From the NCBI GenBank assembly GCA_022565875.1, contig JAIULY010000014.1, forward strand, positions 1-32,519: a stretch of DNA of 32,519 bases, written 5' to 3'. This document shows positions 1-32,519 of this stretch, in pieces (within the stretch, counting starts at the first letter, position 1; each line of letters begins with the position of its first letter). Source of the stretch: Schleiferiaceae bacterium. GTDB lineage: Bacteria; Bacteroidota; Bacteroidia; Flavobacteriales; Schleiferiaceae. The notes under the pieces are model-generated. The model worked only from the letters and a program-made list of their open reading frames with translations, had not been told where the DNA came from and did no database searches. Position numbers and translations under genes: made by a program.

Positions 1-377
1 ATTTGGTTTACATAGGTTTCACCCAAAGCCCACAAAGGGTATCAAACATCACCCTCCGTGGCACTCCGTGTTCTAAAAATTGAAAATTGACGAACATCGA
101 AAATCAAACATAACCCTTGGTGAAACTTCGCGGCAAACTTCGAGCAACTTCGTGTTCCAAAAAAAGAATCGAAGAATGAATATCTCAACGCAGTCCCGAA
201 AACGCCGCGCCTAACTCCCTAACTTCCCAACTCCCAAACCCAATGGAAATATGCGCGGAATGAATAACAATTCGTTTCCCGAGCCCTCCGTGCCCCTCCG
301 TGTCCAACTCCGTGCTCCTCAGTGTTCCAAAAAAAGAATCGCAGAATGAATAAAGTATCGTAGTCGCCTGAAAAACC
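1..377. repeat. Non-coding region of short periodic repeats
   Basis: This 377-base stretch has no credible gene. It carries the heptamer CTCCGTG at 54, 64, 286, 296 and 308 with a variant CTCAGTG at 318, spaced 10 to 12 bases apart, and a related heptamer AACTTCG at 124, 136 and 146, also 10 to 12 bases apart. The spacing is close to one helical turn. Similar CACGGAG/CACAAAG-type intergenic repeats are common in Bacteroidota genomes; that statement is from general knowledge, and whether these belong to the same family is inference. The region lies downstream of the minus-strand exonuclease gene, so it may include its transcript end, but no clear terminator hairpin was found. Confidence 0.6.
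153..352. repeat. Direct repeat pair, 30 bases, 170 apart
   Basis: Bases 153-182 and 323-352 are the same 30-mer apart from one substitution (GAAGAATGAA against GCAGAATGAA); each begins TGTTCCAAAAAAAG. Both copies sit directly after a run of the CCGTG- or TTCG-type heptamers, and similarity continues weakly past each copy. The arrangement reads as two copies of a composite intergenic repeat unit of about 170 bases rather than chance similarity. Confidence 0.65.
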
Positions 378-1043
378 TCACAACAACTTCTCCAGTGTTG
401 TAACACCTCGTTTTTCTAATAAGTAAAGCAGTTTCACAAAAAGCAATGCTGTTGCCACGGCGTCACCGCATGCGGTATGGGCGTCGTCTAGTACTACTCC
501 AAAATGCCTGCAAACCGCCTCCAATTGCCAATCTTCTTTTTTACAATGACTGGAGTCGCTATATTTTTCAGAAACTCTACCAATCAAAGCAGCCGTGTCT
601 ACCACACTGTTTAAAAGGCTACAATGGCCATGGCGCTCTAATGCCGCTTGGAGGAAACTCCGCTCGACTGTTGCAAAATGCGCAACGATTACTCCGGTGC
701 CTACTTGCTGCAACAATTGTTTCAGTGCGGTTTGTTCCGCTAGTTTATTCGGGTTTTCGCCAGGAAGTATTTCGTGAATGCCAGCCGTTGCCGAATTGTA
801 AATGGTTTGCTGAACGTGACAATCAAAACTTTTTGACAACAAAACATTGTGTTGCAATACGGGGACACTGCAAATGGATAGCATGCGGTCGGTTTTGGCG
901 TCCAATCCTGTTAACTCTACGTCAATGACATAAAAAGGGACATCTTTTATCAAACGACCACGCATTTTGCTTGGGGTAAATTGCTCGATATACCATTGCC
1001 ATTCGGGTGTTGCCTTTTTTTGAAACCATTTGGTGAACATCAT
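378..1043 (-). CDS. DnaQ-fold (DEDDh) 3'-5' exonuclease family protein
   Basis: A 221-residue protein of the RNase T/DnaQ exonuclease superfamily. The ExoI motif is visible as D41-V-E43-L-T-G, and the ExoIII motif as H-T-A-C-G-D near the C-terminus (HxAxxD, the DEDDh type). The ExoII segment reads AHFATVERSFL, which keeps the usual histidine but lacks the common Asn-x-x-Phe-Asp spelling, so metal coordination there may differ. It starts with two consecutive ATG codons; the first is taken. Only 32 bases separate it from the stop of the upstream cNMP/CBS/nucleotidyltransferase gene on the same strand, so the two are probably one operon. The pairing of such an exonuclease with a DUF294-type protein recurs in other bacteria (general knowledge). 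Substrate is unknown; it is unlikely to be the replicative proofreading subunit given its neighbour. Confidence 0.82.
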   Translation of the reverse strand: MMFTKWFQKKATPEWQWYIEQFTPSKMRGRLIKDVPFYVIDVELTGLDAKTDRMLSICSVPVLQHNVLLSKSFDCHVQQTIYNSATAGIHEILPGENPNKLAEQTALKQLLQQVGTGVIVAHFATVERSFLQAALERHGHCSLLNSVVDTAALIGRVSEKYSDSSHCKKEDWQLEAVCRHFGVVLDDAHTACGDAVATALLFVKLLYLLEKRGVTTLEKLL

Positions 1044-1075
1044 GCTTTTTTGAGTGTGTTACTTGTCTAAGGTTG

Positions 1076-2962
1076 TCAGCGTATGTAAGCTGTTTGAAAA
1101 CGCACTTCGAGTATTTGTTGCAGTTGTGAGATAATGTCGAAAATGTTGCGCAAGGACTGCTGTTCGAGTTTGCCCAACTGTTGCGGATCAAAATAGCGAC
1201 CACTGTCGTTGTTGGTGAATCCAAATTGTGCTTTCATGCGAATGATATACGTGATGGCGTCACCTGCACTCTCGAAAAGTTCCTGATTGTTGGTGTCTAT
1301 CGCCATGAGTTTCCGAAAGCGCGCAGCTGTATTTGTAGTGGTTATTCCGGCGTGCAATGCTAGGACTCTCCCACAGTCTATTAGTGGTAAAGCAGCCCGC
1401 AGTTTCAAATCAAACTCATTTTTATTTGGCCCTTCTCTTTCTAGGATAAGGTTTCTAAAGAAGCTCAAAGGCGGAGGTGTAGTGAGCGCATCACTTGCAA
1501 GGTGTCCCAAAAAAACAGGATGAGCTTGTACCAATTGAATAAGGGTTTCTCGAAGCTCCTCTGCCAACCAATTTGCGGTGCCTAGGGGCTTGAAGTCAAT
1601 AAAAATGGTGGTGAGTAAGATAGCTGCTTTGTCTGGCTTTTCTATCCAAGAATGAAAGTAAGTCTTCCATTGTCTCAGCGACACGCACCATTTGGGATTG
1701 TTGGCCATGATGCCCGCCGGGTCGTTTTCGAAACCCATGTATTCGAGTTGGCTTGAAACGCGATTGGCCAACGTCAAAAAGTAAGTTTCAAAGCCATCCT
1801 TTTCGAGTATCAGGGCATGGTCTTGATCGGTGCGCTGTATTTGCTCGCTCCGGCCTAAACTACCCAATGCGATCCAGCAAAACTCACAAGGCGGTGGGCC
1901 GAGTTCTTCAATGGCAAGTTGAAGCAAGCGCGCCGTCAACTTTTCATTGATGGCCGTAGCTATTCTGCAAATGATTTCGGTGTCTACGTTATTATTGATA
2001 TACCGCTTGAGTAATTCTGCGGCACGAAGTCGCAAATCACGGAGTTTTTTGTAGTCGCTGTGCACGTGCATTTCCCGCAAAATCACAGCTGGATTAGCAC
2101 CTTGCTCTAGCAGCAAGTCGTGTTCGGTAATCATGCCCACAACGGTGCTTTGACTGGTGCCGTCCGCGGTAATGCAGAGGTGGTGGACTTGTCTGTTGAG
2201 CATTTCCACCAGGTATTCTGTTTGTGTGAGGTCTGGGGGGCTGCAAAGTACGGGGGCACTCATTATGGTTGTTACGGCCTCTGTAATGGTGCGCAACCCG
2301 GTGGCTACTTTGGTCCTGAAGTCGCGGTCGGTAATAATCCCAAGGGGTTCTTGTTTTTCATTGACAACCAAAACAGAACCCACTTTCTTGGCGGTCATCA
2401 CCAGCGCTGCATCGCGAATGCTTGCACTAGGGCTGCAAGTGACGAGCTTTTTCCTGCCACTCAATCGCACTTGGCTGTTTAGCAAATCGGGAGCTGCGTC
2501 TGAGGCGGCTTCGGTTAGGGGTTTTTTGAATGTTGCTTTTGCTAATGCTTTACCAGAAGCAAAACCTGAGGCAAAATACAAGGCAATCTGTGGATTTTTG
2601 TCGATAATCTTGCGGCCTGCTTCTAGCGGTATTGCATATACAAGCGCATCTTCGTCGGCTTTGGCACTGGCCAAGTAGTTGTCGTTGGCCAAAAGCGCAC
2701 GGACGCCAAAAACATCGCCAACATCACAAATATCGTAGAGGATGTCGCCATGGGAACTTTCAATCCGGACACTGCCCTCGCGCACGACGTAAAACTCAGG
2801 ATTTGGCTTTTGCCCCTCTTCAAAAAGGAGCGCACTTTTGGCTATGTAGCGAATATCCACCTCATTGGCTAAGGGCATAAGGTCTGCCAGTGGCAAAAGC
2901 TGAAAAGGCGGGAATTGCTGTAAAAACTCAGCAACGCGTTTCGAAATTTGGTTAGCGCTCAT
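1076..2962 (-). CDS. cNMP-binding / CBS pair / DUF294 nucleotidyltransferase-like protein
   Basis: A 628-residue soluble multidomain protein. Residues about 15-135 resemble a cyclic-nucleotide-binding beta-roll (FYVVREGSVRIES, then GDVFGVRALL). Residues about 165-290 form two CBS motifs (VGSVLVV..PLGIITDRDF and VVGMITEHDLL). From about 300 there is a DUF294 nucleotidyltransferase region with G367-S-L-G-R-S-E-Q and D379-Q-D381, the GS..DxD signature of the GlnD-like pol-beta fold, followed by the DUF294 C-terminal region. These families suggest ligand-sensing N-terminal modules controlling a nucleotidyltransferase, but target and ligand are not known. It heads a two-gene operon with the exonuclease, divergent from gcvH across 192 bases. 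In Proteobacteria similar proteins often lie near acetate-use genes; no such gene is present here. Confidence 0.85.
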   Translation of the reverse strand: MSANQISKRVAEFLQQFPPFQLLPLADLMPLANEVDIRYIAKSALLFEEGQKPNPEFYVVREGSVRIESSHGDILYDICDVGDVFGVRALLANDNYLASAKADEDALVYAIPLEAGRKIIDKNPQIALYFASGFASGKALAKATFKKPLTEAASDAAPDLLNSQVRLSGRKKLVTCSPSASIRDAALVMTAKKVGSVLVVNEKQEPLGIITDRDFRTKVATGLRTITEAVTTIMSAPVLCSPPDLTQTEYLVEMLNRQVHHLCITADGTSQSTVVGMITEHDLLLEQGANPAVILREMHVHSDYKKLRDLRLRAAELLKRYINNNVDTEIICRIATAINEKLTARLLQLAIEELGPPPCEFCWIALGSLGRSEQIQRTDQDHALILEKDGFETYFLTLANRVSSQLEYMGFENDPAGIMANNPKWCVSLRQWKTYFHSWIEKPDKAAILLTTIFIDFKPLGTANWLAEELRETLIQLVQAHPVFLGHLASDALTTPPPLSFFRNLILEREGPNKNEFDLKLRAALPLIDCGRVLALHAGITTTNTAARFRKLMAIDTNNQELFESAGDAITYIIRMKAQFGFTNNDSGRYFDPQQLGKLEQQSLRNIFDIISQLQQILEVRFQTAYIR

Positions 2963-3079
2963 GCGTATTTGTAAAACAACTAAATTAGCAAATAGTAAGC
3001 AAATAAGGGGTAGCGATTTAAAAAAAATTATAAATTCAATTTATCTGGGCTTAACACACTGTTACCTCGCAAAATATTT

Positions 3080-3087
3080 TAATTTTG
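3080..3087 (+). promoter_or_regulatory. Candidate -7 box upstream of gcvH
   Basis: TAATTTTG matches the Bacteroidota -7 consensus TAnnTTTG exactly and is followed by C, as is common. No good TTG -33 box is seen at the expected 19-21 base spacing, so the assignment rests on the -7 element alone. It would give a leader of about 60 bases before the gcvH ATG. Confidence 0.4.
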
Positions 3088-3097
3088 CGGCGCTCAT

Positions 3098-3120
3098 GGT
3101 TGCCTTGAGTTAAGGCAGCT
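3098..3120 (+). promoter_or_regulatory. Hairpin in the gcvH leader
   Basis: TGCCTT at 3101-3106 pairs with AAGGCA at 3112-3117 around a five-base loop, and wobble pairs extend the stem outwards to 3098-3120. It would lie within a few bases of the predicted transcript start. It is too small to be a glycine riboswitch; it may stabilise the 5' end of the message. Confidence 0.35.
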
Positions 3121-3154
3121 AAAAGGAACTTCTCAACAATAAACGCTACACATT

Positions 3155-3535
3155 ATGCAAGTGCCAACAGAATTAAAGTTTACAAAAGATCACGAGTGGG
3201 TGAGTATTGACGGTGATATCGCTACTATTGGCATCACAGACTTTGCTCAAGGCGAACTCGGGGATATCGTATTTGTAGAAATCGAAACCTTAGATGAAAC
3301 CTTGGACCAAGAAGAAGTTTTTGGTTCTATCGAAGCTGTAAAAACGGTTTCAGATTTGTTTATGCCTGTTGGCGGTGAAATCATTGAGGTGAACGAAGAA
3401 ATAGATGGTAGCCCAGATGTCATCAATGAAGACCCCTACGGTAAGGGTTGGTTGATTAAAGTGAAAGTTTCTGATGTCTCGCAGTTCGACACATTGCTCG
3501 ATGCAGAAGCGTACAAAGAATTGATCGGTGCTTAA
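3155..3535 (+). CDS. gcvH: Glycine cleavage system H protein
   Basis: A 126-residue lipoyl carrier protein, the usual length for GcvH. It shuttles the aminomethyl group of glycine between the P and T proteins of the glycine cleavage complex in the cytoplasm. The N-terminus KFTKDHEWV and the segment GITDFAQGELGDIVFVE are typical, and the lipoylated lysine is K63 in the context GSIEAVKTVSDL. No gcvP or gcvT is present in the window, so the complex is encoded at dispersed loci, as is common in Bacteroidota. The stop overlaps the GTG start of the downstream VanZ-like gene, which indicates co-transcription and probably coupled translation. Confidence 0.97.
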   Translation: MQVPTELKFTKDHEWVSIDGDIATIGITDFAQGELGDIVFVEIETLDETLDQEEVFGSIEAVKTVSDLFMPVGGEIIEVNEEIDGSPDVINEDPYGKGWLIKVKVSDVSQFDTLLDAEAYKELIGA

Positions 3536-3941
3536 TCCCGTTTGGATAAAAAAATACGCTTATACCCCAGCCATTGTCTGGGGTATTTTGATTTTATACT
3601 TCAGTCTTTTGCCTTCCGATGACGTTCCGGGTCAGCTCAAAGAAATGAGCGACCAACTGTTGCACGCGCTTATTTATGGGGGGCTTACTTTACTGCTTAC
3701 CTTGGCGGTAACAGTCAAAAAACCAGAAGAATTTCCTTTTTCCACAGCTCTTTTGTGGTTGGTTTTTGCCACGCTATTTGGTGGTTTAGTGGAATACCTG
3801 CAAGAAACCTACATCCCGGGCAGAGAAGGGGAGTGGCGCGATGTGCTGGCAAATTTCTTGGGAGCAATTTGTGGTCTGATAATTGCGTTTGGTTGCTGGC
3901 GATTGTTTCACAAACAGTGGATCAATTTCCTGAAAAACTAA
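3528..3941 (+). CDS. VanZ-like family membrane protein
   Basis: A 137-residue protein with about four hydrophobic segments (near residues 13-28, 45-62, 72-88 and 105-125). The signature between the third and fourth segments, including GGLVEYLQETYIPGREGEW followed by DVLANFLGA, is typical of VanZ-like proteins. The family is named from teicoplanin resistance, but the function of these Bacteroidota members is unknown and no resistance role should be assumed. The start is GTG at 3528, overlapping the last eight bases of gcvH; no in-frame ATG lies nearby. The gcvH-vanZ-tonB arrangement suggests one transcript with no clear functional link. Confidence 0.85.
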   Translation: MLNPVWIKKYAYTPAIVWGILILYFSLLPSDDVPGQLKEMSDQLLHALIYGGLTLLLTLAVTVKKPEEFPFSTALLWLVFATLFGGLVEYLQETYIPGREGEWRDVLANFLGAICGLIIAFGCWRLFHKQWINFLKN

Positions 3942-3970
3942 AAGGCACTCATCAAAACAATACGTCCAAC

Positions 3971-4696
3971 ATGGCGAACAAGAACTCTCTTCAAAAGTAT
4001 CGTGGGCTTTTTTTTAGCATCGGTATAGTAATGGCTCTTTTTGCCGCTTGGCAGGTGCTTTCTTGGAAAACTTTTGTGAGCAACAGCGCATTGGAAGATA
4101 AGGTTCGCTTGCGCGATTTAAAACCCGATGTCATTCAACCCCCTCAAACACAACCCAAACCACCCGCACCGCCAAAAGAGCACCGCCCACGTAAAGACAA
4201 AGACTTACTCAAAACCTTTGAAATCTCTCTAATCGATGAGGTGTTAAAAGATTTGGATAGCGAGCCAGATTTCGACCCTGTAGCCCCTCTTGCTGAGGTG
4301 CTTGATTTGGGAGAAGATGTGCTTGATACCGCAAACTTTATCCCACTTTGGCAACTAGATCGTCTGCCTATTTTTAAAGGCTGTGAATCCCTCGAAGGTA
4401 CCGAAAGAGACGCCTGCTTACAACAGAGTATCCGTCAGTTTGTGGCGAAAGAATTCAACCCAAAATACATAGCCGCTTTTCCCAACCAAAGTACCGATGT
4501 GAAAATTTATGTTTCTTTCACCATTAAAGAGAATGGGCAAGTGGGAAATATCGAAGTCATCAATCATCAGAATAACGGGCAGTGGCAAGAAGCGATGCGA
4601 GTAATCAAAAGCCTACCAGAATTTCAACCGGCACTATTTCGCGGCAGACCCGTTCAAACCACATTAAAACTTCCCATTCAACTGAGAAGTTACTAA
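3971..4696 (+). CDS. TonB-type energy transducer (first of tandem pair)
   Basis: A 241-residue protein anchored in the inner membrane by one segment near residues 13-32, followed by a proline-rich stretch at 56-69 (PPQTQPKPPAPPK) and a C-terminal TonB domain from about 155. The end LFRGRPVQTTLKLPIQL is the standard Bacteroidota transducer C-terminus. TonB couples the proton-motive force, through ExbB/ExbD, to outer-membrane TonB-dependent receptors. Cys138 and Cys149 flank the TonB domain in the GCE..C pattern shared with the next gene and could form a disulphide in the periplasm (inference). The reading frame is open upstream, but ATG 3971 is chosen because the residues before it overlap the VanZ gene out of frame and the membrane anchor begins just after it. 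Confidence 0.85.
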   Translation: MANKNSLQKYRGLFFSIGIVMALFAAWQVLSWKTFVSNSALEDKVRLRDLKPDVIQPPQTQPKPPAPPKEHRPRKDKDLLKTFEISLIDEVLKDLDSEPDFDPVAPLAEVLDLGEDVLDTANFIPLWQLDRLPIFKGCESLEGTERDACLQQSIRQFVAKEFNPKYIAAFPNQSTDVKIYVSFTIKENGQVGNIEVINHQNNGQWQEAMRVIKSLPEFQPALFRGRPVQTTLKLPIQLRSY

Positions 4697-4708
4697 AAAT
4701 AATTTAAC

Positions 4709-4738
4709 TTGGAAGTAAAGCAAGATTATTTAATTTAG
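4709..4738 (+). promoter_or_regulatory. Candidate promoter for the second TonB gene
   Basis: TTG at 4709-4711, then exactly 19 bases, then TAATTTAG at 4731-4738, which is one base off the Bacteroidota -7 box TAnnTTTG. It lies in the 168-base gap between the two transducer genes and would let the second be expressed separately from the gcvH transcript. Confidence 0.42.
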
Positions 4739-4864
4739 CGCCTTTCGAAAAGCTGGTTGAAAACCGAGCGAAAAGGTTCAAATAAGCTCTTGATGTGCTT
4801 TCAGAATTTACATTAACGGACGTTTAACCTATTGCTTAACAGCTTTAAAAACAAAACTGTAGTC

Positions 4865-5566
4865 ATGAATAGAAAGAATCCAGAAGTTGACCTCGAAAAA
4901 AAGAAAGGTCTGTACGGCCAAATCGGATTAGTCGTCGCCCTTGGCGTTATTTGGGCTGTATTGTCATGGAAAACATATGAACCCGACTTAATTGACCTCG
5001 GTGAAGTAGCCATAATTCTTGATGACGAAATCATTCCGATTACTCAACGCCAAACAACACCACCACCGCCTCCACCTTCTGCCCCCGCAGAAGTGATTCA
5101 AATTGTAGATGATGAAATTGAATTGGAAGACTTCGAATTCGAGCCGGTAGATACGGACCCCGTTGATATCGTGGAGTTCGTTGAAACTGTTGGTGAAGTA
5201 TCTGATGAAATCTTCAACTTCGCTGTTGTAGAAAATCGTCCAGTATTTCCAGGTTGTGAAAACGAACCCACTGAAGAAGCAAAATTCCAATGCTTTCAAC
5301 AATCCCTAATGCGATTTGTGGGCAAGGAATTCAAATTTCCCGAAATGGCACGCAAAATGGGTATTTCTGGTAAAGTATTCGTCACTTTTGTAATCGAAAA
5401 AGACGGTAGCATCTCAAATGTTGTTGTTGCACGGGGCGTGGATAAGTTGCTGGATGATGAAGCCATTCGTGTGGTGAAGAAAATCCCAAACATGACCCCT
5501 GCCAAGCAACGGGGCAAACCCGTTCGGATGTCGTACACCCTTCCTATCAATGCTAAAATTCAATAA
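4865..5566 (+). CDS. TonB-type energy transducer (second of tandem pair)
   Basis: A 233-residue paralogue of the preceding gene with the same plan: membrane anchor at about 18-36, proline run at 66-73, acidic linker (roughly 78-115) and TonB C-terminal domain from about 150, ending GKPVRMSYTLPINAKIQ. Cys131 and Cys143 keep the paired-cysteine pattern. Its TonB domain is the more canonical of the two (FPEMARKMGISGKVFVTFVI). ATG 4865 is preferred over an in-frame TTG at 4832, because the upstream extension adds nothing recognisable. The 168-base gap before it holds its own candidate promoter, and a strong terminator follows 20 bases after the stop. Which receptors it serves cannot be told; no TonB-dependent receptor gene is in the window. 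Confidence 0.9.
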   Translation: MNRKNPEVDLEKKKGLYGQIGLVVALGVIWAVLSWKTYEPDLIDLGEVAIILDDEIIPITQRQTTPPPPPPSAPAEVIQIVDDEIELEDFEFEPVDTDPVDIVEFVETVGEVSDEIFNFAVVENRPVFPGCENEPTEEAKFQCFQQSLMRFVGKEFKFPEMARKMGISGKVFVTFVIEKDGSISNVVVARGVDKLLDDEAIRVVKKIPNMTPAKQRGKPVRMSYTLPINAKIQ

Positions 5567-5586
5567 AAAATAATAGTTACACACAT

Positions 5587-5625
5587 AATCCTGGCGCTGT
5601 ATGCTCATACAAGCCAGGATTTTTT
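5587..5625 (+). terminator. Rho-independent terminator after the TonB pair
   Basis: AATCCTGGC at 5587-5595 pairs perfectly with GCCAGGATT at 5613-5621, and the loop region contains a further pairing block (TGTATG with CATACA). Six T residues at 5620-5625 follow the stem. It separates the transducer genes from cysQ, which must therefore have its own promoter in the 40 bases after it or depend on read-through. Confidence 0.8.
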
Positions 5626-5666
5626 GTTGGCTGAAATTTTCTTAAACCCAACCAAAACGTTGACTT

Positions 5667-6473
5667 ATGATTGACAAGAATATCTTTAATGACGCGGTAA
5701 AAGCAGCTGTACTCGGTGGACATGCCATAATGGAAGTGTATGAGTCTGCCAACTTTGAAGTAGAGCAAAAAGGTGACAACTCGCCCCTTACACTGGCCGA
5801 CCGCAAGGCTCATGAAGCAATTGTTGCTATTTTAGAGCAACACCCCATTCCTATATTGAGCGAAGAGGGCAAATCTATTCCTTACGAAACGCGTAAAAGT
5901 TGGAAACAAATGTGGATTGTAGACCCGCTTGATGGCACTAAAGAGTTTATTAAGCGAAATGGTGAGTTTACAGTGAATATCGCTTTAGTGGAAGGTGGTG
6001 TACCCATTTTAGGTATCATTTACGTGCCCGTAACAAAGTTGTTGTACTTTGGTGTGCAAGGTGTTGGTGCATTTCAAAAGGAAATACAAAATCTTGATGA
6101 CCTCTCTGATTTGATGCAAACAAGTGCAGCACTTCCTATTTCCACTACAAACACCATTACCGTTGTAGGCAGTCGTTCGCATATGAGTCCAGAAACCGAG
6201 GCTTTTGTCGCTCAATTGGCTGAACAACATGGTGCTCCTGAAGTGGCTAGCATGGGTAGTAGCTTGAAAATATGTCTGGTAGCTAGCGGGAAAGCAGATA
6301 TTTACCCGCGTTTTGCTCCAACTATGGAATGGGATACCGCCGCAGGACAAGGCATCGCTCTTGCTGCAGGTTGTGATGTCATTCGAGCTGATGATCGATC
6401 TCCATTGTTATACAACAAAGAAAATCTTTTGAATCCTTGGTTTATCGTAACCAACAAGCGGTTTTCTTGTTAG
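5667..6473 (+). CDS. cysQ: 3'(2'),5'-bisphosphate nucleotidase CysQ
   Basis: A 268-residue inositol-monophosphatase-superfamily enzyme that hydrolyses 3'-phosphoadenosine 5'-phosphate (PAP) to AMP, clearing the inhibitory by-product of sulfate assimilation and sulfotransfer. The metal sites are visible: D45 in LTLADRKAH, E66-E67 in LSEEG, the D86-P-L-D89-G-T motif, and W222-D223-T-A-A-G near the C-terminus. IKRNGEFTVNIAL after the DPLDGT motif is typical of CysQ rather than of inositol monophosphatase. It is followed 35 bases later by a sulfotransferase-like gene, which fits a PAP-scavenging role. Confidence 0.94.
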   Translation: MIDKNIFNDAVKAAVLGGHAIMEVYESANFEVEQKGDNSPLTLADRKAHEAIVAILEQHPIPILSEEGKSIPYETRKSWKQMWIVDPLDGTKEFIKRNGEFTVNIALVEGGVPILGIIYVPVTKLLYFGVQGVGAFQKEIQNLDDLSDLMQTSAALPISTTNTITVVGSRSHMSPETEAFVAQLAEQHGAPEVASMGSSLKICLVASGKADIYPRFAPTMEWDTAAGQGIALAAGCDVIRADDRSPLLYNKENLLNPWFIVTNKRFSC

Positions 6474-6505
6474 TCAAGGTTATAATGCCTCCCCTTACAC
6501 CTTGA
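6474..6505 (+). repeat. Inverted repeat between cysQ and sulfotransferase
   Basis: TCAAGGT at 6474-6480, directly after the cysQ stop codon, is complementary to ACCTTGA at 6499-6505, three bases before the next ATG. There is no T-run, so it is not a terminator; it could fold in the message and affect translation of the second gene. Confidence 0.35.
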
Positions 6506-6508
6506 TAC

Positions 6509-7210
6509 ATGGCCACATTTGACTTTCTCGTAATTGGTGCCGGTAGAAGTGGTACAAGCCTGTTGGCTGCTTTTTTGGATGCACATCCCCAATTGCGCTG
6601 TGGCATGGAGTTTCAATCTGTAGCAACCTTAAGCCATTCTGCCGGTAACTGGCTCAAAAAAGATACGGCTGCTAGACGATTGCAGCGCTTTGTTGCGGCG
6701 TGCAATCGAGAAGCCAATAAACAACCCGAAAAAAGTTGGGGAAACAAAATCACCACAGAACAGCTTGCCTTTTTAAAGCCAGTTGTCCAAAGTCATTATT
6801 ACAAAGAAGTTGAGGGTGCCTTTGCCGGGTTAAAAATTATTTTTGTGCACCGCGATGGGCGAACGTGCATTCCCTCAAAAATTCAACGGGGTGGTAAAAC
6901 ACTACCCGAAGCCATTTCTTATTGGAAAGATGCCGTGGCTTTGGGCCAATGGTTGTTGAAAAATAGACCCAAACAGTTGATGGTTGTACAGTATGAAAAT
7001 TTGGTACAACACCCTGAAGAAACCCTTCAAGACATTTGTGCTTTCCTTGCTATCCCCTATCACCCATCCATGCTTGAGGGGGTAAAAAGTGCTGTGCTGC
7101 CTGAGATGTATCAATTTGGCACGCTGAAAAGGGATTTGAGAACCATTACTAAAGAAGATTGGCATCACACGATTGCTGAAGAATTAGCGCTGTTGGGATA
7201 TACCCAATAG
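6509..7210 (+). CDS. Sulfotransferase family protein
   Basis: A 233-residue P-loop protein. The N-terminal GAGRSGTSLLAAFLDAHP (residues 10-27) is the 5'-phosphosulfate loop of PAPS-dependent sulfotransferases. FVHRDGRTCIPSK (about 112-124) is in the place of the 3'-phosphate-binding motif, with the expected Arg115 and a Ser at 123 eight residues later. VQYENLVQHPEETLQDICAFL near residue 160 is another common family segment. It probably transfers sulfate from PAPS to a carbohydrate or other small acceptor, giving PAP, the substrate of CysQ encoded just upstream; the acceptor is unknown. No transmembrane segment is apparent, so it is predicted cytoplasmic. Other P-loop kinases are a less likely alternative. 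Confidence 0.8.
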   Translation: MATFDFLVIGAGRSGTSLLAAFLDAHPQLRCGMEFQSVATLSHSAGNWLKKDTAARRLQRFVAACNREANKQPEKSWGNKITTEQLAFLKPVVQSHYYKEVEGAFAGLKIIFVHRDGRTCIPSKIQRGGKTLPEAISYWKDAVALGQWLLKNRPKQLMVVQYENLVQHPEETLQDICAFLAIPYHPSMLEGVKSAVLPEMYQFGTLKRDLRTITKEDWHHTIAEELALLGYTQ

Positions 7211-7501
7211 GTTACTATAAAGGGGTTGTTTTTAAAAGAATCACATGTGCCTCTTGTTTTTTCAAAAGAGACGCTAGCTCCTTTTACCGATCCACTTTCA
7301 TTCGCCTAAAGCACTGTGATTCCCCTAAAACCTTTACGTGTTGCAAGAGGCGCAGTGCTAAACAATCAAAGGGCGGAACCACATTGAAATGGAGGCGGTA
7401 ATTTTCGTGTTTCCCCTTAAAATAATTGCACCAATTATCCGTTTTTTGGTGTGTTATTGTCAAAGCTTCTTTTATTTTACGGAACTCATTATCCCATTAT
7501 T
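7211..7501. other. Intergenic region, no gene seen
   Basis: No credible reading frame. AGCACTG at 7310-7316 and CAGTGCT at 7353-7359 form a seven-base inverted repeat with a 36-base loop and no T-run. A TTTTTTGG stretch near 7441 followed by TATTTTAC near 7474 loosely resembles promoter boxes for the barrel gene but the spacing is too long. Nothing firm can be assigned. Confidence 0.4.
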
Positions 7502-8356
7502 ATGAAACAAACGCTCCTTTCTCTCAGCTGTGTGTTTTTTTTGAGCACGATTACATTGCATGCGCAGTCCTTTCAATTTCGCGAGGCTGGAGTGAATTTC
7601 CATGCCTTAAGCACAACTCATGATTTCTCAGCGAACATCCCCGATCGTTTGCCGAACTCCGCCTTAGTTCAGCAGGGTTTTGATAGAAACCTGTCTAACG
7701 GACTGTATTCTGAAGAGTTGATGAGCGCGCTCTGGTTGGGCTTTCACGGAACAAAAAATGAAAAACACGGCCCTGTTCTGCGTGTTGGTTTGATATTCGG
7801 AAGTACAAATATGTATTTAGGGCATTTTCAGAACAGATTTTTCCAGACAGTAGATACGTTTACTTCTGGCACGCAAGTGGCCTACCTAGATAGCATAGAT
7901 CAAATTCATTATAATATTAGTCACCGAAGTTCAAGATTTGGCTTGCAAGCACAATATTTGTACTATTGGAACAAACAAAATCGGTTTAGCTTGTATGGCG
8001 GCCTAGGGCTCGGATTGACAACTAGTTTTGGAGGTCGATATACCATTGATGCGTTTTCGACAAACTACACACAGTTTAGGATCAACAATGAGGTTTTTCA
8101 GGGTTCGCGACGTTTTGATTTTGAAAACAAAAATCAGGAATTGGAACGTTTTTCTACTGGCGTTGGTTACGCGGGTTTTGTTTCTATTCCTATTGGATTA
8201 GATTTCCGTATTGGAACCAATCCCGATAATTTTTGGGGAAAAACACATATGTTTTGGGAAATAGCACCTAGTTTTAATTATTTGGCAGTGGATCCAGACT
8301 TCCCTGTTTTTTTTATGGGGCTGATCCAAAGTTTTGGTTTTCGAGTGGAGTGGTAG
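7502..8356 (+). CDS. Exported protein, possible outer-membrane beta-barrel, function unknown
   Basis: A 284-residue protein not recognised as a named family. The first 22 residues form a signal peptide ending ITLHAQ, a typical Bacteroidota cleavage context. The rest alternates polar and hydrophobic residues with many aromatics and glycines (SLYGGLGLGLTTSFGGRY, FVSIPIGLDFRIGT), ends with an aromatic-containing strand (FGFRVEW) and has no hydrophobic helix, which fits a small outer-membrane barrel. ATG 7502 is chosen because it starts the signal peptide; the frame is open further upstream, but that part is implausible. It is transcribed alone, convergent with the nucleoside-transporter operon. 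Confidence 0.75.
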   Translation: MKQTLLSLSCVFFLSTITLHAQSFQFREAGVNFHALSTTHDFSANIPDRLPNSALVQQGFDRNLSNGLYSEELMSALWLGFHGTKNEKHGPVLRVGLIFGSTNMYLGHFQNRFFQTVDTFTSGTQVAYLDSIDQIHYNISHRSSRFGLQAQYLYYWNKQNRFSLYGGLGLGLTTSFGGRYTIDAFSTNYTQFRINNEVFQGSRRFDFENKNQELERFSTGVGYAGFVSIPIGLDFRIGTNPDNFWGKTHMFWEIAPSFNYLAVDPDFPVFFMGLIQSFGFRVEW

Positions 8357-8455
8357 ACTCTCTTGGAAGCCATGTTTAAGACTCAATAAAACGCTGTCGT
8401 ACACCAATGCGAGCTTTTTCTATTTTGCAGGTTGGCCAATGTGTGTTCATCAATT

Positions 8456-8504
8456 CAACTAAATGGGGGAGACAGGTTACCCCACCTACATTTAGTTGTT
8501 TCTT
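8456..8504. terminator. Hairpin between convergent genes, probable bidirectional terminator
   Basis: CAACTAAATG at 8456-8465 pairs perfectly with CATTTAGTTG at 8489-8498, and an inner GGGG/CCCC pair can extend the structure with a bulge. A T-rich stretch TTTCTTTC follows on the plus strand. It sits between the end of the barrel gene and the end of the nucleoside-transporter gene, where a shared terminator is expected; the T-tract is weak on both strands. Confidence 0.5.
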
Positions 8505-8551
8505 TCGCATTTTCTCATCTTTAGAAAAAAGCACGTGTGTTGGGCTACAGG

Positions 8552-10225
8552 TTAAATCAACATCCCCACCAAAACAGCAGTGAAAAGGGACGCCATGGTG
8601 CCCGCAATCAAGGCTTTGATACCTAGTTTAGAAATATCGGTTCTTCTTTTTGGAGCCAAGGCACCAATACCTCCTATTTGAATACCGATAGAAGCAAAGT
8701 TTGAAAATCCACATAAAATGTAGGTAGCGATAATCACACTGCGCTCCTCTGTAAATTTGCCGGCTTCCATCAAATTTCCCATGGTGGCGTATGCCACAAA
8801 CTCGTTCAGGATGGTTTTTTCTCCAAGTAGTTGCCCCACTAGGGTAATGTCTTGACTGTGTACTCCCATTACCCATGTGATAGGTGCGAGGGTGTATCCC
8901 AAAATAAACTGAAGTGAAAACGCCTCGTATTGCCCACCCGACAATGACGCTACCCATGAGTTTAAGCCTAACCACTCGCCAATTAAATCGGTGAGGATAG
9001 CGTTTACTAATGCGATTAAAGCAATAAAAACCAATAGCATAGCACCAACATTTATCGCCAGGCGCAATCCGTCACCGGTACCGTTAGATATGGCTTCAAG
9101 CCAATTGCCACCGATTTCATTTTTTGAAATTTTCATGTCGGTTTCAAACGGTTCGGTTTCGGGCAATAGTATTTTAGCAGCTACCACAGCTGCCGGAGCA
9201 GACATTACCGATGCAGCAAGCAAGTGTTTGGCAAAAAACAGTTGCCCCTCTAGCTCTGGGCCGCCAAGGAAATTAATATACGCCGCCAATACACCTCCAG
9301 CAATGGTTGCCATGCCTCCTGCCATTAAACACAGCAGTTCAGAGCGTGTCATGTTTTCGATATACGGTTTTACTAGTAATGGTGATTCTGTTTGCCCTAA
9401 AAACACATTGCCTGCGGCAGCTAAACTTTCAGCGCCACTGAGTTTCAATGTGCGCTTCATGACCCAAGCAAATACATACACTACTTTTTGGAGCACCCCG
9501 AAATAGTACAACAGCGAGGTGAGCGCGCTAAAGAAAACCACCGTTGGCAATACCTGAAAAGCGAAAATGTAGCCAAAACTGGTGGTGTCTTGAATCAAAC
9601 TACCAAAGAGAAATTGGGCACCCTCGCTTGCAAAGCTCAACACACTCACAAAAGCTCTACTGATATAGTCGAATACGCTTTCAACTTGTGGAACTTTTAA
9701 AATGGCCAGTGCAAATAGCAGTTGTATGGCGAGTCCCTTTACCACAAGACCCCAATTAATGCGTCGGCGATTTGAGCTCAACACCACACAAATGATAAGT
9801 AATACGAGCAGTCCAAGTAGGCCTCGAGCGAAGTTGCCAAGGTCGAAGTTGCCGTTTTTTAATGCGTTGAGGCGTTCATAGCCATTTGCTTCTTCTGGGG
9901 CAATAGTGGTTGTGACAATATAGGAGTGCGATGCATTTGTCAATTGAAACCCACTGGGCAAATATTCCATCAGATACGTTTCTGTGCTGTCTGTTCCCAC
10001 CGCGATTTCAGCACTGTTTTTCTCCAAGAAAAGTGTTCCTCTTTTTTCAATGGCGTCACTATAAATGACAAATCGGAAGTTGGAGTCGAGAACTAAGGAG
10101 TCTGTTAGGGAAGAACCAATGGGATAACTACCAGGTGCTATTGTCGGCAGGGTGTCGTTTTGTGCGCTCCAAACTAAATGTGGCAAAAAGGCGACAAGAA
10201 AGGCAAGCGTTCGGAGCAAATTCAT
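8552..10225 (-). CDS. CNT-family concentrative nucleoside transporter with N-terminal extension
   Basis: A 557-residue membrane protein. From about residue 133 it is a CNT (NupC-type) cation-coupled nucleoside symporter with many hydrophobic segments; the signature GQTESPLLVKPY at 277-288 carries the GQTE residues that bind nucleoside. Typical bacterial CNTs have about 400 residues. The extra 130 N-terminal residues begin with a signal-peptide-like segment ending VWSAQ and continue as a hydrophilic beta-rich region, probably periplasmic (inference). It lies 21 bases after the BFN-UVR gene on the same strand, so the two are likely one transcript started from the promoter near 10900. Substrate specificity (purine, pyrimidine or both) cannot be read from the sequence. 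Confidence 0.9.
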   Translation of the reverse strand: MNLLRTLAFLVAFLPHLVWSAQNDTLPTIAPGSYPIGSSLTDSLVLDSNFRFVIYSDAIEKRGTLFLEKNSAEIAVGTDSTETYLMEYLPSGFQLTNASHSYIVTTTIAPEEANGYERLNALKNGNFDLGNFARGLLGLLVLLIICVVLSSNRRRINWGLVVKGLAIQLLFALAILKVPQVESVFDYISRAFVSVLSFASEGAQFLFGSLIQDTTSFGYIFAFQVLPTVVFFSALTSLLYYFGVLQKVVYVFAWVMKRTLKLSGAESLAAAGNVFLGQTESPLLVKPYIENMTRSELLCLMAGGMATIAGGVLAAYINFLGGPELEGQLFFAKHLLAASVMSAPAAVVAAKILLPETEPFETDMKISKNEIGGNWLEAISNGTGDGLRLAINVGAMLLVFIALIALVNAILTDLIGEWLGLNSWVASLSGGQYEAFSLQFILGYTLAPITWVMGVHSQDITLVGQLLGEKTILNEFVAYATMGNLMEAGKFTEERSVIIATYILCGFSNFASIGIQIGGIGALAPKRRTDISKLGIKALIAGTMASLFTAVLVGMLI

Positions 10226-10246
10226 AGTAGAATAGAAGTAAGTAGG

Positions 10247-10855
10247 CTATTTTGATGCAGACCGGTGATCAATTTCGTCGCGAATTCGAGCGGCTTTTTC
10301 GTAGTCTTCATCTGCGACGGCTTCTTCCAATAATTTGTGAAGGTCTTCCAAAGACATGGTAGCTAGCGCAGAGGTTCTTGCAGGTTCAGAGGTTTGAGAG
10401 GAGCTAGTAGAGGTGGTTTTTTTCGGCACTACTTCCATGTCTTCGTCTAAGATGACACCGGCTTGTTGTAAGATATCTTCATGCGTGAAAATATCGCATC
10501 GAAATCGTATCGCTAGGGCCACAGCATCAGATGTGCGGGCGTCGATTTCTATTTGTTGGCCTTCTTTGATGCAAATCAAACTCGAGTAAAAAACACCGTC
10601 TTGCAATTTCGAAATAAAAACCTCTTTCAAATAGATGCCAAAGGCATCAGCGAAGTTTTTAAATAAGTCGTGGGTTAGAGGCCGTGGAGGGTCTACTTTT
10701 CGATCTAAGGCGATGGCTATAGATTGCGCCTCAAAACCTCCAATAACAATAGGCAATTCTCGGTCGCCACCCTCTTCCCGTAAACGCAAGGCGTAAGCTC
10801 CTGAGTGCGTTTGTGAGTAAGCGAGGGCTTTTATTAAAAGTTTGACTTTTTGCAT
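10247..10855 (-). CDS. Bifunctional nuclease (BFN/DUF151) domain protein with UVR motif
   Basis: A 202-residue cytoplasmic protein. The N-terminal 145 residues form a BFN domain, with the segments LPIVIGGFEAQSIAIAL and IDARTSDAVALAIR (the latter about 104-117) typical of DUF151. After a Ser/Thr-rich linker, residues 167-198 form a UVR motif of the UvrB/UvrC interaction type (LEEAVADEDYEKAARIRDEI). Plant BFN proteins have nuclease activity; activity of the bacterial ones is less certain. The BFN-UVR fusion is common in Bacteroidota. It is the first gene of an operon with the nucleoside transporter, which hints at a link between nucleic-acid turnover and nucleoside handling (inference). Confidence 0.9.
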   Translation of the reverse strand: MQKVKLLIKALAYSQTHSGAYALRLREEGGDRELPIVIGGFEAQSIAIALDRKVDPPRPLTHDLFKNFADAFGIYLKEVFISKLQDGVFYSSLICIKEGQQIEIDARTSDAVALAIRFRCDIFTHEDILQQAGVILDEDMEVVPKKTTSTSSSQTSEPARTSALATMSLEDLHKLLEEAVADEDYEKAARIRDEIDHRSASK

Positions 10856-10893
10856 GTGGTTTTTGAGCAGTACGTCCGTATCTGATTTTGTTG

Positions 10894-10901
10894 CAAATAT
10901 A
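10894..10901 (-). promoter_or_regulatory. Candidate -7 box for the BFN-UVR operon
   Basis: On the minus strand TATATTTG matches TAnnTTTG exactly and is followed by CA. It would start a transcript about 30 bases before the BFN ATG. No convincing -33 TTG is seen at the preferred spacing; a TTTTG occurs about 25 bases upstream. Confidence 0.42.
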
Positions 10902-10990
10902 AGACCCTTGGGTGATTGTGAGCTATCAAAATTTCCAGAGAGAAATCAAGACAGTTTCAACAGATTCGTTTGACAAAAGGGGGCTTAAAA

Positions 10991-11036
10991 AATAAAAAAA
11001 CAGCACCTCAAATCACTTGCGATAGGAGGTGCTGTT
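10991..11036 (-). terminator. Rho-independent terminator of etfBA
   Basis: AACAGCACCTC at 10999-11009 and GAGGTGCTGTT at 11026-11036 form a perfect 11-base-pair stem with a 16-base loop. Read on the minus strand the stem is followed by a run of seven T residues, then ATTTTTT. It lies 17 bases past the etfA stop codon. Confidence 0.85.
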
Positions 11037-11052
11037 GTTGTAAGGCCTGTTA

Positions 11053-12018
11053 CTAATTAGATGCCTTGAAGGCTTCGATGGCCGCTGTTAATTTGGGTAC
11101 TACATCGAATGCATCTCCAACGATACCATAGTCTGCTGCTTTGAAGAAGGGTGCTTCTGCATCAGAATTGATGACGACAATGGTTTTGGAGTTGCTCACC
11201 CCGGCCAAATGCTGAATAGCACCACTGATGCCAATAGCAATGTAGAGATTTGGACGTATAGCTATTCCAGTTTGACCAACGTGCTCTGTGTGAGGCCGCC
11301 AATGCATGTCCGACACAGGCTTTGAACAGGCTGTTGCAGCACCTAACGTATCGGCTAACTTTTCGATTAGCGTCCAGTTTTCAGCGGCTTTCATGCCTCG
11401 TCCGGCCGAAACAACGAGTTCTGCTTCGGGCAATGGAATTTGTCCTTTTACGCGGTCAACCGATACAACCGTGGTGTTTTTCGCTGCTGGAGCAGCGTCA
11501 AGCGTTGCCACTTCTCCGGCTTTATTGTGTTCTTCCACACCAATAGCGTTGGGGATGATGCTTATAATGGCCACATCAGCCGAGGTGGTGTAATCGGCTA
11601 AGCCTTTGCTTGAAAAAGCGCTTCTGCGTACCACTAATGGTCCATAGGAAGCGGGTAAGCTGTTGACGTTTGTTATCAAAGCAGCGCCTGCTTTCACGGA
11701 TAATATTGGCGCAACGGTTTTGCCGTTAAAACTACCTGAGATAACAACGTACTTTGCCCCTATTGCATCCATAGCTGCTTTTAACACAGAAGCTACAGCT
11801 GCACCGTTAAACTCGTCTAAAGCCGCATCACTTGCGTGGTGCACTTTATCTGCGCCATATTTACCGAGCACCGACAAATCGGCTGGTGCGCTGCCAATCA
11901 CTAAAGCATGGGCTTCGCTGCCTGTGGCAGCGGCTATTTTCGCACCGTAGCTACACGCTTCAAAAGTGGCTTTTTTGAACTTGCCCTCTGTGCTTTCTGC
12001 AAAAATTATTACTGACAT
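11053..12018 (-). CDS. etfA: Electron transfer flavoprotein alpha subunit
   Basis: A 321-residue protein matching EtfA/FixB along its length. The C-terminal FAD-binding domain is clear: VSAGRGM at 203-209, HVGQTG at 246-251 and LYIAIGISGAIQHLAG at 258-273, then AEAPFFKAADYGIVGD. It forms a heterodimer with EtfB and carries electrons from acyl-CoA and related dehydrogenases to ETF:quinone oxidoreductase. The gene follows etfB by 51 bases, a gap that holds a perfect dyad, and is closed by a strong terminator. Its length and conserved FAD site suggest the ordinary catabolic ETF, not a bifurcating type, but this cannot be settled without structure-based comparison. Confidence 0.96.
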   Translation of the reverse strand: MSVIIFAESTEGKFKKATFEACSYGAKIAAATGSEAHALVIGSAPADLSVLGKYGADKVHHASDAALDEFNGAAVASVLKAAMDAIGAKYVVISGSFNGKTVAPILSVKAGAALITNVNSLPASYGPLVVRRSAFSSKGLADYTTSADVAIISIIPNAIGVEEHNKAGEVATLDAAPAAKNTTVVSVDRVKGQIPLPEAELVVSAGRGMKAAENWTLIEKLADTLGAATACSKPVSDMHWRPHTEHVGQTGIAIRPNLYIAIGISGAIQHLAGVSNSKTIVVINSDAEAPFFKAADYGIVGDAFDVVPKLTAAIEAFKASN

Positions 12019-12034
12019 ATGCTAATATTTTACA

Positions 12035-12050
12035 TTCACGATGTCGTGAA
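12035..12050. promoter_or_regulatory. 16-base perfect dyad between etfB and etfA
   Basis: TTCACGA-TG-TCGTGAA is a perfect inverted repeat of seven bases around a two-base centre, located 17 bases before the etfA start. The centre is too tight for a good RNA loop, although a five-pair stem is possible, so it could be a dimeric protein-binding site or a processing hairpin. It has no T-run. Confidence 0.4.
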
Positions 12051-12069
12051 AATTATCAAAAACTTAAAA

Positions 12070-12816
12070 TTATATGACTTTGGCTTCCGTGTGCAACAAA
12101 TTAACGAGCTCCTCCACGTTATCAGCAGCAATCATTTTTACGGGGGCTTTGGGTTGTGGTTTTTCAAATTGCGCTACAGCAGTGTGCTTAGCAGCATCTG
12201 TTGCAGGCTTCACTTCCAGTTTTTTACTTCTTGCCATCATGATACCTCTCATGTTGGGAATGCGCAAATCGGACTCTTCAACCAAGCCTTTTTTACCGCC
12301 CAAAACCAAAGGCAAAGAAGCGGTGAGCTTTTCCTTTCCTCCGTCGATCTCACGCTCTAATGTGGCGTTAGTTCCTTCTACTTCCAGTCCGACACAGGCA
12401 TTTACAAAAGGCAGGTCTAACAATGCTGCAAGCATTCCGGGTACCTGACCACCGTTGTAGTCAATGCTTTCTTGCCCACAAATCACTACATCGTACTGAT
12501 TTTCTTTGACGATGGCCGCCAATTGAGAAGCTACAAAAAAGCCATCTGTCGGCTCCGCATCAACGCGAATGGCGTCGTCGGCACCTATAGCGAGAGCTTT
12601 GCGAATGGTGGGCTCTGCCGAGGCTGGGCCAACATGACAAACCGTTACGGTGCCGCCGTGCTTTTCTTTTAAAAATAGCGCTTTCGTAAGGCCGAATTCA
12701 TCGTAAGGATTTATTACGAAGGACACACCATCTGTATCAAATGCTGTATTGTTGTCCTTAAAATTGATTTTAGCCGTTGTGTCGGGGACATGACTAATGC
12801 AAACTAAAATTTTCAT
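12070..12816 (-). CDS. etfB: Electron transfer flavoprotein beta subunit
   Basis: A 248-residue EtfB/FixA protein, the usual length. The N-terminus MKILVCISHVPDT, the nucleotide-binding segment with ALAIGADDAIRVD, and VVICGQESIDYNGGQVPGML are typical. It binds AMP in ordinary ETFs and pairs with EtfA. It is the promoter-proximal gene of the two-gene etfBA unit, with a candidate promoter about 100 bases upstream. Confidence 0.95.
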   Translation of the reverse strand: MKILVCISHVPDTTAKINFKDNNTAFDTDGVSFVINPYDEFGLTKALFLKEKHGGTVTVCHVGPASAEPTIRKALAIGADDAIRVDAEPTDGFFVASQLAAIVKENQYDVVICGQESIDYNGGQVPGMLAALLDLPFVNACVGLEVEGTNATLEREIDGGKEKLTASLPLVLGGKKGLVEESDLRIPNMRGIMMARSKKLEVKPATDAAKHTAVAQFEKPQPKAPVKMIAADNVEELVNLLHTEAKVI

Positions 12817-12915
12817 AGTTGTGTACTATTATCAATTATAATTCAGAGTATGAGTACTATAACCGCGAAATCGTCAAAAAGATTTTAATTGTATCGGATT
12901 TTGAGCTACGGCTTG

Positions 12916-12947
12916 CAAAGTTAGGGCTTTAGCTCGGGTTTTTTAAA
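12916..12947 (-). promoter_or_regulatory. Candidate promoter for etfBA
   Basis: On the minus strand TAACTTTG at 12923-12916 matches the -7 consensus TAnnTTTG and is followed by CA. A TTTA at 12947-12944, one base from the TTTG expected at -33, lies 20 bases upstream. The predicted leader is about 90 bases. Confidence 0.48.
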
Positions 12948-13014
12948 GTTTTGTGGCAGAAAATTCAGTTGTTTTTATGGATGCATTTGATCGAGCTCCA
13001 GCAATTTTCCTTTC

Positions 13015-14061
13015 CTATGGTTTTCGCGCTATTAGAAACACCCGCGGAGCACATAAATCTAAAATCTCTACACCGGGATACAGGTTTTTCACCTGACTAA
13101 ATATCTCATTTGAAACCATGCGCATGTGTTGCTCTTTGGGCAATGGTATGATTTCGATGTTCTCAAAACCACTGTCTTCTATGTGTTTGCGCGTGTCTTT
13201 TAGTGTCATACGGTTAATGCCATTTTTGAAAAAAGCCAACGCACGATCTTTTTCATCAGGTCTGTAAGTGGATAAGTAGCTCGCCAAATCCTGTTCGTTT
13301 AAGCGCACGTGGCCCCACAGCATGTCTAGTGTGCACAGGGAATGACCGCCATTCAAACAAAAGAAAGGATTGTACTCGTGTACCATGTAGCCGCCTTTTT
13401 TTAAAACGGAATACATGCTTTGAAAAGCTTCAAAAGGTCGGTCTAAATGCTCTAAAACTTGTGAGCTGAAAATGAGATCGAATTGATTTGCTTCTAGGCG
13501 TGTCTGACAAATGTCGTCATCAACAAATGCAACTTCACCAGAAAACGTATAGTGTTTGCGCAGGGTTTCTCTAAAGTCTCCATAAAATGAGTTGACCAAA
13601 GCAGCGGATTCTAAGTTGCCTCCTTCTAAAGCATCTGAAGCCACTTGATAACCTGAAAAATCTGAACCTAATACTTTTGATGCTCCAGCCTCTGCATAAG
13701 CATATGTCGCAGCGCCTTTGTTGGCCCCAATTTCTAAAACAGTTTTACCGAGAATACTTTCTCCTTGCGATTTCAATAAAGCCAATAGTTTTTCTGTGTC
13801 GATTTTGGCGTTATCGCGCAGCTTGCTCTGATACGCTGGTTTTTCTAATGGGGGTTTGGTGTAAATTTCTCTCCAGTGTGGACGAATTAATTCCCGAAGA
13901 CCTTTTCTAAGGGTGATTTCATTTCCAAAGCTATCGGAAAATTTTCCTAGAGGCTGCATGGTGGCGGGGTCAATGGGCGCCTCAAATAAGTGTTGTAAAA
14001 ATTTGTTTCTCTTGGCCTTCTTTACTATTTCGTGGGCCAAGGGCGTGAACAGTGCTTTCAT
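13015..14061 (-). CDS. Class I SAM-dependent methyltransferase
   Basis: A 348-residue protein with a Methyltransf_11-type core. Motif I is VLEIGANKGAATYAYAEAG (about 108-126, the E-x-G-x-x-x-G loop), an acidic residue follows in VLGSDFSGYQ, and FDLIFSSQVLEHLDRPF is the usual motif IV/V region, followed by VLKKGGYMVHEYNP. The N-terminal 80 residues are basic and unrecognised and contain a segment with FSDSFGNEITLRKGLRELI. No signal peptide or membrane segment is apparent. It stands alone between etfBA and the end of the polysaccharide locus, 247 bases from the flippase gene. It may modify a sugar or lipid precursor for that locus, but the sequence does not show its substrate. Confidence 0.82.
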   Translation of the reverse strand: MKALFTPLAHEIVKKAKRNKFLQHLFEAPIDPATMQPLGKFSDSFGNEITLRKGLRELIRPHWREIYTKPPLEKPAYQSKLRDNAKIDTEKLLALLKSQGESILGKTVLEIGANKGAATYAYAEAGASKVLGSDFSGYQVASDALEGGNLESAALVNSFYGDFRETLRKHYTFSGEVAFVDDDICQTRLEANQFDLIFSSQVLEHLDRPFEAFQSMYSVLKKGGYMVHEYNPFFCLNGGHSLCTLDMLWGHVRLNEQDLASYLSTYRPDEKDRALAFFKNGINRMTLKDTRKHIEDSGFENIEIIPLPKEQHMRMVSNEIFSQVKNLYPGVEILDLCAPRVFLIARKP

Positions 14062-14308
14062 TTTCTCGTTTTAGAATTGCTAAAATATAAGAATTTAGGG
14101 AGAAAGCAATTTTAGTGATTGGTTTTTTTGTGCGCGTGGTGGTATTATGTCAAAAAGCACTTTAAAAAAATAGTGTTTGCAGAGATTTTAGGGCAGCAGT
14201 ACAAATTGTTCATTTTTCTTGAAGTCGTCCTTTTTGGAGCAGACTCGAACTTCTCCCACGAATTAGCCTAAGGTAAAAATGGACATGCAGTAGCGAGGTC
14301 ATTTGTGC
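14062..14308. other. Intergenic region at the end of the polysaccharide locus
   Basis: No gene seen. Minus-strand TATATTTT at 14089-14082 with TTG at 14109-14107 is a weak promoter candidate for the methyltransferase (spacing 17, shorter than usual). AGCACT and AGTGTT flanking a T/A-rich loop near 14157-14179 could be a weak terminator for the flippase transcript. A hairpin resembling a tRNA T-arm at 14236-14256 is listed separately. Confidence 0.35.
14236..14256 (-). other. T-arm-like hairpin, possible tRNA remnant
   Basis: On the minus strand GGAGAAG-TTCGAGT-CTGCTCC forms a seven-base stem with one mismatch around the loop TTCGAGT, which is the T-loop consensus of tRNA genes. No D-arm, anticodon arm or acceptor stem was found around it, so it is not a tRNA gene. 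It may be a degraded tRNA 3' end left by integration, or chance. Confidence 0.25.
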
Positions 14309-15640
14309 TCACGGGTCAACGGGTGTTTTCGATTGCCGCGCCAAATCCAACAGTGTTTTCCAAACTTTTGTGGGACTAAAGTTGAAAGACGCCCGCAACA
14401 GATAAATTTTTATTGCTGTTGAAATGAATTGTGACAAAAGAAAGCCATAAGCAGCACCGATTAACTGGTATTTTACGATTAAAAAATAAAATAGAGGCAA
14501 GGATAGACCAAAAGTGATAGCCACACTCCAGGTGTTTTTATGTGGGAATCCTGCGCCATCTAAGTAACTGCCAGCTAACTTATCTAAAGGTTTGACCAAT
14601 GCCGAAAAAATGATGATTCGCAAAAAAATAGCTGATTTTGCGTAGGCCTCTCCGGCAAAAAACACCGTCAGCTCTGGCGCAAAGAACCAAATCATGCCGG
14701 CAACGGGAATGGTCAAAGCTAAAATAATAGCTAGGTTGGTGTAGAAAAAAGCCCCTTGCTTTTCTGTGTCATCACGTGAAATACTGCGTGTTACCTTTGA
14801 GTAGTAAACCAGCGCTATACTTTGCAATGGGATTTCAAAAACATTGATAAATCGAAAGGCCACATTGCTAATGGCCACCGAAACTGGCCCGAGAAGTGCG
14901 CTCAGGATAAATTTATCAATGTTTTGCTTTGTTGTAGACAATGTATTTGTTACAAACACATAACGCCCAAATAGATACAGCTTTTTAAACACGTTGACAT
15001 CCCAACCCAAGCGTGGGACGGCTTGTTTTTGAAAAAGTAAAATGGAAACGTACGAGGCGATGATTGCGGCACTTATATAGTAAATGGAAAGTAACGTTAG
15101 ATCCAGTTTTAAGTCGAAGAAAAAGTGCAAAACAACACCAATAGAAAAGAGAATCGGTCGGATGATTTGTGTTTGGAAGTAGTTTTTCATCCGTAATTCC
15201 GCAAGTAAGTACAAACTCACTTGAAAAACAGGAGCGCTAGCCAACAAGATTAAAGCAAGGGCGACGCGAGCAGGTTGTAAGTTTGGTAAGTTTAAGACTG
15301 TAAATAATTGCTGGCCTAAGAATACCATGGCTGCGGCGTATACAACGGCCATTCCCACATTCATGCTAAAGGTATTGCCCAGCAAATCTTTTAATCGATT
15401 GGTAATGGCCACATTGTAATACCTTATAAATGCATTTTGCAACAGGCCTGCCCGAAAGCTTTCTGCAATAGCAGCGATGGAGATAAAAATAGCCCAGGCT
15501 CCAAAGTCTTGCACGGCGAGTAACCGCACAAGTAGTAAGAAGTTGAGAATGCCAAGGGAAAACTCAACCACCCTGGTGAGAAAACTATATCCGTTTTCTT
15601 GTAGCCAATGCTTGTTGCGCAATATCGAAAGGGCTCTCAA
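14309..15640 (-). CDS. Wzx-type polysaccharide flippase (MVF/MATE-like superfamily)
   Basis: A 443-residue membrane protein with about 12 hydrophobic segments and no long soluble domain. The N-terminal part (VVEFSLGILNFLLLVRLLA, then FGAWAIFISIAAIAES) is the standard opening of polysaccharide flippases of the RfbX/PST family, which move lipid-linked repeat units across the inner membrane. It is the last gene of the locus. The start is TTG at 15640: the frame is closed six bases upstream by the TAA of the glycosyltransferase gene, and the next ATG lies about 90 residues inside. The two genes are in the same frame, separated only by TAA-CCA, which points to re-initiation after termination. Confidence 0.87.
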   Translation of the reverse strand: MRALSILRNKHWLQENGYSFLTRVVEFSLGILNFLLLVRLLAVQDFGAWAIFISIAAIAESFRAGLLQNAFIRYYNVAITNRLKDLLGNTFSMNVGMAVVYAAAMVFLGQQLFTVLNLPNLQPARVALALILLASAPVFQVSLYLLAELRMKNYFQTQIIRPILFSIGVVLHFFFDLKLDLTLLSIYYISAAIIASYVSILLFQKQAVPRLGWDVNVFKKLYLFGRYVFVTNTLSTTKQNIDKFILSALLGPVSVAISNVAFRFINVFEIPLQSIALVYYSKVTRSISRDDTEKQGAFFYTNLAIILALTIPVAGMIWFFAPELTVFFAGEAYAKSAIFLRIIIFSALVKPLDKLAGSYLDGAGFPHKNTWSVAITFGLSLPLFYFLIVKYQLIGAAYGFLLSQFISTAIKIYLLRASFNFSPTKVWKTLLDLARQSKTPVDP

Positions 15641-15643
15641 TGG

Positions 15644-16801
15644 TTAACGCAACACTTGGTGAAAAACGGCTTCATACAAAGCATGGACCTCACTAGCGGT
15701 TTGATCCCAATGAAACTTTGAGGCGTGCCTAATACCTTTTTCAATGTGTGCTTCTCGCAATGTAGCATCGGTGAGGAGTTGTGTGATGGCGTTGGCTATG
15801 GTTTCAGGGTCTTCGGGCTGAATGTACACTGCGGCATCACCACCTACCTCGGGCATAGATGAAGTGGCACTGCTAATTACTGCCACCCCACAAGCCATTG
15901 CTTCTAGTGGAGGTATGCCAAAACTCTCCCTGCGAGAAGGGTATACAAATAGTTCTGATAAGTTGTAGAGGTATGGCAATTCTTGATTGGGTAAGTACCC
16001 GGTAAGGTGAATATTTGCCCGCAAGCTTAAATCGCCTATTTTTTTCAACTCCTCCAACAAATGCGTTTCTCCAAAATCTGGCATGACTACAGGCATGGGC
16101 AATGCACCTTGTTGTCGCAACAATGACAGTGCACGAAGCATGTTATCGAGGTTTTTCTTTGGATCGGTATTGCCCAAAAACAACAAAAAGCGCTCAGGTA
16201 ATTTCGCTTTTTCTAGCCAAGCTTTTGGAATGTCTGACTTTGCGATGGGTTGGAAATGGCTGCCCACGGCGTTGTAAATCCGCACGACCTGATCGTTGTT
16301 TTCAGGCAGTTTGAAATGCTGATTGATCCGTTCTTTTTCGTAGTCGGATACTGTGATTACTTTTTTGGCCTTTTTTACAATTCGTGGCACATTCCAAGCC
16401 CGATACAAGTTTCCAAATCGCTGATAGGCCGTTCCTCCTTTTAATGGATTACCCTCTAAATAGATGATGTCATGAAGTGTAACCACCAGTGGAACGGGCG
16501 TAAAAATAGGGGCGGTATTACTGGTGCAATGAAGGATGTCTACGCCGTATTCCTTACAAAGCCGAGGCAGGTACCACTGTTCCCAAATGGGGTAGGGCAT
16601 TGCTTTGGTTTCAACAATTGAAACATTTTTTGCTTGTGGCAATACGTTGTTATCGCTGTCTTTTTTTACAAAAATCACGAAATCGGTATCGGGAAATTGT
16701 TTGACAAGGCTTTTGATGGTTTCTAAGGCAACGATGTCCATCCCGTGTTTTTTCTCGCGAAATAGGCGCTGGGCCTCAATGCCAATTTTCATTCTTTTCA
16801 T
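15644..16801 (-). CDS. Glycosyltransferase family 4
   Basis: A 385-residue GT-B-fold glycosyltransferase. The donor-binding half carries FLGNTDPKKNLDNML (208-222) and the E292-x7-E300 motif in RRESFGIPPLEAMACG, diagnostic of retaining GT4 enzymes of the mannosyl/rhamnosyl type. No membrane segment is seen, so it probably adds one sugar to the undecaprenyl-linked repeat unit on the cytoplasmic face. Its ATG overlaps the TGA of the upstream family-2 gene by four bases, and its own stop lies three bases before the flippase TTG. The sugar transferred cannot be read from the sequence. Confidence 0.92.
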   Translation of the reverse strand: MKRMKIGIEAQRLFREKKHGMDIVALETIKSLVKQFPDTDFVIFVKKDSDNNVLPQAKNVSIVETKAMPYPIWEQWYLPRLCKEYGVDILHCTSNTAPIFTPVPLVVTLHDIIYLEGNPLKGGTAYQRFGNLYRAWNVPRIVKKAKKVITVSDYEKERINQHFKLPENNDQVVRIYNAVGSHFQPIAKSDIPKAWLEKAKLPERFLLFLGNTDPKKNLDNMLRALSLLRQQGALPMPVVMPDFGETHLLEELKKIGDLSLRANIHLTGYLPNQELPYLYNLSELFVYPSRRESFGIPPLEAMACGVAVISSATSSMPEVGGDAAVYIQPEDPETIANAITQLLTDATLREAHIEKGIRHASKFHWDQTASEVHALYEAVFHQVLR

Positions 16802-17982
16802 GGCTGTCCTTTAAGTTGGTCTTTTTCCTTGATTTTATGCGGCGTTGGTTGAAAGTCGTCTTGTGGTTTTTTTATTTTTAAAACATTTAAGGCCATAATC
16901 AAACTCAAGCGAGGCAGTTTGAGAAGGGTAAAGAACAACCTCGGTGTCCAGTATTCCTTGCCAATACTAACTATGAGTGCAAGACTTATAGTAATGAACG
17001 GTAATTGTAAGCCCCAAAACAAAGAGGAGCCTATCCAAAACCAGCTGCTGCAAAAGGCAATAAAGGCGCCAGTTAAAAGCAATAAGCGCGGCAGCATCAA
17101 AAATTGAAGTACTTTGTCGGCGTAATTCCAATTGCCTTTGAAAAACTGAATAATGGCCTCGCCTATGTGTTTTATCCCGTGATGATACTGTGCCGAAAGC
17201 CAGTTCAACCGCTGGGTCTTAAACACGGCAATGTCATCTACTTTTTCATCTAAAACAAATGCTATTTGAGTATACCGAATGGGTACACAATCTTTTAATA
17301 ATGCCAACTCAAGACTCTTGTCAAATCCAATTTTGGATTGAATGGGTAAAACATACTTTTCAAAATGGTCGTTGGTGAAAAACATCCCCGACCCACTCAA
17401 TGCCGGGGCGACTCCCAAAGCCTGATGCCCCTTTCTGAAAATGTGATTATTGATGCTTTCACTGATGCCGTCTAAGTAGGCAAAAGGGAACTCTTGGTTT
17501 TTGGCTTTTCGCTGAATTTGTAATACGGGAAAGCTATGTGTCACCCATCTACTAGCCAATTGAAAAGCGTTTGGTGAAATGTGATTATCGGCATCTAAAA
17601 CCAGGACAATGTCGTAAGACTTTTTAAAATGTTGATGTGCTTCTCGCAGCCCTGCTACCTTTATCAATCGTTCGTTTGGAAACTCAAGTAGGTGAACATT
17701 AGGCGCATTAAGGCCTTTGGGGAAGCTTTCACCGCTCGCTACAACATAAATGTCAATTTGGTTTTGTGGGTAGTTGGCAGCCAAAATCTTGGAAACAGAA
17801 ACTTTTGTAACCGACCCCGCCTTGTAGCTTGGAATGATGACAGCAAAGGTTTTTTCAAAATATGAATCCTCATTCGTTTCCACTGTTATTTCACTCTTTA
17901 GCCTTCCCGCAAGGGCATATACAAGTAAATATAAGGCTTGTGAAAAAAGTAAAAGTGTTGCCCCCCAAATAACCCCTTCCAT
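16798..17982 (-). CDS. Membrane-anchored glycosyltransferase family 2
   Basis: A 394-residue protein with an N-terminal hydrophobic segment (about 5-25), a GT-A catalytic region and a C-terminal membrane region (about 285-365). FAVIIPSYKAG opens the catalytic domain, D130-A-D132 is the metal-binding DxD, and QRLNW at 257-261 stands where processive GT2 enzymes such as cellulose and hyaluronan synthases have Q-x-x-R-W. These features place it near the multi-span GT2 group, but single-transfer enzymes of this layout also exist. Its stop overlaps the next gene's start (ATGA), and its own start overlaps the preceding stop by one base (TAATG). Confidence 0.88.
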   Translation of the reverse strand: MEGVIWGATLLLFSQALYLLVYALAGRLKSEITVETNEDSYFEKTFAVIIPSYKAGSVTKVSVSKILAANYPQNQIDIYVVASGESFPKGLNAPNVHLLEFPNERLIKVAGLREAHQHFKKSYDIVLVLDADNHISPNAFQLASRWVTHSFPVLQIQRKAKNQEFPFAYLDGISESINNHIFRKGHQALGVAPALSGSGMFFTNDHFEKYVLPIQSKIGFDKSLELALLKDCVPIRYTQIAFVLDEKVDDIAVFKTQRLNWLSAQYHHGIKHIGEAIIQFFKGNWNYADKVLQFLMLPRLLLLTGAFIAFCSSWFWIGSSLFWGLQLPFITISLALIVSIGKEYWTPRLFFTLLKLPRLSLIMALNVLKIKKPQDDFQPTPHKIKEKDQLKGQP

Positions 17983-18902
17983 TATTTCTTCCCAGTTAAG
18001 AATTCGTTTTTAAATAAATTTGGATGATAAAAGTGTTGCACATTCCAAAGCACACCTTTCCAATATGCTTTAAAGTGTGGCCATTCGCCTTTGATGGCAA
18101 AAATCAATAAGTTTTTTGGTATGGCTACCAAATGGTAGTACAAAAAGGCAAAAAGCAGCGTTGCCCCTTTTCGATTTCTGCGCAAATAAAGGATTCTGTT
18201 GCGAGAGAGATAATAGGTTTTTAACGTGCTGTTTTTTCCTGTAGTCATCGATTCCTTGTGCCATATTTCAGATTGAGGAACATATAAAATGCGGTATCCT
18301 TTTTCTAAAAACCGATCTGCAAGGTCCATTTCTTCGTAATAGAGAAAAAAGATATCGGCGAGCAAACCAGCCTCTTCAAATGCTTTTCGTTTGATGAGCA
18401 TGGCAGCTCCGTGAGGGCGGGATATTTCGAGTTCTTCCTCGTATTGACCAGTGTCTTCTTCGTGCTCACCGATGCTGTGGCCCCTCCCGGTAATGGGGTG
18501 AATGGGTGTGAATCCTGCAAACTGAAAGGTAGTCGGACTGTCGAAATACTTGATTTTGGGACAAACGATTCCAATGTTTTCCTCTCTTTCCATTCGCGAT
18601 ACTAGAGGCTCTAGAAACCCTTTTGGAACTTCGGTATCGTTGTTTATTAAAAGAAAATAATCTGCGTCTGAAACTTTTATGGCTGCATTATTCCCGCCAC
18701 TGAACCCCAAATTCTTACCTGTTTTTAAAAAGTGGATATCAGGAAAGGCGGCAGGTATTTCGCTAGGGTCTTGAGTGGAGCCATTGTCGACAACGTAAAT
18801 GTCGAAATTTGGATATGAAATTTGCGTAATGGAACGCAGAAAATCTAAAGTATAAGCTACTCCATTATAATTAACCGCAATAATGCTAACCTTTGGCGCC
18901 AT
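17982..18902 (-). CDS. Glycosyltransferase family 2, rhamnosyltransferase-like
   Basis: A 306-residue inverting GT-A enzyme. PKVSIIAVNYNG opens the domain, VVDNGST at 37-43 is the nucleotide-sugar site, LLINNDTEVP near 84-93 has N-N-D in the DxD position, and FFLYYEEMDLADRF carries the ED-type catalytic acid. The pattern is that of WbbL-like rhamnosyltransferases, although the sugar cannot be assigned. The C-terminus is basic and partly hydrophobic. ATG 18902 is chosen over a TTG at 18974, since the family starts at this point and the extension is basic and unlike the family. It begins a string of four overlapping or abutting genes after a 283-base gap. Confidence 0.9.
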   Translation of the reverse strand: MAPKVSIIAVNYNGVAYTLDFLRSITQISYPNFDIYVVDNGSTQDPSEIPAAFPDIHFLKTGKNLGFSGGNNAAIKVSDADYFLLINNDTEVPKGFLEPLVSRMEREENIGIVCPKIKYFDSPTTFQFAGFTPIHPITGRGHSIGEHEEDTGQYEEELEISRPHGAAMLIKRKAFEEAGLLADIFFLYYEEMDLADRFLEKGYRILYVPQSEIWHKESMTTGKNSTLKTYYLSRNRILYLRRNRKGATLLFAFLYYHLVAIPKNLLIFAIKGEWPHFKAYWKGVLWNVQHFYHPNLFKNEFLTGKK

Positions 18903-19185
18903 TTGATTTTGATGTTTGCTGATTCCCGTATGAATTTTTTTGAGCGAAAGTTGCTCCTTTTCCCGTACGCCCAAAGTACACTTTTTTCATAAAACCAATC
19001 AAGCCCTTCAAAAAGAAATGGCCAACTTTGTAGAAGTCCTTCAAAAATGTATCATTCAGAGGGTTGTGCAAAAAATTTAACGTTTAGCATTGTTCAGATT
19101 AATCGTTGCGTGGTTTTTTAGTGTCGATATTTTTCTGCGTCTAGTGAAGAAAAAACACTATATATGGTCAAGTTGTCTGCAAAAA
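18903..19185. other. Gap inside the polysaccharide locus
   Basis: The only large gap in the locus, between the Wzy-like gene and the glycosyltransferases. A TTG-started frame of 61 codons (19071 to 18886) runs across it but overlaps the next gene and is not convincing. A five-base hairpin TAGTG/CACTA with a T-rich loop near 19139-19161 could slow transcription. A near-match to a -7 box (TACTTTGG at 18978-18971, one base short) might be an internal promoter. Confidence 0.35.
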
Positions 19186-20652
19186 TTATTTTTCGGATAG
19201 CGGTTCTAATGCCGCTTTTCCTTCAATATCGGGGTTGCCAGCTAGGTCTTTGTCTAGTTTGTAAGCGAGAATGAGATACGCAAAACTCAAATACAAAATG
19301 ATGCCTGTAGGTAACTGTCCGAAAATGGGGTTGCCGTACGAAGCCACTGCAATGCCTGCAAGTCCTGCGTGTAATGCCATTATCTTTTGCCTCAGCTCGG
19401 GGTCTCGTATTTTGCCGACTTTAAAAAAGCCATAAAAGAGCATGTAAATGATGTGAAACAGATGAATGGATAAACCAACAACACCAGTCTCGGCCCAGAT
19501 TTTCACATACCAACTATCGAGGGCTGTTTGTGCAAGAAAGGTATTTGGACTAAACCGCAGCCCCCAAGACCCACCACTTCCAATGCCTCCGCCAAAAGGA
19601 CGGGTGGCTAGGTACACTTTAAATTTCTTTTGGTTTTCTAAGCGCACTTGTAAACTTGCGTCTTCTGGATTTAAAGCTGTTCGCAACCGACGGATGTTGT
19701 AGTTGTCGTGGCCAATAGAGGTGTATTTTAAAAACGCAAAAAAGCTCAACCCAACGAGCAATCCCAAAGCGAAAATCCAAAAATTTCGAGCCGTCAACAA
19801 GTAAACAATCGCCCCAACTGCAGGAACGGCCAAGGCGCCTCTTGTGCCAGATATAAGCAGGCCGTAAAACGCAATAATTGCCGTTAATGCATAAAAGATA
19901 CGCCGATGAAGGGATTTTACTTTTCCTACAGCAAGAATACCAGCAGTAACGCCTGTATGCCCCATGGCAGCACCAAATTGACCGGCATCTGAGAAAAATG
20001 AAAACACGCGCAGTTTCCCAAATAGAATATGAGTTTTGTAGGCGCCGGTAGCCAAAAAGGCTCGTTCGCCTGCGTCTAAGCCAATGTACAGCTGCTTCAT
20101 GCCCCAAATGACCCCAACAATTGAAAACACAAACCATATTGTGATGAATAGGTCGATGTCTTTGTTTTTGTTGAAATACAACAACGCCAGTAAAGTTGTC
20201 AGCATCATGTAAAGGGCTACCCCACGAACGGCGTAAAACCAGGCTGCAAGGCTGCGTGCCTCTGGGTTGAATAATTGCGCCATGCAATAGAGAAACCAAA
20301 TGATAACCAGAAAAAAGATAGGGTCTTTTAGCACAGAAGCGTTCACTTTTACTTGAGAAAACAACGCTATGATTAATGTAAGAACAAGCACGCCGTCAAT
20401 GCTCAACCCCAGCGGGCCAGGGATGTATCGTGCAAGGCCTATTGCAGTAAATGCCAAAACAAGTGTGGCAATGATGCCAACCCTAGGGTGCTTGTATATC
20501 AGCCAGATAAACAAGATTAAAAATGGCAATCCGCTGATTAATGCAATGGTGACAATACCACCTTTCCAGATCAAAAAGCCAAGAGGAAATCCTAGAAAGG
20601 CAACCAAAAAAAAGCCCAACAGCACAGGATTTATGTCCAGCCAGCGCATCAT
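19186..20652 (-). CDS. Wzy/WaaL-like O-antigen polymerase or ligase family protein
   Basis: A 488-residue membrane protein with about 11-12 hydrophobic segments. The segment YGLLISGTRGALAVPAVGAI is the Wzy_C (O-antigen ligase/polymerase) signature, with the SGTRGA core, and it is followed by a periplasmic loop before the final membrane spans, as in this family. In a locus with a flippase and a Wzz-type co-polymerase it most likely polymerises flipped repeat units at the periplasmic face. It overlaps the Wzz-like gene by four bases (ATGA). Ligase function cannot be excluded from sequence alone. Confidence 0.85.
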   Translation of the reverse strand: MMRWLDINPVLLGFFLVAFLGFPLGFLIWKGGIVTIALISGLPFLILFIWLIYKHPRVGIIATLVLAFTAIGLARYIPGPLGLSIDGVLVLTLIIALFSQVKVNASVLKDPIFFLVIIWFLYCMAQLFNPEARSLAAWFYAVRGVALYMMLTTLLALLYFNKNKDIDLFITIWFVFSIVGVIWGMKQLYIGLDAGERAFLATGAYKTHILFGKLRVFSFFSDAGQFGAAMGHTGVTAGILAVGKVKSLHRRIFYALTAIIAFYGLLISGTRGALAVPAVGAIVYLLTARNFWIFALGLLVGLSFFAFLKYTSIGHDNYNIRRLRTALNPEDASLQVRLENQKKFKVYLATRPFGGGIGSGGSWGLRFSPNTFLAQTALDSWYVKIWAETGVVGLSIHLFHIIYMLFYGFFKVGKIRDPELRQKIMALHAGLAGIAVASYGNPIFGQLPTGIILYLSFAYLILAYKLDKDLAGNPDIEGKAALEPLSEK

Positions 20653-22829
20653 AGGAGCTTGGATAACATTTTCTTAAGCCACTTTTTGACTTTGCCCTCT
20701 CGCTTTCCAATGTCGCCCATGACGTCCTCAAGATCAATGGAGTGCATTTTGTTGAGAACCACCCAAGTGTTGACAGATTTCATGTTGAGCAGTAAATCCA
20801 TTAATTTGCTATCGCTTTTCGTCCAAATACGTGTGCTGTCGATGACATAAACCAACTCAGCCGCTCGCTGCATCAACTTAAAAGGCAAGGATGCCAACTC
20901 GTATGGGGGCAAAACAAGAATAATATAACTAAATGCGTTGGCAGGCTTGTCTCCATGAGTTAATGCAGAAATGTCTTCTAACTCTAAAAAGTCATGTTTG
21001 ATTTCATAGTGTTGACATAGATACTCTAACGAGGCGGCCTCCTCTGAATCCTTGTGACTCACCAACAACACATCGCCATAAAGCTCTTGCATGTATTCTG
21101 CTATTTGTCGAGCAATATGAGTTTTGCCTTCGTTTTCTTTTGAGCTACAAATGGTGATAATGTTACTGTCAGAGTAAGGCTTATTCACATCGCTGAGAAC
21201 CTTTAACTGACTTACCAATTGCCGTGTGCACATCAAATTTACAGCGGGAATTTCTAGTTTTTTCTGTTGTATTTGTTCCTGCTCCCCGTAGTAACCAATG
21301 CATTTCAAGCCACTGTATTTTTCGGCGCGGTCTACTGTGCGCACAGTATTGTCTAATAATAATTTGAGAACAATAAGGGCTAAAATTAACATTACCCCAG
21401 CGAAAAAAGACCCAGCAACCAGAATGAGTCGCTTGCTCCCTTGTGGGTTTCTCGGAAAGTAGGGGTCGTCCACTACCTCCATGTTTTCTGCCATTTCGCT
21501 GCTCTGCTTTTGCAAATTGGCTTGATTAAGGCCGTGTAAAATGGACAAATATTGATTTTCATGAACGGTAACTTCGCGTTCTAGTTTTTTGAGTTCGGCT
21601 CCCAATGGAGCGAAGTAGTCCACCCGACGCTCAATAAACTCTCGTGTTTCTCGTGCCACTGTCAACGTGGAGAGCTGGCGCTCGCGTTCTAAAAATACGT
21701 GCAGCCACTCTTGCAATATTTCACTCAGAGGAATGCCTTCGATGGAAAAATCGTTGCGGTACAACCCGGAAACAAATTGTTTGATTTTTTCATTATTTGA
21801 TTCAAGTTTCAATCGAAGCCGTTCTTCTCGCTCTTGGTCGGCAACACCATAGAGATTTCCAGCCATTATTTGACCTCGAATCTTTACACTCTCCTGACGA
21901 AGTTGATAGAGCGAGTCAACAATTTCAGAACGCGCTGTAGCTTTCGCAATTTCTTCTTCTAATTTTTTTAGTGTTGATTCTGCGCCGGCTATAGTCATGC
22001 GGGTTTGCTGCTCGTCTTTTTCTACATCATTGCGGTAGTTGTCGAGGTTTTTGCCCTGTTCATAGAAGTTGAGAATGCCATTTTGCGATATAAAGGTTTT
22101 GAGTCGGGCCTCGGATTCTTGAAGTTTTTGGTAAGCTTTTTCGAGTTGTTCTTGAAAGTAACGCACTGCGCTTTCATTTTCCCTGCCGCGCATTTTTTGA
22201 TGCCGCTCCATAAAGGTTTCCACCAAAAGAGATAGTGTGTTTTTACAAACACCTGGGTCGGTTGATTCGTAAACCAATTCGAGCATATCACTGGTAAACT
22301 TGCGACTTGCTTTTAGCTTGCCACTTATTTTCATTGGTGCATAAAAGGGGTGTTCGGCCAGCAGGTAGTGTACCACCGAGCTAGGTCTAGAATTGTAGTA
22401 AGCTGTAAGCAACTCATACGTTTTCTTCTCATCACCCCTCACAACCAGTTCTTTGAAAGTCTCGGGGTCAAATTGTTCTACAACCTCTAGTTTATTGCCT
22501 TGCGCGATAATAAGCCCATTTTCTTCCTCTAAGCTGAGGTGTTGAGCGAGTAACTTCAACCCAACAATTTCCAAAGTTTGGCGCGAGCGAACGGTTAAAA
22601 TTAAATTATCGAAGGCATTGTTGGATTTATTGAAGTCGTAGCGCACGCCACCACCGCCAATATCAAAGCTTTTTCCAGAAGCCACTCCAGTGTACACTAC
22701 CGCAGAGGATTCGTAAACCTTGGGGGTTTTACCGGTGAGATAGTATACGAGACCAGCGAGCATAGTAGGAAAGATGACAAATAGCCACCACTTTCCATAC
22801 AATTGCCGCAAAAGGTCCTTTATTTCCAT
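20649..22829 (-). CDS. Wzz-domain co-polymerase with degenerate BY-kinase-like domain
   Basis: A 726-residue protein of the polysaccharide co-polymerase (Wzc/PCP-2a) plan: N-terminal membrane segment (about 15-30), a long periplasmic region with coiled-coil stretches (roughly 215-460), a second membrane segment near 480-500, and a cytoplasmic P-loop domain from about 550. The kinase-like domain is eroded. The P-loop reads SSKENEGKT (563-571 region) with Ser in place of the first Gly; the Walker A' segment VLLVSHKD (587-594) lacks the usual D-x-D; and Walker B reads IILVLPP with Val639 where the Asp should be. The C-terminus is Lys-rich without a tyrosine cluster. It probably controls chain length without kinase activity (inference). 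Confidence 0.87.
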   Translation of the reverse strand: MEIKDLLRQLYGKWWLFVIFPTMLAGLVYYLTGKTPKVYESSAVVYTGVASGKSFDIGGGGVRYDFNKSNNAFDNLILTVRSRQTLEIVGLKLLAQHLSLEEENGLIIAQGNKLEVVEQFDPETFKELVVRGDEKKTYELLTAYYNSRPSSVVHYLLAEHPFYAPMKISGKLKASRKFTSDMLELVYESTDPGVCKNTLSLLVETFMERHQKMRGRENESAVRYFQEQLEKAYQKLQESEARLKTFISQNGILNFYEQGKNLDNYRNDVEKDEQQTRMTIAGAESTLKKLEEEIAKATARSEIVDSLYQLRQESVKIRGQIMAGNLYGVADQEREERLRLKLESNNEKIKQFVSGLYRNDFSIEGIPLSEILQEWLHVFLERERQLSTLTVARETREFIERRVDYFAPLGAELKKLEREVTVHENQYLSILHGLNQANLQKQSSEMAENMEVVDDPYFPRNPQGSKRLILVAGSFFAGVMLILALIVLKLLLDNTVRTVDRAEKYSGLKCIGYYGEQEQIQQKKLEIPAVNLMCTRQLVSQLKVLSDVNKPYSDSNIITICSSKENEGKTHIARQIAEYMQELYGDVLLVSHKDSEEAASLEYLCQHYEIKHDFLELEDISALTHGDKPANAFSYIILVLPPYELASLPFKLMQRAAELVYVIDSTRIWTKSDSKLMDLLLNMKSVNTWVVLNKMHSIDLEDVMGDIGKREGKVKKWLKKMLSKLL

Positions 22830-22851
22830 AGTGTTTTAGCTAAAAAGCTTT

Positions 22852-23637
22852 TTATCGTTTCAATAGGTACAAGGGCTGTCCTAATACCACCTCTAATTCA
22901 AAGAATTGCTGGTAAAACTCTGCAGAAGAGTCTTCAAAACGCGACTCAGCCAATGCCCGTATTTCTGAGATTCGCGTATAGTCCATCAATTTGATTTGAT
23001 TTTCACGGTATTGTCGCTCTGCTACACGTTCATTGATTCGGGCTTTTGCCAAAAAGTCTTGGTGCAAATTCATTTGTCGCTGATACTTGATTAGGTTGGT
23101 ATACAAACGTACAATATCTCTATGTAGTAAGATTTCCATTTCTTTGCGCATTTCGTCGTAAGCAAAGGCCTCATGTTTGGCAAGTTTTACCCTGGCCCGA
23201 CGGGTCATTAGTTCTTCTAATGGAAATTGTAGATTCACACCGTACCGATAACCTTGCATCAATTGGGAAACATCTTCACCAGGAATAATGAGCCCTTGAT
23301 TTCCCTCTGAGTAATTGGCGAAAAGAGAAATGTGCTTCCAATAGCGCCGCTTTTCAAGTTTTATTTTTTGAATTTGCGCTTGATAAAACTCAACATTTTT
23401 ATTGACCATCGGGCTGTACTGCCTAGCAATGGCAAAAAGTGTATCTAAGCTTGGAAGCTGTCGCGAAAGATCAACGCTTAAATCAAAAACTTGATGGACA
23501 GCCAACGAATCAATAAATAGAGAATCGGAAGAGTTTCCTGTGGAGGAAAATGAAATGCGAATGACATCTTGCTCCTCTTCTACCTGAGCCAACAACACGT
23601 GCCACGGCAACAAAAAAAGGATCAGGTATTTTTTCAT
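22852..23637 (-). CDS. Half-length TolC/OEP-like outer-membrane protein
   Basis: A 261-residue exported protein. A signal peptide covers residues 1-18 (ending HVLLAQ). The mature part has the OEP pattern of long charged helices with strand pairs between them (a strand-like stretch around LFANYSEGNQ, then helices from about residue 135 to the end), and it ends VVLGQPLYLLKR. Ordinary TolC-family proteins contain two such repeats in 420-480 residues; this one has a single repeat, with no sign of a frameshift and a clean stop. It sits between the initiating sugar transferase and the Wzz-like gene, the place where an OPX/Wza exporter is often found. ATG 23637 is chosen because it begins the signal peptide. 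Confidence 0.72.
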   Translation of the reverse strand: MKKYLILFLLPWHVLLAQVEEEQDVIRISFSSTGNSSDSLFIDSLAVHQVFDLSVDLSRQLPSLDTLFAIARQYSPMVNKNVEFYQAQIQKIKLEKRRYWKHISLFANYSEGNQGLIIPGEDVSQLMQGYRYGVNLQFPLEELMTRRARVKLAKHEAFAYDEMRKEMEILLHRDIVRLYTNLIKYQRQMNLHQDFLAKARINERVAERQYRENQIKLMDYTRISEIRALAESRFEDSSAEFYQQFFELEVVLGQPLYLLKR

Positions 23638-23703
23638 GAAAAAGTAATCTGTTTTTTTATGGTGAAGGACAAAGCGTTCGAAAGTTACGGAAGACCTTAG
23701 CCG

Positions 23704-23711
23704 CAAAAGTA
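23704..23711 (-). promoter_or_regulatory. Candidate internal -7 box before the TolC-like gene
   Basis: Minus-strand TACTTTTG matches TAnnTTTG and is followed by CGG. It lies in the 108-base gap between the sugar transferase stop and the TolC-like ATG and would give a leader of about 60 bases. No TTG is seen at the preferred -33 distance. It suggests that the export and polymerisation genes may be transcribed apart from the regulators. Confidence 0.4.
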
Positions 23712-23745
23712 ATCATACTATTTGGGTTGACAGTGTTTGGTGTGG

Positions 23746-24933
23746 TTACACATTTTCTTTCTGAAATAATGCCGGTATTGTTTTTAGAATGATTTGAAAA
23801 TCAAACCACAAATTAAAGCGTTCAGCGTAGTCATTGTCGAGTTGCATACGTTCCTCTGGCGACATGTCACCGCCTTTGCCACGCTTGGTTACCTGCCACA
23901 ACCCGGTGATGCCTGCTGGCGCCATAAATCGTTTTGAGATGTCATTGGTGGTCAGCTTCTCTGCTTCGTACAAGGGTAATGGGCGGTTGCCAACAATAGA
24001 CATGTCACCTTTCAATACATTGAATAATTGTGGTAACTCATCAATGCTGGTGTTGCGAAGAAAATTGCCCAACTTGGTTACTCTGGGGTCATTGGTGAAT
24101 TTGTTGAATTTTTCTCCGGCGTCTGCTTGTTTTGCGTGAAAAAGTTTTTCGCAAATAACGCCACTGTCGGTGTATAAAGGGAAGGCACATTGCACCCCCT
24201 CAGAAGCACATTCGGCGCACATTTCGCCTACCTTTACTTCGCGGTCTTCTTCTTTCGCAGCATACTGATTTAAATGTCCCATTTCCTTCAGCTTTTTATC
24301 GGCGTCAGGATCCATAGTGCGAAACTTGTAAAAATCGAATACTTCAAATCCACGACCTACGCGCTTGGAAATGTAAAACACAGGCCCGCGGCTGTCGCGC
24401 TTAATCAAAATGGCTATTATTGCAAAAAAAGGCAACAAAAACAGCAAGGCTAAACCACTAAACACAATGTCAAAGAGACGTTTCCCTACAGGAATAGAAT
24501 AGTCGCGCAGGTTGTTGAATTTTTTGCTTGGATTTGCAAAATCTATCGGCATGGTGTTGAATCGCTCTACCGTTTTCTCTAATAGTGTTGGGGCGATACC
24601 TTTTTCTATTGCTGAATATAAAAGGCTTCCAGTAAATCCATATTCCTCAAAAGACTTTTTCTTTTCAAGGTTAAAGGCTTCACTCAAATAAACGAGTACA
24701 GGAAACTTCCTGAACTTTTTTTGATAGTTCTCTACAAATGCTTTTATTTGTTTGGGTTTGATAAGGTCTTCGGCTATCAAAAAAACAAAACAATCATCTT
24801 TTACGTCAATGTTTTGTAAATAAGAGATGAAGCTGGAATAAGTCCAAACGTCAAAATCATGGGCCAGATGGGCCTTGATTTTTTTACTCCGATTATCATC
24901 GGGGTCAAAAAGGGTGATTTGGTTATTCGCCAT
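23746..24933 (-). CDS. Polyprenyl-phosphate sugar phosphotransferase with receiver-like N-terminus
   Basis: A 395-residue initiating enzyme of the WcaJ/PglC (bacterial sugar transferase) family, which loads the first sugar phosphate onto undecaprenyl phosphate. The membrane helix follows KRLFDIVFSG (about 158-178), KFRTM is at 203-207, the catalytic D298-E299 pair lies in TSIDELPQL, and GDMSIVGNRPLP and GITGLWQV follow. An insert between KFRTM and the DE motif carries C239-x2-C242-x6-C249-x11-C261, a possible metal or disulphide site. Residues 1-125 look like a receiver-fold domain: an acidic turn D10-P-D-D, the strand FVFLIAEDL near 49-57 and FPVLVYLSE near 77-85, but the phospho-acceptor Asp and the conserved Lys appear to be missing. 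Confidence 0.9.
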   Translation of the reverse strand: MANNQITLFDPDDNRSKKIKAHLAHDFDVWTYSSFISYLQNIDVKDDCFVFLIAEDLIKPKQIKAFVENYQKKFRKFPVLVYLSEAFNLEKKKSFEEYGFTGSLLYSAIEKGIAPTLLEKTVERFNTMPIDFANPSKKFNNLRDYSIPVGKRLFDIVFSGLALLFLLPFFAIIAILIKRDSRGPVFYISKRVGRGFEVFDFYKFRTMDPDADKKLKEMGHLNQYAAKEEDREVKVGEMCAECASEGVQCAFPLYTDSGVICEKLFHAKQADAGEKFNKFTNDPRVTKLGNFLRNTSIDELPQLFNVLKGDMSIVGNRPLPLYEAEKLTTNDISKRFMAPAGITGLWQVTKRGKGGDMSPEERMQLDNDYAERFNLWFDFQIILKTIPALFQKENV

Positions 24934-24947
24934 GAATATATGTGTCT

Positions 24948-24971
24948 TTAATTGTAAAAAAGTACAATTAA
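24948..24971 (-). promoter_or_regulatory. AT-rich perfect inverted repeat over the receiver stop codon
   Basis: TTAATTGTA at 24948-24956 and TACAATTAA at 24963-24971 form a perfect nine-base stem with a six-base loop; the receiver gene stop codon lies inside the right arm. On the transcript it would be a weak AU hairpin 14 bases before the sugar transferase ATG. It may set relative expression of the two genes or be a protein-binding palindrome. Confidence 0.4.
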
Positions 24972-25351
24972 TTTCTTTCCATCAACTTGATTAGGCGCAA
25001 TTCCAATTCTTTTGGATTGAAAGGCTTAGTAACGTAATCATCGGCTCCAGCAGACAGCGAGTCAATTTTAGAGTTACTACTTGCTTCTCCTGAGAGCATA
25101 ATGATGGGCACACGCTTCAAGTGGTCTAGTTTACGCACCTCTTTTATGAAACTTATACCATCCATTTCCGGCATAAAATAATCTACAATCATCGCGTCAA
25201 CTGGATTACCCCCCAATAAATAGTCATAGGCGTCTGCACCATTTTCAAGCTTTACAATATTAAACTGCTTACCTAAATTTACTTCGATGATCATCCCTAT
25301 GGATTTCTCGTCATCTACCATTAAAATGGTTTTTCCCGTTGAAGTACTCAT
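24968..25351 (-). CDS. Single-domain (CheY-type) response regulator
   Basis: A 127-residue stand-alone receiver with all key residues: D13-D14 in MVDDE, the phospho-acceptor D57 in MIVDYFMPEMDG, Ser in IIMLSGEA and Lys in YVTKPF. There is no DNA-binding or enzymatic output domain, so it must act by protein contact or as a phosphorelay intermediate. Its start overlaps the hybrid kinase stop by four bases (ATGA), so the two are surely co-translated, and 34 bases later begins the sugar transferase with a receiver-like N-terminus. A role as messenger from the kinase to the polysaccharide machinery is inferred from this order only. Confidence 0.93.
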   Translation of the reverse strand: MSTSTGKTILMVDDEKSIGMIIEVNLGKQFNIVKLENGADAYDYLLGGNPVDAMIVDYFMPEMDGISFIKEVRKLDHLKRVPIIMLSGEASSNSKIDSLSAGADDYVTKPFNPKELELRLIKLMERN

Positions 25352-27174
25352 ACCTTATTAAAAATTTTCCCGCTTTTTATTTGTAAGGATTTAACCCTTT
25401 CTTTAAGCTCTGTTAGGTTCAATTCCCCTTGCTTTACAGAGGCCTCTAAAGTAGCAACATTTTTTCTCATGGTTTCACTTAGATAACCAAATATTCCTTT
25501 CATCTTGTGTAGCTCTTGTTGCACCTGTAGATTTTTGTCTAAAAGCTTGTCGTTAATGGCTTCAAAACAGTCGTTTACTTCGTTTTTTGCTATAGTTAAA
25601 AAGTTGTGCTGCACGTCCTTGTCAGTCCCAATATAACTTTCAACCAGCGATAAATCGAGTGCAACCACCCCTTCCTTTGTTTCTAAAATAGCTACATTTT
25701 GGAGCAATTCCATCACTTTATTGAAGAAATCTTCTTGCTTGAATGGCTTGCTGATAATGTCGTTCATGCCCACATCAAGGGCGTACTGTATGTCGTTTTC
25801 CCAAGTATTCGCAGTTACCCCAAGGATAGGAACGTTTGCATAGTGTTTGTTCGAATTTCGAATGTGTTTTGTGGCAGCTATGCCATCCATTACAGGCATT
25901 TGAAAGTCCATGAAGACCAAGTCAATATCTTTTTCTTCTAATGCTTTTATCGCCTCAAGTCCATTGCTGGCATATTCAACCTGACAACGGGTTTGTTTTA
26001 ATACTTCTTTCAGTAAAACTTGATTGGTAAGATTGTCTTCTACAATTAACACTTTGGTTTCTGCCAAATCGGGAACTACTACGAGACTTTTGCTGTTTGG
26101 CGCTATTTTTTGTGTTGCCTTCTCAAAGGGAATGAGTATTGACAGTTCCGTTCCTTTGTTTAACTCACTTTGCACAGTAACTTTTCCACCATAGGCTTCT
26201 ACAAGTTTTTTCACAATAGCCAGGCCAATACCGGTGCCTTTGGGTTTGTTCATGTTGCCAGCTTTTGCCTGATAGAAGGGCTCAAAAATGTGCTTGATCT
26301 CATCTTCGGCAATGCCCTCACCACTATCGCGAACAACGAATGAAATACCAACCTTCCCCTCTTCGACGGGCTCCTTGCTCAACTGAACTTCTAACTCAAT
26401 TTTACCTTTTCGTGTGTAATTGAAAGAGTTGTTTAATGGATTTGTGAGAATTTGTTTCAATCGCTCAGGGTCTCCGATGACTTGCTCTGGAAGATTGTCT
26501 CTAATTACCAACGCGAACTCTAATTCTTGGGTCTTCTTTGGATAGTAGATTTCTGCAACGTATACTAGCAAATCATGCAGATTGAATTGCTTCTTTAAAA
26601 TGATTTCCTTATTGGCTTCCATTTTGGTGAAATCCAACACGTCATTGATTAATGTCAGCAAACTTTGCGTAGATTCGTTTATCAATTCTAGGTAATATTT
26701 CCCATCAGGCCCCTGTACTTGATTGCTCAATAACTCTAAAAAACCTACAATTGCATTTAACGGGGTGCGAATCTCATGGCTTATATTGGCTAAGAAAATT
26801 TCCTTTATTTTATTCGCTCCCTGTTCACTCAACTTAGCTGGAGCGTCATTTTGGTTTTCTTGTAACTCTTGAAAAAACCCATTTAATTGATAGGGTATCC
26901 CGTTGTCATCATGCGTCCAATAACCCTGAATATTTAGCCGAAGTAATTTATTACTCACATAAACCCCAACCGTTACATCTAACATATGACCTTCTAGTGC
27001 TTTGAAAAACGCCTCTTTAGCAACCTTCCAATCTTTGTGAAGAATTGTTTTTTTTATTTCCTGAAGCTCTAAGTAGGGCTCTGTTATTTCTATAACTTCA
27101 CGCGCCTCCTTAGAAAAGAACACTTTGTTGGTCTGTAAGGTATAAACAAAGGGAGCTAGTTTTGTTTTTTTCAT
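25348..27174 (-). CDS. Hybrid histidine kinase (HisKA-HATPase-REC-Hpt)
   Basis: A 608-residue protein without signal peptide or membrane segment, hence predicted cytoplasmic. Residues 1-110 look like a PAS-type sensory region. HisKA follows with H133 in ANISHEIRTPLNAI; the ATPase domain has NPLNNSFNYT (N box), DSGEGIAEDEI (G1) and GTGIGLAIV (G2). A receiver with phospho-acceptor D423 in VFMDFQMPVMDG and K476 in ISKPF is next, and the C-terminal helices resemble an Hpt domain with H556 in ELHKMKG. This is a complete phosphorelay in one chain, and the next gene is a free receiver that can take the phosphoryl group. It heads the polysaccharide locus; the signal sensed is unknown. Confidence 0.92.
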   Translation of the reverse strand: MKKTKLAPFVYTLQTNKVFFSKEAREVIEITEPYLELQEIKKTILHKDWKVAKEAFFKALEGHMLDVTVGVYVSNKLLRLNIQGYWTHDDNGIPYQLNGFFQELQENQNDAPAKLSEQGANKIKEIFLANISHEIRTPLNAIVGFLELLSNQVQGPDGKYYLELINESTQSLLTLINDVLDFTKMEANKEIILKKQFNLHDLLVYVAEIYYPKKTQELEFALVIRDNLPEQVIGDPERLKQILTNPLNNSFNYTRKGKIELEVQLSKEPVEEGKVGISFVVRDSGEGIAEDEIKHIFEPFYQAKAGNMNKPKGTGIGLAIVKKLVEAYGGKVTVQSELNKGTELSILIPFEKATQKIAPNSKSLVVVPDLAETKVLIVEDNLTNQVLLKEVLKQTRCQVEYASNGLEAIKALEEKDIDLVFMDFQMPVMDGIAATKHIRNSNKHYANVPILGVTANTWENDIQYALDVGMNDIISKPFKQEDFFNKVMELLQNVAILETKEGVVALDLSLVESYIGTDKDVQHNFLTIAKNEVNDCFEAINDKLLDKNLQVQQELHKMKGIFGYLSETMRKNVATLEASVKQGELNLTELKERVKSLQIKSGKIFNKV

Positions 27175-27230
27175 GGTTCGTGTGGAAATTCAAATGCAAA
27201 CTCTGTCGCCCTAAAGGGACTGCTAAAAGG

Positions 27231-27267
27231 AAAAAATCCCCAATCTTGAAAGGTCAATATTGGGGAT
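27231..27267 (-). terminator. Rho-independent terminator after the LruC lipoprotein gene
   Basis: ATCCCCAAT at 27236-27244 and ATTGGGGAT at 27259-27267 form a perfect nine-base stem. Read on the minus strand, the stem is followed by TTTTTTCCTTTT. It lies about 100 bases past the lipoprotein stop and about 60 bases before the hybrid kinase start, so it separates the two transcription units. Confidence 0.75.
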
Positions 27268-27298
27268 GGTTTTGCAATGCGACCGATAGATTGAATTA

Positions 27299-27339
27299 AC
27301 CAACCGCCTTCATCAAAAGATAATAAAAAGACGGCTGGT
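27299..27339 (-). repeat. Second hairpin downstream of the LruC gene
   Basis: ACCAACCG at 27299-27306 and CGGCTGGT at 27332-27339 pair over eight positions with one G-T wobble. The hairpin starts 30 bases past the lipoprotein stop and has no T-run, so it is more likely a 3'-end stabiliser ahead of the real terminator than a terminator itself. Confidence 0.4.
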
Positions 27340-27369
27340 AAAAACATACAGTAGGTGGTAAATCTAAAA

Positions 27370-29541
27370 CTAGTTGTTGCCTGGGAAAAAGAAGACTTTA
27401 TTCAAGTTTGGATTTTTAGCCCAAGCTTGGTTGTTGTTACCTGCTGACATTACCCAATTTAAAAATTCAGGATAAGCTTCATCGATAGCAATTTTACTTT
27501 TAGGATGCTTCCAAGATACTTCTTGCTCAACAATTTCGATGCCCCAAGGTAAGTTGTTTGCTGTCAAATACCACTTTTTAGTGGCTGGGTCAGTATCGTC
27601 GTCTGCTAAACCGTAAAGCGTATTGTCTACGCGCAAACTAGATTGTCTGCCAGGCAAGTGAACCTCGTGACCGATATTGTTTGTTCTGAAAATGAAGAAG
27701 TCAGATAAAACTACCGCAGGCTGCGTAGCATTGTAATCCAGATTTACTGTAAATGTGATGGTGTCAGGGACTTGAATTGGACCATCGCCTACATTGGTGT
27801 AAAAGGATGACTGCAAGTTTCTAACATTGGGAGCCATTTGGATTAAGTTGTCGTCAACCAATTGGAAAGGTGATGAAACACTAGTAACAATTGGATTGCT
27901 GATCAACTCGTAACCGTTATTACCTGATGTAGGTTGTAACATTTGTAACGCTAAGCCATTACTCAAACCAGCACCTATGGCGTGAATCACAAATTTGTAT
28001 TCGATTTTTGTGATGTTATTGTTGGCGTGACGATAGGTAACAGGACGTTGCTTAATGACTAAGTCGTTGAAGTCGTAGTCACCTTTTGCTGGCCAAAGGT
28101 CTTCAAAGGAATTTACAATCATGTATGGAGCCTCTTCTCTGAAGGCAATGGTGGGGTCGTTATCGTCGTAATCAATGCCTGCAGGGACACCATCGCCATC
28201 GTTATCTACAATACTTGGCGTACCTATTTGAACGGGATTACAAGGGCCAACAGGTACAAAAGCAGTACAGCCGTAGCTGAATCCAGTTGGCAAAGTGTTG
28301 GCGCCATTTCCAGAAGAAGATCCAACGCAAAACTCCATTAAGCCAGAGTTGTTGGCGTCCCAGTTCGGGAAATTAACAAGCATATTATCTACAACCGTAA
28401 CAATTCCCGTTCCGCCAGTAGCAATGAAACGCATGTTGTTGTCTAATGTCATGGTCTGTGCTCTGATAACAGCTGTGCTTCCAGTCATGTTGACTTCGGA
28501 CGAGCTGTTTATATGAAGAAAACCGCCTACGCCAATATAGCCGCTATTGGTCACGTCTGCATTGGTATTGAAGGACAAATTACCCGAAACGTTTATTTGA
28601 CACTCATTTACAAAAGCGCGATTCTGATTTATTTGCATCGTCGCAGCGTTGATGGTCCCAAAGTTATATCCCGTTTCAGATGAGTTGAAATTGAAATTTC
28701 CATTGGTGCTAAACGTACCATAATTAAAGAACTCCGCGCCTGAAGCGGGGTTTCCGTTGGTGTGGTATGGGTTTATTTGAGAAGTCGAGTTGGAGACAAC
28801 CGTACCAAAATTGATAAACTCTCCGCCAAAACCTAAACCATTCTGAAGAACAATCGTCCCCATGTTAATGATGTTGATACGTCTTTCCAAGTTATTTGCC
28901 GTGATGGTCAAAGTGGCACCTTCTGCTACGCGAATGGTTCTTGATCCAGCCGACCAAACACTCACACCTGTTAATGTGGAGTTTTCACAAACATCTAAAA
29001 TTTCTGTTCCATTTGGCCATGAAATGCTACCGTTGAAGGACTTTGCCACAGTGTGCGCACCTGATAAAGTTAAGTTGCTCGGTAAGTTTTGCGCTGCACC
29101 ACAATCAATAGTGGGTGGCGTAGCTGAGCCAATCATGCTCGACTTATTTTTGCCGTTGTCTAGGTCAATAGTTAAATTTATAGTGGAACGTCCTTCACGT
29201 TTGAAAGATTGAATAACATTGGCCTCAGGAATGTAAATAAAGTACTCATCCTGTAAAGCAGGTTCTCGCATCAGGATTTGACCGCCTGTGCCATTTACAG
29301 TGATACTGCGCAATGTGTTGTATTTGTTGTCCAAAATTTTAACAACACTAACATTTGTGTTTTGTGAAACCAAGTTAAATGCCACCGTAAATTGATTTGT
29401 AGCCTCATAGATAAAACCTGTTGGCGCTTTGCTCTCCGCCAAGCTCATTCTTCCTGGGCGAGAGTTGTCGTCGTCGCGATTACAAGACGCTAAAACTAAA
29501 AGTGTAGTAGCAACGGCCAAAATTTTAAAAGGTATTTTCAT
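27370..29541 (-). CDS. LruC-domain surface lipoprotein with beta-solenoid-like region
   Basis: A 723-residue lipoprotein. The signal peptide ends in the lipobox L17-A-S-C20, followed by NRDDDN, an acidic stretch like the lipoprotein export signals that send Bacteroidota lipoproteins to the cell surface. Residues about 150-430 are rich in Asn/Gly/Thr with recurring NxGT-like strands (INMGTIVLQNG, INFGTVVSN, FNYGTFSTNG, YNFGTINAA), which suggests a beta-solenoid. DNDGDGVPAGIDYDDNDP near 450 is a TSP3-like calcium-binding loop. The C-terminal third is an LruC domain with DLWPAKGDYDFNDLVI. Function of LruC proteins is not established. ATG 29541 is chosen over ATG 29553 because the promoter box would leave only two or three leader bases before the latter. 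Confidence 0.88.
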   Translation of the reverse strand: MKIPFKILAVATTLLVLASCNRDDDNSRPGRMSLAESKAPTGFIYEATNQFTVAFNLVSQNTNVSVVKILDNKYNTLRSITVNGTGGQILMREPALQDEYFIYIPEANVIQSFKREGRSTINLTIDLDNGKNKSSMIGSATPPTIDCGAAQNLPSNLTLSGAHTVAKSFNGSISWPNGTEILDVCENSTLTGVSVWSAGSRTIRVAEGATLTITANNLERRINIINMGTIVLQNGLGFGGEFINFGTVVSNSTSQINPYHTNGNPASGAEFFNYGTFSTNGNFNFNSSETGYNFGTINAATMQINQNRAFVNECQINVSGNLSFNTNADVTNSGYIGVGGFLHINSSSEVNMTGSTAVIRAQTMTLDNNMRFIATGGTGIVTVVDNMLVNFPNWDANNSGLMEFCVGSSSGNGANTLPTGFSYGCTAFVPVGPCNPVQIGTPSIVDNDGDGVPAGIDYDDNDPTIAFREEAPYMIVNSFEDLWPAKGDYDFNDLVIKQRPVTYRHANNNITKIEYKFVIHAIGAGLSNGLALQMLQPTSGNNGYELISNPIVTSVSSPFQLVDDNLIQMAPNVRNLQSSFYTNVGDGPIQVPDTITFTVNLDYNATQPAVVLSDFFIFRTNNIGHEVHLPGRQSSLRVDNTLYGLADDDTDPATKKWYLTANNLPWGIEIVEQEVSWKHPKSKIAIDEAYPEFLNWVMSAGNNNQAWAKNPNLNKVFFFPGNN

Positions 29542-29562
29542 AATGAATTTCATTTATTACTG

Positions 29563-29570
29563 CAAAGATA
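29563..29570 (-). promoter_or_regulatory. -7 box of the LruC lipoprotein gene
   Basis: Minus-strand TATCTTTG matches TAnnTTTG exactly and is followed by CA. It predicts a start near 29556 and thus a leader of about 15 bases to ATG 29541. No clear -33 TTG is present; a near-perfect dyad covers the region where activator or RNA polymerase contacts would fall. Confidence 0.55.
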
Positions 29571-29595
29571 TCCCTAAAGCGTAGGGTTATCTTTG
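29563..29595. promoter_or_regulatory. 33-base dyad carrying a -7 box on each strand
   Basis: CAAAGATATCCCTA at 29563-29576 and TAGGGTTATCTTTG at 29582-29595 are inverted repeats matching at 13 of 14 positions around the centre AAGCG. Each arm ends in TATCTTTG, read outward, which is the Bacteroidota -7 consensus. The element could be an operator, a pair of overlapping divergent promoters or an RNA hairpin. Confidence 0.6.
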
Positions 29596-29788
29596 TAGGC
29601 GCCCAATAGCCTAGCCTTTCGCTAGGATGTCAATGAGCCTTTTCTTATAATTTACAACGGATTGAAAGGTGTAACTTGATCGTTAAGTAAGGTAAAGGAG
29701 TCTTTATTTCGAAAAAGCAAGCTAGAGATTACTTTTTTTTGTGCGTATTGACTTAGCATCAAAATGTTTGAGTGTTCTGATAACTCAT
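29596..29788. other. Intergenic region with a second small hairpin
   Basis: CCTAGC at 29610-29615 and GCTAGG at 29621-29626 form a perfect six-base stem with a five-base loop, 15 bases beyond the 33-base dyad. No gene is visible on the plus strand that a promoter in the dyad would serve, so a short RNA is conceivable. No good terminator for the GAF kinase gene was found. Confidence 0.35.
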
Positions 29789-30994
29789 TTATTTCGCAAT
29801 GGAAAAAGTGAATACACTTCCTTTTCCCTCAATACCGGAAGCTGTTATTTCTCCACCGTGACGTGTGACGATTTTTTGTGTTAATGCTAGCCCAAGCCCT
29901 GAACCGCGAAAGGCATCTGTAGAGTGAAGGCGGACAAAAGGTTTGAAGATTTCCTTTGCGAACTCATTGGAAAACCCAATGCCATTATCAGTAACGGAAA
30001 ACTCCCAAATACTGCCCCGATCGAGAGCGGATACAACTATTTTTGGAGCGATGCCCTCCCGTGTGTACTTTAAAGCATTGCCTATTAAGTTGTGAAACAC
30101 AATCTGAAGACCTAAACGGTGTGCCTTAACTATGGGCAAAGCAACTGCGTTTAACGTTACTTTTTTGTTTTTTATAGTAATGGCGTAAGCAGTTTTTACG
30201 TTGTCAATTATCTGATTGACATCGACGATTTCAAAGTCATCAGGGGAAAAGGCGTGTTGCTTTGAAAAAGTGAGTAAGTCTTCTACAAGATCATTCAGTT
30301 TTTCCGCACTACCTACAGATAATTCTAGTAGCTCCCTTTCGTCTGTTGAAAATTCTTTTTCGCTGTGATTCATTAAATACCGCATGGAGCCTTCTATAGA
30401 TTTTATAGGCTCTCTTAGGTCGTGTGCTGCTGAATAGCTAAAAGACTCTAAGCTTTTATAGGCCTCCTCGAGTTGTTCGTTTAAGCGATTGAGTTTGGTG
30501 TTTTTTTCCTGTAATTCAATGATGTGGTTGACGTGAAGCGCTAGGGTTTGTAATGCTGTGCTTTGATCTTCGTTTAATGCGCTTGGTTTGTTGTCAATGA
30601 CACACAAGCTACCCAACGGATACCCATCTACGGTTTTGATGGGGACACCTGCGTAAAAGCGAATGTTGGGTTCCTTTGTAACTAGAGGATTGTCTGAAAA
30701 CCGAGGGTCTTCCAACGCATCAGGCACAACCATAATGTTTTTGTCGTGCATAATAGTATGGCTGCAAAAAGCAACATCCCGTGTGGTTTTATGAGCTGCA
30801 ATGCCTTTTTTTGACAAAAACAGTTGCTCGTTTTCTGTGAGTAAGGTAACCAAGGCTATTGGTGTGTTGCATATCACACTGGCCAAATGCGTTATGCGAT
30901 CTAGAGCCTCCTGGTTGTATTCGTTGGGTAAATTCAACGACTTAATGGCAGCAAGGCGTTGTGTCTCATTCGTTGGTTTTTGAGCAATTTCCAT
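29789..30994 (-). CDS. GAF-domain sensor histidine kinase
   Basis: A 401-residue soluble kinase. Residues about 20-155 form a GAF domain of the type found with phytochrome-like and cyanobacterial kinases (CSHTIMHDKNIMVVPDA, VPIKTVDGYPLGSLCVID). A coiled-coil linker (about 160-185) leads to HisKA with H191 in SYSAAHDLREPIKS, and to an ATPase domain with FHNLIGNALKYT, VTDNGIGFS and RGSGLGLALTQKI. No chromophore-binding Cys can be assigned with confidence. No response regulator gene adjoins it, so it is an orphan kinase; its partner could be the receiver at 24968-25351, but nothing in the sequence shows that. ATG 30994 is chosen because the longer frame from 31024 would overlap the predicted promoter. 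Confidence 0.92.
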   Translation of the reverse strand: MEIAQKPTNETQRLAAIKSLNLPNEYNQEALDRITHLASVICNTPIALVTLLTENEQLFLSKKGIAAHKTTRDVAFCSHTIMHDKNIMVVPDALEDPRFSDNPLVTKEPNIRFYAGVPIKTVDGYPLGSLCVIDNKPSALNEDQSTALQTLALHVNHIIELQEKNTKLNRLNEQLEEAYKSLESFSYSAAHDLREPIKSIEGSMRYLMNHSEKEFSTDERELLELSVGSAEKLNDLVEDLLTFSKQHAFSPDDFEIVDVNQIIDNVKTAYAITIKNKKVTLNAVALPIVKAHRLGLQIVFHNLIGNALKYTREGIAPKIVVSALDRGSIWEFSVTDNGIGFSNEFAKEIFKPFVRLHSTDAFRGSGLGLALTQKIVTRHGGEITASGIEGKGSVFTFSIAK

Positions 30995-31294
30995 GAGGTA
31001 AAAATTTGTTACAAAAATAAACAACCGATTAAAATTTTCAGCAACCTCTAATGCATTACTGGGAAAGGGATTGAATGAAGCTTCTTTTGCATAAAAGTTA
31101 AAACGTTGACTACTGAATCAAAAATTAATACCACTTCCCCTTTTCCGCAACAAAGGTAAACAAATTGTTTCTGCTAGAAAGTATTTGATTTTCACAATGT
31201 GAGTTCTTTCTTGCGAGTCAAATATTTCTGTTTGCAAACCAAACCTTAACACGTTTTTTTTCGTATAGATAATGGAAAACAAAAACTGAATATT
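30995..31294. other. Divergent intergenic region
   Basis: About 300 bases between the GAF kinase and the LamG/FN3 gene. Apart from the kinase -7 box nothing firm is seen. A plus-strand TCTGTTTG at 31227-31234 is one base from a -7 box, but no -33 element fits. A five-codon frame ATG-GAA-AAC-AAA-AAC-TGA (31272-31289) lies just before the LamG start and is probably chance. Confidence 0.35.
31012..31019 (-). promoter_or_regulatory. -7 box of the GAF kinase gene
   Basis: Minus-strand TATTTTTG matches TAnnTTTG exactly. It would start a transcript about 10 bases before ATG 30994, supporting that start. A TTG lies 22 bases upstream, slightly farther than ideal. Confidence 0.5.
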
Positions 31295-32519
31295 ATGCGT
31301 AAAAGATTTTACCAAGCACTTCGACGAGGAGCATGGGCATTAGTAGGTGGCGTAACGCTACTTGGAAGCAGTTGGGCATCAGCTCAATCCCTTCCTGAGC
31401 TCATGTACTTTAAATTTGACGGAACGGGTAATTCCGTCCTTAATGAAGCGGCAAACCCCGTAGCCCCCTCTGGAACACTTTCAGGGACTATGACCCAAGG
31501 GGGTACAGCCCAGTTTAACGGTGGATTGGTTGGAGATGGACAACTCTCGAATTCTGGAAATTTCAATACCGGTTGGACCACTAGCTTATCAGGGTCTTGG
31601 ACGGTGTCCGTGTACATTCAAAACATTATGAATGTTAATACCAACACATCTGTAAATATTTTCGGTTCAACTTCACATACGGGCCAGAGTATTCGCATGT
31701 ACACCAATGGTTTTGGATTAAACACCCTTTCTTTTGCTATGCCCAATAATCAGGGCTTTAGTCCAGTCGGAATTCCTGTATCCATTGGGGCTACGCTAAC
31801 CGTTCATGTGGTGCACGATGCCACAGCACAAACCATTACTATTTACAGAAATGGTGTGTTCGAAACATCTGTGCCCGCTCCTAGCAACCTTACCGTAAAT
31901 GCACCTGCGGGTTCACAACTGCTTGTTGGTGGCCACATTCAAAGCGCCACAGTAGGTAGAAATATCAATACGGGCACACTCATCGATGAGTTCCGATTGT
32001 ACGACCGGGCACTCTCTGCTTCAGAAATTGCACTTACTTGGAATCGCGAATTGCCTGTGTTGTCTGACTGTGACATTCCTGACAACCTCCAAGTAACCGC
32101 AGCTGGTGTTGAAGCTGTTTTTGATTGGGTGCCTGGCACCACCAATTCTGGCTATGTATTAGAGTATGGCCCCGCCAACTTTACCCCTGGCAACGGTACC
32201 GTTGTGACAGGCACACTGCCCGCCAACGCACCTCCTGTGACGATTACAGGACTTTCCCCTCTCACAGCATACGATTACTATTTGGCAGAGATTTGCAATA
32301 GTAATTCAGACACCAGTATTGTTTTATCAGGAAGCTTCACTACCTTGGTAGCCTGCCCTGTACCAACGCAGTTTGCCTTTAATCCGCCCAGTGGTTCTGA
32401 AATTTCCTTTTCTTGGAATTCTTTGGGTTCCAGTTTTGAAATAGAGTATGGAATAGGTGGTTTTGCCCAAGGAACAGGTACCATTCAAGCGGCTACCGGT
32501 TTGGCAGATACCATTTCAG
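31295..32519 (+). CDS. Secreted LamG/FN3 multidomain protein, partial (3' end off window)
   Basis: The gene starts at ATG 31295 and stays open for 408 codons to the window edge, so its C-terminus is missing. Residues 1-30 are a signal peptide (basic start, hydrophobic ALVGGVTLLG, end WASAQ). Residues about 33-250 form a concanavalin/LamG-like domain whose last strand reads IDEFRLYDRALSASEI, a signature of LamG_3 domains. Cys259 begins a fibronectin type III-like repeat (about 260-352, with GLSPLTAYDYYL), and Cys354 begins a second. Such proteins in Bacteroidota are usually large adhesins or extracellular enzymes exported by the type IX system; a C-terminal T9SS sorting domain would be expected beyond the window (inference). 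Confidence 0.88.
   Translation, partial: MRKRFYQALRRGAWALVGGVTLLGSSWASAQSLPELMYFKFDGTGNSVLNEAANPVAPSGTLSGTMTQGGTAQFNGGLVGDGQLSNSGNFNTGWTTSLSGSWTVSVYIQNIMNVNTNTSVNIFGSTSHTGQSIRMYTNGFGLNTLSFAMPNNQGFSPVGIPVSIGATLTVHVVHDATAQTITIYRNGVFETSVPAPSNLTVNAPAGSQLLVGGHIQSATVGRNINTGTLIDEFRLYDRALSASEIALTWNRELPVLSDCDIPDNLQVTAAGVEAVFDWVPGTTNSGYVLEYGPANFTPGNGTVVTGTLPANAPPVTITGLSPLTAYDYYLAEICNSNSDTSIVLSGSFTTLVACPVPTQFAFNPPSGSEISFSWNSLGSSFEIEYGIGGFAQGTGTIQAATGLADTIS

Follow-up and report, generated by a model that had tools for sequence, protein, structure and literature searches.

In the Wzc model, assembly of capsules and exopolysaccharides is powered by cycles of tyrosine phosphorylation. BY-pseudokinases that work with a PCP-2 protein have been described in Myxococcus xanthus (EcpK with EpsV) and Caulobacter (HfsB with HfsA); EcpK and HfsB are proposed to serve as phosphorylation-free scaffolds, and EcpK has a basic C-terminal helix (PMC12004946). 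The same paper also names, after Cuthbertson et al., the fused PCP-2/BY-pseudokinases SMc01795, BCETI_6000729, Mlr8439, and VV1_2305. In the Myxococcus pathway, the phosphorylated response regulator EpsW (EpsW~P) is found near the transferase EpsZ and stimulates it (PMC12802240). Here, we compare these systems with a locus on a 32,519-nucleotide stretch of DNA (contig JAIULY010000014.1 of a Schleiferiaceae bacterium; hereafter, the window) that encodes a Wzc-like co-polymerase with a putative pseudokinase domain.

The co-polymerase and its kinase domain

The co-polymerase gene fills exactly positions 20649..22829 (minus strand) as a frame of 726 amino acids with an ATG start and no internal stops, overlapping one neighbor by 4 bases and lying 22 bases from the other. 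Its AF2 model (mean pLDDT of 84.5) comprises two membrane helices, a Wzz/GNVR periplasmic part, and a cytoplasmic BY-kinase fold, as in a PCP-2 co-polymerase with a fused kinase domain. Structure comparison of the model returned matches to Wzc (9exq_B; Z = 19.7, RMSD of 8.2 over 412 residues) and CapAB (2ved_B; Z = 18.9, RMSD of 3.4 over 205 residues). Among sequence profiles, Pfam GNVR and Wzz both scored under cut-off, NCBIfam Wzc reached 22.8 bits against a cut-off of 1068, and no kinase-domain match was returned by Pfam, NCBIfam, or PDB sequence searches. These fold matches and the motif alignment bear out an earlier note, made from the sequence alone, that the BY-kinase layout and the GKT of the P-loop are retained.

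The Asp residues of Walker A' and Walker B are required for Mg2+ and hydrolysis in the BY-kinase fold. We aligned 79 family members, leaving out two at contig ends (L090 and L092), with 22 canonical kinases (21 from Bacteroidota plus E. coli Wzc), and found the full catalytic set (K569, D593, and D639) in 22/22 canonical kinases and 0/79 family members, a family-wide loss rather than local decay. The P-loop is retained (residues 562 to 570, SSKENEGKT; 21120..21146, minus strand) and reads S562-S-K-E-N-E-G568-K569-T570. Across the family, G568 is present in 79/79 rows and K569 in 76/79, which suggests that nucleotide binding is likely still in use; position 570 is T or S in 64/81 rows, and some members carry Q, L, H, or A there. 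The earlier note had correctly read the first P-loop Gly as Ser, but S562 is no mark of erosion, because Ser is the usual residue there in canonical kinases (21/22), and we discarded it as such.

At the Walker A' position (residues 591 to 593, SHK; 21051..21059, minus strand), the co-polymerase reads S591-H-K593-D594. The claim that the Asp pair is absent holds for the second residue, where K593 replaces an Asp found in 22/22 canonical kinases; absence of the first carries little information, since 21/22 canonical kinases have Gly in that column. A search for an Asp a few positions away turned up D594, one residue off, but the family conserves no Asp there (11/79 rows in that column, 7/79 in the proper one), and with the Walker B Asp gone too, mere displacement was discarded and the loss stands. 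The reading of Walker B as V639 (20913..20915, minus strand) was confirmed: this column is D in 22/22 canonical kinases, whereas the 79 family rows reaching the domain include E in 61, V in 7, and D in 2. So was the lack of a C-terminal tyrosine cluster: the final 40 residues contain no Tyr, compared with 0 to 3 across the family (79 rows) and 6 to 14 in canonical kinases (22 rows). In the AF2 model, a basic helix (residues 713 to 725; 20655..20693, minus strand) takes the place of the canonical tyrosine tail.

The domain has also gained a motif of its own, R667-x-W669-x3-D673 (20811..20831, minus strand), with R in 74, W in 78, and D in 78 of 79 family rows and variable residues in the 22 canonical kinases. 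The description of the kinase motifs as eroded is not quite apt, given this gained motif and the normal first-position Ser. A FastTree phylogeny rooted on E. coli Wzc placed the family apart from canonical kinases on a long branch, although weakly (support of 0.83). Taken together, the alignment supports assignment of the domain as a BY-pseudokinase, i.e., a kinase fold without catalytic residues, and we infer that the co-polymerase acts as a scaffold without kinase activity. The earlier proposal of a pseudokinase co-polymerase is thereby backed by the motifs, the family-wide loss, the fold, and the lack of a canonical kinase domain over cut-off in the locus or genome.

A module conserved across Bacteroidota

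All genes of the window locus described here lie on the minus strand. Downstream of the co-polymerase are a Wzy-like polymerase/ligase (19186..20652; Pfam Wzy_C, 38.4 bits against a cut-off of 31.7), which overlaps the co-polymerase gene by 4 bases and whose 3' neighbors are three glycosyltransferases (15644-16801, 16798-17982, and 17982-18974; NCBIfam matches, all under curated cut-offs) and a Wzx-like flippase (14309..15640; Pfam Polysacc_synt_3). Upstream lie a half-size TolC/OprM-like protein (22852..23637; ATG at 23637 favored over TTG at 23706), a phosphoglycosyl transferase with an N-terminal receiver-like domain (23746..24933; Pfam Bac_transf, 204 bits), and a single-domain response regulator with D13-D14, D57, S87, and K109 intact (24968..25351). 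The last of these overlaps by 4 bases a hybrid histidine kinase (25348..27174) with a HisKA domain (H133), HATPase, receiver (D423), and an Hpt-like C terminus (H556) that scored 16.7 bits, under the Pfam cut-off of 24.6.

We found 113 related loci and kept 80 for analysis; one (L106) was left out of synteny counts as the ORF picker had taken an overlapping frame. The family spans Bacteroidota with a shared order of single-domain response regulator, sugar-1-phosphate transferase, half-size TolC-like protein (OEP), and pseudokinase co-polymerase. OEP was the nearest same-strand ORF upstream of the co-polymerase in 79/79 loci, and where more than 4.5 kb lay upstream (n = 69), the transferase was recovered in 64 and the regulator in 63; high values are expected for all three, since the REC, OEP, and transferase profiles were built from those very loci, seeded by the window proteins. 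Hpt proteins lay within 7.5 kb in 34/79 loci, and the phosphorylation residues of the regulator were intact in 64/64. As a control, 20 canonical kinase loci (about 13 to 19 kb) yielded a response regulator in one, no Hpt, and one nonadjacent OEP; adjacency of OPX in 20/20 of them is a selection effect, because they were picked for OPX near the kinase. A literature search returned no description of this combination of features, and while BY-pseudokinases themselves are known (EcpK and HfsB), the module of pseudokinase co-polymerase, regulator, transferase, and half-TolC appears to be undescribed.

Kinase-domain profiles over the 80 loci gave 78 pseudokinase domains and no canonical one, so a stand-alone second kinase as partner within the locus was discarded. 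OPX was likewise absent from the 1,355 ORFs of these loci. The window's genome (93% complete, 312 contigs) gave no PF02563 match and no canonical kinase above cut-off, its three weak kinase matches resembling ParA/Mrp-type ATPases. In an order-level sample, however, 15/16 carriers have both a canonical kinase and OPX at other sites in the genome; we therefore discarded loss of the kinase from all carrier genomes and regard genome-level loss as the window's own state. This count also weighs against the generality of an OPX- and kinase-free reading.

Proposed mechanism and alternatives

On balance, we favor a mechanism in which the pseudokinase PCP-2 protein is a scaffold, the relay gates the initiating transferase, and export proceeds via the half-TolC without OPX. 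The co-polymerase would form an octamer-type scaffold of a Wzx/Wzy exopolysaccharide pathway without tyrosine phosphorylation. The upstream hybrid kinase could pass phosphate in His-Asp-His order to the single-domain regulator, as the intact residues and the gene overlap would suggest. The phosphorylated regulator may then bind the initiating sugar-1-phosphate transferase, probably via its receiver-like N-domain, and so set the timing of repeat-unit start. This control is proposed by analogy with Myxococcus, where EpsW~P and EpsZ provide the precedent (PMC12802240), and from the receiver-like domain fused to the neighboring transferase. The transferase N-domain of the module matches response regulators (hhalign, 99.8%, E = 4.5e-30), that of the window being the second weakest of the set (E = 0.0075). 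EpsW/EpsZ is an analogy, because EpsZ is built differently, as a large monoPGT without the beta-hairpin; the 395-amino-acid window transferase carries a receiver-like N-domain and scored 145 bits against 800 for the EpsZ family. The locus does encode, as in that pathway, a single-domain regulator with an intact phosphorylation site.

The polymer could leave through an outer-membrane channel that the half-size TolC-like protein would form on top of the co-polymerase, docking there in place of a Wza-type OPX. We infer this exit from invariable gene adjacency and the absence of OPX, although adjacency falls short of proof. The protein matches Pfam OEP (46.7 bits; cut-off of 22), and its AF2 model (pLDDT of 86.9) matches OprM in Foldseek (E = 1.3e-6 over 206 columns), but its 261 amino acids hold one OEP repeat and not two in tandem. 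More tentatively, and with somewhat less than even confidence, we speculate that the family is a phylum-wide Bacteroidota line of assembly and export without tyrosine phosphorylation or OPX, in which an Hpt/regulator relay gates the transferase through its fused receiver-like domain and half-TolC on the pseudokinase co-polymerase forms a fourth outer-membrane route.

Compatible with the favored mechanism, though itself rather doubtful, is a pseudokinase that still binds ATP or ADP and switches between assembled and open states by nucleotide exchange rather than by phosphotransfer. The near-invariant G568 and K569, T or S at position 570 in most rows, and the P-loop topology kept in the predicted model (P0001) would allow it; loss of both Walker Asp residues and the Q, L, H, or A found at position 570 in some members speak against it. 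The earlier note had suggested that the relay takes the place of tyrosine phosphorylation in the assembly cycle; direct action of this kind, with the phosphorylated regulator bound to the pseudokinase domain and driving the cycle, is unlikely. The linkage that it pointed to is strong (63/69 loci versus 1/20 controls), both genes sit in one conserved operon-like row, and the newly conserved R-x-W-x3-D surface motif has no catalytic role, but the regulator's neighbor is a transferase with a receiver-like domain. The sole worked case also targets the transferase (PMC12802240), and gating of initiation is thus more likely than replacement of the tyrosine cycle within the co-polymerase.

Regulatory genes often lie beside their targets, and three relatives carry larger response regulators (435 to 450 amino acids) in the module, as would fit a kinase and regulator that steer only transcription or a distant process and are placed there for regulatory convenience. 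We consider this quite improbable, for the regulator conserved in the module consists of a receiver alone (about 125 amino acids), has no DNA-binding domain, and holds its position there across the phylum. Help or phosphorylation in trans, from a catalytically active tyrosine kinase encoded elsewhere, draws on the order sample, where nearly all carriers have one, yet with no such kinase over cut-off in the window's genome and no tyrosine tail to receive phosphate, it is very improbable. Finally, divergence of the co-polymerase (25 to 31% identity to relatives) might suggest a decaying, functionless remnant, but the intact frame, the tight spacing to its neighbors, and the presence of the residues that are invariant across the family refute this reading almost entirely.

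Comparison with described systems

This large family has lost the active site of the motor in nature, while the remainder is strongly constrained and an alternative switch lies alongside. It would carry BY-pseudokinases, together with control of sugar-transferase initiation by a response regulator, beyond the myxobacteria to an entire phylum, and it predicts that polymer can cross the outer membrane with no OPX involved. Schleiferia thermophila, Polaribacter glomeratus, and Hymenobacter glacieicola are among the carriers in culture, which makes tests of the module feasible. Compared with E. coli Wzc, the co-polymerase shares overall build, fold, and a putative role in a Wzx/Wzy pathway, but the active kinase, tyrosine tail, OPX partner Wza, and phosphatase Wzb of that system are all absent here. 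The half-size protein shares with TolC/OprM the fold of helix, beta-hairpin, and long helix, but at about 250 amino acids has one repeat rather than two, and the module holds no efflux-pump partner.

EcpK and HfsB also have a kinase fold without the Walker A' and B Asp residues or a tyrosine tail, the tail being replaced in EcpK, as here, by a basic C-terminal helix. Unlike EcpK, the co-polymerase retains the GKT of the P-loop, and it is one polypeptide, whereas EcpK/EpsV and HfsB/HfsA are each two proteins. The fused SMc01795-type variants, as named in PMC12004946, are likewise single polypeptides with catalytic residues missing, but are Proteobacterial. EpsW, like the module regulator, is a bare receiver in a polysaccharide locus with a transferase next door, in a pathway that also uses a BY-pseudokinase. 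The Myxococcus pathway differs in having an OPX and in feeding EpsW from a chemosensory kinase, where the window relay includes Hpt proteins, and in place of the N-terminal half of EpsZ, the window transferase carries a receiver-like domain.

Kinase domain of the co-polymerase

The Wzc-like co-polymerase is encoded by a single intact ORF of 726 aa (20649-22829 in the window, minus strand), present in one copy in the genome. Searches of Pfam and NCBIfam matched only its periplasmic part, in each case below cut-off (GNVR, Wzz and the XrtA chain-length determinant, the last at 69 bits), and a sequence search of the PDB reached the periplasmic/membrane part of Wzc and nothing more. An AF2 model built from 63 family sequences (mean pLDDT 84.5, pTM 0.55) matched full-length Wzc (Foldseek E 3e-18; structural alignment Z 19.7), while its C-terminal domain matched both CapAB (2ved_B; Z 18.9, rmsd 3.4 Å, 205 residues) and the kinase domain of Wzc (3la6_F; Z 18.4). 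Because the model matches these structures, we conclude that the kinase fold is retained in a sequence that has drifted past profile recognition. The modeled C-terminus is a basic helix (residues 713-725). Two related loci (L038 and L039) encode co-polymerases of 1010-1011 aa, whose C-terminal extension carries an additional membrane helix and a putative SPOR-type domain.

We aligned 81 family proteins, 79 of them reaching the kinase domain, with 22 canonical kinases (E. coli Wzc and 21 from Bacteroidota, many of the same bacterial family). An earlier note had described a pseudokinase with eroded motifs, and most of its observations were borne out: the second-Asp column of Walker A' holds K593 and the Walker B position V639, where all 22 canonical kinases have Asp, and the protein lacks the tyrosine tail of canonical kinases, whose final 40 residues contain 6-14 Tyr. 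Serine at the first P-loop position, also taken as a sign of erosion, has no such meaning, since it occurs in 21/22 canonical kinases; the first Walker A' Asp position is likewise Gly in 21/22, which is their rule. None of the 79 family rows has the full set of Walker A Lys, A' Asp and B Asp. Glu occupies the Walker B position in 61, G568 of the P-loop is kept in 79/79 and K569 in 76/79. Residues R667 (74/79), W669 (78/79) and D673 (78/79), which vary in canonical kinases, are nearly fixed. Judged from this alignment, the family is changed rather than decayed, and the existence of a pseudokinase family is well supported.

A wider sample of 395 Bacteroidota genomes gave 31 carriers at E ≤ 1e-60, of which 20 loci were read. 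These deeper members are graded: in L189 and L191, GKT remains together with a single A' Asp (VDAN) and a Walker B Asp (IDST), L195 and L196 keep IDGN, and all 20 have at most four Tyr in the last 40 residues. These few sequences suggest that the tyrosine tail was lost first and the Walker Asp residues later, an order that fits the slightly higher scores of the L194-L196 kinase domains with the canonical profile than with the family profile. With part of the Walker Asp set kept and the tyrosine tail absent, L189, L191 and L194-L196 are possible intermediates in kinase loss.

Gene row and putative export protein

On the minus strand of the window, genes run in the order hybrid histidine kinase (25348-27174), response regulator (24968-25351), phosphoglycosyl transferase (23746-24933), a half-size TolC/OprM-like protein (OEP, 22852-23637), co-polymerase and Wzy, with successive spacings of -4, 34, 108, 22 and -4 bases (negative values being overlaps). 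The OEP is the nearest upstream same-strand ORF of the co-polymerase in 79/79 relatives. Among the 69 loci with more than 4.5 kb upstream, 64 have the transferase and 63 the regulator; Hpt proteins lie within 7.5 kb in 34/79. Counted from locus rows, 18 of the 20 deeper loci have the OEP immediately upstream, and 14 have a regulator upstream on the same strand. The same profiles applied to 20 control loci of canonical kinases found a regulator in one, Hpt in none and an OEP in one, where it was non-adjacent. A DUF4842 protein is encoded upstream of the histidine kinase (27370-29553, minus strand), with phmmer matches near about a dozen related loci. Some Flavobacteriaceae loci (L042, L054, L058, L067, L081 and L085) have a second Hpt protein of 105 aa further upstream, near GAF-type histidine kinases.

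A profile of OPX, the Wza-type export protein, made from 20 canonical kinase loci matched 0 of 1355 ORFs in the 80 related loci, and PF02563 had no match at all in the window's genome (control positive in 5/14 genomes). The OEP is about 250 aa throughout the related loci, with one repeat; its model (pLDDT 86.9) matched OprM and TolC over ~206 columns, half their length. A hexamer of OEP chains could form a TolC-like tube.

No BY-kinase exceeded the cut-off in the window's genome, and three weak hits are, from their motifs, what we take to be ParA, Mrp and ParA-like ATPases. One LMW phosphatase is encoded on another contig. This lack of a BY-kinase above cut-off is not shared by related genomes. 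A sample of 148 genomes from the order contains 16 carriers, and the 15 besides the window's own have both a canonical kinase and an OPX; the module is therefore a parallel system in most carriers.

Proposed phosphorelay and transferase

The hybrid histidine kinase has H133, D423 in its receiver and H556 in an Hpt-like end that scores below the Pfam cut-off. In the stand-alone regulator, the acidic pair, D57, S87 and K109 are present in 64/64 sequences, four long or cut sequences being set aside. Profile comparison marks the N-domain of the transferases as receiver-like (99.8%, E 4.5e-30), with the lysine mostly and the acceptor Asp often lost; the window's copy ranks with the most divergent ones (E 0.0075). 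The catalytic part of the window's transferase has a Cys-rich insertion at about residues 235-265 (C-x2-C ... C ... C), possibly a metal site. Many relatives have this insertion in the form CPRC...C...C, but most of those in the Schleiferiaceae have lost it.

Comparison with known pathways

EcpK has been described as a BY-pseudokinase scaffold, and fused BY-pseudokinase variants are mentioned with credit to Cuthbertson et al. (PMC12004946). The phosphorylated single-domain regulator EpsW, close to the initiating transferase EpsZ, stimulates EpsZ in the same Myxococcus pathway as EcpK, and receiver domains are found fused to small transferases (PMC12802240). The Bacteroidota row brings these three elements together, which suggests that the co-polymerase would serve as a phosphorylation-free scaffold while the phosphorelay gates the first step. 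We keep two further possibilities beside this scaffold-and-gate reading. The relay, which the earlier note had proposed as a possible replacement for the kinase cycle, may act on the co-polymerase itself; the conserved P-loop of the co-polymerase may still bind nucleotide.

Precedents exist separately for BY-pseudokinases, for their fused variants and for control of a transferase by a regulator. Searches of the open literature did not find the combined module, its Bacteroidota spread or the substitution of a half-size TolC-like protein for OPX; a passage on Bacteroidetes OPX proteins in one account does not mention TolC (PMC9601211).
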